Shown here piece by piece: positions 1 to 57,271 of a DNA stretch of 57,271 nucleotides. The translations under genes and the position numbers were made by a program. The notes under the pieces were generated by a model that searched no databases, had not been told where the DNA came from, and worked only from the letters and a program-made list of their open reading frames with translations. Source of the stretch: Lachnospiraceae bacterium. GTDB lineage: Bacteria > Bacillota > Clostridia > Lachnospirales > Lachnospiraceae. The stretch covers positions 1 to 57,271 of the forward strand of contig JAIKYA010000138.1 of the NCBI GenBank assembly GCA_024683645.1, written 5' to 3'. The first letter of the stretch is position 1. Every line of letters begins with the position of its first letter.

Positions 1-1
1 G

Positions 2-139
2 CTGCTTAAACTGCTTCTTGGTCAGCGACTTGCAGAAGCCCAGATCAAAATCCTTCAGATGCTTGGGGTATGGAAAACCGGCGTCCTTGATCCTCCGGGC
101 CTGAGCTTTATCGTGCCTGCACTTCAATTCTCCCGAGAA
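2..139 (-). pseudogene. istB fragment of an IS21-family element (internal piece, both ends missing)
   Basis: On the minus strand an uninterrupted frame runs from about 139 to the window edge. It reads through ELKCRHDKAQARRIKDAG and then FPYPKHLKDFDL, which matches the conserved region near the N-terminus of IstB, the AAA+ helper ATPase of IS21-family transposons. The true N-terminus is absent: upstream of 139 the frame meets a stop after three codons. The other end leaves the window. No Walker motif is visible because it would lie beyond the edge. The fragment directly abuts the truncated GGDEF gene on the other strand, so a recombination or deletion junction, or an assembly join, lies at about 125-140. 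The family call rests on remembered IstB sequence. Confidence 0.6.
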
Positions 140-206
140 TAATATTGTTTATACGCAGTATACGACCTACACCGGCGGAAGCCGTCACGCTTTCCTTGCA
201 GAAGAT

Positions 207-1298
207 ATGATTGATGGACGGGATATCAGTACGGTTTCGTTGTATGGCTCTTCAAAACAGCTGTGTCTTGCTGTTCCTACCCCGGATCTTAAGCTTATGG
301 GTAAGGATTTCAAAGCCTGCTTCGTTCAGATCGATATCAGTGAGATAGTGAATCTGCTGGCATTCGAGGACGAAGGAAGAACTTATTTCGGCCTGTATTC
401 AGCTGCCGGTGAAAACCTTTCGGGTACCGAGCTGGGACCTTTTGTTTCGGTGCAGAATCTGTTTGATGCGATCAAGGGAGTGGTGCCGGAAGATTCACTG
501 AATGAGAAACGCGCTGATTTCGTGAGCGGAACGGAGGGGAGCATTACTTTTAATGCAGACGGTGTGGCAGAAACACTATGCTATGTTCCGGTAGAAGGTA
601 CGGACTGGAAGATGGTCGTATTGATCCGTGAGAGCGTTATACATGACCGTATACGCGATATCAGCGAGAAAAGTCTGAAATCGAGCCAAAACCAGATAAT
701 ATTTACGCTGGTAATGGTGCTTCTGTTTGCAACGATTCTGCTGATAGAATTCAGGATGCTCGCAGGACAGAAGCTGGAAGCGGAAAAGGAGAACAGCAGG
801 GCTTTCCGCACTATGGCAAATACGGATTCACTGACGGGAGTCAGGAATAAGCATGCATATTCCGACAGTGAAGCAGCCTTAAATATCAGGATCAAGGAGA
901 ATGAGATCGATAAGCTGGCTGTCATAGTCTGTGATGTCAACGGTCTGAAGATCATCAATGATACTCTGGGGCATGCGGCGGGTGACAAGTTTATCAAAGA
1001 TGCATGTTCCATGATATGCGAGTACTTTAATCACGGAGCAGTCTACAGGATAGGCGGAGATGAATTCGCAGTCATACTTCAGGAAAAAGGCTACGATACG
1101 ATGCACGAGGTGATCACTGAATTTAACCGGAAGGTTGAGGAGCATATCAAGACAAAGGGAGTAGTCGTGGCAATAGGTTATTCCATTCTGGGGCCGGAGG
1201 ATGAACAGCTGCATGATATCTTTGAGAGAGCCGATAAGATGATGTACAAACGAAAAAAAGAGCTGAAGGAAATGGGAACTCTGACAAGGCAGGCTTAA
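207..1298 (+). CDS. Membrane sensor diguanylate cyclase (GGDEF), 5'-truncated
   Basis: Predicted to make cyclic di-GMP from two GTP at the membrane. The C-terminal half has the GGDEF domain, starting near TDSLTGVRNKHAY, with an intact active-site loop RIGGDEFAVIL. One membrane helix (LVMVLLFATILLIEF) precedes it. The N-terminal part is the extracytoplasmic portion of a Cache-like sensor. The frame stays open upstream of the ATG at 207 back to 105, and residues coded from about 130 (NNIVYTQYTTYTGGS) look like more of the sensor domain. The ATG used here is therefore only the first in-frame start, and there is no convincing ribosome binding site. The real N-terminus with its first membrane helix has been lost next to the istB fragment. 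Probably a pseudogene, or functional only if translated from an internal start. Confidence 0.75.
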   Translation: MIDGRDISTVSLYGSSKQLCLAVPTPDLKLMGKDFKACFVQIDISEIVNLLAFEDEGRTYFGLYSAAGENLSGTELGPFVSVQNLFDAIKGVVPEDSLNEKRADFVSGTEGSITFNADGVAETLCYVPVEGTDWKMVVLIRESVIHDRIRDISEKSLKSSQNQIIFTLVMVLLFATILLIEFRMLAGQKLEAEKENSRAFRTMANTDSLTGVRNKHAYSDSEAALNIRIKENEIDKLAVIVCDVNGLKIINDTLGHAAGDKFIKDACSMICEYFNHGAVYRIGGDEFAVILQEKGYDTMHEVITEFNRKVEEHIKTKGVVVAIGYSILGPEDEQLHDIFERADKMMYKRKKELKEMGTLTRQA

Positions 1299-1315
1299 AC
1301 GCCTGCCATCTTTTT
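1288..1315 (+). terminator. Intrinsic terminator after the GGDEF gene
   Basis: Perfect 7-bp stem GGCAGGC/GCCTGCC (1288-1294 and 1301-1307) around a 6-nt loop that contains the stop codon, followed by a T run from 1311. Confidence 0.8.
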
Positions 1316-1371
1316 ATATATCTTTCTTTTTTTGTCGAAAAAAAAATCTTTCCTTTTTCAGAGAAAAATAT

Positions 1372-1447
1372 CTTGACTTTCAAAATAAAAAGTAGTATCT
1401 TTTGTGACTGTAATAAGTTTGATAATCAAAATACTTGAAAGTCAAAT
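1372..1447. promoter_or_regulatory. Cluster of three FabT-like operator boxes
   Basis: The middle box, AGTTTGATAATCAAA (1416-1430), is a near-perfect palindrome and matches the FabT box known from streptococci (TTTGAT-ATCAAA core). Flanking boxes TTGACTTTCAA (1373-1383) and TTGAAAGTCAA (1435-1445) are exact reverse complements of each other and keep the TTGA/TCAA half-sites. Box 1 covers the -35 element and box 2 lies just downstream of the -10. The operon ends in a MarR-family gene that is the natural candidate regulator. Family knowledge: FabT binds together with acyl-ACP to repress fab genes. Direct binding here is inferred. Confidence 0.65.
1373..1401 (+). promoter_or_regulatory. Sigma-A type promoter of the fatty-acid synthesis operon
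   Basis: -35 TTGACT at 1373-1378, 17-bp spacer, -10 TATCTT at 1396-1401. The -35 hexamer lies inside the first FabT-like box. The start of acpP is about 88 bp downstream of the -10. Confidence 0.6.
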
Positions 1448-1488
1448 GTATTGATAGCCAAAAGATAATTCAAAAAAGGAGAAAAGCT

Positions 1489-1722
1489 ATGTTTGAAAAA
1501 CTGCTTGCGATCATTGAAGAGGAACTGAATGTAGAGGGTATGGAGATCACCATGGATACGGATTTTAAAAAAGATCTGAAGGCAGATTCGCTGGATCTGT
1601 TTGAACTGGTAATGGCTCTGGAGGAAGAATTCGGAGTGGAGATATCTTCGGAAAAGCTGGTGGGAATGTCGACTGTGGGTGACGTAGTGAAGTACATGAA
1701 GGAAAACGGTATAGAGATCTGA
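1489..1722 (+). CDS. acpP: Acyl carrier protein
   Basis: 77-residue acidic four-helix carrier protein that holds growing acyl chains on a phosphopantetheine arm. The attachment serine sits in the conserved DSLDLFELV motif. The start at 1489 is chosen because AAGGAG lies just upstream at normal spacing; a longer in-frame ATG at 1435 lies inside the third operator box and would add a basic stretch unknown in this family. First gene of the fab operon, 20 bp before fabK. Expression is likely controlled by the FabT-like boxes upstream. Confidence 0.95.
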   Translation: MFEKLLAIIEEELNVEGMEITMDTDFKKDLKADSLDLFELVMALEEEFGVEISSEKLVGMSTVGDVVKYMKENGIEI

Positions 1723-1742
1723 AAGGACAGGGAGCCGGATCA

Positions 1743-2666
1743 ATGAAGAACAGAGTGACAGAGCTTTTGGGATGCGAACATCCCGTGATACAGGGCGGAA
1801 TGGCCTGGGTGGCAGAGCACAGACTGGCTGCGGCGGTATCGAACGCAGGAGGGCTTGGCATCATAGGAGCGGCATCGGCACCGCCGGAGGTCGTCCGCAA
1901 AGAAATACACAGGTGCAGAGAGCTGACCGCAAGGCCTTTTGGTGTAAATGTAATGCTGTTAAATCCGAATGCGGATGAAGTCGCTGAGATAATAGTCGAA
2001 GAAGGCGTGAGGGTAGTGACGACAGGGGCGGGAAATCCCGCAAAGTATATCGATATGTGGAAGCAGGCCGGGGTGGCTGTGATCCCCGTAGTAGCCAGTA
2101 CCGCGATGGCTGTGATGATGGAGAGAGCAGGAGCCGATGCCGTGGTGGCGGAAGGGATGGAGAGCGGCGGACACATAGGTGTGACCACTTCCTTTGCGCT
2201 GATCCCGCAGGTCTGTGATGCCGTTGACATACCCGTGATCGCAGCAGGCGGTATCGCAGACGGCCGCGGTATGGCAGCAGCCTTCATGCTCGGTGCGGAA
2301 GGTATACAGATGGGTACTCGCTTTGTAGCTGCAAAAGAAGCGGTGGTTCATCCGGCATATAAGGAGAAGATCATAAAGGCAAGGGATATCGATTCAACTG
2401 TGACCGGGACGAGTACAGGACATCCGGTGCGCTGCCTGAAAAACAAAATGACCAGGGAATACCAAAAGCTCGAAGAGTCCGGAGCAGACTTCATGGAGCT
2501 GGAAAAGCTTACTCTGGGCTCGCTGAAGAGAGCTGTAGTGGATGGTGACGTTGTGGACGGAACCCTTATGGCAGGGCAGATCGCGGGACTGATCAAAAGC
2601 GAGGAAAGCTGCAGCGAGATCGTCAGAGGGATAGTAAGAGATGCAGAGAGGCTGATGAAGATCTGA
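1743..2666 (+). CDS. fabK: Enoyl-ACP reductase II (FMN-dependent)
   Basis: 307 residues, the usual length for FabK, a TIM-barrel flavoprotein of the nitronate-monooxygenase superfamily that performs the final reduction of each elongation cycle using NAD(P)H. N-terminal HPVIQGGMAWVAEHRLAAAV and the internal GMESGGHIGVTTSFALIPQV and GGIADGRGMAAAFMLGAEG blocks are characteristic of the FMN and substrate sites. Its place between acpP and fabD matches streptococcal and clostridial operons. No fabI-type short-chain enoyl reductase is seen here; FabK enzymes are known to be insensitive to triclosan. Only 5 bp separate its stop from the next gene region. Confidence 0.93.
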   Translation: MKNRVTELLGCEHPVIQGGMAWVAEHRLAAAVSNAGGLGIIGAASAPPEVVRKEIHRCRELTARPFGVNVMLLNPNADEVAEIIVEEGVRVVTTGAGNPAKYIDMWKQAGVAVIPVVASTAMAVMMERAGADAVVAEGMESGGHIGVTTSFALIPQVCDAVDIPVIAAGGIADGRGMAAAFMLGAEGIQMGTRFVAAKEAVVHPAYKEKIIKARDIDSTVTGTSTGHPVRCLKNKMTREYQKLEESGADFMELEKLTLGSLKRAVVDGDVVDGTLMAGQIAGLIKSEESCSEIVRGIVRDAERLMKI

Positions 2667-2677
2667 AAGGAATGAAG

Positions 2678-3613
2678 ATGGGAAAGACGGCATTTATATT
2701 TCCGGGACAGGGAGCGCAGTATACCGGAATGGGAAAAGATTTCTATGATGCTTCGGAGAAGGTCCGTGAGCTGTTTAAAAGAGCGGATGAGGTGACAGGG
2801 CTGGATCTTGAGAACCTGATATTTGAAGAAAATGAGCAGCTGGATGTGACGGAATATACACAGATAGCCATGACAGTGACGGAACTGGCCATACTTGGTG
2901 AAGTGCTCGGACGGGGCATTAGGGCGGATATGTGCGCAGGGCTCAGTCTCGGTGAGTACGCAGCCCTTGCGGCCACGGGTGTGATGGAGGCAGAAGACAT
3001 CTTCCGTATAGTAAGGAAGCGGGGCATATTTATGCAGAATGCCTGCCCTCACGGAGGTGCGATGAGCGCAGTACTGGGTGCTAAGAGCAGCCTTGTGGAA
3101 GAGATATGTGCCCGCGTGGCAGAGGAATGCGGGAAGAGCGTATCCCTTGCAAATTATAACTGTCCCGGACAGTACGTGATCACAGGTGATGCGGAAGCGG
3201 TAGAGAGAGCTGCAGCGCTTTGTGTTGAAGGCGGAGCGAAGCGTGCAATACCGCTTAAGGTAAGCGGACCCTTTCATTCTCCGCTGCTTGCGGGAGCGGC
3301 GGAAAAGCTTGCGCAGGAGCTTTCGGAGGTAAGGGTAAATACGCCGGGAATACCTTATTACACAAACGTAAGCGCGGACGCCGTAACAGCTGCTTCGGAT
3401 ATAAAGGAACTGCTGGCAAGGCAGATCTGCAGTCCGGTAAGATGGCAGCAGAGTGTTGAGCGGATGATAGCCGACGGGGCAGTACGTTTTATAGAGATAG
3501 GACCAGGAAAAACACTTGCGGGCTTTATGAAGAGGATAGACAGGAGCATAGAAGTCTGCAGCATAGGAACAATGGAGGAACTGGAGCATTTCCGCGGGGA
3601 TGCGTCCATGTAA
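2678..3613 (+). CDS. fabD: Malonyl-CoA:ACP transacylase
   Basis: Loads malonyl groups onto AcpP. The N-terminus MGKTAFIFPGQGAQYTGMG and the nucleophile elbow GLSLGEYAAL (serine near residue 90) are diagnostic; SGPFHSPLL supplies the catalytic histidine region. About 311 residues, normal length. Two in-frame ATGs lie 6 bp apart: the one at 2678 is 7 bp from the AAAGG ribosome site (2666-2670), while 2672 is too close, so 2678 is preferred. Co-operonic with fabK and fabG. Its end is followed by a 19-bp gap to fabG. Confidence 0.93.
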   Translation: MGKTAFIFPGQGAQYTGMGKDFYDASEKVRELFKRADEVTGLDLENLIFEENEQLDVTEYTQIAMTVTELAILGEVLGRGIRADMCAGLSLGEYAALAATGVMEAEDIFRIVRKRGIFMQNACPHGGAMSAVLGAKSSLVEEICARVAEECGKSVSLANYNCPGQYVITGDAEAVERAAALCVEGGAKRAIPLKVSGPFHSPLLAGAAEKLAQELSEVRVNTPGIPYYTNVSADAVTAASDIKELLARQICSPVRWQQSVERMIADGAVRFIEIGPGKTLAGFMKRIDRSIEVCSIGTMEELEHFRGDASM

Positions 3614-3632
3614 TGATACGAGGAGAAAATTT

Positions 3633-4370
3633 ATGAAGAATAAGACTGCGCTGGTCACAGGCGGAGGTCGGGGCATAGGAAGAGCGATAGCGATGAAGCT
3701 CGCAGGACTTGGCGCAAAGGTGATCGTAAACTACGGCAGTTCGAAGAGTGCTGCGGAAGAAACGGTGGAGCTGATAAAGGCGGCAGGCGGATACGCGGAA
3801 GCTATGCAGTGTGACGTGTCTGACTTTGATGCCTGTGCCGCGCTGGCGAAGGAAGTCATCGCCAGATACGGAAGACTGGACATACTGGTAAATAATGCGG
3901 GAGTCACAAAAGACGGGCTGCTTATGGCCATGGCAGAAGAAGACTATGACAGGGTGCTGGATATAAACCTTAAAGGCACATTCAATATGATGCGGCATTT
4001 TGCAAGGAGTTTCATAAAACAGCGTGCGGGAAGGATCATAAATATATCTTCGGTAAGCGGAGTGCTCGGAAATGCCGGACAGGCCAATTACAGTGCTTCA
4101 AAGGCAGGGATCATAGGGCTGACCAAAAGTGCGGCAAGGGAGTTTGCGGGCCGCGGTATATGTGTAAATGCTGTTGCCCCTGGCTTTGTGGAAACGGAGA
4201 TGATGGAGAAGATGGGCGAAGAGGCAGTGACCAAAGCAAAGGAGATGATACCTATGGGGCGCGCGGGGAAGCCAGAAGAGATAGCGGAAGCAGTGGCTTT
4301 TCTGGCAGGTGATGCTGCCGGATATATCACGGGACAGGTAATATGTGTGGACGGAGGTATGGCAATATGA
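3633..4370 (+). CDS. fabG: 3-oxoacyl-ACP reductase
   Basis: 245-residue short-chain dehydrogenase that reduces beta-ketoacyl-ACP with NADPH. Visible are the cofactor loop TGGGRGIGRAIA, the NNAG motif, and the catalytic Ser-Tyr-Lys set in ISSVSGV and NYSASKAG. The C-terminus GYITGQVICVDGGMAI is typical. The start at 3633 has AGGAG 7 bp upstream; a longer frame from 3600 overlaps fabD and lacks similarity. Its stop overlaps the fabF start (ATGA at 4367), implying translational coupling. Confidence 0.94.
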   Translation: MKNKTALVTGGGRGIGRAIAMKLAGLGAKVIVNYGSSKSAAEETVELIKAAGGYAEAMQCDVSDFDACAALAKEVIARYGRLDILVNNAGVTKDGLLMAMAEEDYDRVLDINLKGTFNMMRHFARSFIKQRAGRIINISSVSGVLGNAGQANYSASKAGIIGLTKSAAREFAGRGICVNAVAPGFVETEMMEKMGEEAVTKAKEMIPMGRAGKPEEIAEAVAFLAGDAAGYITGQVICVDGGMAI

Positions 4371-5605
4371 AGGGAAGACGTGTGGTCGTGACCGGTATGG
4401 GTGCGGTAACACCCATAGGTAACGATACGGAGAGTTTCTGGAACTCGGTGAAGGAAGGAAGATGCGGCTTTACACCGATAACGGCTTTTGATACTGCGGA
4501 ATATAAGGTGAAGCTGGCTGCGGAAGTAAAGGACTACGATCCGACACAGAGCATGGATAAGAAAGCGGCGAAACGTATGGAGCGTTTTGCTCAGTTTGCT
4601 GTAACTGCAGCCGGCGAGGCCATAAGGAATGCCGGGATCGATCCCGCCGCGGAGGATCCGTACCGTTTCGGCTGTGCCATAGGCAGCGGAGTCGGAAGCC
4701 TGCAGGTGGTAGAGAGGGAACACAGCAGGCTGCTGGAAAGAGGGCCGTCCAAAGTAGGACCTTTAATGGTTCCGCTCATGATATCCAATATGGCGGCGGG
4801 CAATGTAAGTATCGCATACGGCCTTAAGGGAAAGAACATCAACGTAGTCACGGCCTGCGCTACCGGAACACATTGCATAGGAGAAGCTTTCCGTTCCGTG
4901 CAGTACGGTGAGGCGGATGTGATGGTAGCCGGAGGCGCCGAGGCGGCGATCACCCCTCTGGGAATATCGGGCTTTACCATGCTGACAGCACTCAGTACGA
5001 GTGAAGATCCCGCAGCCTGTTCACTGCCCTTTGATGCGAGACGCAGCGGTTTCGTGATGGGAGAAGGTGCGGGCATAGTGGTGCTTGAAGAACTGGAACA
5101 TGCAAGGGCGCGTGGAGCGAAGATACTTGCGGAGCTTAGAGGTTACGGCACTTCCGCGGATGCTTTCCATATCACTTCACCGGCAGAAGACGGAGAGGGA
5201 GCGGCCAGATCGATGCTAAATGCCATAGAGGATGCCGGCATAGCACCGGAGGAAGTGGACTATATCAATGCCCACGGAACGGGTACGCATTATAACGACC
5301 TGTTTGAGACACGCGCCATAAAGCTGGCTTTCAAAGAACATGCATATAAGCTTAAGATCAACTCTACCAAATCCATGACAGGGCATCTTCTGGGAGCAGC
5401 GGGTGCCGTGGAGTTCATTACCTGTGTGCGGGAGCTGCAGGAAGGCTGGCTGCATCCGACAGTGGGACTGAAAGAGACGGAGGAAGAGCTGGATCTTGAT
5501 TACTGCAGGGAGGGCTATAGCGGAAACATACGTTATGCGCTCAGTGATTCACTTGGTTTCGGCGGGCACAATGCGAGCCTGATCATCGGAAAGTATGAGG
5601 GATAG
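4367..5605 (+). CDS. fabF: 3-oxoacyl-ACP synthase II
   Basis: 412-residue condensing enzyme that extends acyl-ACP with malonyl-ACP. The Cys-His-His triad is visible in VTACATGTH, NAHGTGTHYND and SMTGHLLGAAG, and the C-terminal SLGFGGHNASLI block is present. The start at 4367 gives the expected MKGRRVVVTGMGAVTP beginning and has GGAGG 9 bp upstream within fabG. It overlaps fabG by four bases and is followed 3 bp later by fabZ. Confidence 0.95.
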   Translation: MKGRRVVVTGMGAVTPIGNDTESFWNSVKEGRCGFTPITAFDTAEYKVKLAAEVKDYDPTQSMDKKAAKRMERFAQFAVTAAGEAIRNAGIDPAAEDPYRFGCAIGSGVGSLQVVEREHSRLLERGPSKVGPLMVPLMISNMAAGNVSIAYGLKGKNINVVTACATGTHCIGEAFRSVQYGEADVMVAGGAEAAITPLGISGFTMLTALSTSEDPAACSLPFDARRSGFVMGEGAGIVVLEELEHARARGAKILAELRGYGTSADAFHITSPAEDGEGAARSMLNAIEDAGIAPEEVDYINAHGTGTHYNDLFETRAIKLAFKEHAYKLKINSTKSMTGHLLGAAGAVEFITCVRELQEGWLHPTVGLKETEEELDLDYCREGYSGNIRYALSDSLGFGGHNASLIIGKYEG

Positions 5606-5608
5606 CTT

Positions 5609-6040
5609 ATGCCGGTATATACAGCGAAAGAGATAATGGAGATACTGCCGCACAGACATCCCTTTCTCATGATAGATACGATAGAAGAACTTGAGAGCGG
5701 AGTAAGAGCAGTCGGGAAAAAATGTGTGAGCATGAATGAGCCGTATTTTGCGGGGCATTTTCCAGAAAATCCCGTGATGCCCGGAGTACTGATAGTGGAG
5801 GCAATGGCGCAGACGGGAGCAGTAGCACTTCTCGATATGCCTGAATACAGGGGGAAGACTGCGTATTTTGCAGGCATCGATAAGGCACGTTTTAAGAGAA
5901 AGGTAGTACCAGGTGACGTGCTGCTCATAGAAGTGAAAGTGATAAAACAGAAGGGACCTGTAGGTGTGGCGGAAGCCGTAGCAAGGGTCGGTGACGCGGT
6001 TGCGGCAAGGGCGGAGATAACATTTGCGGTAGGAGAATAA
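5609..6040 (+). CDS. fabZ: 3-hydroxyacyl-ACP dehydratase
   Basis: 143-residue hot-dog-fold dehydratase. [12 protein letters not shown] at the N-terminus and [20 protein letters not shown] carry the catalytic His and Glu. It removes water from beta-hydroxyacyl-ACP before FabK acts. Starts 3 bp after fabF and ends 13 bp before accDA. No isomerising FabM or FabA homologue is visible in the window, so how unsaturated acyl chains are made is not explained here. Confidence 0.94.
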
Positions 6041-6053
6041 CAGAGGACTTAAG

Positions 6054-7748
6054 ATGGGATGGCTGAACATATGGAAAAGACAGGCGCCGGCGGCTGCCGA
6101 AAACAGGGAGCCGGAGCTGATACGCTGCCCGAAGTGCGGGAAAATGGTGGAAAAGCTGCGCGTGGCAAAGCGCAGGTTTGTATGTTATGAATGCGGCGCT
6201 TATTTCAGGGTAAAGACCGGAAATCGTATACGTATGGTTGCGGATCCGGGAAGCTTCGAGGAATGGTTTGCGGATCCTGAAGTGTGCAATCCGCTGGATT
6301 ATGCGGGTTATGAGGAAAAGCTGGCTGAGGCCAGGGAAAAGACGGGACTGAAGGAAGCCTTTACCGCCGGCATATGCAGGATATTCGGAGAAGAAGCCGT
6401 CGTGGGTGTATGCGATGCGCGCTTTATGATGGCAAGCATGGGACAGGCATACGGTGAAAAAGTGACGGCAACCATAGAGCGTGCGACCAGAGCCCGCCTG
6501 CCTGTATTCTTCTTCTGCTGTTCCGGCGGCGCCAGGATGCAGGAGGGGATCATCTCGCTGATGCAGATGGCCAAAACCTCGGCTGCAATAAAGAAACACG
6601 GCGAGGCGGGGCTTCTGTACTGCACGATACTTACCGATCCGACCATGGGCGGGGTCACTGCCAGCTTCGCGATGCTCGGCGATGTGATCATGGCGGAACC
6701 CGGTGCGCTCATAGGCTTTGCGGGACCGAGGGTTATAAAACAGACTACGGGTGAGAGCCTGCCGGAAGGCTTCCAGACTGCGGAGTTTCTGCTGGAGCAC
6801 GGCCTCATCGACGGGATCGTGATGAGAAAGAACCTGAAGAAGACACTGTATTTTCTGATCCATGCCCATGCCTGTGCGGGAAAGAAGGGCTGGGCGGATT
6901 TTAAGGGAAGTGATTTTCATTTCCATATGACGGAGATACTGAAGGAACGCATGTGGCTGGAAAAGCCTAAAACAGCCTGGGATAAGGTAAAGGGCGTGCG
7001 CCGCCTGGAACGTCCTTCGGCCTGCGATTATATGGGATACATATTTGACAGTTTCGTGGAAGCTCACGGAGACCGCTGCTTTGCGGATGATCCCGCGATA
7101 ATGGGAGGCATCGCTTTTATAGAAGACCAGCCGGTCACGGTGATAGCTGATGTGCGCGGCTCCGATCCGGGAGAATGCCGCAGACGGAATTTCGGCATGC
7201 CAAAGCCCGAGGGCTACAGGAAGGCACTGAGATTGATGCGGCAGGCGGAAAAATTCAACCGGCCCATCATCAGTTTTGTTAATACCAGCGGAGCTTTCTG
7301 CGGACGTGAGGCGGAGGAACGCGGCCAGGGGGCAGCCATAGCGGAGAGCCTGACGGAAATGTCGGCATTAAAGGTGCCGGTGCTCTGCATCCTGATAGGA
7401 GAAGGTGGCAGCGGCGGTGCTCTTGCCACGGCTGTGGGAAATGAAGTGTGGATGCTGGAGAATGCGACCTATTCGATACTGTCCCCGGAAGGCTTTGCCT
7501 CGATACTCTGGAAGGATGCGGGCAGGGCAAAGGAAGCCAGCGAGGTGATGAATATCACGGCGCAGGATCTTGCGAGGCTCAGAGTAATAGAGGAGATCAT
7601 CCCTGAGTTTGGAGGAGCGGGCAGGGATACCGTACAGGCGATAGGAGAATATCTAAAAGAGAAGATAAGAGCATTTCTCTTAAAGTATGACGGCATGGAG
7701 CCGGAGCTTATAGCAGCGAAGCGCTATGAAAGATTCAGGGCCTTTTAG
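6054..7748 (+). CDS. accDA: Fused acetyl-CoA carboxylase carboxyltransferase, beta plus alpha subunits
   Basis: A single 564-residue chain joins AccD and AccA, which are separate proteins in most bacteria. The N-terminal zinc ribbon has four cysteines (C25, C28, C44, C47), followed by the AccD crotonase-like fold with [12 protein letters not shown] and [16 protein letters not shown]. After about residue 300 the AccA half begins ([20 protein letters not shown]) and ends with [14 protein letters not shown]. Together they transfer carboxyl from biotin to acetyl-CoA, forming malonyl-CoA for FabD. The biotin carrier (accB) and biotin carboxylase (accC) genes usually next to these are not in the window. 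The total is slightly shorter than the sum of the separate subunits. Confidence 0.92.
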
Positions 7749-7769
7749 GGAGGCACAGAGGAGATAAGG

Positions 7770-8744
7770 ATGACGATAAGGATAAGCGGGACAGGCAGCG
7801 CCCTCCCGGACAGGATACTTACGAACCGTGAGCTGGAGGAGAGAGTTGATACTTCGGACGAATGGATAAGAGAGAGGACCGGTATAGTTACACGGCATAT
7901 CGCCGATAAGGAGACGGTGGCGTCACTTGCTGCAGAGGCCTGCAGGCGGGCACTTGCGGATGCGGGAAAGAAGGCGGAGGAAGTGGAACTGATACTGCTT
8001 GCAAGCTGCTCTTCGGAGATGATGCTTCCCTGCGGGGCCTGTCGCGTGCAGGCAGAGATAGCTGCGCAGAATGCGGCGGCTTTCGATATAAATGCAGCCT
8101 GCAGCGGCTTTGTCTTTGCACTGCAGACTGCCAATGCCTATATAGCATCAGGCATGTACAAAAATGCGCTGGTCGTCGGAGCGGAGGTGCTTTCAGGGAT
8201 AGTAGATCCCTCGGACAGGAATACCTGCATACTCTTCGGCGACGGTGCGGGAGCGGTATTCTGTGAGATGAGTACGGGAGAAGGAGAAGGGATGATCGCG
8301 GCACTGCAGGGCAGCATGGGAGATCGAGGAGGAGTGCTTTGCTGCAGGGCGGGACACAGAAGGGACGCTGACTATGCGGAGTATCCAAAAAAGGATGCCT
8401 TTGTTCATATGGATGGCGCCGAGGTATACAGCTTTGCGGTGCGCACGGTGCCGGCCTGCATAGAAAAGCTCCTGGATATGGCCGGCATGGGAGCTGAAGA
8501 GATCGATCTGTTTCTGCTTCATCAGGCGAATATACGTATCATTAATTCGGTAGCAAAAAGACTGAAGATACCGGCCGACAGATTCCCCTCCGATCTGGAG
8601 CGGGTGGGCAATACTTCATCGGCGGCGATCCCGCTTCTGCTTGATGAATTAAATAAATGTGGTAAAATAGTAAGAGGCTGCAAGCTTGTATTGGCGGCTT
8701 TCGGCGCAGGACTGACCTACGGTGCCTGCGTGCTGCAATGGTGA
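7770..8744 (+). CDS. fabH: 3-oxoacyl-ACP synthase III
   Basis: 324-residue initiating condensing enzyme that joins a primer acyl-CoA to malonyl-ACP. The catalytic cysteine is at about residue 111 in DINAACSGF, histidine in LLHQANIRI and asparagine in GNTSSAAIP, a complete triad. GAGLTYGACVLQW is the usual end. GAGGAGATAAGG precedes the ATG. In streptococci fabH is near the start of the cluster; here it is second to last, immediately before the regulator. Confidence 0.94.
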   Translation: MTIRISGTGSALPDRILTNRELEERVDTSDEWIRERTGIVTRHIADKETVASLAAEACRRALADAGKKAEEVELILLASCSSEMMLPCGACRVQAEIAAQNAAAFDINAACSGFVFALQTANAYIASGMYKNALVVGAEVLSGIVDPSDRNTCILFGDGAGAVFCEMSTGEGEGMIAALQGSMGDRGGVLCCRAGHRRDADYAEYPKKDAFVHMDGAEVYSFAVRTVPACIEKLLDMAGMGAEEIDLFLLHQANIRIINSVAKRLKIPADRFPSDLERVGNTSSAAIPLLLDELNKCGKIVRGCKLVLAAFGAGLTYGACVLQW

Positions 8745-8772
8745 GCATCAGGCTTCGGAAAAAGGAGAGAGC

Positions 8773-9216
8773 ATGGCAAAGAAAAATACCGTGGCGCTGA
8801 ACACACTGCTTGTAAATCTGTTCAACAGAGTGCTTGATGCGGAGGCAAAGGCAGTGATCACGGAAGAATTCCGCGACATCAGCAATAACGATATGCACAT
8901 CATGGAGGCGATAGGGATCGGGGATCCGCAGAACATGTCGTCGATAGCGGCGAAGCTTTATGTGACGGTGGGTACCCTGACCGTCAATATGAACAGCCTG
9001 GAGAAAAAGGGATATATAGAAAGAAAGAGAAGTACCGAAGATAAGCGTGTGGTATATGTCACGCTGACAGAGAAGGGAAGAAAGGCATTCTTCCATCACC
9101 GTGATTTTCATAAGTCCATGATCCATGCGGCGGTGCGCGGCCTGGAGCAGGATGAGATGGAAGCGCTGATGAACTGTCTGACCAAGCTGAACGCATTTTT
9201 TGAAAGCAAACAGTAA
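8773..9216 (+). CDS. fabT: MarR-family regulator, probable FabT
   Basis: 147-residue winged-helix protein: NDMHIMEAIG, then the recognition region MSSIAAKLYVTVGTLTVNMNS and the wing KRSTEDKRVVYVTLTEKG. The start at 8773 is set by AAAGGAGAG at normal spacing; a longer frame from 8722 overlaps fabH and is unlikely. FabT is the MarR-type repressor of fab genes in streptococci, where it sits inside the cluster. Here the gene is last in the operon, and a FabT-like palindrome lies at the operon promoter, suggesting feedback including autoregulation. Symbol assigned by context and family, not by direct comparison. Confidence 0.72.
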   Translation: MAKKNTVALNTLLVNLFNRVLDAEAKAVITEEFRDISNNDMHIMEAIGIGDPQNMSSIAAKLYVTVGTLTVNMNSLEKKGYIERKRSTEDKRVVYVTLTEKGRKAFFHHRDFHKSMIHAAVRGLEQDEMEALMNCLTKLNAFFESKQ

Positions 9217-9254
9217 AGACAGTGACCGCGGACCCGGAGGGGGAGTACGTACGG

Positions 9255-10355
9255 TTGAGAGAAAACAGGATCACAGATCAGATCGCTACGATAAAAGATT
9301 TAAAGATGGTTCATTTCTACCGTCTTTTTTCTGCCGGCGGGAGTGTATGCGGGATACTTGCGTATTACGGTGATAAGCTGATAAATCTGTGCAGCGCCGA
9401 TGAACATTTTAACGAGCTGGCAGATCGTATCGCAAAGGTTTATCTGCTCGAAAAGGATGCATCTGACATCCTTGCGGATAAAGAAACCGAGAGATTTCTG
9501 AAACGGATAAGTTCATTCCGGGAAGATTCATTTGAAAAACTGATATCGGGATATAAAAGAACGGATGTGCCCGTGATGCTGCCGAAAGCCTTTTCGGCCT
9601 GTTACATCCTGCCCATTATCGAATACGTCCTTAAGACTCTGTACACCGGGAAGGATGCGTCCGAAGCGGAAGACGGGGCCGGGCCTGTCTTTGACAAAGA
9701 GATAAGGCAGTGGTTCGGGAAGGGAGTGATCGGGGCTATGGTGAACGGAAAGCGCTTAGGCTTTCCGTATCAGATATTCTCAGAGGCCGGCGAATGCTAC
9801 GATATAGTGGTGCGAAACGCTCTTGAGGACGGTAACGGATTAAAGATAGAAGTGAGTTTCGGCTATGACAGGATCACGATATCCTATTACGATCATATCT
9901 TTAAGTATAAAGGAAGCATACAGTATACGATGACTGCTCATAAGGGCAGTGTTTATCATGAACTGGAGAAATGCGGCGAGACAGTGTTTCGGAGCGAGTC
10001 GGAGTGTCCGGCAGCGAAGGGAGCGGTACCGACCCCGCAGGCGGCGCTCGTTGGCGGCTGCGAGGGGACAGCCTGGAGCGGCTTAAAGCTTCCCTGGGGA
10101 GCTGAGCTGTGCTTTGCAGCTGCACAGGGGAAGGAATACAGGATAATAAAGACCGGGGGAAACGATCTGAGCATAAGTTTCGGTATGTGCTTTTGTTATC
10201 TGGAAGAGAGCGGGGATACACCGCTTGAGTTTGGCGAGTATGCCTTCAGGCTCTATGAGAGGAGTGACATAAGCGAGCTGCATCTGCTGGATACGGATAT
10301 ACCGGGATCATCACTGTACAGGGAAAAGTATGCAGGGCGTTATTACAGCAGATGA
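9255..10355 (+). CDS. Uncharacterised beta-rich protein, first gene of an AAA+ cassette
   Basis: About 366 residues; no family recognised. The N-terminal third is helical (DQIATIKDLKMVHFYRLFS, then a long charged stretch). From about residue 150 alternating strands predominate (VIGAMVNGKRLGFPYQIF, LKIEVSFGYDRITISYYD). No signal peptide, membrane segment or nucleotide-binding motif is apparent. The start is uncertain: a GTG at 9222 lacks a ribosome site, whereas TTG at 9255 has GGAG 9 bp upstream, so the latter is used. It follows fabT closely and could be co-transcribed with the fab operon. The next gene, an ATPase, starts 68 bp later past a small stem-loop. Membership in the same system is inferred from position only. 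Confidence 0.6.
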   Translation: MRENRITDQIATIKDLKMVHFYRLFSAGGSVCGILAYYGDKLINLCSADEHFNELADRIAKVYLLEKDASDILADKETERFLKRISSFREDSFEKLISGYKRTDVPVMLPKAFSACYILPIIEYVLKTLYTGKDASEAEDGAGPVFDKEIRQWFGKGVIGAMVNGKRLGFPYQIFSEAGECYDIVVRNALEDGNGLKIEVSFGYDRITISYYDHIFKYKGSIQYTMTAHKGSVYHELEKCGETVFRSESECPAAKGAVPTPQAALVGGCEGTAWSGLKLPWGAELCFAAAQGKEYRIIKTGGNDLSISFGMCFCYLEESGDTPLEFGEYAFRLYERSDISELHLLDTDIPGSSLYREKYAGRYYSR

Positions 10356-10376
10356 CAGGAACGAAAGAGTCCTGTC
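10354..10376 (+). other. Stem-loop between the cassette's first and second genes
   Basis: Perfect 7-bp inverted repeat GACAGGA/TCCTGTC with a 9-nt loop, starting just before the stop codon. Only GTTT follows, so it is at best a weak terminator; it may tune the level of downstream genes or protect an mRNA end. Confidence 0.4.
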
Positions 10377-10423
10377 GTTTGCCATGCAAAAAAGAAGGCT
10401 GATCATAAACGGGGGAGTCGGAA

Positions 10424-12640
10424 ATGGCAGTTAATTACACAAAGGTCGAAAAGACGGCTATAAACAGAAAACTGGCGCGGATCATAGATGCGCTTAAGGA
10501 TGATGCTGAGAAAAAAACATCGATCACCGATGCCATAAAGGAGATCATAGGCGGACTGGAGAGAATGAAGAGCGGCAAGGAAGAACCGAAGATAAGGCCG
10601 CTCGCTCTTTATCTGGATGTGATCGAGATACTGCGGGAGGAAACGCTGCTTACAAATACTTTTCCGTCGCTGGTATCTCATGCGGAGATGATCTACGATT
10701 CCATGTTCGTATACGGAGAGAATACTCCGGACTTTGATGAGCTGGCCGAGATCTATAAAAAGATAGCGGGCAGGGACGGCATAATGATGAAGGGCTTTTT
10801 CGACCCGTATCTGTTTGCGAGCTTCACCGACAAGTCGCAGTATTTCACCCTGGTAAAACTGATCTCGGAGCGTAACGGAGCCTTTGCGATCTTTACGGCC
10901 ATAAAGGCACATGCACCCGAAGCGAGGCAGTTCGTGGTGGATGATACCGCTTATCTGGCTTATCTTCTGAAGCTGGTGCGCAGGCTGGCAGAGACCACTT
11001 CCGACCGCTATGATGCAGTGATCAAAGAAGAAGCGGATATACTCGCTCGCTGCAACGGGCTTTACGATATCGATCCCGTGCGTCTCGCTCAGGTCGAGAA
11101 AAACGTGCACAGTGCAGAGCTTATCATAGAGAACGGAAAGAGCACCCTGGATGCGCTGGAACGCAGGATACGTGATATGGAACGCATTGCCGCAGAGGTA
11201 GAGGGGCGCGTGGAAAATACGGTGAGATCCGGCGAAAGCCTGATGGATAAAAAAGCTGCGGGAGCAGCGGAGAAGCTGGATGCCGTTCTAAGGGAATATG
11301 AAGAGTCACAGAAGAGATCGATACAGCTTGAGAAAGAGATATTTATGAAGGAGCTGTTTTCGGAAGCGGAAAGTGAGATGACAAAGTATAAGTCAATGGC
11401 GAAGACGCTTACCGCAACGACCTCCGCGGAACTGGCGGCACTCGGTAAAAATGCGGACGGGATGATAAACAGGCTGAAGGCGGCTTCTGCAAGCGAAGCG
11501 GAGCTTAAGGCTGCGGCGGGGCGAGCACTTAAGGATAAGGAGCTTTTAGACAGGCTTGAAAAACTCACGCTCTTAAATGACGTGATGATAGGAAGGATGG
11601 AAGCGGCAGCGGGATCAGGGGCCGGTGCATCGGAAGAGGCAGCCGCGGAGAAGACCGTCGAGATACGCAGCGTACCCGTGTACGGGACGGGCATAAAAAA
11701 AAGCGACCGTCCCATAGCTTTAGTCTGTCCGCTGCTGGATCGGAATGTGCCTTTCAAAAAAAGATTTGAACTGGCAATGCAGGAAAAGAAGCGGAGGGCA
11801 AAGGCCGGTGAACTGTTCCACGAGATGTTTGACGATGTGCTCACAGCAGTGATGGAAGAGGTAAATCCTTATCTGATCGGACCTTCCGGCTGCGGCAAGA
11901 CTTATATGATCGGGCAGATAGGGGAGATACTGAACGTGCCCCTGCTTGATATAGGCTATATAAACGAAGAGTATGATATCTTAGGCTATGTTACGGCAAC
12001 GGGCGAATACTCCGAGTCAAACTTTTACCGCCTCTATAAATACGGCGGGATAGCCTTCTGTGATGAGCTGGATAACGGCAACAGCAAGGCTACGGTCAAG
12101 CTGAATTCCTTCCTGTCGAACAGACAGAAGGCAGGGTATTGTTTCCCCGGCGGAGAATACGTGGAAAAACATCCGAACTTCCGTGTGATCGCTGCGGGCA
12201 ATACGGACGGGAGCGGTGCGGATCTGAATTACAGTACCAGGGAAAGAATCGAAGAATCCGTGCAGCAGAGAATGATCCCCATATATGTGGGCTATGACAA
12301 CCGCGTTGAAAAAGAGATACTTAAGGACTATCCCGACTGGTTTGAATTCGCCTGCGCGTTCCGCAGGGCGACGAACCGCTGGGAGGCGGCAAGCGACATT
12401 CCCGCGCAGGGCATATTCACCACCAGGGATGCATACCGTATTAAGATGTATCTGGACAACGGAAGCTTCAGTCCGGAGAAGATAATGAACTATGAATTCG
12501 TACAGACCAAGGAACCGGAGTATCTGGGATTTCTGAAAGAGGAGACAGCAAAGAGCCTGAAGAAGGATTCCGGCGGATACGGTATATATCTGCTGTTTGC
12601 AAAAGAAGCTGACCGCAGGAGAAGCGGCGAAAGAAAATGA
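10424..12640 (+). CDS. CobS/MoxR-like AAA+ ATPase with long N-terminal helical and coiled-coil region
   Basis: 738 residues. Residues 1-210 are helical and of unknown fold; about 215-400 form coiled coil rich in Ala, Glu and Lys; an AAA+ module of the AAA_5 (dynein-related, CobS-like) type occupies about 450-660. Walker A GPSGCGKT is near 486-493, Walker B GGIAFCDELDNGN near 540-552, sensor 1 VIAAGNTDGSG near 588, and YSTRERIEESVQQRM supplies candidate arginine-finger residues. The block SNFYRLYKYGG before Walker B and the phrase on covering a pool of N substrates resemble CobS-like ATPases of phages and chelatases. Such ATPases remodel partner complexes with a vWA-domain protein. The next gene overlaps by ATGA (12637), so the two are coupled. 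Cytoplasmic. Function unknown. Confidence 0.75.
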   Translation: MAVNYTKVEKTAINRKLARIIDALKDDAEKKTSITDAIKEIIGGLERMKSGKEEPKIRPLALYLDVIEILREETLLTNTFPSLVSHAEMIYDSMFVYGENTPDFDELAEIYKKIAGRDGIMMKGFFDPYLFASFTDKSQYFTLVKLISERNGAFAIFTAIKAHAPEARQFVVDDTAYLAYLLKLVRRLAETTSDRYDAVIKEEADILARCNGLYDIDPVRLAQVEKNVHSAELIIENGKSTLDALERRIRDMERIAAEVEGRVENTVRSGESLMDKKAAGAAEKLDAVLREYEESQKRSIQLEKEIFMKELFSEAESEMTKYKSMAKTLTATTSAELAALGKNADGMINRLKAASASEAELKAAAGRALKDKELLDRLEKLTLLNDVMIGRMEAAAGSGAGASEEAAAEKTVEIRSVPVYGTGIKKSDRPIALVCPLLDRNVPFKKRFELAMQEKKRRAKAGELFHEMFDDVLTAVMEEVNPYLIGPSGCGKTYMIGQIGEILNVPLLDIGYINEEYDILGYVTATGEYSESNFYRLYKYGGIAFCDELDNGNSKATVKLNSFLSNRQKAGYCFPGGEYVEKHPNFRVIAAGNTDGSGADLNYSTRERIEESVQQRMIPIYVGYDNRVEKEILKDYPDWFEFACAFRRATNRWEAASDIPAQGIFTTRDAYRIKMYLDNGSFSPEKIMNYEFVQTKEPEYLGFLKEETAKSLKKDSGGYGIYLLFAKEADRRRSGERK

Positions 12641-13533
12641 AACTGAAGACATCCGTACTTACATATGAAGAGCGGAGCTACAGTATCTACCGTATGGATT
12701 TTCGTTCACTGACCGAACTGGAACTGTATCTGAAAAGCGAGCCGAAGGTCAACAGCAAGGTTTTCCCGCTGCAGAAGAGCATAGAGATGCCGCAGGAATT
12801 TGCAGGTGAAAAGCTTGAGGCGGCGATCGAATACTGTCACGGCGGATATGATAACGGCCTGGAGCTCTTTCTCAAAGCAAAGAAGGAACTGGAGAGCAGG
12901 AACGGCAGGGAAGAGACTTTCAGGCGGAGCCTGCCTGCGGTGGTGGGCTCGCGGCCCCATGTACCCAACTTTATCGCGGGGACGCCCAAGACCATGTACC
13001 GCCTCGACCGTGTCAGGGAAAAGAAATTCGTTGATCTGTATATCAACCTGGTCTACAGCGGAGAGACCAGCAAAGAGCAGATCATAAACAGGGGGATACT
13101 GGCGCTTAATCTGATAAATCTTTATGAGCAGCAGGGCATAGCCGTCAATCTGAAGGTATTCGAGGCAAGCTATGTGGCGAATGAGATCTTTATCGCGGAT
13201 ATCACGCTGAAGAAACCGGGGCAGTCCCCAAACATCGGTAAATGCTACTATCCGCTCTGCGGACGTGAATTTATAAGGCGGCTCCTTACAAGGGTGAAGG
13301 AATCCGTACCGTTCAGACAGAACTGGGGAAGGGGATACGGAAGCGTGCTGCCGGAAGAACTGTTAAAGAAGTGCTTAAAGATAGGCGACAAAACCCTTCT
13401 TATACGTTCACCGATAGAGATGGGACTGAAGGGAGTGAACATATACGAGGATGCGGATATATTCTTCAGACAGCTTGAGCTGTCCGAAGATATCAGACTG
13501 CCGGAATACGGGGAGAATAAAAGCAGGATATGA
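12637..13533 (+). CDS. Uncharacterised protein, possible degenerate vWA partner of the AAA+ ATPase
   Basis: 298 residues, translationally coupled to the ATPase (ATGA overlap) and to the next gene. The middle section has SRPHVPNFIAGTPKTMYRLD, then a hydrophobic strand FVDLYINLVYSG, a helix RGILALNLINLYEQQG and a strand VNLKVFEASY. That strand-helix-strand order, and the position after a CobS-like ATPase, recall vWA or CobT-like partner domains, but the metal-binding DxSxS motif expected after the first strand is missing. The assignment is therefore structural inference at low confidence. No membrane segments or signal. The N-terminal 90 residues (YRMDFRSLTELELYLKS) are a separate small domain. 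Confidence 0.6.
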   Translation: MKLKTSVLTYEERSYSIYRMDFRSLTELELYLKSEPKVNSKVFPLQKSIEMPQEFAGEKLEAAIEYCHGGYDNGLELFLKAKKELESRNGREETFRRSLPAVVGSRPHVPNFIAGTPKTMYRLDRVREKKFVDLYINLVYSGETSKEQIINRGILALNLINLYEQQGIAVNLKVFEASYVANEIFIADITLKKPGQSPNIGKCYYPLCGREFIRRLLTRVKESVPFRQNWGRGYGSVLPEELLKKCLKIGDKTLLIRSPIEMGLKGVNIYEDADIFFRQLELSEDIRLPEYGENKSRI

Positions 13534-14126
13534 GCGATGTTTTTAAAAACATGACCGACATACTGAATCTCGGACACGGGACTCAGAGCAGACTGGCAGA
13601 GCTGAACGGGATAGTCGCGGAGCGGATAAGGGAGACGGATAACGCTTACGTGCACAGGCTCTTTGAAGAACTGCTCGAGCTTGTCGCCGAGACGGATGTC
13701 AGCAGGATGGCCGCAAAGGAAGAGAGGCTGGATGCACTGGGACGGGATCTCTCTGCCGTATGTATGGAACTTCTGAAGGAAGCCGAACTGATGCTGGCCA
13801 TGAGAAGTGCAAATGACAGCCTGTTAAAACGGCTGCGTGAGGATATAAAGAAAGCGGAAGATCATGCGGATACGGAGGAATGCGCTGCGATACCGGATGC
13901 TGTCTCAAGGGCGGATGCGCTGAGGCGGCGCGCGGCGGAGCTTCGGGTGACGCTGAACGTGGGTGTCGGTTTTTCCGAACAGATAAGACTGCATGAGAAG
14001 AATCTCCGCTCCCTGGCTGAGCGGATAAAGGATGTGGCGCTCAATCTGATACCGCTCCTGCGAGGGCGGATATCCGCCGAGCACAGCAGGATACTTATCT
14101 CGGAGATAAAGGAGATGATGGTCTGA
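13530..14126 (+). CDS. Uncharacterised helical coiled-coil protein, last gene of the AAA+ cassette
   Basis: 198 residues, almost entirely predicted helix with heptad-like spacing (ETDVSRMAAKEERLDALGRD, and later blocks around KKAEDHADTEE). No cysteines of note apart from two, no transmembrane segment, no recognised family. It starts inside the previous stop codon (ATGA at 13530), so its production is tied to the ATPase and the vWA-like protein. Likely a structural or adaptor subunit; this is inference from coupling and helical composition only. Confidence 0.6.
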   Translation: MSDVFKNMTDILNLGHGTQSRLAELNGIVAERIRETDNAYVHRLFEELLELVAETDVSRMAAKEERLDALGRDLSAVCMELLKEAELMLAMRSANDSLLKRLREDIKKAEDHADTEECAAIPDAVSRADALRRRAAELRVTLNVGVGFSEQIRLHEKNLRSLAERIKDVALNLIPLLRGRISAEHSRILISEIKEMMV

Positions 14127-14151
14127 AGCTGTGGGCGGCATGCTATTCTTA

Positions 14152-14180
14152 TTGACGCATACGGGGCGTTGAGATATAAT
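14152..14180 (+). promoter_or_regulatory. Strong promoter for yicC-remA-gmk-rpoZ
   Basis: -35 TTGACG (14152-14157), 17-bp spacer, consensus -10 TATAAT (14175-14180). It separates the AAA+ cassette from the core gene block. Confidence 0.8.
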
Positions 14181-14234
14181 ATATCATGTATGTGTATTTT
14201 CAGACAGGGATATATGGGATCCCGGGGGGTTTGA

Positions 14235-15113
14235 ATGATAAGATCGATGACAGGCTTCGGTCGCTGTGTTACCGAAGATGAGAAGCGCAGGTTCATAGTG
14301 GAAGTAAAGGCGGTCAATCACCGTTATCTGGACCTGAACATCAAGATGCCGAGAAAGCTCTATGCTTTTGAGTCGGCCTTAAGATCACTTACCGGGAAAA
14401 CGGTACAGCGCGGAAAGGTGGATATGTATATCACCCTGGAGAACAAGGCCTGCGGCGATAACAGTATCAGATACAACAGGGAGGCTGCCGGAGAATACCT
14501 TAAATTCCTCGAGGAGATGAAGGAAGAATTCGGACTTGAGGATGATATAAGACTTTCGACACTGTCGAGATATCCTGAAGTGTTCACGCTCGAAGAGGCG
14601 AAGGCAGACGATGAGGAGATATGGTCGCTGCTTGAGAAGGCTGTGGAGGGAGCGCTCGAGCAGTTTTCGGAAAGCCGTGAAAAGGAAGGCGAGAATCTAA
14701 AGCAGGATCTGCTGGATAAGCTTGAGGGCATGAAGAGCAAGGTGGCGCAGATAGAAGAACAGGCGCCGCAGGTAATAAAGGATTATCAGGAAAGACTTTT
14801 TGCAAAAGTAAAAGAGATGCTTTCCGATTCCAACATAGATGAAAACCGTATACTCATGGAGACGGCGGTATTTGCCGACAGGGTATGCGTGGATGAAGAA
14901 ACCGTGAGGCTGAAGAGCCATATCGATCACATGATAACCGAACTGGAGAGAGGCGGAGCAGTGGGAAGAAAGCTGGATTTTCTCGCACAGGAGATGAACA
15001 GGGAAGCCAATACCACTCTTTCCAAATCCTCGGATCTGACGATAACCGGCGTGGCGATAGAGCTGAAGACAGAGATAGAAAAGATAAGGGAGCAGGTGCA
15101 GAACCTGGAGTAG
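14235..15113 (+). CDS. yicC: YicC/YloC family endoribonuclease
   Basis: 292 residues, normal length. The opening MIRSMTGFGR and the VEVKAVNHRYLDLNIKMPR block are signatures of this family; the conserved end reads DLTITGVAIELKTEIEKIREQ. Members are ring-shaped RNases that affect RNA turnover. The neighbourhood yicC-remA-gmk-rpoZ is conserved in Firmicutes (yloC-ylzA-gmk-rpoZ in Bacillus subtilis). GGGGGG precedes the ATG, and remA begins one base after the stop codon. Confidence 0.92.
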   Translation: MIRSMTGFGRCVTEDEKRRFIVEVKAVNHRYLDLNIKMPRKLYAFESALRSLTGKTVQRGKVDMYITLENKACGDNSIRYNREAAGEYLKFLEEMKEEFGLEDDIRLSTLSRYPEVFTLEEAKADDEEIWSLLEKAVEGALEQFSESREKEGENLKQDLLDKLEGMKSKVAQIEEQAPQVIKDYQERLFAKVKEMLSDSNIDENRILMETAVFADRVCVDEETVRLKSHIDHMITELERGGAVGRKLDFLAQEMNREANTTLSKSSDLTITGVAIELKTEIEKIREQVQNLE

Positions 15114-15114
15114 A

Positions 15115-15357
15115 ATGGGAAAGCTCATTAACATCGGCTTCGGAAATGTGGTGAATGAGGATAAGGTAGTGGCGATAGTCCATCCGGAAGCAGCTCCGGT
15201 AAAGAGACTGGTAAGCTATGCCAAGGAACACAACCTTATCGTTGATGCGACCCAGGGCCGCAAGACCAAGGCGGTCATAGTGATGGATGAACAGCGGATA
15301 CTGCTGTCGGCGCTCCTGCCAGAGACCATAGCAGGGCGCATGGAAACGGCTGAATGA
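15115..15357 (+). CDS. remA: RemA-family DNA-binding regulator (DUF370)
   Basis: 80 residues, a full-length member: MGKLINIGFGNVVNEDKVVAI, then the KRLVSYAKEHNLIVDATQGR and KTKAVIVMD blocks. In Bacillus RemA is a ring-forming DNA-binding protein that activates matrix and osmoprotection genes; regulation of other genes in Clostridia is less known. Sits between yicC and gmk as in B. subtilis ylzA. Its ribosome site lies within the end of yicC. Confidence 0.9.
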   Translation: MGKLINIGFGNVVNEDKVVAIVHPEAAPVKRLVSYAKEHNLIVDATQGRKTKAVIVMDEQRILLSALLPETIAGRMETAE

Positions 15358-15378
15358 CCTTATATACAGAGGTAGGAT

Positions 15379-16008
15379 ATGGAACACGAGGGTATACTGG
15401 TAGTGATATCCGGCTTTGCCGGGGCAGGAAAGGGAACCATAGTTAAGGGACTGATCGAGGGCTATGACAATTATGCGCTTTCGGTATCCATGACAACGAG
15501 ACAGCCCAGACCCGGTGAAAAAAACGGGGAAGCGTATTTCTTTGTGAGCCGTGAGGAGTTTGAAAAGACCATTGAGGAAGGCGGACTGATCGAACATGCC
15601 CGGTACGTGGATAACTATTACGGCACACCAAAGGCTTATGTCGAGGAAAAGCTGAAAGCCGGCAGGGACGTGATACTTGAGATAGAGCTCCAGGGAGCGC
15701 TTCAGGTAAGAAAGCTGTATCCGGAAGCACTGCTGCTGTTCGTGACCCCGCCCAGTGCGGAGATACTGAAGAAGCGGCTTACAGACCGCGGCACCGAGAC
15801 CCCCGAGGTGATAAAGAAGAGAATGAACCGCGCCGCGGAAGAGGCGGAGATGATGGATAAGTACGACTACATCATCGTAAACGATAAGATAGAAGAAAGC
15901 ATAGCACATACGCATGCGGTGATACAGGCTGCACATTCGGTGCCGTTTCGGATGAAAAAACTGACGGAGAGCCTGCAGAAAGATTTACTGGAAATGTCCA
16001 AACAATAA
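15379..16008 (+). CDS. gmk: Guanylate kinase
   Basis: 209 residues, phosphorylates GMP to GDP with ATP. P-loop SGFAGAGKGT near residues 11-20, GMP-binding TTRQPRPGEKNG and YYGTPKAYVEE blocks all present. The usual P-loop GPSGAGK is here GFAGAGK, a small change that keeps the Gly-Lys-Gly core. Followed by rpoZ 29 bp later. Confidence 0.94.
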   Translation: MEHEGILVVISGFAGAGKGTIVKGLIEGYDNYALSVSMTTRQPRPGEKNGEAYFFVSREEFEKTIEEGGLIEHARYVDNYYGTPKAYVEEKLKAGRDVILEIELQGALQVRKLYPEALLLFVTPPSAEILKKRLTDRGTETPEVIKKRMNRAAEEAEMMDKYDYIIVNDKIEESIAHTHAVIQAAHSVPFRMKKLTESLQKDLLEMSKQ

Positions 16009-16037
16009 TCATTCATTAATAAAGGAGATATAAAACA

Positions 16038-16274
16038 ATGATGCTTCATCCTTCTTACACAGATCTAATGGAAGTAGTAAATGCGGATACGGAACCGGGA
16101 GAAACCCCCGTTGTCAATTCACGTTATTCCATAGTAATGGCTACTGCAAAGAGAGCAAGACAGCTGATCGGCGGATCACCCGCAACTATACATGCAGTCG
16201 GCAAGAAGCCCCTTTCCATAGCTGTAAAGGAACTCTGGGACGGCAGCGTACGTATAATCGGTGATGAGGCTTGA
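16038..16274 (+). CDS. rpoZ: RNA polymerase omega subunit
   Basis: 78 residues. MMLHPSYTDLMEVVN, then NSRYSIVMATAKRARQLIGG, the core omega helix with the conserved RY and AKRAR motifs, and KPLSIAVKELWDGSVRI. Helps assemble and stabilise core polymerase. AAAGGAGATA precedes the start; a second ATG directly follows the first. Its stop overlaps the TTG start of rimO. Confidence 0.92.
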   Translation: MMLHPSYTDLMEVVNADTEPGETPVVNSRYSIVMATAKRARQLIGGSPATIHAVGKKPLSIAVKELWDGSVRIIGDEA

Positions 16275-17608
16275 GTATTAAGGTAATGCTCATATCCCTC
16301 GGGTGTGACAAGAACCTGGTGGATTCGGAGATGATGCTGGGTATACTCGACAGGGCAGGCTATACGCTCACATCCGATGCATCCTGCGCGGATGTGATAG
16401 TGGTCAACACCTGCTGTTTTATAGGGGATGCCAAAGAAGAGAGTATCAATACACTTATAGAATACGGTGAGTACAAGAAGAAGGGACGGCTGAAGGCGCT
16501 TATCGCCGCAGGCTGTCTCGCTGAGCGTTATACGAGTGAGATACATGAAGATATACCCGAGGTGGATGCAGTCGTAGGCATCTCGTCTTTTGACAGGATA
16601 GCCGGGGTCATCGAAAATGTACTTAACGGTAAAAGCGCCGATGCAAAGGATGACAAGTCCAGACTCATATACGGTAGAAAACGAATGCTCTCTACAGGAG
16701 GGCATTATGCTTATCTGAAGATAGCAGAAGGCTGCAACAAGCACTGCACCTACTGTGTGATACCGCAGGTGCGCGGACCTTACCGTTCCGTTCCGATGGA
16801 AGCGCTTCTGGCGGAAGCGCAGGAACTGGTCAGCGGCGGAGTAAGGGAGCTGATACTGGTAGCCCAGGAGACCACGGTATACGGTGTGGATCTGTATGGT
16901 GAAAAGAAGCTGTACGAGCTCATTGAAAAACTCTGTGCCATAGAGGAACTCAACTGGGTAAGGCTGCTGTACTGCTATCCCGAGGAGATAGACGATAAAC
17001 TGATAGAGGTAATGGAAAGAGAAACAAAATTCTGCCATTATCTTGATATGCCCATACAGCACAGTGAGGATGAGATACTGAAGAGAATGGGCAGAAAGAC
17101 TGATAAAAAAGAGATCAAAGCCATTGTTGCCAGGCTGCGCAGCCGCATACCGGACATCGCACTCCGGACTACGCTGATAGCGGGCTTTCCCGGGGAGACA
17201 GACACGCAGCATGAAGCGCTCTGCGATTTTGTACGTGAGATGCGTTTTTCCAGACTCGGGGTATTTCCCTATTCTGCGGAAGAGGATACGCCGGCGGCGG
17301 CAATGGAAGGACAGATCGATGAAGAAGAAAAGAGAAGGCGCGCGGAGCACATCATGGATCTGCAGCAGCAGACGGCTTTTGAAGAAGCCGCAGCCATGAA
17401 GGGCAGAGTGATCAGCTGCATTGCGGAAGGCCGGATACCCGAAAACAATGTGCTGGTACTGCGCAGCTACAAGGATGCGCCTGAAGTGGACGGATATGTA
17501 TTTGTGGAAGATGCCCCGGATATCATGAGCGGGACTGTGCTGGATATCCGTATCACCGGAAGTGAAGAATACGACCTGATCGGAGAGATATATAATGAAC
17601 CTTGCTAA
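16271..17608 (+). CDS. rimO: Ribosomal protein S12 methylthiotransferase
   Basis: 445 residues. N-terminal domain with three cluster cysteines (SLGCDKNLVDSE, VNTCCFIG, AAGCLAERY), radical-SAM motif CNKHCTYC, and a C-terminal TRAM region. Adds a methylthio group to an aspartate of ribosomal protein S12, in contrast to MiaB, which modifies tRNA; the SLGCDKNLVDSE opening is the RimO version. Starts with TTG overlapping the rpoZ stop (TTGA), indicating coupling. Overlaps pgsA by 14 bp. Confidence 0.93.
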   Translation: MSIKVMLISLGCDKNLVDSEMMLGILDRAGYTLTSDASCADVIVVNTCCFIGDAKEESINTLIEYGEYKKKGRLKALIAAGCLAERYTSEIHEDIPEVDAVVGISSFDRIAGVIENVLNGKSADAKDDKSRLIYGRKRMLSTGGHYAYLKIAEGCNKHCTYCVIPQVRGPYRSVPMEALLAEAQELVSGGVRELILVAQETTVYGVDLYGEKKLYELIEKLCAIEELNWVRLLYCYPEEIDDKLIEVMERETKFCHYLDMPIQHSEDEILKRMGRKTDKKEIKAIVARLRSRIPDIALRTTLIAGFPGETDTQHEALCDFVREMRFSRLGVFPYSAEEDTPAAAMEGQIDEEEKRRRAEHIMDLQQQTAFEEAAAMKGRVISCIAEGRIPENNVLVLRSYKDAPEVDGYVFVEDAPDIMSGTVLDIRITGSEEYDLIGEIYNEPC

Positions 17609-18131
17609 CAAACTGACGATGCTGAGAGTGTTTCTGATACCGTTCTTTATCTTTTTCCTGATGACGGATATCTTCGGGGATGGCGGTAAATGGATAGCTC
17701 TCGTTATTTTTCTCATAGCTTCTTTTACCGATTTTATGGACGGACAGATCGCCAGAAAAAGAAACATGATCACCAATTTCGGAAAGTTCATGGATCCGCT
17801 GGCTGACAAGCTTTTAGTCTGCAGTGCCATGATATGTTTTGTGGAACTGGGGCGTCTGGCAGGATGGATCGCGATAATCATAATCGCAAGAGAATTCATA
17901 ATAAGCGGTTTCAGGCTGATAGCCGCTGAACAGGGCAGAGTGATAGCTGCCGGCTGGTGGGGGAAATTCAAGACAGGCTTCCAGATGGCTGCAGTGATCT
18001 TTATGATCGCGGACATCGACGGCCTGCAGCTTTTTACGGATATACTCATATATATCGCACTTGGCCTCACGATCATTTCACTGATTGATTATATCGTGAA
18101 GAACAGGGACGTGATGAAGGACGTAAAGTAA
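17595..18131 (+). CDS. pgsA: CDP-diacylglycerol-glycerol-3-phosphate 3-phosphatidyltransferase
   Basis: 178-residue integral membrane enzyme that makes phosphatidylglycerol phosphate. The CDP-alcohol phosphotransferase signature DG-x2-AR-x8-G-x3-D-x3-D is complete (DGQIARK through FMDPLADK). Several hydrophobic helices. Start overlaps rimO, a gene order (rimO-pgsA, then recA) common in Clostridia. Links to the fab operon products through phospholipid synthesis. Confidence 0.94.
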   Translation: MNLANKLTMLRVFLIPFFIFFLMTDIFGDGGKWIALVIFLIASFTDFMDGQIARKRNMITNFGKFMDPLADKLLVCSAMICFVELGRLAGWIAIIIIAREFIISGFRLIAAEQGRVIAAGWWGKFKTGFQMAAVIFMIADIDGLQLFTDILIYIALGLTIISLIDYIVKNRDVMKDVK

Positions 18132-18137
18132 GAGAAT

Positions 18138-19082
18138 ATGTCGGACGCTATGATGAAAAAGACGGTTGAACTGATAGTCCCCTGTTATGATGAAGAGGAC
18201 TGCATAAGGCTTTTTTATGATGCGGCGGCCGATGTTTTTGAGAATGAACTTAAGGAATATGAACTGAGGCTTTTGTTTGTTGATGACGGCAGCAGCGACG
18301 GTACGCTGGACGCTGTAAAGGCACTGCAAAAAGACAGCCGTGTGCACTATATCTCACTTTCCTGTAATCAGGGAAAAGAAGCGGCGATATATGCGGGGCT
18401 GGAATACAGCCGCGGAGATTATGTGGCAGTGATGGACGCGGATCTGCAGCATCCGCCCGCCCTGCTTAAGGAGATGCTTAAGGCCGTAACTGAAGAAGGT
18501 TATGACAGCGCCGCGGCAAAAAGACAGACCAGAAAAGGCGAGGGCGTGATCAAGCGTGCGGGTTCGGTGCTGTATTATGCCATAGTGAACCGCATGACAA
18601 GCATAAGGCTGGTGCCCGGGAGTACCGATTTCAGGCTGATGAGCCGGCAGATGACAGATGCGGTGCTTAAGCTTTCGGAGCGGGAACGTTTTACCAAAGG
18701 GATATTCCAGTGGGTAGGCTTTAAGACAAAGTGGATAGGCTATGAGAATACTCCGCGTGTGGCGGGACATTCCGGCTGGAAGCTTGGGGGGCTGTTCCAA
18801 TATGCCCTGGCAGGACTTTTCTCTTTTGCAAAGCATCCGCTTCGTTTTGCCGTATGGTGCGGTGCGCTCGGAGTTATAGCTTCACTGATATATCTGGCGG
18901 TGATGCTTGCAGGCGCGGAGGCGGATACGGAAAGCCTGATACTTTTCTTTGTCATATTTTTCGGAGGATTTTTGCTGGCGGTATGCGGATTTATCGGTGA
19001 ATACCTCGCCAGGATATATATGGAAGTGAAACGCAGACCTATTTACATTATCAGAGAGAGTGACATTACGAAGGGAGAATGA
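18138..19082 (+). CDS. Family 2 glycosyltransferase with C-terminal membrane anchor
   Basis: 314 residues. GT-A fold: ELIVPCYDEEDCIR, VDDGSSDGTLDAV, and the metal-binding DADLQHPP. KGIFQWVGF and the following basic stretch act as acceptor region; two hydrophobic helices near residues 235-290 anchor the C-terminus. The layout is that of the polyprenyl-phosphate glycosyltransferases (DPM1/GtrB/ArnC type), which attach a sugar to a lipid carrier. Starts 6 bp after pgsA, and precedes a NeuB-like gene by 1 bp, so the pair may act on one surface glycan. Donor and acceptor cannot be read from sequence. Confidence 0.85.
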   Translation: MSDAMMKKTVELIVPCYDEEDCIRLFYDAAADVFENELKEYELRLLFVDDGSSDGTLDAVKALQKDSRVHYISLSCNQGKEAAIYAGLEYSRGDYVAVMDADLQHPPALLKEMLKAVTEEGYDSAAAKRQTRKGEGVIKRAGSVLYYAIVNRMTSIRLVPGSTDFRLMSRQMTDAVLKLSERERFTKGIFQWVGFKTKWIGYENTPRVAGHSGWKLGGLFQYALAGLFSFAKHPLRFAVWCGALGVIASLIYLAVMLAGAEADTESLILFFVIFFGGFLLAVCGFIGEYLARIYMEVKRRPIYIIRESDITKGE

Positions 19083-19083
19083 G

Positions 19084-19965
19084 ATGGCTAATTCAGTGAT
19101 CAGGATAGGCGATCGTGAGATCGGAAACAATGATATGCCCTACTTTATAGCGGAGATAGGCATAAACCATAACGGTGACATGCAGATAGCCAAAAAGCTG
19201 ATGGATGCAGCATTCTGCTGCGGCTGGGACTGTGTAAAGTTCCAGAAGAGAAATCCGGACAAGGCTGTGCCGGAAGCGCAGAAGGGCGTTATGAGGTCGA
19301 CCCCCTGGGGAGAGATGACCTATCTCGATTACAAAAAGCATATAGAATTTGAAAAGAAGGAATACGATGAGATAGACAGATACTGCAAGGACAAGCCGCT
19401 GATGTGGACTGCATCTCCATGGGATCTTGACAGCCTGGACTTTCTTATGCAGTATGATGTTCCATTCATAAAGCTGGCATCGGCTGCCAACGGCAGCGAC
19501 GAGCTGATCAAGGCGGCATGTAAGACCGGCCGTCCCATCTTTATGTCAGACGGCATGAGCACACAGGAAGAACTTGATCATGCGGTAAGTCTGCTGGAAG
19601 ATTTCGGCAACGGTGATTATGTGCTGCTCCATACCAATTCAACCTATCCCGCAGCCGTAGATACGCTGAACCTCTCATATATGCAGACCATGAAGGAGAG
19701 ATACGGCTGTATAGTCGGCTACAGCGGGCATGAGCAGAATCTGGAGCCTACCGTGGCAGCCTGCATACTCGGTGCAAAGGTCATAGAAAGACATGTTACG
19801 CTCTCGCATGATCTGTGGGGAACGGACCAGAAGGCGAGTCTGGAGATAAACGCCATGTACATGCTGAGAAGACGCTGCATGGATATACCTGCGATGATAG
19901 GTGACGGCGTAAAGACCATGGATGAGGGCGAGAAGAAGATCAGGGAAAAACTGAAGGGATATTGA
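19084..19965 (+). CDS. NeuB-family sugar acid synthase lacking the C-terminal SAF domain
   Basis: 293 residues. TIM-barrel NeuB motifs: YFIAEIGINHNGDMQIAKKL, DCVKFQKRNPDK, and YSGHEQNLEPTVAACILGAK followed by ERHVTLSHDLWGTDQKAS. These enzymes condense phosphoenolpyruvate with a six-carbon amino sugar to give nonulosonic acids such as sialic or legionaminic acid. Usual NeuB is about 340-350 residues with a C-terminal antifreeze-like SAF domain that closes the site of the partner subunit; this one ends after the barrel. No neuA (CMP transfer) or neuC is nearby. The start at 19084 follows AAGGGAG. Substrate and product are uncertain. A terminator follows. Confidence 0.82.
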   Translation: MANSVIRIGDREIGNNDMPYFIAEIGINHNGDMQIAKKLMDAAFCCGWDCVKFQKRNPDKAVPEAQKGVMRSTPWGEMTYLDYKKHIEFEKKEYDEIDRYCKDKPLMWTASPWDLDSLDFLMQYDVPFIKLASAANGSDELIKAACKTGRPIFMSDGMSTQEELDHAVSLLEDFGNGDYVLLHTNSTYPAAVDTLNLSYMQTMKERYGCIVGYSGHEQNLEPTVAACILGAKVIERHVTLSHDLWGTDQKASLEINAMYMLRRRCMDIPAMIGDGVKTMDEGEKKIREKLKGY

Positions 19966-20004
19966 TACTTGAAGCTTTGCCGAAGCTGTGGTATCATGTT
20001 TTTT
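19964..20004 (+). terminator. Probable terminator after neuB-like gene
   Basis: GATAC/GTATC outer stem (19964-19968 and 19991-19995) with inner AGCTT/AAGCT pairing across a small internal loop, followed by TTTTTT. Overlaps the stop codon. Confidence 0.55.
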
Positions 20005-20080
20005 GTTTATGTGGATCTGACCCGTATCTCGGGTGTCTTGTTATTGTTGTGATCGGAAAGCTTTTCATAAAAAAATTATG

Positions 20081-20130
20081 TTGACAAAACCGAACAAATG
20101 TTTTATTGTTTTAAAAGAACATTTGTTCGG
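20081..20130 (+). promoter_or_regulatory. recA promoter with two LexA (SOS) boxes
   Basis: -35 TTGACA (20081-20086), 17-bp spacer, -10 TATTGT (20104-20109). SOS box GAACAAATGTTT (20092-20103) occupies the spacer; a consensus box GAACATTTGTTC (20117-20128) follows. The outer sequences CCGAACAAATGTT (20090-20102) and AACATTTGTTCGG (20118-20130) form a perfect 13-bp inverted repeat. LexA of Gram-positive bacteria recognises GAAC-N4-GTTC. Confidence 0.85.
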
Positions 20131-20167
20131 GATCGGTTTATTTAAGTTAAAAAGGAGAAAAACATAA

Positions 20168-21238
20168 ATGGAAAGAGAAGAAAAATTAAAGGCACTTGAA
20201 GCCGCTATGTCACAGGTGGAGCGTCAGTTCGGTAAGGGCGCTGTCATGAAGCTGGGAGATCCCGCATCAAAGCTGAATGTGGAGACCATCCCCACAGGTT
20301 CGCTCAGTCTTGATATAGCTCTGGGACTCGGCGGCATACCCAAGGGCAGGGTGGTAGAGATATACGGTCCCGAATCATCAGGTAAGACAACGGTTACACT
20401 GCATATGATCGCCGAGGTACAGAAGAGAGGCGGCATCGCCGGTTTCATAGATGCGGAGCATGCGCTCGATCCCGTATATGCGGCAGCGATAGGAGTGGAT
20501 GTTGACAACCTTTATATCAACCAGCCGGACTACGGCGAGCAGGGACTCGAGATAGCCGAGACAATGGTGCGCAGCGGTGCCATGGATATAGTGGTGGTTG
20601 ACTCCGTGGCGGCCCTTACACCAAAGGCCGAGCTGGAAGGTGAGATGGGCGATGCACACGTAGGCCTGCAGGCAAGGCTTATGTCACAGGCTCTCAGGAA
20701 GCTTGCCGGTGCCATCAGCAAGTCCAACTGTACGGTGGTCTTCATCAACCAGCTGCGTGAAAAGGTCGGCGTGTTCTATGGCAATCCCCAGGTGACCACG
20801 GGCGGTAATGCACTTAAATACTATGCTTCGGTACGTATGGAGATACGCCGTGTGGAACAGCTCAAGAACGGCGGAGAGTTTGTGGGTAACAGGACCAGAG
20901 CCAAGATAGTCAAGAACAAGGTAGCCCCTCCCTTCAAAGAGGCTGAGTTCGACATCATGTTCGGTGAGGGCATATCCTACGAAGGAGACCTGCTGGATCT
21001 GGCTGCAGACATAGATGTCATCAACAAGAGCGGTGCATGGTATGCCTTCAACGGCGAGAAGATAGGTCAGGGCCGCGAGAATGCAAAGCAGTATCTGAAG
21101 GATCATCCCGAGATATGTGCCGAGATAGACAGCAAGGTAAGGACGCATTACAATATCGGAGGTTCCCCTTCGGAATTGGACATAAAGGCGAAGAAGCCGG
21201 CAAAGTCCGCGAAGAAGGCAGAGGCCGATGAAGCGTGA
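20168..21238 (+). CDS. recA: Recombinase RecA
   Basis: 356 residues. Walker [10 protein letters not shown], Walker B region [11 protein letters not shown], and the RecA signature around [13 protein letters not shown] are all present. The C-terminus is lysine- and alanine-rich. Performs strand exchange and triggers LexA self-cleavage. The ribosome site AAAGGAG precedes the ATG. Two SOS boxes sit on its promoter. Overlaps recX by 11 bp, so RecX is co-expressed. Confidence 0.98.
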
Positions 21239-21704
21239 AGATCTGAGCCCGGAAGCGCTTGTAAGGCGGGCCAGACAGAGACTCTTATTCCTTCTTGATA
21301 AGAGGGATTATACGGCCTGGCAGCTGAAGATGAAACTGAAGCGGGGCGGTTATCCCGAAGAAGTCATCGAAGATGCGGTTCGTTACGTTATCGATCTGGG
21401 CATAGTAAATGACAGAAATTATGCAAGACGTTATATAGAATGCAGGAAGCAGTCCGTAAGTCTTCGGAAGATAGAGCAGGACCTGGCACTGAAGGGTGTG
21501 AACAGGGAGCTTTTGAAGGAATGCATCGAAGAAGCGGGCGATACAGACGAGCGGCCGGGCATCATGAAGCTTTTAAAGAAGCGCCGTTACGATGCTGAAT
21601 GCGCGGATGCGGCAGAGAAGAGGAAGCAGTTTTCCTATCTTCTCGGTAAGGGCTATAAGCCGGGCGACATCAGCTACTGCCTGGAGTGCAGTGTAAGTTT
21701 ATAA
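21228..21704 (+). CDS. recX: RecA-modulating protein RecX
   Basis: 158 residues with the three-helix repeats of Rec[21 protein letters not shown], then [15 protein letters not shown] and the [11 protein letters not shown] segment. RecX controls RecA filament length. Start lies inside recA (out of phase overlap of 11 bp), typical for this pair. The gene ends with a 6-bp overlap onto the convergent TetR gene. Confidence 0.92.
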
Positions 21705-22244
21705 GTTTTTGATAAGAACGGGGAGGCTTGCTTCGAAAAAAGAAGCGAAGGTCTCGCCGCTCTTTTCGTTTGGCTGCGGCATGCCTGCTGTCAGCCAGTC
21801 CAGAAGAAGCCCCTTTACGGTAAGCTCGTACATATGGCATATTTCTGCCAGCTTTTCATCATCGGCACAGCTGCCATGCAGCCTGGCCAGAACATATTTC
21901 CTGACAAGGTCCTTGGTGGCAGTATCAAGATATCTGTAGAGTATCTCGGGCTCCTTTGAATGATAGACGTGCAGTACGGTTTTTTTGTATCTGTAAAGCA
22001 TGGATGCACGCTGTCTGTATTCGTTCTGAATGGAGGTAACGGGATCCGCATTCATCTGGGCGATCTCGCGGCCGAAGAGATGGTCGAGCACATCCATCAG
22101 ATCCTTAAAATGATAGTAAAAGGTATTGCGGTTTATATTGCAGTATGTACACAGTTTCTTTACGTTGATCTTTTCCAGCGATTCTTTCTCAAGCAGTTCA
22201 AAGAAAGTGTTCAGTATGAGTTCGTAAGTATTTTCCGCGTTCAT
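21699..22244 (-). CDS. TetR-family regulator (second gene of the TetR pair)
   Basis: 181 residues. N-terminal helix-turn-helix: ELLEKESLEKINVKKLCTYC then NINRNTFYYHFKDLMDVLDH, the classical TetR recognition pattern. The C-terminal half is hydrophobic and likely holds the ligand or dimer region. Downstream of the first TetR gene with a 3-bp gap and a ribosome site that overlaps its end, so both form one operon pointing away from the MMPL pump. Which of the two regulators reads the operators is not decidable here. Confidence 0.85.
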   Translation of the reverse strand: MNAENTYELILNTFFELLEKESLEKINVKKLCTYCNINRNTFYYHFKDLMDVLDHLFGREIAQMNADPVTSIQNEYRQRASMLYRYKKTVLHVYHSKEPEILYRYLDTATKDLVRKYVLARLHGSCADDEKLAEICHMYELTVKGLLLDWLTAGMPQPNEKSGETFASFFEASLPVLIKNL

Positions 22245-22247
22245 AGT

Positions 22248-22808
22248 TTATTCCTTCCTGTATTTTTCAAGTATTGCGGATATGGCCCCGAGCAGATGGG
22301 GCTTCAGTTCGCTGATGTTTACGGGCTCGGCTGCGGCTATTGCACTGTAGGAAGCACTGCCGGTCAGCTCCAGTATGAGACAGAGCATTATCTCGGGATC
22401 TTTGTACGCGCCGCCCGCCATTTCCACGGCTTCTTTTAATAAGCCGCTTTTCTGCAGGGTGGAGTAGCCCAGGTTTTTTACGAGAAAGGCAGCCAGGAGC
22501 TTATCTTCCGCAAGTATGTCTATGGTGCGTGAGATAAGCCGGAGCAGCATCTCCTCAAAGTCCATGTCTTCGGTGATACCTGCTTCCTGTCTGGCACGAT
22601 GCAGTATCTGTTCCGCCTTGTGTGCGGTAATGCGGCTGCGCAGGTCGTATTTGTCTTTGAAATAAAGGTAAAAAGTGCCTTTTGCAACCTCGGCTTTTTC
22701 GGCGATCTCGGAGATGGAGGTTTTACCGAAGCCCTGTTTTGTGAAAAGTTCAAAGGCTGCTTCCATAAGAGCGTTCTGTTTGAGTGCTTTTTTCAGTTTA
22801 TTGTCCAT
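22248..22808 (-). CDS. TetR/AcrR-family regulator (first gene of the TetR pair)
   Basis: 186 residues. HTH: AFELFTKQGFGKTSISEIAE, then AEVAKGTFYLYFKDKYDL. The start at 22808 has AAAGGAG 6 bp upstream on the minus strand; a longer frame to 22862 would run into the operator region. It is divergent from the MMPL pump across 112 bp with three palindromic operators and two opposing promoters, the standard design of an AcrR-type repressor controlling an efflux gene. Ligand unknown. Confidence 0.87.
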   Translation of the reverse strand: MDNKLKKALKQNALMEAAFELFTKQGFGKTSISEIAEKAEVAKGTFYLYFKDKYDLRSRITAHKAEQILHRARQEAGITEDMDFEEMLLRLISRTIDILAEDKLLAAFLVKNLGYSTLQKSGLLKEAVEMAGGAYKDPEIMLCLILELTGSASYSAIAAAEPVNISELKPHLLGAISAILEKYRKE

Positions 22809-22847
22809 GACTTTAACTCCTTTCAGACAGATTTCAAAAAGTGTCTG

Positions 22848-22906
22848 TTGACCGATGGTCATTTCTGACCTATAGTCATTTTATCACTAAAATGACCGTT
22901 GGTCAA
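22848..22906. promoter_or_regulatory. Divergent promoter pair with three TetR-type operators
   Basis: Operators TGACCGATGGTCA (22849-22861), TGACCTATAGTCA (22866-22878, one mismatch) and TGACCGTTGGTCA (22893-22905). Rightward promoter: TTGACC (22848-22853), 17 bp, TATAGT (22871-22876). Leftward promoter: TTGACC (complement of 22901-22906), 17 bp, TAAAAT (complement of 22878-22883). Each outer operator covers one -35 and the central one the rightward -10, so one repressor could shut both directions. Confidence 0.8.
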
Positions 22907-22920
22907 GAAAGGAATAAGAG

Positions 22921-25038
22921 GTGAGTAAAATGCAGAAAGCTTTATCAAAGGGCATAGTAAAACACAGAAAACTGATACTGCTCATTGCCCTGCTGCTGCT
23001 AATTCCCTCGGTCCTGCTGTATTTCAGGACCGGTGTAAACTATGACCTGCTCAGTTATCTGCCGCAGGATATAGACACGATGAAGGGACAGCAGATACTC
23101 GTAGATGAGTTCGGAACGGGAGCCTTCTCCATGGTCGTGGTGGAAGGCATGGAAGAGAAGGATGTTTCGGCGCTGAAGAGCCGGATCGAAAAGGTCGGAC
23201 ATGTAAAAAAGGTACTGTGGTACGACAGCGTTATGGATCTGTCCGTACCGATGGAGCTGCTTCCCGAAGATATATATCAGATGTTCAATAACGGTGATGC
23301 GACGGAGATGTTCGTCCTCTTCGACGATACCTCAAGTTCCGATGCGGTTATCGGAGCGGTAAGAGATATAAGGAAGCTCTGTGACAGACAGTGTTTCGTT
23401 TCGGGTATGAGCGGGATACTGGCGGATACCGAAGATCTTACGGATTCGGAGACTCCGGTATATGTGGGGCTGGCAGTGATCTGTTCGGTGATAGTACTGT
23501 CACTGACCATGGATTCCTTCCTGGCGCCGTTTCTTTTCCTTGCCAGCATAGGTATGGCGATAGTCTACAATATGGGAAGCAATTATTTCCTCGGCAGTGT
23601 TTCATATGTTACAAAGGCTCTGGCAGCTGTCCTGCAGCTGGGAGTGACGATGGATTATTCGATATTCCTCTGGCACAGCTATGAAGAACAGAAGAGCAGG
23701 TATAAAGATCATGAAGAAGCAATGGAATGTGCAATATCCGATACCTTTACTTCGGTGCTGGGCAGTTCGATAACAACCGTTGCGGGTTTCGTGGCACTCT
23801 GTTTTATGAGCTTTACCCTGGGACTTGATATAGGCATAGTGATGAGCAAGGGAGTGCTGATAGGTGTTATAAGCTGCGTAACGATCCTTCCTTCACTGAT
23901 ACTTGTATGCGATAAGCTGCTCGAAAAGACGAGTCATAAGCCGCTGATACCTGAGTTTACAAGACTCGGCGGCTTCGTGATGAAGTTCCATATACCGCTT
24001 TTGATACTGTATCTGATATTGCTGGTACCCGCCATATACGGGAATGACCATGTGGGAGTTTATTACAATCTGGATTCCACACTGCCGGAGAGTCTGCCGA
24101 GTATAACAGCAAACAAAAAACTCTCCGAGCTGTTCAACACCGGATCGACCCATATGCTGATGCTTCCGGCAGATACGGACGAAAGAGACGTAAGGAAACT
24201 TGCAAAAGATATAGAGGCAATGGACGGTGTCAAATATGCGCTGGGCTTCAATACAGTAAAAGCTGCAGGGATCCCGGCAGAGCTGATACCGGATAAGGCA
24301 AAGGAAGCGCTGATCAATGACAACTGGCAGATCATGCTGATAGGCAGCGAGTTCAAGGTTGCAAGCCCTGAGGTGGGCAGACAGTGTGATGCGATCTCGG
24401 CTGCGGCCAAGGAGATCGCAGACGGATCGATGCTCGTAGGCGAAGCACCCGGAACCGCCGATCTGATAAAGACTACGGATAAGGATTTTACGACAGTCAA
24501 TACGGCGTCGATCGGTATAGTCTTTGTGATAATAATGCTGGTATTCCGTTCGTTATCCATACCCGTGATACTTGTGGCGGTAATAGAGGGCGGGATCTTT
24601 ATGAACATGAGCGTTCCGTACTTTACAGGTACGACGATACCCTTTGTTGCAAGCATAGTGATAGGTACCATTCAGCTTGGAGCAACGGTTGATTATGCGA
24701 TACTGATGACTAACCGCTATCTGAAGGAAAGACGCAGCGGGCTTGATAAGAAGGCAGCGCTGACCACAGCTGTCAGGACTTCGGCAAAGTCGATATTCAC
24801 CAGTGCCATGAGCTTCTTTGCAGCCACCTTCGGAGTGGGTGTGTATTCGAACATAGATATGATAAGTGCCCTTTGCATACTGATGGCAAGGGGTGCGATA
24901 GTGAGCATGCTGTGCGTGATCTTTGTACTGCCGAGTTTCCTTATGCTCTTTGACAGGGTGATCATGCATAAGACGGTAAAAAAAGCTTCCCGGGATATGC
25001 ATAGCGGAAACGACAGAAGATTAAAACTGTCATTCTGA
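22921..25038 (+). CDS. MMPL/RND-superfamily membrane exporter
   Basis: 705 residues with about twelve hydrophobic helices arranged as two repeats of one helix, a large outer loop, and five helices. The helix blocks LQLGVTMDYSIFLWHSYEE and IQLGATVDYAILMTNRYLK are the repeated TM4-type segments with charged residues that relay protons. Members export lipids, drugs or peptides by proton flux. Start GTG at 22921 has AAAGGA 7 bp upstream; an ATG at 22930 is also possible. Divergent from two TetR genes with operators on the promoter; followed 42 bp later by a heptad-repeat lipoprotein that is probably its partner. Confidence 0.88.
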   Translation: MSKMQKALSKGIVKHRKLILLIALLLLIPSVLLYFRTGVNYDLLSYLPQDIDTMKGQQILVDEFGTGAFSMVVVEGMEEKDVSALKSRIEKVGHVKKVLWYDSVMDLSVPMELLPEDIYQMFNNGDATEMFVLFDDTSSSDAVIGAVRDIRKLCDRQCFVSGMSGILADTEDLTDSETPVYVGLAVICSVIVLSLTMDSFLAPFLFLASIGMAIVYNMGSNYFLGSVSYVTKALAAVLQLGVTMDYSIFLWHSYEEQKSRYKDHEEAMECAISDTFTSVLGSSITTVAGFVALCFMSFTLGLDIGIVMSKGVLIGVISCVTILPSLILVCDKLLEKTSHKPLIPEFTRLGGFVMKFHIPLLILYLILLVPAIYGNDHVGVYYNLDSTLPESLPSITANKKLSELFNTGSTHMLMLPADTDERDVRKLAKDIEAMDGVKYALGFNTVKAAGIPAELIPDKAKEALINDNWQIMLIGSEFKVASPEVGRQCDAISAAAKEIADGSMLVGEAPGTADLIKTTDKDFTTVNTASIGIVFVIIMLVFRSLSIPVILVAVIEGGIFMNMSVPYFTGTTIPFVASIVIGTIQLGATVDYAILMTNRYLKERRSGLDKKAALTTAVRTSAKSIFTSAMSFFAATFGVGVYSNIDMISALCILMARGAIVSMLCVIFVLPSFLMLFDRVIMHKTVKKASRDMHSGNDRRLKLSF

Positions 25039-25080
25039 AGGCAGCCGGGAATATAAGAGTAAATACGGAGGTAAACAGAT

Positions 25081-27774
25081 ATGAAAGCAAAAAGAGTGAT
25101 AGCAATGCTGATGAGCCTGTCGCTGCTTGCATCAATGAGCGCGTGCGGGAAGGAGACAGAGAGCATGCCGGCGCAGAGCAGGAACGAGGAGATCGAGGAG
25201 GAGGCAAAACTGAGCGGACTGATGGCTGAAGCAGTGGGGTCCCATTCCTCGGATGCCGGCAAGGATGAAGTGGTATATGTACTTATGGATGCCGACGGAA
25301 AAGAAGAGAATGTGATAGTTTCGGATCAGCTGAAGAATGCCGGCGGAAACGCAAAGCTGAGCGATATGACGGAGCTTAAGGACATCTCAAATGTGAATGG
25401 TTACGGCAGCTACGAAAAGAACGAAGACGGGACGATCACCTGGGAAGCAGACGGGAGCGACATATTCTACCACGGCACTACTGACAAGGAACTGCCTGTA
25501 GAGGTGAAGCTTTCATATGAGCTGGACGGACAGAAGATAAGTGCAAAGGATCTGGCCGGTAAGGACGGACATGTAAAGATACGTCTGGATTATGAGAACA
25601 GATCAAAAGAGAATGTTGATGTGGACGGTAATGAATATGAGGTGAATGTGCCCTTCGTGATGGTAAGCGGCATGATACTTCCCGATGACACTTTTTCAAA
25701 TGTAAGTGTGACAAACGGTAAGGTGATAGGCGAGGGCAATAACGAGATAGTGCTGGGACTTGCATATCCCGGACTTAAGGAAAGTCTGGATTGGGACAAT
25801 ACCGTGGCTAAGGCAAAAGATGATGAAGCCAGGGAGAAGCTGGAAGAGATCAACATACCGGATTATGTGGAGATAGAGGCTGACGCGCATGATTTCGAAC
25901 TGGGAATGACCATGACACTTGCGGGCTGCGATATATTCAATCAGGTTGATGCGTCCGATTCGGTTGATCTGAGCGGGATACAGGAGAAGATGGATGAGCT
26001 CGGAAACGGCTCCAAAGAACTTGTAGACGGAAGTGCAGAGCTAAAGAACGGTACGGCAGAACTAAAGAACGGTACGACAGATCTTAAGAAGGGAACGGCA
26101 GATCTTTGGAACGGAACGGCGGATCTTAAGAAGGGAACGGCAGATCTTTGGAACGGAACAGCGGATCTGAAAAACGGCACGGCTGAACTGAAGAGCGGTA
26201 CGGGCGATCTGAAGAGCGGTACGGCAGAACTGAAAGACGGGACCGGAAAGCTGTATCAGGGAGCCGGTGATCTGAAAGACGGAAGCAGCAGATTAAAGAA
26301 CGGCGCAGGAGAGCTGAAGAACGGCAGCAGTGAACTGTATGAAGGCAGCAAGACATTAAAGAACGGCACGGAAGAGCTGTATAACGGGACAAAGAGCCTG
26401 AAAGAAGGTGCGGCAGGGCTCTATGCAGGAAGCGGTTCTTTATATGACGGTATCGTAAGCTATACCGACGGGGCCTTGCAGATAAGTGCGGGTGCCAGAC
26501 AGCTGGCCGGAGGAGCGGCTGTTGCAAAGAACGGCGCTGATACACTGGCGGCAGGTTTTGCCGAAAATGATATAGTCGGGAATGCGAATGCACTGGCAGA
26601 AGGTGCGTCGCAGATAAGTGCAGGCATAGACATGCTGAATGAGGCGCTTGCAGGCAGTACAAACGCAAGCGTATCAAAGCTGCGCGGTGCCGCTGCACTT
26701 ACCTCTGCAGCAGCCGAGTGGATGCAGGGCAATCTGGCGTCACTCCAGGCAGGCGGAGAGATCATGGGAAGTGATGAGCTTGCCGCACAGAGTGAAGCAC
26801 TGACAGGGGCGGTAAGTCTTACATATGAGCAGTGCTACGGCGCATTGCAGCTGGCAGCAGGCGGGGACAGCACTGAAGCGGTAAAAGCACTGACGGCATG
26901 TAAAACGGCGGCTGCACTGTATGGTTCTGTCGCAACGGAGCTGGAGTCGGCTATGGCATCCGTGCCGGAGCAGATGACGCCGCTTAAGAACGGTGCGGAT
27001 CAGCTGGCCGGAGGAGCTGCACAGCTGGCAGGCGGACTTAAGAACGTAGGTGACGGGGTAGCAAAGCTTGATGCGGGACTGAATGAGCTGTCACAGGGTG
27101 CGGCTGCGCTTTCAAGCGGAGCTGACGGCCTGGTACAGAATAATGATGCACTGGTTAAAGGTGCGGCGGATCTGAAGGAGGGCGCCGGCAGACTTGATGA
27201 GGGCGCCGGAAGCGTAATGAACGGAGCGGGCAGGATATTTGAAGGCGCCGGTGATCTCACGGCCGGTGCCGGAAAACTCGTTGAAGGAAGCAGCAGCCTT
27301 TATGAAGGAGCTGCGCAGCTGGATGCCGGTGCAGGCAGCCTGAAGGCCGGAGTTGCAAAAGTAGATGAAGGTGCAGGCAGACTGAACGACGGTGCCGGAA
27401 AACTGTTTGAGGGCGCCGGAAAGCTTGATGACGGTGCATTTAAACTTTATGACGGAGCAGGCAGGCTTAATGACGGAGCAGGCAGACTGTATGAAGGCGC
27501 GGGAAAGCTTGATGACGGAGCAGGCCGACTCACTGAAGGCGCAGCAAAACTTGATGAAGGAGCTGCAGCGCTTCGCGACGGAATGATAAGACTGGATGAG
27601 GAAGGGATACAGAAAGTGACGGAACTGCTTGGGGATGATGCGACGGAAATACTGAACAGATTTAAGGCTGTTCGTAAGGCGGGTGAAAACTATACCAGTT
27701 TTACGGGAGCACTTGATGAAGACGGTGATGCAAACAGTGTGAGATTCGTCTATAAGACCGGAGCTGTGAAATGA
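25081..27774 (+). CDS. Giant lipoprotein with X-X-X-Leu-X-X-Gly heptad repeats
   Basis: 897 residues. N-terminal signal with lipobox (SLLASMSAC, cysteine near residue 22), then a beta-rich domain to about residue 300. From about residue 305 to 855 the chain is mostly heptads of the form xxLxxGx, such as ELKNGTADLKKGTADLWNG, with an interruption of non-repetitive helix around residues 520-640. This repeat is known from the family labelled xxxLxxG_by_4 and from YhgE/Pip-like export proteins. It likely forms a long rod or tube outside the membrane. Position right after an MMPL pump under TetR control suggests an export adaptor that carries cargo through the wall. Role is inference. Confidence 0.8.
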   Translation: MKAKRVIAMLMSLSLLASMSACGKETESMPAQSRNEEIEEEAKLSGLMAEAVGSHSSDAGKDEVVYVLMDADGKEENVIVSDQLKNAGGNAKLSDMTELKDISNVNGYGSYEKNEDGTITWEADGSDIFYHGTTDKELPVEVKLSYELDGQKISAKDLAGKDGHVKIRLDYENRSKENVDVDGNEYEVNVPFVMVSGMILPDDTFSNVSVTNGKVIGEGNNEIVLGLAYPGLKESLDWDNTVAKAKDDEAREKLEEINIPDYVEIEADAHDFELGMTMTLAGCDIFNQVDASDSVDLSGIQEKMDELGNGSKELVDGSAELKNGTAELKNGTTDLKKGTADLWNGTADLKKGTADLWNGTADLKNGTAELKSGTGDLKSGTAELKDGTGKLYQGAGDLKDGSSRLKNGAGELKNGSSELYEGSKTLKNGTEELYNGTKSLKEGAAGLYAGSGSLYDGIVSYTDGALQISAGARQLAGGAAVAKNGADTLAAGFAENDIVGNANALAEGASQISAGIDMLNEALAGSTNASVSKLRGAAALTSAAAEWMQGNLASLQAGGEIMGSDELAAQSEALTGAVSLTYEQCYGALQLAAGGDSTEAVKALTACKTAAALYGSVATELESAMASVPEQMTPLKNGADQLAGGAAQLAGGLKNVGDGVAKLDAGLNELSQGAAALSSGADGLVQNNDALVKGAADLKEGAGRLDEGAGSVMNGAGRIFEGAGDLTAGAGKLVEGSSSLYEGAAQLDAGAGSLKAGVAKVDEGAGRLNDGAGKLFEGAGKLDDGAFKLYDGAGRLNDGAGRLYEGAGKLDDGAGRLTEGAAKLDEGAAALRDGMIRLDEEGIQKVTELLGDDATEILNRFKAVRKAGENYTSFTGALDEDGDANSVRFVYKTGAVK
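26080..26163 (+). repeat. Two tandem 42-bp units within the heptad-repeat gene
   Basis: Units 26080-26121 and 26122-26163 differ at a single base. Each encodes two heptads. Near-identity at the DNA level, against looser repeats elsewhere in the gene, suggests recent slippage or recombination that changes rod length by two heptads. Confidence 0.8.
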
Positions 27775-27794
27775 TAAACTTAAGCAGTAAAATG

Positions 27795-27828
27795 AAAAGG
27801 CAGGGGCTGTAAAACCCCTGCCTTTTTA
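27795..27828. terminator. Bidirectional intrinsic terminator
   Basis: Stem GGCAGGGG/CCCCTGCC (27799-27806 and 27815-27822) with an 8-nt loop, T5 on the right and A4 on the left. It serves both the heptad-repeat gene and the convergent GGDEF gene. Confidence 0.9.
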
Positions 27829-29766
27829 TACGCTTCTGTGTCTGCGGTGGCGCACCTTATAGTTGTACATCTTTTCGTCAGCGAGGCTTAAGGCATTATC
27901 AAGGGTTATATCCCTGAAATCGTCAAAGACCAGAATGCCTATGCTGGCGGATACGTTATAGGGCTTGTTTAAGGTTCTGGATTTGGCTTCTATGGCTTCG
28001 GTAAATTCCGATGCGCGCTCGGCTTCATCATTTCTGCTGTATTCGCCGATACCGATCAGGAAGAATTCGTCGCCGCCGCTTCGGACGCAGATCTCATTGC
28101 TGCGGGTAACGCTGTTGAGTACCTGGCAGAGTATCTTCAGTCCGAAATCTCCTTCACTGTGGCCGAAGGTGTCGTTGATATATTTAAGGCCGTCCATATC
28201 GATGACTCCGACAAAAAGTGCACATTTGTCTGTAGCGGCAGCCGCCGACATGAGCCGGAACTGTTCATACATGCCTCTTCTGTTATAGGCGCGGGTCATT
28301 TCATCACGGACAGACATGGTCTGGAGGCGTTCCCTTGAACGGATCATTTCGAGACAGTTGTTGATGTAGCGCAGCCAGGTGCGGTAAACGATATTGAATA
28401 AGGAGTCGGGAGAAAGCTCCCTGTGCAGCACGGCATAACCCAGAAGGGCACCGTCAAAATGCACCGGTGAGAAATAGAATAAGCCGGGCTCCTCGCGTTC
28501 CTCGTCAAGCTTGGGATGCATGCAGGAGATCCAGAAGGAACGGTCAGGGTCTATCCCGCTGAATTTATCATCGTCAACGGTTGAGGTGGCTACATATGTA
28601 CGCATTGATTCGGGATAGCCTTCGTAGGTGTCCTCGTCTATATTGAGCCAGTTTTCCCTGAGACAGAGATAGAAATTACGATAGGGTTTAAGCTGGTCAG
28701 CATATTCATAGATCTTTTTCAGACATTCCTCGGTAGAACCGGATGCGGTAAAGTCCTCAAAAGCATAGCTCTCCATAAGCTGTCCGATCCCTATATGTTT
28801 GGAGTTTTCCTCATCCGCATGATTATAGGAACTGATATAAAGTGAGCCGCGGAAGCGTCTCATCGAGTGTATGGGATCGGTCTGACAGCCGCAGCTGGCA
28901 CCGGGATGGAACTGAAGCTTCGTATCACGCGCATGCGGTAAGATCTCGGCACCGGGCTCGATACGCTTGCGGATCTGATCGACCGCATCTGCACCCATGG
29001 TGATATCACCGGGATCGTAGGAACTTAAGGTGGTGAGATTCACAGCGGCTTCGTCAGAAGCATCAAAACCTATGACCAGTATGTCTTCGGGAACACGTAT
29101 GCCCATTTTCTGCAGACGGTCGATAAGACCGATAGCCATGCAGTCGCTGGCGCAGATCACCGCATCGGGACGGGGGATCTCGCCACCTGCGATCCTTCTG
29201 GCAAGATTGTCACCGCTCCAGTACCAGAAATCACCGTATATAATGTGTTCGGGAGCTACGTCCAGTCCGTGTCTGCGGATCTCGTCAAGAAATACCTGCA
29301 GGCGTTCTTCGGAAACGTTTACGCCCTTATGACCGGTTATGACGCAGATTTTTTTCCGTCCGTGGTCTTCTATGGTATGACGTACCATTTCACGAAGTAC
29401 CGCTTCATTGTCGTTATGGATCAGTTCTGTGCCTTCGGTAGGCAGTTCCAGAGAAAACTTGGGAAGCTCAGGGTATTGTTCAAGGCGTTTGACCAGCATC
29501 TTTAAACTGCGGTCATCAGGATCGCCGGTCAGGGTAGTGTGGTCAAGGATGACACCGTCCAGCTCAGCAAGATTTGCCAGTCTGAAGATGTTTGCTTCGC
29601 CCTTTACATAGTTTTCATGAGGAAAAGAAAGATGGATGCTTGAAGCAAAGACACACAGATCATAATCGTATTTTTTGCATTGTTCCATAGCACCTTCGGT
29701 TATCCTTCGTACGTGCACTATCTCGGGATAGCCTACGAAAAGTCCTATTCTTTTACGTCTGCCCAT
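27826..29766 (-). CDS. Periplasmic-binding-protein-like sensor fused to GGDEF
   Basis: 646 residues. Residues 1-280 look like a LacI/GalR-type sugar-binding (PBP1) domain: RRKRIGLFVGYPEIVHVRRI, DAVICASDCMAIGLIDRLQK and RVPEDILVIGFDASDEA, but no DNA-binding helix-turn-helix precedes it. A linker region of about 200 residues follows, then GGDEF from about 475: SVRDEMTRAYNRRGMYEQF and the intact RSGGDEFFLIG. No signal peptide or membrane helix, so it appears to be a cytoplasmic sensor that makes c-di-GMP in answer to a small molecule. The start at 29766 is set by TAGGAGAT; an extra seven codons are possible. Confidence 0.85.
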   Translation of the reverse strand: MGRRKRIGLFVGYPEIVHVRRITEGAMEQCKKYDYDLCVFASSIHLSFPHENYVKGEANIFRLANLAELDGVILDHTTLTGDPDDRSLKMLVKRLEQYPELPKFSLELPTEGTELIHNDNEAVLREMVRHTIEDHGRKKICVITGHKGVNVSEERLQVFLDEIRRHGLDVAPEHIIYGDFWYWSGDNLARRIAGGEIPRPDAVICASDCMAIGLIDRLQKMGIRVPEDILVIGFDASDEAAVNLTTLSSYDPGDITMGADAVDQIRKRIEPGAEILPHARDTKLQFHPGASCGCQTDPIHSMRRFRGSLYISSYNHADEENSKHIGIGQLMESYAFEDFTASGSTEECLKKIYEYADQLKPYRNFYLCLRENWLNIDEDTYEGYPESMRTYVATSTVDDDKFSGIDPDRSFWISCMHPKLDEEREEPGLFYFSPVHFDGALLGYAVLHRELSPDSLFNIVYRTWLRYINNCLEMIRSRERLQTMSVRDEMTRAYNRRGMYEQFRLMSAAAATDKCALFVGVIDMDGLKYINDTFGHSEGDFGLKILCQVLNSVTRSNEICVRSGGDEFFLIGIGEYSRNDEAERASEFTEAIEAKSRTLNKPYNVSASIGILVFDDFRDITLDNALSLADEKMYNYKVRHRRHRSV

Positions 29767-29805
29767 GATATCTCCTATTAATTGCATGACCTAAGATATG
29801 CGTCT

Positions 29806-29834
29806 ATTATACAGGCTTATAGAGTGTATAGCAA
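29806..29834 (-). promoter_or_regulatory. Promoter of the PBP-GGDEF gene
   Basis: On the minus strand: TTGCTA (complement of 29829-29834), 17 bp, TATAAT (complement of 29806-29811) with an extended TG before it. Confidence 0.6.
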
Positions 29835-29856
29835 GTGTCAAAACTCTTCTTTGTGC

Positions 29857-29886
29857 TTGACATAATATGGTTTGCAAGCTTATAAT
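29857..29886 (+). promoter_or_regulatory. Promoter of rny
   Basis: -35 TTGACA (29857-29862), 18-bp spacer, -10 TATAAT (29881-29886), both consensus. About 62 bp before the rny start. Confidence 0.8.
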
Positions 29887-29947
29887 ATTCGTGTTGTGTT
29901 GTCAACAAATTTGCACAATGAAAACTAAATAAGGAGGTTCACGTACA

Positions 29948-31504
29948 ATGATGTACGCAGTAACAGCGCTTATTGCGGTCGTTGTCACGCTGATCATAGC
30001 AATACCGGTTGTATCAAAGGTTTCGGTGAACAAATATAAGCAGGATACCGAAAAGAAGATCGGCAATGCGGAGGAGAAAGCGCGGGCGATAATCGATGAT
30101 GCTCTGAAAACTGCTGAGGAGAAGAAGCGTGAGAGCCTGATCGAAGTGAAAGAGGAGACCATCAAGGTCAAGAACGAACTGGATCGGGAGCTGAAGGAAC
30201 GTCGTAATGAAATGACGAAATCCGAACGCAGGATACTTCAGAAGGAAGAGAACATTGACAAGAAAACGGAAGCAATAGAACGCAAAGAACAGTCTCTGGC
30301 CCAGAAGGAAGCCAACCTTCAGAAGAAGAAGGAAGAAGTGGATAAACTGGGAGAACAGAGAGTACAGGAACTGGAACGTATCTCGGGTTTGTCATCCGAC
30401 CAGGCTAAGGAATTCCTGCTTAAGACGGTTGAGGAGGATGTAAAGCACGAAACTGCAATGAAGATCAAGGAAGCTGAACTGAGGGCAAAAGAGGAAGCGG
30501 ACAAGAAAGCCAGGGAATATGTGGTGACCGCGATCCAGAGATGTGCCGCAGATCATGTGTCCGAGACAACGATCTCGGTAGTGCAGCTGCCCAGCGATGA
30601 AATGAAGGGACGTATCATTGGACGCGAGGGACGAAACATCCGTACACTGGAAACCATGACAGGTGTGGAGCTGATCGTCGACGATACTCCGGAAGCGGTA
30701 GTGCTTTCAGCTTTTGATCCGGTAAGGAGAGAGGTTGCAAGACTTGCGCTTGACCATCTGATCATAGACGGACGTATACATCCCGCCAGGATCGAGGAAA
30801 CGGTCGAGAAGGCAAGACGTGAGGTTGAGACCAGCATGAAGGAAGCCGGTGAAGCGGCTCTTCTGGACTGCGGTGTACACGGCCTGCATCCCGAGCTTAC
30901 GAGACTGATCGGAAGACTCAAGTACAGAACGAGCTTTGGCCAGAATGCACTGACCCACTCTATAGAGGTAGCGCAGATAGCAGGCCTGCTTGCCGAGGAA
31001 GTCGGCATAGATGCGAGAGCGGCAAAGAGAGCCGGACTGCTCCATGATATAGGCAAGGCCGTGGATCATGATATGGACGGATCTCATGTACAGCTCGGAG
31101 CAGAGCTCTGCAAGAAGTACAAGGAGAACGATATCATCGTTAATGCGGTGGAAGCACACCACGGAGATGTGGAGCCCAGGAGTCTGGTAGCCTGCATAGT
31201 TCAGGCTGCAGATGCTATATCAGCAGCAAGACCCGGTGCCAGAAGAGAGACGCTTGGTACATATACCAACAGACTCACCCAGCTCGAAGAGATCACCAAT
31301 TCCTTTGACGGAGTTGAGAAGTCATTTGCCATACAGGCAGGACGTGAAGTACGTGTTATGGTCGTTCCCGATAAGGTATCCGATGACGATATGGTCATCC
31401 TTGCAAGAGATATCTCTAAGAAAGTGGAAGACGAGATGCTCTATCCCGGCGTGATAAAGATCAACGTGATAAGAGAATCGAGAGTAGTGGACTACGCAAA
31501 CTGA
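29948..31504 (+). CDS. rny: Ribonuclease Y
   Basis: 518 residues, normal length. One N-terminal membrane helix, a long charged coiled coil (residues about 30-200), KH domain with [13 protein letters not shown], and HD domain with [12 protein letters not shown] and the metal histidines, then a C-terminal domain. Membrane-anchored endoribonuclease that starts mRNA decay in Firmicutes. AAGGAGG precedes the start. In many Clostridia it directly follows recA-recX; here about 8 kb of accessory genes separate them. Confidence 0.96.
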
Positions 31505-31510
31505 AAGAAA

Positions 31511-31535
31511 AGCCGCAGGCGCAACGCCTGCGGCT
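31511..31535 (+). terminator. Strong stem-loop after rny
   Basis: Perfect 11-bp stem AGCCGCAGGCG/CGCCTGCGGCT with a CAA loop. The following tract is CTTCTT rather than pure T. Confidence 0.7.
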
Positions 31536-31540
31536 CTTCT

Positions 31541-31690
31541 TGCTTTATAGGAAATTCCTCTGGAATTTCCATAAAGCAAAAAGCCCTCCGGGCGGGATGC
31601 GCACTCGCGCGAGAGGAAAATGTTGCCTTCGGCAACCGCGCGAGACGCCGGCGTTCCGCAAGCGAAACGCTTTGTTCTATTACGGGGACA
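31541..31690. repeat. Composite palindromic (REP-like) element
   Basis: First hairpin 31541-31578: TGCTTTAT, a bulged A, GGAAATTCC, then GGAATTTCC ATAAAGCA, 17 paired bases. Next CTCGCGCG (31604-31611) pairs with CGCGCGAG (31637-31644) around an inner GTTGCC-TTC-GGCAAC hairpin (31622-31636). GC-rich palindromic text continues to about 31690. No plausible coding frame. The layout suggests an interspersed repeat, to be tested by searching for further copies. Confidence 0.55.
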
Positions 31691-31816
31691 ATACAGGCAT
31701 GAAAACCATTATCGCATTTAAGTGTGATAATTATATAATCTTTCAAACAGCATCAAACGAAAAAGTATCATGTGATAGTCTTGAAACATAGAATATAAAA
31801 AGCATTTCAGAAATTA

Positions 31817-31847
31817 AAAAACCGTCCATAAACATGAACGGTTTTTT
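31817..31847. terminator. Terminator of tRNA-Leu(AAG)
   Basis: AACCGT/ACGGTT stem extended by CAT/ATG past one mismatch, with A6 on the left and T6 on the right, so it can stop transcription in both directions. The tRNA is read on the minus strand. Confidence 0.75.
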
Positions 31848-31848
31848 C

Positions 31849-31932
31849 TGCGGGAAAAGAGACTTGAACTCTCACGCCCTAACGAGCACTAGATCCTTAG
31901 TCTAGCCTGTCTGCCAATTCCAGCATTCCCGC
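31849..31932 (-). tRNA. tRNA-Leu, anticodon AAG
   Basis: 84 nt class II tRNA. Acceptor GCGGGAA pairs with TTCCCGC, discriminator A. Anticodon stem CTAGA/TCTAG encloses the loop CTAAGGA, giving anticodon AAG. A long variable arm and a GTTCAAG T-loop are present. The CCA end is not encoded. Confidence 0.92.
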
Positions 31933-31943
31933 AAACAAATGGT

Positions 31944-31972
31944 ATGATATCAGATTTCCGTTTGCTTGTCAA
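31944..31972 (-). promoter_or_regulatory. Promoter of tRNA-Leu(AAG)
   Basis: Minus strand: TTGACA (complement of 31967-31972), 17 bp, TATCAT (complement of 31944-31949), 11 bp before the tRNA. Confidence 0.75.
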
Positions 31973-32176
31973 TCTAATATCAAAAAAAATATAAAAAATT
32001 GTTACTATTCACAGACTAATCGCCCTCCCGGCTTCTCCTGTCAATAACATGTGACGATTTTTCTCATCATTCAAATGTCATAAAAAGTCAGATTTTATCG
32101 AGCTTTTTGGTTTTTTTCCATGACCTTTAATCGTCATGTAATATAATTATACATAACGATATAAGGAGGTGATCGT

Positions 32177-32261
32177 ATGGCAATCACATACAACAACAGG
32201 TATCTATGAGGATTCCATCCTTGCTGCTTTCAGTCCGGATACCATCGTAATGCAGGCATAA
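32177..32261 (+). pseudogene. Very short ORF with a one-base frameshift
   Basis: AAGGAGGTGATCGT leads to an ATG at 32177 that reads MAITYNNRYL and stops at 32209. Shifting by one base inside TATCTAT lets reading continue as YEDSILAAFSPDTIVMQA to a stop at 32261. With the shift it would be a protein of about 28 residues. The very strong ribosome site argues for past translation. It may instead be a leader peptide. No family recognised. Confidence 0.35.
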
Positions 32262-32311
32262 GTGTTCTATGCGCAGATGGCCTTTGGTATCATATTATGT
32301 AAATCAGGGGT

Positions 32312-32497
32312 GACACGCATAATTGGCGAAAGCTCCGATATGCGTGTCGACAAATGTGGAATAATACACGCAGATCGGACTTAAAACGAAAGTCTGCGTG
32401 TTACTGAGACACGCAAATCCGGAAGAAATACATATCTGCGTGTTCGCGAAAGCCATAGCATACACGCAAATAAAAGGATTGACGTGAAAATGCGTGT
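32312..32497. repeat. Array of eight alternating ACACGCA/TGCGTGT sites (four inverted pairs)
   Basis: ACACGCA or its complement occurs at 32313, 32341, 32366, 32395, 32409, 32437, 32462 and 32491, strictly alternating in direction. Gaps between starts are 28, 25, 29, 14, 28, 25, 29, so the second set of four repeats the first with an exact 96-bp offset, although the sequence between sites is poorly conserved. Each pair could form a hairpin of 35-36 nt; the first stem is 10 bp (GACACGCATA/TATGCGTGTC) and the second 9 bp. No T runs follow, so these are not terminators. Also CGAAAG recurs at 32327, 32387 and 32447, spaced 60 bp. Confidence 0.8.
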
Positions 32498-32776
32498 ATA
32501 TTTTGGGATTTGGACTATTTTTGCAGCTTTAGGCGTTGGTGAATATGCCTGAGCTGATCCCCGCTTTATTATCAGCCGCGTTCACAGGAGTGGCCGATCC
32601 CGGTGGGAAAATGTTCGATCCTTTTTCATTTCAGCGGTTTTCTTCAGATGGGACTTGTATTTGCCGGCTGCGTAGATTAGACTGTAACTGATGTGTATAT
32701 ATATAAGTATATGAATTACGGAGGGGTATATGAGGAAAAATTTTGCATCCGACACTTATATTCGACCGGTATTGGT
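32498..32776. other. Gene-free stretch upstream of the LtaS-like gene
   Basis: No reading frame with convincing support. A 29-codon frame starts at 32730 after GGAGGGG but ends within the hairpin element, and is judged unlikely to be a gene. Short segments around 32590-32630 (GTGGCCGAT, AAAATGTTCGATC) might be mobile-element debris, but this is not established. Confidence 0.4.
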
Positions 32777-32828
32777 GATAGAATGTTACTGTTCACGGCC
32801 TTCGGGCAGTGAACAGTAACGATAGAAT
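32777..32828. mobile_element. 36-bp hairpin flanked by an 8-bp direct repeat
   Basis: The hairpin at 32785-32820 has 12-bp perfect arms GTTACTGTTCAC/GTGAACAGTAAC, then one mismatch and a further GCC/GGC stem closed by a TTCG loop. It is bracketed by the exact direct repeat GATAGAAT (32777-32784 and 32821-32828), as expected of a target-site duplication. It could be a minimal palindromic insertion or the joined ends left after loss of a larger transposon; 8-bp duplications are typical of IS66, ISL3, IS256 and IS1595 groups. A partial arm-like copy GTTACTATTCAC occurs at 32001. Confidence 0.7.
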
Positions 32829-32873
32829 ATACGATGTTTGTTGAAAGCACGGCTATTTGTTTACGGAGGAAAC

Positions 32874-34970
32874 GTGGCACTTATCTTTTACCCGCTTGCG
32901 ATAGTATTCTGGGAAATGCTTTTGAGGATACTGGATGATGTGAATCCGTTCTGGGATATCTCACTGATACCGATGGTCCTGTTCTCGCTGTCTTTCGGCT
33001 TTCTGCTTTCCTTTGTTTTTCTTATCATAAAGAATAAACGCTTCTCGCGTATACTCTCTGCCATCGTGCTGTTTCTGCTCGCTTTTGTTTTCTTCTTTGA
33101 GTATAACTGTATTTCCTTTTACAAGATATATTACGGACTGTTCTATGCAATAGGCATGACAGGCCAGGTGCTGGGCGAGTTTGCGGATCTGGCAGGTGAA
33201 GTGGCTTTGGGAAATATCGGTATGGCGGTCTTTTTCGCCCTGCCGTTTATTTTCTATATAGTATTTGCAAAAAAGATCATAGCGGATGATACGGATAAAC
33301 TGCATAGGAAGCGGCCGCTGGTACTCATACCCTTTGCGGCTCTGATGCTGGCAGCAGTCATGTTTATGCGGCTGGGACCGAAAGCGGATGTGTATACCTA
33401 TGCATTTTCCGTTCCTGGCTGCGTGCCGGCCACAGGCCTGCTTACGGCGCTTCGCCTTGACCTTTGCTATCGGATAATCGGAACACCGGAAGAGGGGGTG
33501 AAGACCGGAGCTGAGCAGACCGCACTCTGGACACCCCAGGCGCCTGCGAAACCGGCTTCATCGGCATCCGTAAATGCTGCTGTCTCGGGCAACTCCGCCG
33601 TATCGGGGAATGCGGTGAGCGAGAATGCTGCGGAAGAGCCTGTGGTCTACGGCTATAATGCGGCTGTTGATTTTGCTGCGCTGATAGATGAGGAGAGCGA
33701 TCCCGCATATAAGAGCATGCATGAGTATTTCGGCTCCCTTGAGCCCACACAGCAGAATGAATATACAGGCATATTTAAGGACAAGAATCTGATACTGCTG
33801 ACGGCCGAGGCCTTTTCGCCCTATGCCGTGGATAAGGATTTTACACCCACGCTCTATAAGATGGCAAATGAAAGCTTTGTATTTACGGACTATTACCAGC
33901 CCGGCTGGGGGCTGTCAACGACAGGCGGTGAGTTTTCGAATATGACAGGCCTTATCCCGCTGTGGCTGGACGGCAGCCATTCCTTCCTGCGAAGCGTTGG
34001 TGATGCCATGCCTTATGCGGCAGGCAATCTGTTCGGAAGCGCAGGCTATGTATGCCGCGCTTATCACAACAGCGCCTTTGACTACTACGACCGTGACAAG
34101 ACGCATCCCAATCTGGGCTATGATTACAAGGGGATAGGAAACGGGCTGAAGATGGAACTGGGCGGCTGGCCATATTCCGATCTGGGTATGCTTGAGGCCA
34201 CAACCGATGAGATCATCGAAGAGCATCTGAGGACAGGTGTGCCCTTTCATACCTATTACATGACTGTCAGCGGACACTGCAATTATTCCTGGGGAGCAAA
34301 TGCGATGAGTGCTAAACACAAAGCGGAAGCGCAGGCGGCTTTCCCGGATGAGTCACCTACGGTTCAGGCATATAAGGCCTGTAACAAGGAACTGGACCTT
34401 GCCCTGGAATATCTGCTTAAGAGACTTGATGAAGAAGGGATACTCGAGGATACAGTGATCTGTATGGGAGCCGACCACTATCCCTATGCCATGTCCAAAG
34501 GCGAGCCTGATTATTACTGCGAGATGTCGGGCATCGATGATACGGCCGCAGACATCAGCCGTTACCGGAATACGCTCATACTATACTGCGCAGCCATAAA
34601 GGAGCCGGTGGTCGTGGATACGCCCTGTTCCTCCGTGGACATCATGCCCACGCTGGCCAATCTCTTCGGGATCGATTATGATTCCAGACTTTATTCAGGG
34701 CGTGACATCTTTGCAATGAATTATGAAGCCGGCGTGGCAAGCGGGACAATGCCGTTAGTGATACTGCCGGTCAGCGGAGGCTACAGCTTCGTAAGCCCTG
34801 CGGGGCAGTATGATGCACACAGCCGCAGCTTCACTCCAAATGAGGGAGTAGAAGTTGAAGACGGATACGTCGACAAGGCCAAAGCCATAGTGAGCGACCG
34901 TCTGAAATACGCGCGCCTGATCATATCCAAAGACTACTACCGGCGCGCAGTGGCCGTGGGTGAAGAGTAA
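32874..34970 (+). CDS. LtaS-like membrane sulfatase-fold protein (phosphoglycerol transferase type)
   Basis: About 698 residues. Four to five N-terminal membrane helices (to about residue 180), a Pro/Ala/Ser linker, then an extracytoplasmic alkaline-phosphatase-superfamily domain from about residue 300: KNLILLTAEAFSPYAVD, the nucleophile region LSTTGGEFSNMTGLIPL, and CMGADHYPYAM with metal ligands. LtaS-type enzymes move glycerol phosphate from phosphatidylglycerol to surface polymers. The start is set at GTG 32874, with GGAGGA just upstream; an in-frame TTG at 32838 has no support. Upstream lies the 36-bp hairpin. Polymer specificity cannot be told. Confidence 0.85.
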   Translation: MALIFYPLAIVFWEMLLRILDDVNPFWDISLIPMVLFSLSFGFLLSFVFLIIKNKRFSRILSAIVLFLLAFVFFFEYNCISFYKIYYGLFYAIGMTGQVLGEFADLAGEVALGNIGMAVFFALPFIFYIVFAKKIIADDTDKLHRKRPLVLIPFAALMLAAVMFMRLGPKADVYTYAFSVPGCVPATGLLTALRLDLCYRIIGTPEEGVKTGAEQTALWTPQAPAKPASSASVNAAVSGNSAVSGNAVSENAAEEPVVYGYNAAVDFAALIDEESDPAYKSMHEYFGSLEPTQQNEYTGIFKDKNLILLTAEAFSPYAVDKDFTPTLYKMANESFVFTDYYQPGWGLSTTGGEFSNMTGLIPLWLDGSHSFLRSVGDAMPYAAGNLFGSAGYVCRAYHNSAFDYYDRDKTHPNLGYDYKGIGNGLKMELGGWPYSDLGMLEATTDEIIEEHLRTGVPFHTYYMTVSGHCNYSWGANAMSAKHKAEAQAAFPDESPTVQAYKACNKELDLALEYLLKRLDEEGILEDTVICMGADHYPYAMSKGEPDYYCEMSGIDDTAADISRYRNTLILYCAAIKEPVVVDTPCSSVDIMPTLANLFGIDYDSRLYSGRDIFAMNYEAGVASGTMPLVILPVSGGYSFVSPAGQYDAHSRSFTPNEGVEVEDGYVDKAKAIVSDRLKYARLIISKDYYRRAVAVGEE

Positions 34971-35058
34971 AGACAGCACAGGAGGACGAAAGGCCGCGGT
35001 ATGCTGTTTCCGGATGGATGAGAGCAGAATACGGGCAGAAAACGAGGGTAAAAAACTA

Positions 35059-35087
35059 TTGACAAGTTGTCTGTGAAATGGTATTAT
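35059..35087 (+). promoter_or_regulatory. Promoter of tRNA-Leu(CAG)
   Basis: -35 TTGACA (35059-35064), 17 bp, -10 TATTAT (35082-35087), 11 bp before the tRNA. Confidence 0.8.
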
Positions 35088-35098
35088 TCTTATGTTGC

Positions 35099-35182
35099 GC
35101 AGGAATGGCGGAATTGGCAGACGCGCACGGTTCAGGTCCGTGTGAAAGCAATTTCATGAGGGTTCAAGTCCCTCTTCCTGCA
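35099..35182 (+). tRNA. tRNA-Leu, anticodon CAG
   Basis: 84 nt class II tRNA. Acceptor GCAGGAA pairs with TTCCTGC, discriminator A. Anticodon stem CACGG/CCGTG with loop TTCAGGT gives CAG. Long variable arm; T arm GAGGGTTCAAGTCCCTC. CCA is not encoded. Confidence 0.93.
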
Positions 35183-35185
35183 GAA

Positions 35186-35216
35186 AAAAACCGTTCACAA
35201 AGGTGAGCGGTTTTTT
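35186..35216 (+). terminator. Terminator of tRNA-Leu(CAG)
   Basis: AAACCG and TCAC pair with GTGA and CGGTTT across a single T/G bulge position and an AAAG loop, followed by T6 (35211-35216). Confidence 0.8.
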
Positions 35217-35217
35217 A

Positions 35218-35469
35218 GCTTCAAACTTTACCCCGCCGTTAAGAAGCTTTATCGCGGATAACGAGGCAAAGCTTAAAGGTAAACGCTTTGCGGCTTTTGC
35301 CTGCCAGAGCGGTGCAGGGGCCGATAAAGCATTTGAAAAACTGGCTAAGTGCCTTAAGATCGATGGTTTTGAAAAAAGAGCGGTATTCATCGATCCGAAG
35401 GACAGGCCGTCGAAAGAGAAAGATGCGCAGATAGATGAATTTGCAGCATCACTTGAAAAGATAGGATGA
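35218..35469 (+). pseudogene. C-terminal fragment of a flavodoxin-fold protein
   Basis: The frame reads SFIADNEAKLKGKRFAAFAC, then GAGADKAFEKLAK and a helix ending EFAASLEKIG, the last strand-helix units of a flavodoxin domain. The N-terminal half with the phosphate-binding loop is missing. The fragment begins immediately after the tRNA terminator, and the nominal start codon sits inside the terminator, so it is not an intact gene. Remnant of a recombination next to the tRNA gene. Confidence 0.6.
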
Positions 35470-35493
35470 TAAAACGAAAGCAGCTAAGTAAGT

Positions 35494-38046
35494 CTAAAGC
35501 GACTTGCGGATGGATCTGATAAGACTGACTGCGGAAGCATATCTCTCATTGTCAAGCTTACGGCAGGAGTAGGCGGCAAAATTCACAGCCGTGGTGAGGT
35601 CTGAAAGCGAGGAAAGATAAGGGGCGGTATCTGCGCCGGCAGATGCCGCTTCTTTTATTATGCTCTCGATGTCCCTCGGAAGAGGGTTTTTAACCGTCAG
35701 AAGCTTCTTTGAGCGAAGGGATCTCTGCAGGCGTTCGTACTCAACGAGCAGGGCTTCATTGTACATGCCTCTTGCAGTATACAGTCTCTTTTTCAGAAGA
35801 ACGAGAAGGCCGGCAGCAGGCGCTCTTAGAAGCATTGCAAGTATCATGAGCCCCAGGGTGATGCCTATGGGGCGGAGTATGAAGCTTAGGCTGCTGACGG
35901 CTCCGGAGAGTCTGCCTGTATTCGGCGGGGTGATGTTGTCGGCAATGTCAAGTGTGGCTCCGCCGGCATTTCTCCTGGTCTGCTGGAGCAGGCCGAAGAA
36001 CTGGCCGAGGAACGAAAGTCTGGCATCGATAAGCGGTTCGTCCGAAGGCGGAGTAGTCTCGAAGGGGATCCAGCCGTAGCCGTAGAGATAGATCTCGGTC
36101 CAGGCGTGGGCGGAACCATCGTTTACTTCTACTTCGATGACACCGGCTTCTCCTTGGGCATCCTTTCCGTATACCCAGGAGCTTAAGTCGGAGCTTAAGG
36201 GTGTGCCGTCAGCCATATCGGAGGGAGAGATATAATACCCCTCGATGTATCTGGCGGGAATACCAAGCCTCCTGAAAAGCAGCGTGGAGGAGGCGGCGAA
36301 GTGTGCGCAGAAGCCGCGCCGCTGTTCACTCAGAAAATAAGACACCATATCCTGTCCCCAGGGTGTCCGTCCCGGTGACATGGTATAGCTGAAATTATCC
36401 ATAAAATACTGCTTCAGTGCATAGGCGGTCTCCAGCGGATCGGCTGTATCGGACAGGCCGGCTTCCGCTATGAAGTCATCAAGTGCAGGTATTACACCCT
36501 CGGGCAGCTGCAGATAGACGTCCGATACCAGTTCCTCGTACTCCTTCGGAATGTTGGGATTCTTATAGAGTTCGGATGCCGACGAAAAAGGCATGTAGAG
36601 CACATCATAACCGTCAGGCCCTGTAAGGGTATTTATCAGTTTTCTGTCCTCATCGGGAAAACGCTCGGCATTTTTGATGAGATCAAAGCTTTCGGGGTAA
36701 ACATCGGCAAAGTGAGCTTCCATATTTTCGGTATAGGCTTTTTTGCTGTAAGCGCGTCCCGAGGTAGTATATGCCGTGTAATAGGGACTGTAATCATATT
36801 CGAAATCCGCATCCGCATTTTCGATGTGCATGCGCTGGATGACGTTCTCACCGGTGTTGATAAGAGGAGCGCATTCGTCGGCAAGCTTCAGATCCTCCTC
36901 AGACAGCAGGCGGTATTTTAAGCTGTCAGGGTCGGAATGGGGAAGAAAGCGTGTATAGGTATCGTTATAGAAAACACCCGTATATGCCTTCAGGTATACG
37001 CTGTCAGATGCATCCGTGGCGAACTGTACATAGAGGTCCGGCTCATAATCGGGGATCACGCTGCCGACTCCGCCAAGCTGTCCTTTGGCAAGACCGCCGG
37101 TGGAAGTGTAGCGGTTTAAAAGTGAAGCCAGACCGCCCTGCATCACGGTCTTTACGTACTGGTCGGTCTTGTCCTTGACGGGATTGGATACAAAACGGCC
37201 GTCAAAGTCTTTTGCAAAGACGCTGCTGGCGATCACCATGAAAAGGGCTGAGAGTATCAGGCTGTACAGCGTGATGGTGAGCATGCCTCCGGAGCTTGCA
37301 AGATAGGTGAAACGGTGTTTTTTAAACTGCCTTTTATGCTCGAAATTCTGCTCCTTTGTATGCCTGTAAGGCAGGGTATAGTGCCCGGATCGCCCCAATA
37401 CGGCGACAGTTATATATACGGCCAGCAGCATTACAAGATAGTGGAGCGGCGGGATGATATCGATGTAGAAAGCCACCTGCAGCGGCAGGAAAGTAACGAT
37501 AAAGGTGAGAGCGAGGCTCATGTATCCCGATATCGTTATGTTTAACAGTATGCAGAAAAACCAGCCCATAAAGAGCATGGCGGCGGTAACGGTAAGATAT
37601 CTGTCCGATATGAGCTCCTCCGCTTCGCGGGCCGTGGAGAGCAGGAAGTAATCCGAATACTTGTTGTAGACCTCGTTCAAAAAGGCCTGGTAACCCGAAT
37701 TGACATAGAGATACATATAGATCGAAAAGAAGACAAAGCTTGCAAATACAACGAGATAACCGACATAGAAGGTGATCTTGTTGTAATACAGAAAGGCCGA
37801 GATAAATGCAAGGAGCATGATGCCGGTCAAAAGTATGGGTTTGGAAAAAGGCAGGCCGAAGGAGGTGACGATGGCTGCGAGCATGCCGTATACCGCAAGG
37901 AATATAAGTATAGCCCTGAGAAAGCAGAGATAAAAACGGCCGGGCTGATCTAAGGGTCTTACATCGCCAAGGCCTACTCCGTACTGCTCCAGTTCTTTTT
38001 TATATTTCGGATCGATCTTTACTTTTTTCCTGCGTTCTTTTTTCAT
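35494..38046 (-). CDS. Membrane transglutaminase-like protein (TgpA family)
   Basis: 850 residues. Basic start, about seven hydrophobic helices in the first 280 residues, an outer region, then a transglutaminase core with cysteine in RRGFCAHFAASS and histidine in GSAHAWTEIYLYGYGW, and one more membrane helix near residue 715. The third catalytic position, usually Asp in a PVDPT-like motif, appears as Glu (IPFETTPP). Starts one base after the DUF58 stop. The order moxR, DUF58, transglutaminase is a common trio thought to process or fold extracytoplasmic proteins; the exact substrate is not known. Confidence 0.87.
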   Translation of the reverse strand: MKKERRKKVKIDPKYKKELEQYGVGLGDVRPLDQPGRFYLCFLRAILIFLAVYGMLAAIVTSFGLPFSKPILLTGIMLLAFISAFLYYNKITFYVGYLVVFASFVFFSIYMYLYVNSGYQAFLNEVYNKYSDYFLLSTAREAEELISDRYLTVTAAMLFMGWFFCILLNITISGYMSLALTFIVTFLPLQVAFYIDIIPPLHYLVMLLAVYITVAVLGRSGHYTLPYRHTKEQNFEHKRQFKKHRFTYLASSGGMLTITLYSLILSALFMVIASSVFAKDFDGRFVSNPVKDKTDQYVKTVMQGGLASLLNRYTSTGGLAKGQLGGVGSVIPDYEPDLYVQFATDASDSVYLKAYTGVFYNDTYTRFLPHSDPDSLKYRLLSEEDLKLADECAPLINTGENVIQRMHIENADADFEYDYSPYYTAYTTSGRAYSKKAYTENMEAHFADVYPESFDLIKNAERFPDEDRKLINTLTGPDGYDVLYMPFSSASELYKNPNIPKEYEELVSDVYLQLPEGVIPALDDFIAEAGLSDTADPLETAYALKQYFMDNFSYTMSPGRTPWGQDMVSYFLSEQRRGFCAHFAASSTLLFRRLGIPARYIEGYYISPSDMADGTPLSSDLSSWVYGKDAQGEAGVIEVEVNDGSAHAWTEIYLYGYGWIPFETTPPSDEPLIDARLSFLGQFFGLLQQTRRNAGGATLDIADNITPPNTGRLSGAVSSLSFILRPIGITLGLMILAMLLRAPAAGLLVLLKKRLYTARGMYNEALLVEYERLQRSLRSKKLLTVKNPLPRDIESIIKEAASAGADTAPYLSSLSDLTTAVNFAAYSCRKLDNERYASAVSLIRSIRKSL

Positions 38047-38047
38047 C

Positions 38048-39061
38048 CTAGCCTTCTTCCGGGATCAGCAGCTTTCCGCCGCTGATCCTCAGTACCCCGT
38101 ACATCTCGGGATAGAGAGCGGAGAATCGCTCATATACTTCACTTGTATCATATACGGGCTCAAGATAAAGCTTATAAAAAACTATATCGAGATCCTGGCG
38201 GTTACTTACTTTATAAAACTCAAACAGCATGCCGTCTTCGTGAAAGAGGGCAACGCGGAAGCTTTCCTTCATGGCAAGAAGGGTGCAGGCTGTTTTTGCA
38301 AAGGCATGTATGCCTTCATCAAGTGTGCCGCGTTCCAGTTCCGGCAGTATGAGAAAATAAAGATCGCTCGCGGTCTCGTATTCCTTTACCATGAGGTCCC
38401 GGCTTCTTGCGGACTGCTTCCAGTGTATGTCTTTGAGCCTGTCTCCGGGACGGTATTCACGCAGCTGTTTTATCTCGTTGATAAGCTCGCCGGCAGGCGA
38501 AGGCTCGCTGTCCTCGGTCTCTACGGCAGCTTTGGGGAAATCAGTATTTTCATATTTTTCCTCATCGGGGATGACGGGTAAGAGCGCGCCGGCCTCGCTT
38601 TTTATTTCTTTTGTATAAAGGTGCAGATAGTCCGTGACAAGTATACGGTTTATGCTCGCAGAGAACATACCGGCTTTCTGCAGTTCAAAGGGAAGCAGAA
38701 AATCTTTTTTCTTTCTGATCTCGGCCGGGACCACTATCTCCGAAAAGCCCGGGCGCGGGTAATAAAGATTTTCGTATTTCATTTCCACGCAAACGTTTAG
38801 AAGCGGGATTAGCCCGGGATTGCGAACGCTTAAGATAAAGCCGGCCGTGCCGCCGGGGACCGCACTTTCCGCAGGCGGCGACAGAGTTATCTCCAGCCGT
38901 CTGACAGCGATCAGAGTAAGATATATCGAAACGGGCGGGAGTATGATAAAAAGGATCACCAGAACGGAAAGCAGTGACTGCCTGTAAAAGAGCACACCAA
39001 GAAAAAACAGCAGCAGACACAGTATATATGTGATCAGATATGGCAGATTGCGTATATTCAT
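38048..39061 (-). CDS. DUF58 protein (MoxR partner)
   Basis: 337 residues. Two N-terminal membrane helices (YLITYILCLLLFFLGVLF and the next), then the DUF58 core with YRPGDRLKDIHWKQSARSRD, which is the family signature. DUF58 proteins have a vWA-like fold and work with MoxR AAA+ ATPases. Located two bases after moxR and one base before the transglutaminase gene, all in the same direction. Confidence 0.9.
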   Translation of the reverse strand: MNIRNLPYLITYILCLLLFFLGVLFYRQSLLSVLVILFIILPPVSIYLTLIAVRRLEITLSPPAESAVPGGTAGFILSVRNPGLIPLLNVCVEMKYENLYYPRPGFSEIVVPAEIRKKKDFLLPFELQKAGMFSASINRILVTDYLHLYTKEIKSEAGALLPVIPDEEKYENTDFPKAAVETEDSEPSPAGELINEIKQLREYRPGDRLKDIHWKQSARSRDLMVKEYETASDLYFLILPELERGTLDEGIHAFAKTACTLLAMKESFRVALFHEDGMLFEFYKVSNRQDLDIVFYKLYLEPVYDTSEVYERFSALYPEMYGVLRISGGKLLIPEEG

Positions 39062-39063
39062 GT

Positions 39064-39990
39064 TCAGATCTTAGGCAGCTTTACTTCTTTAAGAAGCTTG
39101 TCAAGAGCAGTATCAACAGTGAGACCCGCAGCCTTGGAACGGCTGGTCAGGCGCACCCTGTGCGTGGCAACGCAGTGGAATACATCGTGTATATCCGATG
39201 ACGTGACATAATCTCTTCCCTCATAATAGGCGTAAGCTTTAGCCATGCGCATCAGGGCTATCGATCCTCTGGGGCTCAGGCCGAGTGCAAAAACTGAAGC
39301 GTCGCGGCTCTGCTCCGTAAGGCGGACCACATAATCATATATGCTGTCATCGATGCGGAGTGCGTCCACTTCATTCTGCATGCCGATAAGCTCATCGGAA
39401 CTGACAACGGACTGCACGGTCTGAAGATCATGGGACGAATTGCCCTTCAGTATATCGACCGCGCTCTCATGATCGGGGTAGCCTATGGAAAGACAGACCA
39501 TGAAACGGTCGAGCTGTGACTCGGGAAGACGCTGCGTTCCGGAAGAGCCGAAGGGATTCTGCGTGGCAATAACAAAGAAAGGCTGCGGTACCTCACGGGT
39601 CACACCCTCAACAGTTGCATGCCTCTCTTCCATGACTTCCAAAAGAGCTGACTGGGTCTTGGGCGAAGTACGGTTTATCTCATCCGCCAGAAACAGATTC
39701 GTATAAATACTACCTTCCTGAAACCTGAAAGAATTACTCTCACGGTCAAATATCGAAAATCCCAAAAGGTCTGACGGAAGCACATCCGGAGTAAACTGTA
39801 CCCTCCTGTATTTCATCGAAAGCGCCTTACTCAACGAAAGAGCAAGCGTCGTCTTTCCGACTCCCGGTATATCCTCCAAAAGCACATGGCCGCCGGCAAG
39901 CACGGCACAGACAGTAAGCCGTATCACCTCATCCTTACCGTGTATGACTTTCTTTATCTCATTTTCTATCATGCGTGGTCTGTCGCTCAT
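39064..39990 (-). CDS. MoxR-family AAA+ ATPase
   Basis: 308 residues. Walker A DIPGVGKTTLALS, Walker B LFLADEINRTSPKTQ, sensor FFVIATQNPFGSSGTQRLPE and an arginine finger SQLDRF. MoxR ATPases act as chaperones for partner vWA or DUF58 proteins. Start taken at ATG 39990, which has GAGG 5 bp upstream; a GTG two codons earlier is also in frame. First gene of the three-gene minus-strand operon. Confidence 0.92.
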   Translation of the reverse strand: MSDRPRMIENEIKKVIHGKDEVIRLTVCAVLAGGHVLLEDIPGVGKTTLALSLSKALSMKYRRVQFTPDVLPSDLLGFSIFDRESNSFRFQEGSIYTNLFLADEINRTSPKTQSALLEVMEERHATVEGVTREVPQPFFVIATQNPFGSSGTQRLPESQLDRFMVCLSIGYPDHESAVDILKGNSSHDLQTVQSVVSSDELIGMQNEVDALRIDDSIYDYVVRLTEQSRDASVFALGLSPRGSIALMRMAKAYAYYEGRDYVTSSDIHDVFHCVATHRVRLTSRSKAAGLTVDTALDKLLKEVKLPKI

Positions 39991-40031
39991 AAACACCTCA
40001 CATCATTTTCTTAAAATTACGGTATCTACCT

Positions 40032-40060
40032 ATTTTATCTTATAATCGCGGCAAGGTCAA
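40032..40060 (-). promoter_or_regulatory. Promoter of the moxR operon
   Basis: Minus strand: TTGACC (complement of 40055-40060), 17 bp, TAAAAT (complement of 40032-40037). Confidence 0.6.
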
Positions 40061-40103
40061 TGAGTACACAGCCCGGCCCTTTGTCCTTGTTTCTTTTTCT
40101 TTT

Positions 40104-40290
40104 ACCGACACATCCGGCAGGCATTAAGTCCTGCTAAATCGTTTCGCACATAAGCTCAAACTTCGAAGCAGAACTATCCCCCGGCTCGCAACGTTCCCTC
40201 CGGGAAGTTGCTGCGCCCGGGATATGCTTCTCGTTTTCGCTAAGTGCTTCACTAAGTCGCAGGACTTAATCGCCTCCGGACTGTGTCGGT
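40104..40290. repeat. 187-nt imperfect palindrome
   Basis: Left arm 40104-40134 and right arm 40259-40290 pair nearly throughout: GACACA/TGTGTC, CCGG/CCGG, AGGC/GCCT and a perfect 12-bp ATTAAGTCCTGC/GCAGGACTTAAT, with single-base bulges. The interior keeps pairing: GAAGC with GCTTC, then GCAAC and TTCCC with GGGAA and GTTGC at the tip. The whole element can fold as one rod. No coding frame of credible quality. Could be a MITE-like palindrome or a structured RNA. Confidence 0.6.
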
Positions 40291-40409
40291 ATACATACGC
40301 TGACAAGGACATTAGGCGGTGATCATGCGGCCGCTCGGCTGTCGCAAGCTCTTTATGCCTGTTCGGCCGTTTGCGGCCTTCTGATCCATTACTGCTTAGC
40401 TGTCATTTT

Positions 40410-40486
40410 ATCTGCCCGGTGAGAGTGGTCAACCCCGTAGCCGCACAGCGGTGCTTCGCAGGTTTGACAACTCTCTCCGGGCAGAT
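40410..40486. repeat. 77-nt long hairpin
   Basis: Arms ATCTGCCCGG (40410-40419) and CCGGGCAGAT (40477-40486) are perfect, extend through GAGAG/CTCTC and GTCAA/TTGAC with a few mismatches, about 24 of 28 positions paired. The loop contains CCGC-ACA-GCGG. No T run follows, so it is not a terminator. Confidence 0.6.
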
Positions 40487-40611
40487 GTTTATTGGTCAAG
40501 CAGGAATGGATCCTTATGCGCTCCGGCGCCGGTTTATCGACGTCTTTTCACTGCTTTGCTGTCTCACTTCGCCATGATCCGCATTATTGAGGCGCCAAAA
40601 AACCGGAAAGG

Positions 40612-40873
40612 CGTCATATCGTTGCCTGTTTTTTCCCTCCTGCTACTTGGCGGCAACGGAGAATATGAAATGTCATGTTTTTCTTGCCTTTTTTCCATCC
40701 CAGCATCTTGATCGCAACGGAGAATATGAAATGTGATGTTATCGTTGCCTTTTTTTCCATCTCAGCTACTTGATGGCAACGGAGAATATGAAATGTGATG
40801 TTATCGTTGCCTTTTTTCCATCCCAGCAACTTGATGGCAACGGAGATTATGAGATGCGACGTTATCGGTGTCT
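40612..40873 (+). repeat. Tandem array of about four 61-bp units, each with terminator-like layout
   Basis: GCAACGGAGAATATGAAATG begins units at 40653, 40714 and 40776, and a variant at 40837: spacing 61, 62, 61. Each unit has GGCAACG (or CGCAACG), a 23-nt loop, CGTTGCC and then T6-T7. A half unit (TATCGTTGCC and T run) precedes the first, and the last copy is degraded. Because 61 is not a multiple of three, the reading frame rotates, so the array is not coding. No spacer sequences, so not CRISPR. Confidence 0.85.
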
Positions 40874-40885
40874 GATTCTTCCGCT

Positions 40886-40966
40886 CTCCCGTGCTGTTTT
40901 CTTCAAGCTCACTTCCGTCAATAAACAGCATAGCGCTGCTTTTCTCACTCCCGTGCTGTTTTCTTC
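40886..40966 (+). repeat. 19-bp direct repeat, 62 bp apart
   Basis: CTCCCGTGCTGTTTTCTTC occurs at 40886-40904 and 40948-40966. The 62-bp offset equals the period of the neighbouring 61-bp array, though the sequence differs, so both may come from one slippage-prone tract. Confidence 0.75.
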
Positions 40967-41167
40967 GGATTTATATAAAAGAAATAGTTCTACGAATGTA
41001 TTGCCTCACACAGTCTTGCGCTGAAGCGATTTTTTGCCACTGATACGATGGCGAAGTGAGGACAGAATGACAGCCCCCTATCAGGATAATAGAGTAAAGA
41101 ATCTGTCAGTTGAATAAAAAATAAAAGATGAGAGTGATGATCCTCTAAGGTATCAGGATGCTGGCTA

Positions 41168-41196
41168 TTGTCCGATTCGGGGTGTTGTGATAAAAT
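41168..41196 (+). promoter_or_regulatory. Promoter of the EAL gene
   Basis: -35 TTGTCC (41168-41173), 17 bp, -10 TAAAAT (41191-41196). Confidence 0.5.
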
Positions 41197-41230
41197 AAAT
41201 TGAATGATTATGCTCGGAAGGGAGCAGTTC

Positions 41231-43504
41231 GTGGGTAAATACAGAAGGAAAAACAGGGGATCGAGAGTGGTACTGTACGCAGGCGGCATAGCGCTGTTTA
41301 TTTGCATATGCCTGTGTATAGCTGTTTTTTTATATCTGAAAAGAGAGTACCGGATGGTGGCCTGCAGGGAGTTCAGTGACCAGCATGTGAGTGCAGGAGA
41401 AGAGCTGGGAAGGCAGGTGCTGGGGCTTGCCAACGATATGCGCGGAGGCGTGAGGGATATAGGCGGGATGACCGAAAGTAATCTGGAGAAGCGCATCAGA
41501 TACTTTGCGAATGCGGTAGTTAAGCGGGAAGCGTTCAGCCATGTTTTTTATGTGAGTTATGACGGGAAATACTATGCTGATGATTCCGCATTGGTACCGG
41601 AGAACAGCGATACTATTCATGAAGCATGCAAAGTGTTTGAAGAGCTGGATTATTACCAGGATGGAGTGTATGTGGGGATGATGCTGCCCCTGATAGATCC
41701 GGATGTCCGCAGGATAATGATCGTAACCAGGGTATACAGGAACGATAAGGTAAGGGGCTATGCTGTCGGTATAGTTGATACGGACAGGCTTTTTGATTCG
41801 CCGCTTTTTGATTATCAGAAGTCCAGGGGTAAATGTTTTGTCGTGGATTCCATGGGAAAGATAATGTCACAGACGGCAGCGCTTTCGGGGAGTCATGGCG
41901 ATTCCTTCAAAGAGGGAGTGCTTGAGCAGTGCAGGGACAGCGAGGAAAACAGGAATGCGCTTTCGGGTATAAAGTATGCGCTTACAAAAGGTGAGAGCGG
42001 ATATATCATGGTGAAGACCCTTGAGGGGCTTGATATGCAGATCAATTTCTCGCCGGTAAGGGGTGTACCCGAGCTGAGCTATCTGTGTGCCTATACACCG
42101 GGATTCCAGGATGAGATGTTCAGACCCATGCTGTTCTGGAGCGTGCTGGCCTGCATTTTCATCATGGTGCTGATGATCATCTGTATGCTGATGGTCTGGG
42201 CGAATGCGAAGCGCATAAACATGACCGTGGAGAAGCTTGCATATGAGGATCCGGTCACCAAGGGGAAGAACTTAAGCTATTTCAAGGAGTTTGCCCTGGA
42301 GAGGATAATGAATTCGCCCGAGAAGGAATATGCGATATACAGATTTGATATTTCGAATTTCCGGTATATAAATGAATCCTACGGACATATCAGGGCAGAT
42401 CATATACTTGAATCCTGCATCAGGAATTTTACACAGATCTTTACGGATGAGGAGATCTGCGTCCGCATGAATTCCGACCAGTTCCTGGCGCTGGTGATAA
42501 ATGATGCAACCCTTGAGAAGCGGAAGAATGAGTTCAGAGCTGCGGTAAATGCGGATTCAAGAGGCAGAAACATCAAATATCCTATACGGTTCAAAACCGG
42601 GATCTACTTTGTGAAAAAGAACGATCACGATATCGATACGATGATCGATCATGCCAATGTTGCCAGAAAATCTGTGAGCCGGGATACTAAGGATCTGGAA
42701 GCAACTTACAGCGAAAAGATAGTTGACAACATGCGGAAGATCGACCGCATTGAGTCGCTGATGCACAAGGCGCTGACGGAGCTTGAATTCAAGGTGTATC
42801 TGCAGCCGAAGTGGGATATAGTAAATGACCGCGTGTGCGGAGCGGAAGCTTTAGTCAGATGGTGCAGACCGGACGGGACCATCATTCCGCCGGACAGCTT
42901 CATCCCCATTTTTGAAAATAACGGCTTTGTGGAACAGCTGGATTTCTATATGCTCGAATCAGTCTGCTCGATACTTAAAGACACGATCGCAAAGGGCGGC
43001 AGCGTGCATCCGGTATCCGTAAACCAGTCGAGGCTTCTGCTTCACAGTCCCGATTATGTTGATAACGTGGCAAACATCATCAAAGAATATGATATATCGC
43101 CTGAGCTGATAGAGCTGGAGATAACGGAGACGGTTTTTGAAAACGGCAGGGAAGATATGATACGTATAGTGAAGGAGTTAAAGAAGCTGGGAGTCAGGGT
43201 ATCAATGGACGATTTCGGCTCGGGCTATTCTTCACTGAACATGCTCAAGGATGTTCCGTTTGATGTGATAAAGATAGACAGGGAGTTTTTTGCGGGTGCT
43301 GCCGACAATGCGGAGGCCGGAGTGATACTGCGCAAGATCGTTGACATGGTAAACGAACTGGGCAGACAGGTAGTGTGTGAAGGCGTGGAGAATGCCGGAC
43401 AGGTGGAACTGCTGAAGAATATGGGATGCAGCTGTGTACAGGGATACTTTTATTCGAAACCCATACCTGCGCCCGAGTTTATTGAAAGGTATTTCAGGTC
43501 ATGA
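41231..43504 (+). CDS. Membrane-bound c-di-GMP phosphodiesterase (degenerate GGDEF plus intact EAL)
   Basis: About 757 residues. A first membrane helix (LYAGGIALFICICLCIAVFLY), a Cache-like outer domain to about residue 295, a second helix block (FWSVLACIFIMVLMIICML), GGDEF domain whose active loop reads RMNSDQFLAL instead of GGDEF, then EAL domain with AEALVRW, DDFGSGYSSL and CEGVENAGQ. Predicted to break down c-di-GMP in answer to an external signal, with the GGDEF part as a regulatory remnant. The start at GTG 41231 has AAGGGAG 6-7 bp upstream. Overlaps queH by ATGA. Confidence 0.88.
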   Translation: MGKYRRKNRGSRVVLYAGGIALFICICLCIAVFLYLKREYRMVACREFSDQHVSAGEELGRQVLGLANDMRGGVRDIGGMTESNLEKRIRYFANAVVKREAFSHVFYVSYDGKYYADDSALVPENSDTIHEACKVFEELDYYQDGVYVGMMLPLIDPDVRRIMIVTRVYRNDKVRGYAVGIVDTDRLFDSPLFDYQKSRGKCFVVDSMGKIMSQTAALSGSHGDSFKEGVLEQCRDSEENRNALSGIKYALTKGESGYIMVKTLEGLDMQINFSPVRGVPELSYLCAYTPGFQDEMFRPMLFWSVLACIFIMVLMIICMLMVWANAKRINMTVEKLAYEDPVTKGKNLSYFKEFALERIMNSPEKEYAIYRFDISNFRYINESYGHIRADHILESCIRNFTQIFTDEEICVRMNSDQFLALVINDATLEKRKNEFRAAVNADSRGRNIKYPIRFKTGIYFVKKNDHDIDTMIDHANVARKSVSRDTKDLEATYSEKIVDNMRKIDRIESLMHKALTELEFKVYLQPKWDIVNDRVCGAEALVRWCRPDGTIIPPDSFIPIFENNGFVEQLDFYMLESVCSILKDTIAKGGSVHPVSVNQSRLLLHSPDYVDNVANIIKEYDISPELIELEITETVFENGREDMIRIVKELKKLGVRVSMDDFGSGYSSLNMLKDVPFDVIKIDREFFAGAADNAEAGVILRKIVDMVNELGRQVVCEGVENAGQVELLKNMGCSCVQGYFYSKPIPAPEFIERYFRS

Positions 43505-44163
43505 GCGACGAAGAGATGCTGCTTCTCAGGAAGGAAGATTACCAGGGCAGACTGGACCGGCTGATAGAAGCTTATGCGGGAAAGACGCGCCCGAAGCTTC
43601 TGCTGCATTCCTGCTGCGCGCCCTGCTCGAGCTACTGCCTTGAATATCTGCTTCCATATTTTGACATTACGTTGTATTATTATAATCCGAATATTACGGA
43701 AAAAGCTGAATATTCCCACAGGGTGAGCGAGGTGAAGAGGCTGGCGCAGGAGCTTTACAGAGACTGCGGCTATCTTGCGTCGGTTATCGAAGGTGATTAT
43801 GAGCCCGCGCGCTTTCTCGAAGCGGTGAAGGGATATGAAAAAGAGCCGGAAGGCGGTCTGCGATGCGTGAAATGCTTTAGGCTGCGGCTGTCAAAGACAG
43901 CGGAGTATGCCGCAAAGTACGGCTATGATCTGTTCTCGACCACGCTTACGATATCGCCGCTTAAGAATGCGGCGGTGCTGAATGCGCTGGGATGCGAACA
44001 GGCGCAGATATACAATACAAAATTCATGCCGTCTGATTTTAAAAAGAAGAACGGTTATAAAAGAAGCATAGAGCTGAGTAAAAAGTACGGCCTGTACAGG
44101 CAGGATTACTGCGGCTGTGCTTACAGTAAAGCGGAAAGGGAAAGGCAGAGAGAGGAAGTATGA
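43501..44163 (+). CDS. queH: Epoxyqueuosine reductase QueH
   Basis: 220 residues. LLLHSCCAPCSSYCLEYLLP holds the paired cysteines of the DUF208/QueH family, with further ligands in RCVKCFRLRL and DYCGCAYS. Performs the last step of queuosine formation in tRNA anticodons, replacing QueG. Overlaps the EAL gene at its start and argS at its end (ATGA both times), giving an unusual coupling of a signalling enzyme with tRNA genes. Confidence 0.9.
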   Translation: MSDEEMLLLRKEDYQGRLDRLIEAYAGKTRPKLLLHSCCAPCSSYCLEYLLPYFDITLYYYNPNITEKAEYSHRVSEVKRLAQELYRDCGYLASVIEGDYEPARFLEAVKGYEKEPEGGLRCVKCFRLRLSKTAEYAAKYGYDLFSTTLTISPLKNAAVLNALGCEQAQIYNTKFMPSDFKKKNGYKRSIELSKKYGLYRQDYCGCAYSKAERERQREEV

Positions 44164-45971
44164 AAAAGTTTCTGGATACTATCTCGGAAGAGATGATGAA
44201 AGCATTTGAGGAGGCGGGATATGACGGGGCACTGGGCCGCGTAAACATAAGCAACAGGCCGGATCTGTGTGAATATCAGTGCAACGGCGCCATGGCAGGG
44301 GCAAAGAAATACGGGAAAAAGCCCATTGATATAGCCGCTGAGGTAGCTGAAAAACTGGCATCTTCAAAGACATTTTCGGAGGTGGAGGCAGTGATGCCGG
44401 GCTTCCTCAATCTGAAGCTGGATGAAAAGTTCCTTACAGACTATGTGAGAGCACAGATGAAGGAAGAAAAGTACGGTGTGGAAAAAAACGAAACTCCGCT
44501 TAAGATAGTGATAGATTACGGCGGAGCCAATGTGGCCAAGCCGTTGCATGTGGGACATCTTCGTCCGGCTGTGATAGGAGAGAGCGTGAAGCGTATCGCG
44601 AGATACGCGGGACATGAAGTGACAGGCGATGTTCACCTCGGCGACTGGGGCATGCCCATGGGGCAGGTGATCACCGAGATGCAGGAACGTTTTCCGGAGC
44701 TTTCGTATTTTGACGAAAGCTTTAGCGGAGAATACCCCGCCGAGCCGTTTTTTACGATAGCCGATCTTGAAGAGATATATCCTACCGCATCGGGAAAATG
44801 CAAGAATGATGAAGAATACAAAAAGAAATGCCTTAAGGCAGTACTCGACCTGCAGCAGGGAAGGCGCGGATACCGCGCACTCTGGAGGCAGATACTGGAT
44901 GTGTCGATAAAGGACCTGAAGCGCAATTACTCCAATCTCGGTGTGGAGTTTGAGCTGTGGATGGGCGAGTCGGATGCCGACCCCTATATCGCCGATATGA
45001 TAAAGGATATGAAGGACAAGGGCTATGCATACCTGTCCGAGGGTGCATATGTGGTGGATATAAGGGAAGAGAGCGATAAAAAGGAACTGCCACCCTGCAT
45101 CGTGCAGAAGAGTGACGGATCGTACAACTATCAGACTACTGATATAGCGACCATACTTTTCAGGGAGAAGGACATAAAGCCTGACCTGATCATCTATATC
45201 ACCGATAAGCGACAGGAACTGCATTTTACACAGGTGTTCCGTGCCGCAAAGAAATGCGGTATCGCGAGGGAGACCACAAAGCTTGAGTTCCTCGGTAACG
45301 GAACCATAAACGGGGCGGACGGCCATCCCTTTAAGACCAGGGACGGCGGTGTGCCCAGGCTTGAGTTCATGCTCAGGGAAATAGAGGACAAGATGTACGA
45401 GCGCCTGCGCGAGAATGAGGAAAGCCGCGGAGGAGAGGCGCTGCCGGAAGAAGAAGCAAGACGTACCGCAAAAATGACAGCTCTTGCTGCGCTTAAGTAC
45501 GGTGATTTGTCAAACCAGATCGCGAAGGATTATGTCTATGATGTGGAAAAATTTACTGCTTCCGAGGGAGATACGGGACCTTATATACTTTATACCATGA
45601 GCCGTATCAAATCCATACTCAGAAAGTATCTGGGAAGTGCCGACGGAGATTATACTCCGGTTGATATGAAAGCGCTTGAAGACTGCGTTACAGGTATACC
45701 CGATTCAGCTCATGCCAGGGATATCATGAAAGACCTGGCCATGTTCCCTCACATGGTGGAGGATGCGTTTAATGAAAGAGCACCGCACAAGGTATGCTCA
45801 TATCTCTTCGGACTTGCAAACGACGTTAATTCATTTTATCATGATACAAGGATACTCACCGAGGAGGATGAGGAGAAAAAGAAGGCTTATATAGCGCTTA
45901 TCAGGGATGCTTTAAAGCTGTTCGAGGCAGGCATAGAGATGCTGGGCTTTACGGCTCCTGAACATATGTGA
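44160..45971 (+). CDS. argS: Arginyl-tRNA synthetase
   Basis: 603 residues. N-terminal additional domain, then the class I HIGH motif KPLHVGHLRP, and GDVHLGDWGMPMGQV. A clear KMSKS is absent, as in many ArgS; the region FKTRDGG takes its place. The C-terminal DALR anticodon-binding domain closes the protein. Attaches arginine to tRNA-Arg. Starts inside queH (ATGA). Followed 24 bp later by a small DUF6465-like gene. Confidence 0.93.
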   Translation: MKKFLDTISEEMMKAFEEAGYDGALGRVNISNRPDLCEYQCNGAMAGAKKYGKKPIDIAAEVAEKLASSKTFSEVEAVMPGFLNLKLDEKFLTDYVRAQMKEEKYGVEKNETPLKIVIDYGGANVAKPLHVGHLRPAVIGESVKRIARYAGHEVTGDVHLGDWGMPMGQVITEMQERFPELSYFDESFSGEYPAEPFFTIADLEEIYPTASGKCKNDEEYKKKCLKAVLDLQQGRRGYRALWRQILDVSIKDLKRNYSNLGVEFELWMGESDADPYIADMIKDMKDKGYAYLSEGAYVVDIREESDKKELPPCIVQKSDGSYNYQTTDIATILFREKDIKPDLIIYITDKRQELHFTQVFRAAKKCGIARETTKLEFLGNGTINGADGHPFKTRDGGVPRLEFMLREIEDKMYERLRENEESRGGEALPEEEARRTAKMTALAALKYGDLSNQIAKDYVYDVEKFTASEGDTGPYILYTMSRIKSILRKYLGSADGDYTPVDMKALEDCVTGIPDSAHARDIMKDLAMFPHMVEDAFNERAPHKVCSYLFGLANDVNSFYHDTRILTEEDEEKKKAYIALIRDALKLFEAGIEMLGFTAPEHM

Positions 45972-45995
45972 TCTAAAGCAGAAAGGATGTAGACG

Positions 45996-46187
45996 ATGGA
46001 AAAAGTATTTTTGGAAGTAGCCGAGAAACAGTACGACTGCGAAGCCGTTGAAGCGAAGGTAAAGGCGGATCTCAGAAAAAAGAGCCGTGCGGCGATAAAG
46101 GATCTGAAGATCTATATAAAGCCCGAAGACGGAAAGGCATATTATACTGCCAACGAAGGAAAGATCTCGGGGGATGTGACGATCTGA
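45996..46187 (+). CDS. Small DUF6465-like protein
   Basis: 63 residues: MEKVFLEVAEKQYDCEAVEA, followed by DLRKKSRAAIKDLKIYIKPE and AYYTANEGKISGDVTI. Such short proteins with a YIKPE-DGKAYY motif are frequent in Lachnospiraceae and carry the label DUF6465, recalled and not checked. AAAGGA precedes the ATG. Placed after argS and before a tRNA terminator. Function unknown. Confidence 0.7.
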   Translation: MEKVFLEVAEKQYDCEAVEAKVKADLRKKSRAAIKDLKIYIKPEDGKAYYTANEGKISGDVTI

Positions 46188-46193
46188 GAGAAA

Positions 46194-46222
46194 TAAAAAA
46201 ACCGCTCCGATCGAGCGGTTTA
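46194..46222 (-). terminator. Terminator of tRNA-Met
   Basis: AACCGCTC/GAGCGGTT stem (46200-46207 and 46213-46220) followed on the minus strand by T6. It may also slow transcription from the plus-strand gene. Confidence 0.75.
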
Positions 46223-46224
46223 AG

Positions 46225-46298
46225 TAGCGAGAGGGGGACTTGAACCCTCGACACCGCGGGTATGAACCGCGTGCTCTAGCCAGCTGAGCTATCTCGCC
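46225..46298 (-). tRNA. tRNA-Met, anticodon CAT
   Basis: 74 nt. Acceptor GGCGAGA pairs with TCTCGCT (G-T at the first position), D arm GCTCAGCTGGCTAGAGC, anticodon stem CGCGG/CCGCG with loop TTCATAC, so anticodon CAT. A 1-72 pair is present, which argues for elongator rather than initiator; tRNA-Ile2 with a modified C cannot be excluded by anticodon alone. CCA not encoded. Confidence 0.9.
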
Positions 46299-46323
46299 AT
46301 GTCTCTTTCAGCAGACAAATGGT

Positions 46324-46352
46324 ATTATATCCAAATGCGGGATATTTGTCAA
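46324..46352 (-). promoter_or_regulatory. Promoter of tRNA-Met
   Basis: Minus strand: TTGACA (complement of 46347-46352), 17 bp, TATAAT (complement of 46324-46329), both consensus. Confidence 0.85.
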
Positions 46353-46387
46353 TTACTTTTTGTACCGTCTTTTTGAGACGTCATGAT

Positions 46388-46416
46388 TTGACTAATCATA
46401 CAAAATTTACTATAAT
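46388..46416 (+). promoter_or_regulatory. Promoter of the zinc-ribbon protein gene
   Basis: -35 TTGACT (46388-46393), 17 bp, -10 TATAAT (46411-46416). Confidence 0.8.
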
Positions 46417-46462
46417 CACAAGGATGGGGTTTTATTCTGGGTTATCCATTCAAGGAGGAAGT

Positions 46463-47848
46463 ATGGCAAGCTTTACATGTCCGCAATGTAAAAGATTTGT
46501 TGATGAAACGATGCGTTCGTGTCCCGGATGCAAGTTCAACATCAAAAAATACGTTAAGGAAATGAAAAAGAACGGAATGTCCTTTGGCGGACTTTCCTTA
46601 AACAGTGTTTATAACCGTTCGGCTGAATCGGCACCTGTGTCGCCCCAGCTGGATTTCTTAAAGCCTGCGGCACCTGAGCCTGCAACACCTGCGGCACCCG
46701 AATATTCGGCACCTGCAGCTCCTGCATATTCCGCACCCGCACCGGAGCCTGCACCTGCATATTCGGCACCTGCAGCGCCTGCACCCGCACCGTCATATTC
46801 GGCGCCTTCGTATCCTACGCAGCCGCCTGTATATAATGCGCCGACACCTCAGCCGGCTTACCAGACACCCGGAGCAGCGGCAGCACCTGCACCTGCTTAT
46901 CCGACATCGGGGGCGTCTGCACCTGCGGCACCTGCACCGGAGCCTGCACCTGCGTATTCCGCACCTGCTCCTGCAGCACCCGAGGTGGTATTCGAGTCTC
47001 CTTCACTTAACAGGAAACCGGATGAGCCCAAGTTTGTGGCACCTAAATATGAAAAGCCGATCAATCAGCAGGCGGGAGCCAATGTCGGCAACAGATCGAA
47101 CAGTTCGACACCGTGGTCCGCAGCACCTGCGGCGACACCTGTGGATCAGGGAGCGGTATCCGGACCTTTTGAATCGGCTATACTTAACAGCACTACAGTG
47201 GGAACCGGCGGCGGAGCGCTTTCGGGTATGTTCTCCAAGCCTACGGTTATGGAACAGATAAGGGCGGAGAAGGAAAAGGAAAGGGCTGAAGCGTCCATCT
47301 TTGATTCACCGACACTCCGTGCCCAGGAAAAGGCTATCAACAGCGGTGCACAGGCGCCTCTCGGCGGACTGCACGGAAATATGAGCATCGCTGAGTTTAT
47401 GGAGCAGCAGAAGCTGACCAACAGTTATAATAACCGCAGAAACTATACCGCTGCACCTGATGCACCGCAGCAACAGGAAGCTCCTGCGGGACCCGCACAG
47501 ATTTCAGACAAGCCTACTTACGAGGAACTGGCAAGAGCATACGGCGGAGCGGCGGCACAGACACAGGCACCGGCCAATCCCTATCTGCAGCAGCAGGTAC
47601 TGGGAACCACCAGACCTTCAGGACCTTATAACGGCGGCAATAACAATCCCTTCCTCTCGCAGACGACACCTACTCCTGCGAGAACACAGACATCGGGAAC
47701 ATATGCACCGCAGGCCAATAACAATCCTTTCCTGTCACAGCAGCCGGCAGCACCGGCTCCTACGACTTCGGGACCGTACCGGCAGCAGCCCAACGCCAAT
47801 CCCATGCTGGGCAGCAATAATAACCCGATGCTTGGCGGAGGAGCATAA
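46463..47848 (+). CDS. Zinc-ribbon protein with long Pro/Ala-rich tail
   Basis: 461 residues. The N-terminus MASFTCPQCKRFVDETMRSC holds the first CxxC pair, followed by PGCKF, giving a small zinc ribbon. From about residue 70 to 175 the chain is repetitive in Pro, Ala, Tyr and Ser (for example EPAPAYSAPAAPAP), then low-complexity text with Asn/Gln-rich repeats such as NNNPFLSQ near the end. No membrane helix or signal. The start at 46463 follows AAGGAGG; the extra upstream frame has no support. Probably a flexible scaffold; not recognised beyond the ribbon. The next gene follows after 17 bp. Confidence 0.75.
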   Translation: MASFTCPQCKRFVDETMRSCPGCKFNIKKYVKEMKKNGMSFGGLSLNSVYNRSAESAPVSPQLDFLKPAAPEPATPAAPEYSAPAAPAYSAPAPEPAPAYSAPAAPAPAPSYSAPSYPTQPPVYNAPTPQPAYQTPGAAAAPAPAYPTSGASAPAAPAPEPAPAYSAPAPAAPEVVFESPSLNRKPDEPKFVAPKYEKPINQQAGANVGNRSNSSTPWSAAPAATPVDQGAVSGPFESAILNSTTVGTGGGALSGMFSKPTVMEQIRAEKEKERAEASIFDSPTLRAQEKAINSGAQAPLGGLHGNMSIAEFMEQQKLTNSYNNRRNYTAAPDAPQQQEAPAGPAQISDKPTYEELARAYGGAAAQTQAPANPYLQQQVLGTTRPSGPYNGGNNNPFLSQTTPTPARTQTSGTYAPQANNNPFLSQQPAAPAPTTSGPYRQQPNANPMLGSNNNPMLGGGA

Positions 47849-47865
47849 GAGGTAAATATCAATCT

Positions 47866-48360
47866 ATGGTAAACAGAGTCGACAACAGGTCTTCGGTCGC
47901 CGCAGCTTATGAGAGCACGGCCAGAAAAAGAAAGCGATCAGAGACTGATGCGCCGGCTTTTTTACTTGGAGATGAAGAAGGGGTCGTATGGGAAAGAGGG
48001 GACAAAAAGGAAAAAGCAAAACCCCGCAAAGAAGAGCGTATAGAAGAACGTGTGGAAGAATCAGCGACTCCGAAAAAGGAGAGCGTGAAGGAAGCCGGTA
48101 AGGGCTTTGATATACACGAGATAATAGGACGGATCAGAGACAGGATAAGAGCTGTTTTTGACAGGGCACTGAAGCTGCTCTGGTACGGCGAAGAAGAGAA
48201 GAAGGAAGCAGGGCAGGAAGAGAAGGAGATGAGCAAAGAGGAGAAGGAAGAGATGAAGCTTCTTCACAACACTTCGATACTCACCTGTTACGATAAAGAG
48301 GGGAAGCTCACAAAGATGGAAGGGATCCCCGGAAAGAAAACATACAGACAGCACATTTAA
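47866..48360 (+). CDS. Uncharacterised highly charged protein
   Basis: 164 residues, with several Lys/Glu-dense blocks ([20 protein letters not shown], then [18 protein letters not shown]) and a central hydrophobic-amphipathic stretch ([20 protein letters not shown]). The last third, [17 protein letters not shown], looks folded. Not a recognised family. It sits between the zinc-ribbon gene and ispF, with 17 bp and 10 bp gaps, so the trio may share a transcript. Confidence 0.6.
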
Positions 48361-48370
48361 GGAGAAATTG

Positions 48371-48907
48371 ATGCGTATAGGAATGGGATATGATGTACAC
48401 CGACTGAAGGAGGGGCGGAAGCTCATCATAGGAGGAGTTGATATACCGTATGAGTCGGGACTGGACGGACATTCGGATGCGGATGTCCTTACTCATGCCA
48501 TAATGGATGCGCTGCTGGGCGCGGCGGCACTGGGCGATATAGGCCTTCATTTTCCCGATACGGATGAGAGATATAAGGGGGCCGATTCCATAGAGCTGCT
48601 TAAAGCTGTGGGAGAGATGCTGGATGAGGGCGGCTTCATAATCAGCAATATCGATGCGACGATAATAGCACAGGCGCCGAAGATGCGGCCGTATATAGAC
48701 CGGATGAGAGAGACGATCGCATGTGCGCTCTCGATAGAGATGGCACAGGTCGGCATAAAGGCGACGACGGAAGAAAAGCTGGGCTTTACCGGGAGAAAAG
48801 AAGGTATCGCCGCGCAGGCAGTCTGTTTGCTTGAGTCTGCAACGGAACTGTATTCAAGAGACATAACTGCGGGCGGCTGTGCGGCCTGCCCGAGAAACAA
48901 AGCGTAG
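48371..48907 (+). CDS. ispF: 2-C-methyl-D-erythritol 2,4-cyclodiphosphate synthase
   Basis: 178 residues. [20 protein letters not shown] and the metal-binding [19 protein letters not shown] match IspF, and [14 protein letters not shown] marks the end of the conserved core. Makes the cyclic diphosphate of the MEP isoprenoid pathway. It is about 20 residues longer than usual, ending in [11 protein letters not shown] with two extra cysteines. The ATG at 48371 follows AAGGAG; a TTG one codon earlier is not needed. Confidence 0.93.
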
Positions 48908-48986
48908 GGATCCTTCGGACCGGTGCTTCGGTATGCGCGGACGGCGTCATGCGGGGCGGAAGAAGGGCCTTAAGAGGAGGATATAA

Positions 48987-50387
48987 ATGAGGATATATAA
49001 CACCAAAACAAAAACCATTCAGGATTTCAAACCGAATAAGGAAGGGTTTGCGGGGATATACACCTGCGGTCCTACTGTATATCATTTTGCACATATCGGA
49101 AATCTGCGTACCTATATCTGTGAGGATGTGCTGGTAAGAACACTCAGGTATGCGGGTTATGAAGTAAAGCGCGTCATGAACATCACCGATGTGGGACATC
49201 TGTCATCGGATGCCGATACCGGAGAAGATAAGATGCTTAAAGGTGCCAAGCGTGAGCACAAGACAGTACTGGAGATCGCTAAGCAGTATACCGATGCTTT
49301 CTTTGACGACTTCAAGGCACTCAATATGGTGATGCCCGATGTGGTGGAACCTGCAACACACTGCATACCCGAGTTCATCCATATGATAGAGGTGCTGCTT
49401 GAGAAGGGCTATGCTTACCGTGCGGGAGAAAATGTATATTTTGATACATCAAAGCTGGATAATTACTATGTGCTCTCAAAGCAGAACGAAGATGAGCTGA
49501 AGGTCGGCGTACGTGATGATGTGGATGCCGATGAGAATAAAAGAAATAAATCGGATTTTGTCCTGTGGTTTACAAAGTCGAAGTTTGAGGATCAGGAACT
49601 GAAGTGGGAAAGCCCCTGGGGCTACGGTTATCCCGGCTGGCACATAGAGTGCTCCTGCATAGGCATAAAGCATCTGGGAGAATACATGGATATCCACTGC
49701 GGCGGCGTGGACAATATATTCCCCCATCATACGAATGAGATAGCACAGAGCGAGGCTTATCTCGGACATCCCTGGTGCAATTATTGGTTCCATGTTCATC
49801 ATCTCGTAGAAAAGGACAAGGGCAAGATGAGCAAATCCAGCGGTGAATTCCTGACGGTATCCGTGCTCAGGGAGAAGGGATATTCACCTCTTGCGTACAG
49901 GTATTTCTGCCTGCAGTCACACTACAGGAAACCGCTTGAGTTTTCCTATGAAGTGCTGGACCAGATGAGCAGCGCATATAAGAAACTGGTGAACCGCTGT
50001 GCGGCTCTCGGCACTGACGGCGATATCGATAGGGAGGCTTTTGAAAAATACTCTGAAGAGTTTGGGGAAGCGGTATGCGATGACCTCAATACTTCGAGCG
50101 CATTCACCGTACTGTTCGATGTGCTCAAGGCTGATATAAATGATGCGACAAAGAGAGCCCTGGTGGAACGTTTTGATACAGTACTAGGCCTCGAGCTTTT
50201 GAAGGCTCCCGCGGAAAAGGAGACTGACAGCGAGCTGGAAGCTTACGTACTCGGAAAGATAGAAGAGAGAAAGGCTGCCAAGAAGGAGAAGGATTTTGCA
50301 AAGGCAGATGCCATAAGAAATGAACTTCTGGAAAAGGGAATAGCGCTTGAGGATACCAGAGAAGGAGTCAAGTGGAAAAAGATTTGA
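48987..50387 (+). CDS. cysS: Cysteinyl-tRNA synthetase
   Basis: 466 residues. Class I motifs: TCGPTVYHFAHIGNLR (HIGH plus the first zinc cysteine), GWHIECSCIG, HHTNEIAQSEAYLGH and GKMSKSSGEFLT. Charges tRNA-Cys. GAGGAGG precedes the ATG. The end overlaps mrnC by 16 bp; ispF, cysS, mrnC, rlmB is a common order in Firmicutes. Confidence 0.96.
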   Translation: MRIYNTKTKTIQDFKPNKEGFAGIYTCGPTVYHFAHIGNLRTYICEDVLVRTLRYAGYEVKRVMNITDVGHLSSDADTGEDKMLKGAKREHKTVLEIAKQYTDAFFDDFKALNMVMPDVVEPATHCIPEFIHMIEVLLEKGYAYRAGENVYFDTSKLDNYYVLSKQNEDELKVGVRDDVDADENKRNKSDFVLWFTKSKFEDQELKWESPWGYGYPGWHIECSCIGIKHLGEYMDIHCGGVDNIFPHHTNEIAQSEAYLGHPWCNYWFHVHHLVEKDKGKMSKSSGEFLTVSVLREKGYSPLAYRYFCLQSHYRKPLEFSYEVLDQMSSAYKKLVNRCAALGTDGDIDREAFEKYSEEFGEAVCDDLNTSSAFTVLFDVLKADINDATKRALVERFDTVLGLELLKAPAEKETDSELEAYVLGKIEERKAAKKEKDFAKADAIRNELLEKGIALEDTREGVKWKKI

Positions 50388-50818
50388 GAGCGAAGGATAT
50401 AGCGGCAGCATTTGAAACCGGCGAGGCGGATATCAGGAACTATTCTCCCCTGGGGCTTGCCTTTGTGGGAGATGCGGTGTATTCGCTGATAGTCAGGACC
50501 ATGGTGATGGAAAAGGGCAATACTCCCGTAGACAGGCTTCACCGGAAGGTCAGCAGCTACGCACGCGCATCGTATCAGTCGGCGCTGGCGGCTGAGATCG
50601 CTGAAAAGCTGAGCGAGGAAGAGGCCGAGGTATACAGGAGAGGAAGAAACGCAAAAAGCCATGCGGCTCCGAAGAATGCCACCACCGGAGATTATCACCG
50701 ATCCACCGGACTGGAAGCGCTGATAGGATATCTGTATCTTTCGGGAAAAGAGGAACGGATATTTGAACTGATGAAAAACGGAATGGAAGCTTTGGAGGGA
50801 AAGGATGGCTTACAGTGA
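50372..50818 (+). CDS. mrnC: Mini-ribonuclease III
   Basis: 148 residues. RNase III catalytic fold without the double-strand RNA binding domain: LAFVGDAVYSLIVRTMVM and NATTGDYHRSTGLEALIGYL carry the metal-binding acids. Matures 23S rRNA in Firmicutes. Starts with GTG inside the end of cysS and overlaps rlmB by 14 bp. Confidence 0.92.
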   Translation: MEKDLRAKDIAAAFETGEADIRNYSPLGLAFVGDAVYSLIVRTMVMEKGNTPVDRLHRKVSSYARASYQSALAAEIAEKLSEEEAEVYRRGRNAKSHAAPKNATTGDYHRSTGLEALIGYLYLSGKEERIFELMKNGMEALEGKDGLQ

Positions 50819-51548
50819 ATCACAGATAGAGGGAAGGAATGCTGTACTCGAAGCATTCCGTTCCGGAAAGACTATAGACAAGATATATGTACTGGACGGC
50901 TGCCAGGACGGGCCGGTGCTGACCATCAAGCGGGAAGCAAAAAAGAACGACTGCCTGATAAAGTATGTCGCCAAGGAAAGGCTGGATCAGCTCTCACAGA
51001 CCGGAAAACACCAGGGCGTGATAGCTGTGGCGGCAGCTTATGAATATGCGGAGCTCGATGACATCATGAAGGCTGCGGCGGAAAGCGGGAGGGCTCCTTT
51101 CGTATTCTTCCTTGACGGCATAGAGGACCCGCACAATCTGGGCGCCATCATACGTACCGCTTATCAGGCGGGAGCGCACGGAGTGGTGATACCTAAGAAC
51201 AGGGCAGTGGGGCTGACACCGACCGTGGCAAGGACGAGTGCAGGCGCACTCAACTACCTGCCCGTGGCAAGAGTCACCAATCTGACCCAGACCATTGAAA
51301 GTCTTAAGAAGGAAGGCATGTGGTTTGCCTGTGCCGATATGGACGGGGAAGTGATGTATAACGCGAACCTGACCGGTTCCATAGGACTGGTGATAGGTTC
51401 GGAGGGCGAAGGCGTAGGCCGTCTGGTAAAGGAAAAGTGTGATTACAGGGTATCGATACCGATGTTCGGTAAGCTGGATTCACTTAATGCATCCGTAGCT
51501 GCGGGAGTGCTGGCTTACGAGATAGTGCGCCAGAGGATGAAGGCTTAA
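50805..51548 (+). CDS. rlmB: 23S rRNA (guanosine-2'-O-)-methyltransferase, TrmH/SpoU family
   Basis: 247 residues. N-terminal substrate-binding domain (QIEGRNAVLEAFRSGKTIDK) and a knotted SPOUT domain with LDGIEDPHNLGAIIRTAYQA, VIGSEGEGVGRLV and SLNASVAAGVLAYE. Methylates the ribose of a 23S guanosine. Start overlaps mrnC; ends with a 4-bp overlap onto the convergent CNNM-type gene. Confidence 0.9.
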   Translation: MAYSESQIEGRNAVLEAFRSGKTIDKIYVLDGCQDGPVLTIKREAKKNDCLIKYVAKERLDQLSQTGKHQGVIAVAAAYEYAELDDIMKAAAESGRAPFVFFLDGIEDPHNLGAIIRTAYQAGAHGVVIPKNRAVGLTPTVARTSAGALNYLPVARVTNLTQTIESLKKEGMWFACADMDGEVMYNANLTGSIGLVIGSEGEGVGRLVKEKCDYRVSIPMFGKLDSLNASVAAGVLAYEIVRQRMKA

Positions 51549-52831
51549 GCTTCTTCCGAAGAAGTATCGGGTTCATTCTTCTCGGGAAGAGTGAGACGTA
51601 CGCTGACTATGCGGTTATTGTCCAGTGCTTCGACTTTAAGAGAAGTACCGTCGTTTAAGATAACGGTTTCACCTGCCTCGGGGAGACGATCCCCGAGCTT
51701 TTCTATTATGATGCCGCTTATGGAATCGTAATCCTCACTTTCAAAGGCAGTGTCCAGCGCATCATTTATATCATCGAGATTGACGGAACCGTCGACGATA
51801 TATTCGCGCTCTCCGACATTCATTATGAGTTCCGCTTCATCGGCATCGTATTCGTCACGGATCTGGCCCACCACTTCTTCGAGCAGGTCTTCCATCGTGA
51901 TCATGCCCTCGGTAGTGCCGTATTCGTTGAGGACTATGGATACGGCCATGTTCTTATCACGCATTTCTTCCATAAGGTCCGCAAGGTTCTTGTATTCGTA
52001 GGTGTAGTAAACTTCGCGGATCAGTTTATTTAAATGGAAAGAGTTTTCGTCGGCAAAGAGCAGATCTTTGACATTCAGAAAACCGATTATCTTATCCGGG
52101 GTTTCATCGTATACCGGCAGACGGGTATACATGGTCTCCAGGTAGAGCTTCTTTATGTCCTCAAAAGAACTGTGGATGTCTATAGACACCATGTTCACGC
52201 GGGGGATCATGATGTCCCTGGCCTGGGCATCCGTAAACTCGAACATGTTGTGGATCATCTCTTTTTCACTGCTTTCGATCACACCTTCTTCATGTCCCGT
52301 GTCTACATAGTGGAGCAGTTCTTTTTCACTGATGCTCAAGAGCTTGTTGTCCGGAGAAACATGCAGCATGCGAAGGAGCAGGTTGGAGATGATATCCGTG
52401 ATCAGTATGAAAGGCAGCAGTACATAGGTCAGCAGCCTTATCGCCGGTGCATAGGCAAAAGCTATCTTTTCATTATTGAGCATGGCGAGAGTCTTGGGCA
52501 GTATCTCGCCGAAGACCAGTACCAACAGTGTAAGCAGGCCGGTGAAAAGCCCGACTGCCCAGCTGCCGACAAGCTCGGTCACCACGACCGTCATAAGAGC
52601 CGAGGCCGAGATATTAACGATGTTGTTGCCGATGAGTATGGCAGAGATCATCCTGCCGGGATCTTCAAGTATGCGAAGTACCAGAGCGGCACGTTTAGAG
52701 CCTTCTTCGGCAAGACTCTGTACCCGCGCGCGCCTCAGTGTGGTGAAAGCCGTCTCAGCTGAAGAGAAAAAGCCCGAGAGCAGGAGCAGTACCACAAGTA
52801 TTAAAAGTTTTATTATATTCTCCGTGTCCAT
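51545..52831 (-). CDS. CNNM/CorC-type membrane protein with CBS domains
   Basis: 428 residues. DUF21 transmembrane domain with about four helices (ILVVLLLLSGFFSSAETAFT first), then a CBS pair from about residue 205 (MIPRVNMVSIDIHSSFEDI, and IVLNEYGTTEGMITMEDLLE) and a C-terminal CorC/HlyC domain (SVNLDDINDALDTAFESED). Family members affect magnesium or cobalt export. Promoter-like TTGCCA-18-TATAAT lies upstream on the minus strand (52841-52871). Transcribed toward rlmB. Confidence 0.9.
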   Translation of the reverse strand: MDTENIIKLLILVVLLLLSGFFSSAETAFTTLRRARVQSLAEEGSKRAALVLRILEDPGRMISAILIGNNIVNISASALMTVVVTELVGSWAVGLFTGLLTLLVLVFGEILPKTLAMLNNEKIAFAYAPAIRLLTYVLLPFILITDIISNLLLRMLHVSPDNKLLSISEKELLHYVDTGHEEGVIESSEKEMIHNMFEFTDAQARDIMIPRVNMVSIDIHSSFEDIKKLYLETMYTRLPVYDETPDKIIGFLNVKDLLFADENSFHLNKLIREVYYTYEYKNLADLMEEMRDKNMAVSIVLNEYGTTEGMITMEDLLEEVVGQIRDEYDADEAELIMNVGEREYIVDGSVNLDDINDALDTAFESEDYDSISGIIIEKLGDRLPEAGETVILNDGTSLKVEALDNNRIVSVRLTLPEKNEPDTSSEEA

Positions 52832-52860
52832 TTCTGCGGGCTATTATATCATAAAGGGGG

Positions 52861-52878
52861 GAAGGTTGGCAAACCTTC
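52861..52878 (-). other. Stem-loop at the end of the hipA region
   Basis: GAAGGTT/AACCTTC perfect 7-bp stem with a 4-nt loop directly at the stop codon of the hipA C-terminal frame. On the minus strand C5 and TTTA follow, so it is only a weak terminator. Confidence 0.45.
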
Positions 52879-53767
52879 AGGATGTGGAGGCAGACGCATG
52901 TTTTGCGGCCAGATCAAATGCCGGAGCCATACGGCGTTTTTCTGCTTCAGAAATACCGTATTTTGTAGCCAGTCTGTACCACGATCCTGTTACTGTCTCA
53001 GATATTTCTTTTATTATATCCTGTGCTTTTTCGTTAGTAAGATGATAAAAAGAAGCAGTGGATAAAGCTTTATCAAAAGATCTCCGGCCATCATCCATAT
53101 CAATATTCATTGATAAGTAATCGGCATTATATACAGGGTTAAGATCATAAGAAGGAGACAGAGACCATTTGTTATCTTTCAGTAAAAAGCCATGATTTCG
53201 AAGGTGATCATCATGGTTGGATATTGCTATATCAAAAACAACTCTTCTTAATAAAGCTTCCAACTCTTTATCAGTATTAACTGTGATTTTGGCAACTACT
53301 TCTGCCAGATCCAGAAAACCGACTCCGTCAGTATTGCCGTCACTTAACCCAAGCATTGTCATTGCAGAAGCAAAATGGATCCTTTGCTCTGCGCCGAAAG
53401 AGTCGTACAGTCTGTCGAAACGCTTCACAAGAAACGTACTTCCGAGATCACTATAGCGGCATAACTTTGATTCAGGTACGTCAATATGGCATTTCTTTGC
53501 TATATCATGAGCGACTTTTTCCCAGGCGCCTATATCATAATCATCGTATCTTGATGGGAATTTCGCTATCCAAAGAGAACCATCTGTATTTTTAACATTT
53601 GCCTTTGGACGAGCGCCACCAAGCGAGGACCCGGGATTAACCAGTTGTTCTATCCATCGTTCATCGTTGCCTTTTTCGTAACCCAGGGATATCTGTTCCA
53701 ATTCCCGTATAGAAGATATAGGTGGGACATTTAGATCAAAATCAGCTAAGTAGTCCCCCTTGTTCAT
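52877..53767 (-). CDS. hipA: HipA-like Ser/Thr kinase toxin, C-terminal piece (after a frameshift)
   Basis: About 296 residues from an internal ATG at 53767; the open frame itself continues to 53983. Kinase motifs are intact: Gly-rich SSLGGARPKANV, lysine in SLWIAKFPS, catalytic SNHDDHLRNHGFLLK and SPSYDLNPVY. HipA kinases phosphorylate translation targets such as a tRNA synthetase and are held off by HipB. Joined to the N-terminal piece after removal of one G in the run GGGGG (53755-53759), it gives a typical HipA of about 420 residues. Whether it is translated separately as in three-part HipBST systems, by slippage, or not at all cannot be decided. Confidence 0.75.
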   Translation of the reverse strand: MNKGDYLADFDLNVPPISSIRELEQISLGYEKGNDERWIEQLVNPGSSLGGARPKANVKNTDGSLWIAKFPSRYDDYDIGAWEKVAHDIAKKCHIDVPESKLCRYSDLGSTFLVKRFDRLYDSFGAEQRIHFASAMTMLGLSDGNTDGVGFLDLAEVVAKITVNTDKELEALLRRVVFDIAISNHDDHLRNHGFLLKDNKWSLSPSYDLNPVYNADYLSMNIDMDDGRRSFDKALSTASFYHLTNEKAQDIIKEISETVTGSWYRLATKYGISEAEKRRMAPAFDLAAKHASASTS

Positions 53768-54140
53768 TTGTTTTAAAGCGAAATGCACCACTCCGAGTGA
53801 TATCCTGAAGTCTGAGCAGGTATCCTGTTTCAGTGAATTTTTGAGGCCTTCTTCCTTCTTTTTCAGCATAGATAGATTCACGACGATCGATAAGTTTTCT
53901 TCCCCATCTGTCAGGACATGAATCCTGGAAGGCGCCAAATAAAATCCTGTCTTTAGAGTAAAACCTGTATGGAGATTGCTCAAAAGTAGGATCTAATATA
54001 AGAAACGGATGTTTTTGAAGCCACTCCTGTTCGTAAGCAAAAGAAACTACCTCTGTACCGTTTAATATATCGCTGAAAATGGTACCTATTTTTATATTAT
54101 CTTCCCAACCGGCGTACACATATGTTTTATTTTGATCCAT
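53742..54140 (-). CDS. HipA-like toxin, N-terminal piece (before a frameshift)
   Basis: 132 residues: TYVYAGWEDNIKIGTIFSDI, followed by FGAFQDSCPDRWGRKLIDRR and the strand AFRFKTNEQGG, matching the N-terminal subdomain of HipA. The frame ends at 53742 just after the G5 run, whereas the homologous continuation DYLADFDLNVPP is in the next frame. One fewer G restores a single protein. Start overlaps the antitoxin gene by 14 bp, as in hipBA operons. Confidence 0.75.
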   Translation of the reverse strand: MDQNKTYVYAGWEDNIKIGTIFSDILNGTEVVSFAYEQEWLQKHPFLILDPTFEQSPYRFYSKDRILFGAFQDSCPDRWGRKLIDRRESIYAEKEGRRPQKFTETGYLLRLQDITRSGAFRFKTNEQGGLLS

Positions 54141-54447
54141 TTTTCCTTACCCTCCTTGGTATCTTTAAGTTCAGATCCTGATAAGTCCGGCCCATTACAT
54201 CATCATGAGCCAGTAACAGGATATCATCTTCCAGTCCTAAGGCATTTAATACAGCTAAGTACATACCCATGGATACGGAAGGAGAGCCTTTTTCAATCTG
54301 GGTTACCGTAGAACGGCCTATGGCAGCCTTTTCAGCTATTTCCTGAGCTGTCCATCCTCTTCTCAGACGGGCATATTTAATCTGATTACCGACTGTCTGC
54401 AGTTTTTTTGCTGTTTTAGGTAATAAAAGAGCTTTATTTTTTCCCAT
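54127..54447 (-). CDS. hipB: HipB-like XRE-family antitoxin
   Basis: 106 residues. Helix-turn-helix of the lambda-Cro/XRE type: LQTVGNQIKYARLRRGWTAQ, then EIAEKAAIGRSTVTQIEKGS. Position and direction before hipA-like frames fit a HipB antitoxin that binds the toxin and represses the operon. Weak AGGA ribosome site before the ATG. An inverted repeat at the promoter is the likely operator. Confidence 0.8.
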   Translation of the reverse strand: MGKNKALLLPKTAKKLQTVGNQIKYARLRRGWTAQEIAEKAAIGRSTVTQIEKGSPSVSMGMYLAVLNALGLEDDILLLAHDDVMGRTYQDLNLKIPRRVRKNGSK

Positions 54448-54474
54448 TATTATTCCTACCTTTTTATAATGTTC

Positions 54475-54515
54475 GTATTTACGTTCATAATACTATAACA
54501 TGCGTGTAAATACAA
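54475..54515 (-). promoter_or_regulatory. hipB promoter and candidate operator
   Basis: Minus strand promoter: TTGTAT (complement of 54510-54515), 17 bp, TATTAT (complement of 54487-54492). Perfect 8-bp inverted repeat GTATTTAC (54475-54482) and GTAAATAC (54506-54513) flanks the promoter core, as expected for autorepression. Confidence 0.6.
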
Positions 54516-54641
54516 GCATTAAAAATGAGGGGGGGACATCAAAAATGGTTCCTGGGAGTGATGCGGAGAAAATACCCTTTGGGGTAAAATACGGATTAAT
54601 GGGTGGAGAAGGGCCCGGACAAAAGAAGGAGGAGAAAGGAA

Positions 54642-57271
54642 ATGAAGAAGAAAACAGGAAAGCGGATACTCAGTTTCCTGATGGCTGTGATCATGGTCAT
54701 CGGTACGCTGTACGTGCCGGGGCTGACATTAGAGGTGCATGCTACAACAGTAGTGGCTTCGGGATCCTGCGGGACCAATGTTATTTGGGAGCTGGATGAT
54801 GCCGGAAAACTTACTATCAGAGGCAATGGGGAAATTACAAGTACGCCATGGCTGGATCAAGGTTATACTGATGACATAAAAACACTTGTGATAGAGGATG
54901 GGGAAGGGAATGAAGTGACAAATATACCCAATCAGGCTTTTATAGATTGTGAAAACCTGACCGGCGTTACCATCCCCGGCAGCGTCAAAACAATAGGTAA
55001 TAGTGCATTTTATAACTGTGGCATGAGTACAGTTGTTCTCCCGGAAGGCGTGGAAAGTATAGACCCGGGTGCTTTTTATGGTTGTAAAAAACTGGAAAGT
55101 ATTTCAATCCCTAAAACAGTGACAAACATCAGGCGAGGTGCATTTAATTTATGCGATGCTCTGGAAGCCATTAACGTGGATAGCAATAACACGATGTTTT
55201 GTTCGGTCGACGGTGTCCTTTACAACATAGGAAAGACCAGTCTTCTCAGGTATCCCGGCGGCAAAGAATTTGACAGTAAATATCTGAATACAGTGACAGA
55301 TATAGGTGCCGAAGCATTTTACGGCTATAAGAAGCTGACAGAGATAACAATACCGGCAAATGTAACTTCTCTGGGAAGGGAGGCTTTCTGTGAATGTACT
55401 TCGCTGGCAAGCGTTACGCTTCCGGCCGGTTTATCGGATATAGGAAGCTTGGTTTTTTGGGGATGTACAGCGCTGACAAACATTACAATCCCCGGCGGAT
55501 TGTGGACGACAGGGTCGGGCACCTTTAGGGACTGTTCGGCTCTGACCAGTGTTGTGATAGAAGAGGGTGTGGAGATGATAAGCGACAATGCCTTTAATGG
55601 GTGCAGTTCGCTTACCGAAATAACCATACCCAAAAGTTTATACAGTATTAAAGTTGATGCTTTCAAAGACTGTAATAAGACTATTGCTGTAAAATATTAC
55701 GGGACAGCTGCTGAGTGGAACGATATCAGTTTAGCAGAGGGTTGTGGCCTGGATAATTATACTTTAAGCTGTCTCGGAGTTGACCGTGTTGCAAGCGGAA
55801 CATGCGGTGACGGCATGAGCTGGAATCTTGACAGCACCGGCCAGCTGACGATCAGCGGCAGCGGGGAAGTAAGCAGTGCTCCGTGGAAAGATGAGCACAG
55901 GGAAGCCATAAAAAAGGTTGTTATCGGAAAGAACGTTACTGATATAACAAAAGCAGAGCTGATGGATTGTGATAATCTTGAGGAGATAAGTGTTGAAGCA
56001 GGAAATGCTGCTTATATATCTGAGGAGGGGATTCTCTTTAACAATGATAAAACAAAGCTGATACAGTATCCCTGCAAAAAAGCAGAAAGTAAATATTCTA
56101 TTCCGGATAGTGTAAAGTTCATAGGAGATTATGCATTTACCAGATGTAATAATCTGACAGATATCACTATACCTTTCGGAGTAGAAACAATAAGTGATGC
56201 AGCCTTCTCCAGGTGTGAAAAGCTTTCAGGCATTTCCATACCTGAAAGTGTCACTGATATAGGCGTAGCAGCATTTGACAGATGCAAAAAGATATCAGAA
56301 ATATGTCTGCCGAAAGAATATACAGAGATCAAAGATATTACTTTTCGCGGTTGCATTTCTTTGAATACGATCATATTCACGGGTACAGTGACAGCGATAG
56401 GTGAAAATGCTTTCCAGAACTGTAATGCGCTGAAGGATGTATATTACCCAGGAAGATATTATGACCTGTATTGGAAGTGTCAGAATAATGGGAATGATTG
56501 CCTTATCGATGCGACATTCCATCCTATGAAAGGATACTGCGGATATTTTACTACCTGGACACTGACAATGGACGGATTACTTACTATCAGCGGAAATGAT
56601 GAGATAAGCATTGATCAGGAGGAAATATGGTATCCGGATGATGTTGTACAGCTGGTGATAGAAGAAGGAGTGCCGGAAATTGGATATAGTGCATTTGAAG
56701 ATAACAGCAGGCTGACAAGTGTATATTTACCGCTTAGTGTAAAATCTATTTTAAGTGATGCATTCAACGGATGCACAAGCCTCACTGATGTGTATTACAG
56801 CGGTACAGAAGAAGACTGGAAGAAAATTAATATACAGGGAAGCGGTAATGACCTGCTTTTAGGTGCAGACATACATTTCAAGGTATTGGTTACCGGTGTA
56901 AACCTGTCGTCGGAAACACTGAGTCTTAAGGTCGGCGAGAGCGGAACGCTTACGGCAACTGTAGCCCCCGCAAATGCAACAAACAAGAAAGTAAGCTGGG
57001 CAAGCAGCGCGGAGGCGGTTGCGACAGTAGCGGACGGTGTGGTTACCGCAGTAGCGGAAGGAGAGGCGACTATCACCGTAACGACCGAGGATGGTGGTAA
57101 GACAGCAAGCTGTAAGGTAACAGTTACAAAAGTTGAAGAACCCGCAGAACCCGACAAGCCGGAAGAGCCTGTAATGGTGGAAGGACCTCTCGGACCGGAA
57201 AAGCCCGATCTCTCACGCTATACTGCAAGCGGCAATGAGATAGCAGCCAAGTCCATCAACCTTAAGAAGAC
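54642..57271 (+). CDS. Secreted BspA-type leucine-rich-repeat protein with Big2-like domain (3' end outside window)
   Basis: Open from the ATG at 54642 through the window edge, at least 876 residues. Signal peptide KRILSFLMAVIMVIGTLYVP ending near HATTVV. Then about 20 repeats of the BspA/TpLRR type, for example GAFYGCKKLESISIPKTVTN, in two blocks that each open with a short WELDDAGKLTIRGNGE-like beta unit, and a third such opening near residue 640. From about residue 750 a bacterial Ig-like Big2 domain (VTLSLKVGESGTLTATVAPA-type pattern) and a Pro/Glu-rich linker follow. GGAGGAGAAAGG precedes the start. Surface adhesion or binding is expected by family; no anchor is seen because the end is missing. 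Confidence 0.85.
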   Translation, partial: MKKKTGKRILSFLMAVIMVIGTLYVPGLTLEVHATTVVASGSCGTNVIWELDDAGKLTIRGNGEITSTPWLDQGYTDDIKTLVIEDGEGNEVTNIPNQAFIDCENLTGVTIPGSVKTIGNSAFYNCGMSTVVLPEGVESIDPGAFYGCKKLESISIPKTVTNIRRGAFNLCDALEAINVDSNNTMFCSVDGVLYNIGKTSLLRYPGGKEFDSKYLNTVTDIGAEAFYGYKKLTEITIPANVTSLGREAFCECTSLASVTLPAGLSDIGSLVFWGCTALTNITIPGGLWTTGSGTFRDCSALTSVVIEEGVEMISDNAFNGCSSLTEITIPKSLYSIKVDAFKDCNKTIAVKYYGTAAEWNDISLAEGCGLDNYTLSCLGVDRVASGTCGDGMSWNLDSTGQLTISGSGEVSSAPWKDEHREAIKKVVIGKNVTDITKAELMDCDNLEEISVEAGNAAYISEEGILFNNDKTKLIQYPCKKAESKYSIPDSVKFIGDYAFTRCNNLTDITIPFGVETISDAAFSRCEKLSGISIPESVTDIGVAAFDRCKKISEICLPKEYTEIKDITFRGCISLNTIIFTGTVTAIGENAFQNCNALKDVYYPGRYYDLYWKCQNNGNDCLIDATFHPMKGYCGYFTTWTLTMDGLLTISGNDEISIDQEEIWYPDDVVQLVIEEGVPEIGYSAFEDNSRLTSVYLPLSVKSILSDAFNGCTSLTDVYYSGTEEDWKKINIQGSGNDLLLGADIHFKVLVTGVNLSSETLSLKVGESGTLTATVAPANATNKKVSWASSAEAVATVADGVVTAVAEGEATITVTTEDGGKTASCKVTVTKVEEPAEPDKPEEPVMVEGPLGPEKPDLSRYTASGNEIAAKSINLKK

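Follow-up and report, generated by a model that had tools for sequence, protein, structure and literature searches.

A four-gene cassette in Lachnospiraceae joins a CobS-like AAA+ ATPase and a DUF7192 protein to a shortened TelA paralogue, a possible ATP-driven remodelling machine

Four genes read in the same direction span positions 9255-14126 of the window, the 57,271-nt stretch of Lachnospiraceae bacterium DNA analyzed here. The features of the locus are:

9255-10355, + strand: P1, an orphan beta-rich protein of 366 aa, with a TTG start after GGAGGGGGA
10424-12640, + strand: CobS-like AAA+ ATPase of 738 aa (Pfam AAA_5)
12637-13533, + strand: P3, a DUF7192 protein (PF23822) of 298 aa, predicted to be vWA-like
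residues about 98-125 of P3: candidate pore-entering finger (hairpin), proposed from its position, low pLDDT and conservation
13530-14126, + strand: P4, a shortened TelA-family protein (PF05816) of 198 aa
14152-14180, + strand: promoter-like site TTGACG-17-TATAAT before yicC at the right boundary, a candidate from consensus matches (11/12) only

The gene positions, the P1 gene upstream of the ATPase and the two couplings by ATGA overlaps (ATPase to P3 and P3 to P4), all described in an earlier note on this DNA, are borne out by our reading of the window, and the boundary promoter proposed downstream corresponds to the candidate at 14152-14180. The mechanical open reading frame of P1 instead opens at GTG 9222. 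A MarR-family gene ends 38 bp upstream of P1; it and yicC are confirmed by Pfam, and the other flanking genes we take, from their sequences, to be acc, fabH, gmk, rpoZ, rimO and remA. The GC content of the cassette is 0.49-0.55, compared with 0.494 for the window. The earlier statement that none of the three partners of the ATPase is recognized no longer holds: Pfam places P3 in DUF7192 and P4 in TelA, and thus two of the three belong to recognized families.

The CobS-like identity of the ATPase is supported by matches to Pfam AAA_5 (5.6e-11, 43 bits against a cut-off of 22) and phrog_249 (5e-34); those in the PDB, to CbbQ, NorQ and ClpX, are weak. A helical N-terminal arm of about residues 1-440 precedes the AAA_5 core (484-608). 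The Walker A (486-493), Walker B (D547, E548) and sensor-region (GN, 592-593) motifs, previously seen to be intact, are invariant in 45 aligned sequences, and the catalytic residues are unchanged among relatives down to 33% identity; we assume the roles generally assigned to these motifs. Within the arm, proline is absent from residues 219-417, and residues 216-405 have a helical hydrophobic periodicity as high as which none of 500 shuffled sequences came. Judged from sequence, this pattern is in line with the roughly 200 residues of coiled coil that had been proposed to precede the core. Homology between the arm and TelA was considered and rejected (probability 0.6%). The ATPase tree was computed in quick mode from 72 of 80 sequences, with rows shorter than 680 aa and L011 omitted.

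P3 matches DUF7192 (7.5e-18, 65.3 bits, cut-off 27) and phrog_1909 (2e-21), and its AlphaFold2 model (pLDDT 84) has a strand-helix-strand core. The best Foldseek matches in the PDB are the vWA domains of NorD in NorQD complexes (E 1.2e-3, TM 0.26), followed by Ras-type and Ku folds, with none reaching E 0.001. The metal-binding MIDAS motif DxSxS occurs in none of 62 cassette sequences and none of six phage sequences. A vWA-like partner that lacks the metal motif, as suggested earlier, stands as a predicted fold.

Residues 91-130 of P3, directly before the first vWA strand, are modeled at a block pLDDT of only 60-64, yet contain 6 of the 17 invariant columns. G104 and G115 are kept in all six phage sequences compared, and P117 in five of the six. 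This stretch is not the most conserved one, as 49 of 258 40-residue windows (itself counted) score equally or higher. In NorD, the finger (residues 403-448 were deleted in a test) is likewise situated near the start of the vWA part, and its binding partners are the pore inserts of NorQ; MIDAS mutants of NorD still co-purify with NorQ. We suspect that the predicted hairpin of P3 corresponds in position to this finger, with which NorD reaches into the pore of NorQ.

P4 reaches 41.2 bits against PF05816 (cut-off 30), and all 48 aligned members match this family at E<=0.1 (best 4e-94). It is not a full-length TelA, its best stretch covering positions 151-231 of the 332 in the profile. Many cassette relatives outside the clade of the window are longer, about 285-350 aa compared with 198 aa, where gene starts in relatives are estimates. 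The protein is shortened in the window lineage, in one Oscillospiraceae clade and in L043, and the missing part is thus dispensable there. A second, full-length TelA is encoded elsewhere in the genome and adjoins an XpaC-family gene; Pfam finds no XpaC among the four cassette proteins.

P1 is modeled by AlphaFold2 mostly as strands with a mean pLDDT of 90. It has no convincing family in the profile libraries searched and no fold match at E<=0.001, viral structures included. A fatty-acid-binding (FABP) or lipocalin-like identity (weak fold matches, best E 0.024) and one as RanBP1 (weak profile match, E 0.027) were both set aside. Profile searches of family genomes find P1 confined to genomes with the cassette, and it represents a confidently modeled protein family without recognized relatives in the libraries searched.

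Gene content, order and co-occurrence could be observed directly in related genomes. Scanning genome contigs with exact peptide patterns gave 79 loci, a sample that leans to close relatives and is a lower bound because the patterns are exact. Profiles recover all four genes in 68 of the 79; ten of the other 11 are ended by contig ends and one (L072) is interrupted. The neighbors thus co-occur with the ATPase, as the proposed check of gene-set conservation asked, and the association is not a matter of chance because the genes stay together in distant genomes. The alignments, window included, hold 62 of 73 sequences for P1 (A1), 62 of 76 for P3 (A2), 48 of 74 for P4 (A3) and 45 of 80 for the ATPase (A4); they were drawn from those loci, and therefore the profile searches partly depend on the ATPase query. 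Among the genomes listed from 200 of the family, drawn alike for each gene, one set of three (the genome of the window, G073 and G189) accounts for all occurrences of P1, the ATPase and DUF7192 alike. Only ATPase matches at E<1e-100 were counted here, since a tally of 153/200 consists mostly of short Walker-region matches.

The earlier note also suggested a portable cassette, and this is borne out only in part. The gene set does occur in varied loci: the 71 upstream neighbors fall into 53 clusters and the 70 downstream ones into 52, a diversity inflated by false reading frames because the calls are greedy longest ORFs made without a gene finder. In one clade, DNA homology ends at the ends of the cassette, as expected of a portable unit. 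On the other hand, in 20 of 27 close pairs both members have a flank gene in common, none of the 25 flank families listed (out of 144) is a recognizable recombinase, integrase or transposase, and no terminal repeats were found in the window. The same-genus genome G004 was dropped as an empty-site comparison, its best yicC, fabH and MarR matches being scattered over separate contigs (fabH 39% and MarR 33% identical).

A counterpart of two of the genes is found in phages. In all seven phage records read, DUF7192 follows a CobS-like ATPase, directly in five and past one small ORF in two; an example is gp047-gp046 of Staphylococcus phage GH15. Among viral contigs, DUF7192 lies beside the ATPase in 7 of 29 loci, all of them among the eight with an ATPase at E<=5e-15, and 21 of the 22 without DUF7192 by profile have distant ATPases. 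One DUF7192 protein that is phage-like by profile (G487) has no such ATPase in the preceding 5 kb. DUF7192 adjoins the ATPase as it does in the cassette, and the AAA+ cores are 25-34% identical among the rows listed. However, the phage ATPases of the seven records are 253-439 aa long and lack the long arm, and the P1 and TelA profiles have no match in the viral and phage loci scanned. As far as sequence comparison goes, the bacterial version is the phage pair with the arm, P1 and TelA added; a phage is the probable source of the ATPase-DUF7192 pair, which would then have been extended.

No known characterized system was found to hold all four genes (finding one would, according to the earlier note, have refuted the proposal), and several resemble the cassette in part. 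Like NorQ-NorD, it has an AAA_5/MoxR-like core, a P3 model closest in the PDB to the NorD vWA and a predicted hairpin before the first vWA strand; unlike it, P3 lacks the DxSxS metal site and the neighbors are fab and yicC rather than NO reductase. As in CobST, a CobS-like ATPase is followed by a predicted vWA-like protein, but the three cassette genomes have no CobN, P3 has no MIDAS and the cassette has P1 and TelA in addition. The link to TelA systems is P4, with no XpaC in the cassette. The ternary MoxR-vWA conflict systems (VMAP, iSTAND and FtsH types), as described in PMC7159879, also combine a MoxR-type ATPase, a vWA-type protein and further partners, but their partners vary, whereas those of the cassette are constant and include no recognized effector or peptidase. 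TelA and CobS go unmentioned in the main text of that paper.

We suspect, with moderate confidence, that the four genes encode one remodeling machine of the MoxR/CobS-AAA+ and vWA-adaptor kind; TelA would be its working partner, and the cell envelope the probable place of action. In this scenario, the ATPase would form a hexameric ring, and P3 would sit on the ring and thread its conserved hairpin into the pore, by analogy with NorD and NorQ, so that ATP hydrolysis could turn or pull P3. NorD presumably grips its target through a metal site that is missing from P3, and the target may therefore be held by the added parts, namely the TelA paralogue P4, the coiled-coil arm and P1. P4 could be the link to the target or membrane, and the machine would likely serve to remodel, under stress, a complex associated with the envelope or a membrane. 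The envelope role is suggested by a statement on TelA in PMC7824862 and by general background.

It is also possible, if unlikely, that the cassette belongs to a Ter/TelA-type stress response, as a variant of TelA-based resistance to xenobiotics or envelope stress in which the AAA+/vWA-like pair merely assembles sub-membrane TelA structures. P4 is a TelA, and TelA and the vWA protein TerF form such structures in Ter systems according to the same paper (PMC7824862), but the four proteins match no TerB, TerC or TerD family in Pfam, and the full-length TelA of the genome lies elsewhere beside the XpaC-family gene. Anti-phage defense, perhaps against phages with their own CobS-DUF7192 pair, would agree with the patchy presence (3/200 family genomes), the cassette-bounded homology in one clade, the kinship with the phage genes and the MoxR-vWA pairs of conflict systems (PMC7159879). 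We consider it quite improbable, as PADLOC (2023) matches none of the four proteins (best E 0.019) and Pfam recognizes no effector among them. A defense-island context was likewise discarded for want of a clear signal: among 25 of 30 PADLOC families listed, each (E<=1e-10) matches 3, 2 or 1 of 125 flanking proteins. Of 244 proteins called at -3, -2, 3 and 4, with L011 and ORFs <100 aa omitted, 126 lie at -2 and +3; setting aside one of them that is P1 itself (L007) leaves the 125.

A selfish or leftover phage cassette without host function would agree with the phage-type pair and the varied flanks (53/71 and 52/70 clusters, from crude calls). This is very unlikely considering the catalytic residues invariant down to 33% identity, the four-gene order kept, the host-like composition, the lack of integrases or transposases among the 25 flank families listed and the scan of viral loci, which shows neither P1 nor TelA there. 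A viral-type CobS/CobT cobaltochelatase using the CobN of the host, as proposed for phage CobST in PMC8651126, would account for the resemblance of the ATPase to phage CobS (phrog_249). CobN or Mg-chelatase large subunits are, however, found in none of the three cassette genomes (G000 91% complete, the other two 100%) compared with 5 of 14 controls, and this absence is therefore evidence against a cobaltochelatase. Likewise, DxSxS is missing from all 62 P3 rows, while PMC8651126 describes CobT with a MIDAS. On these two grounds we rejected this function, which is extremely improbable.

Returning to the remodeling machine, no description of the four-gene set was found among the matches listed in the open-licence literature. 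DUF7192 is absent from the open-licence literature searched, and this has nothing relevant on TelA together with CobS or, among the matches listed, on TelA with MoxR, XpaC, vWA or AAA-ATPase. With a TelA paralogue and an ATPase motor in one strict operon, the function of TelA can be approached directly. More tentatively, Clostridia may have taken over the phage AAA+/DUF7192 pair and, by adding P1 and a TelA paralogue and equipping the ATPase with a coiled-coil arm, turned it into a new class of ATP-driven machine that works TelA structures at the membrane, and the phage "CobS/porphyrin biosynthesis" genes that neighbor DUF7192 might then be remodelers of phage or envelope protein complexes, with an adaptor lacking the metal site, rather than chelatase parts. 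That label recurs in the phage records, and a DUF7192 neighbor without the metal site and hosts without CobN argue for a non-chelatase job, at least in this subgroup.

The four-gene set, consisting of the beta-rich protein P1, a CobS-like AAA+ ATPase, P3 and P4, is real. Searching ATPase peptides against one genome per species (84,980 species) recovered 79 loci from Lachnospiraceae, Oscillospiraceae and their relatives, many of rumen or gut origin and including the isolates Eubacterium ruminantium ATCC 17233 (L058), NE2001 (L053) and AC2031 (L079). The genes keep one order on one strand, with P1 directly before the ATPase, P3 directly after it and P4 next. Conservation of the set was raised as a check in the earlier note: profiles detect all four genes in 68 of the 79 loci, and 10 of the other 11 are cut by contig ends. 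In the remaining locus (L072:9900-10766), the ATPase gene is interrupted near residue 688, and its frame ends ahead of an ORF that we take to be an IS200-type transposase look-alike. At a further locus (L007:8001-8368), tblastn homology to the ATPase begins at 8001 and the open frame only at 8368, which could reflect either a frame break or an assembly error.

The set is also sparsely distributed. Among 200 family genomes, the P1 and DUF7192 (P3) profiles match only the three that encode the ATPase (counted at E<1e-100), namely the genome from which the window comes and two others (G073 and G189), both of which also have TelA (P4). Profile and ATPase searches did not find the set in the same-genus genome G004. 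The window's genome is the only P1 match among 398 phylum genomes, and DUF7192 has matches in 2 of 391 class genomes. The second of these, G487, carries at a contig end a DUF7192 ORF (L137:5380-6078) that resembles the phage profile (E 8e-32) more than that of the cassette. The preceding 5 kb contain no ATPase, and this ORF is perhaps part of a prophage.

In the window, the four genes are present as described earlier, in a single reading direction, downstream of a presumed fabH and then a MarR-family gene:

9255, + strand: TTG, most likely start of P1, behind GGAGGGGGA and 38 bp past the MarR-family gene

The ATGA overlaps reported before are found at both the ATPase/P3 and P3/P4 junctions. 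A consensus scan reported no promoter-like site in the 38-bp gap between the MarR-family gene and P1, and the proposed downstream boundary promoter corresponds to a promoter-like site ahead of yicC with 11 of 12 consensus matches. GC content is 0.49-0.55 for the four genes versus 0.49 for the window. Elsewhere in the window, ARAGORN calls a tRNA-Leu(aag) at 31848-31933 on the - strand that is not listed by Rfam at its gathering threshold; both methods agree on the remaining two tRNAs.

The ATPase core belongs to AAA_5 (Pfam) and has the phage CobS family phrog_249 as its nearest match (E 5e-34); its relatives of solved structure are CbbQ/NorQ and ClpX, with weak scores. Residues 1-439 matched no Pfam family, and residues 219-417 lack proline and show helical periodicity. 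P3 belongs to DUF7192 and to phrog_1909. P4 exceeds the curated Pfam cut-off for TelA, which matched all 48 P4 members scanned at E<=0.1 (best 4e-94). P1 has no assigned family, any weak hit being common to at most two of 62 members scanned. The earlier statement that none of the partners is recognised is therefore correct only for P1.

The predicted model of P3 contains a vWA-like core and, among PDB entries, best matches the NorQ-bound vWA domains of NorD (E 1.2e-3, TM 0.26), a likeness that is suggestive rather than firm. The position of the first MIDAS (metal site) aspartate is mostly N among 62 cassette rows (K in 10, D in three, Q in one), and D, S and S occur together in none of these rows and in none of six phages. 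For NorQD, PMC9976466 and PMC13036017 describe a vWA finger that enters the ATPase pore, and a metal site required for an active target and not for NorQ binding. In the P3 model, residues 98-123 form a strand, short helix and strand immediately ahead of the first core strand, although this region is uncertain in the monomer. Six of the 17 invariant columns fall within the low-confidence stretch 91-130, and two glycines of the candidate finger are kept in 6/6 phage sequences; the finger is not outstanding, with 49 of 258 sliding windows equally or better conserved. We infer that P3 would dock on the ATPase in the manner of NorD, and that target binding may have been transferred to parts other than P3.

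Phage records matched the ATPase (420 at E<=1e-4) and P3 (238 at E<=0.01). DUF7192 follows the ATPase, above the Pfam cut-off, in all seven phages examined (Staphylococcus GH15, Lactobacillus 3-521, Listeria LP-048 and LP-031, Mycobacterium MiniLon, crAss-like cr10_1 and Acinetobacter Herod), directly except in 3-521 and MiniLon, where one small ORF intervenes. The phage proteins are distant from those of the cassette, whose DUF7192 profile alone matches four of the first six records. Among 29 viral-contig loci, seven have a match to a phage DUF7192 profile in the gene immediately following the ATPase. They are seven of the eight best ATPase matches (E<=5e-15), and the profile has no match in L110 or in the 21 loci with more distant ATPases. 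By these profile matches, DUF7192 thus accompanies a nearer phage subgroup, not every CobS-like phage gene. Profiles of P1 and TelA found neither in any phage or viral locus scanned, and the bacterial set therefore resembles the phage pair with the arm, P1 and TelA added. Phage records with ATPase relatives (H42, H52, H55, H56 and H60 among others) annotate these as 'porphyrin biosynthesis'. Because the DUF7192 neighbour lacks DxSxS in the phage records examined, our analysis suggests that this label is misleading for the DUF7192-bearing subgroup.

The absence of CobN from all three cassette genomes speaks against a cobaltochelatase. Patchy presence and phage kinship would suit anti-phage defence, but no effector was found among the cassette proteins, no PADLOC model fits them, and the 125 flanking proteins gave no clear sign of a defence-rich setting. 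That the cassette lacks function is at odds with the invariant catalytic columns of the ATPase. TelA, which PMC7824862 places in sub-membrane structures, is the only cassette component with a known theme, and also the sole part in common with a Ter system, a rival reading. A full-length TelA gene lies beside an XpaC-family (PF10112) gene elsewhere in the window's genome (contig C110, L145:2652-5154), followed by two DUF4230 genes; the genome therefore has a dedicated second TelA in the cassette. The cassette version is shortened in the window's clade, in an Oscillospiraceae clade and in L043, and contig C142 has a further TelA-like match below the cut-off. We favor a putative motor pair of the MoxR/vWA type, set in a gene combination of which our literature searches found no description. 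Its interest lies in the strict linkage of TelA to this putative motor and in a fresh reading of the DUF7192-linked subgroup of phage 'CobS'.

The surroundings of the cassette vary. Within up to 8 kb either side of the 79 loci, none has the window's fabH, acc, yicC, remA, gmk, rpoZ or rimO; a MarR relative occurs at one (L053, 5 kb distant), and the window genes at 207 and 18138 have relatives at 10 and two loci, respectively. Immediate neighbours fall into 53 clusters among 71 upstream and 52 among 70 downstream, and the families listed appear to be a mix of metabolic genes. By raw count, proteins with a GGDEF domain are the most frequent (8/125 flanking proteins). Among the best 45 pairs listed, ten from one clade (L049, L050, L053, L055, L056 and L079; 76-79% DNA identity) have the whole cassette and no flank in common, with at least 6 kb available on both sides, while pairs of another (L023, L025, L026, L041 and L068; 77-80%) have matching flanks of 4.3-6.5 kb on the upstream side and 1.1-5.3 kb on the downstream side, and L046-L051 (97.6%) of only 273 and 103 bases. 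L055 and L062 match at 98.3% identity as far as 15 bases beyond the TelA stop codon (L055:12083, L062:3877), after which the two sequences have no relation. Misassembly may explain the abrupt breaks in the L051 and L062 pairs because both are metagenome contigs. In 20 of the 27 pairs with ATPase identity >80%, the two loci have a flank gene in common. The earlier note suggested a portable cassette; in our reading, these comparisons reflect a block that is now and then relocated intact, but they do not demonstrate a mobile element, and a search of the window found no terminal repeats. Seven loci (L052, L063, L081, L010, L011, L014 and L016, including the near copies L010/L011 and L014/L016) encode, at position +3 after the cassette, a protein of ~450-560 aa that has a zinc ribbon and a hydrophobic C-terminal region, either an optional fifth component or a chance neighbour.
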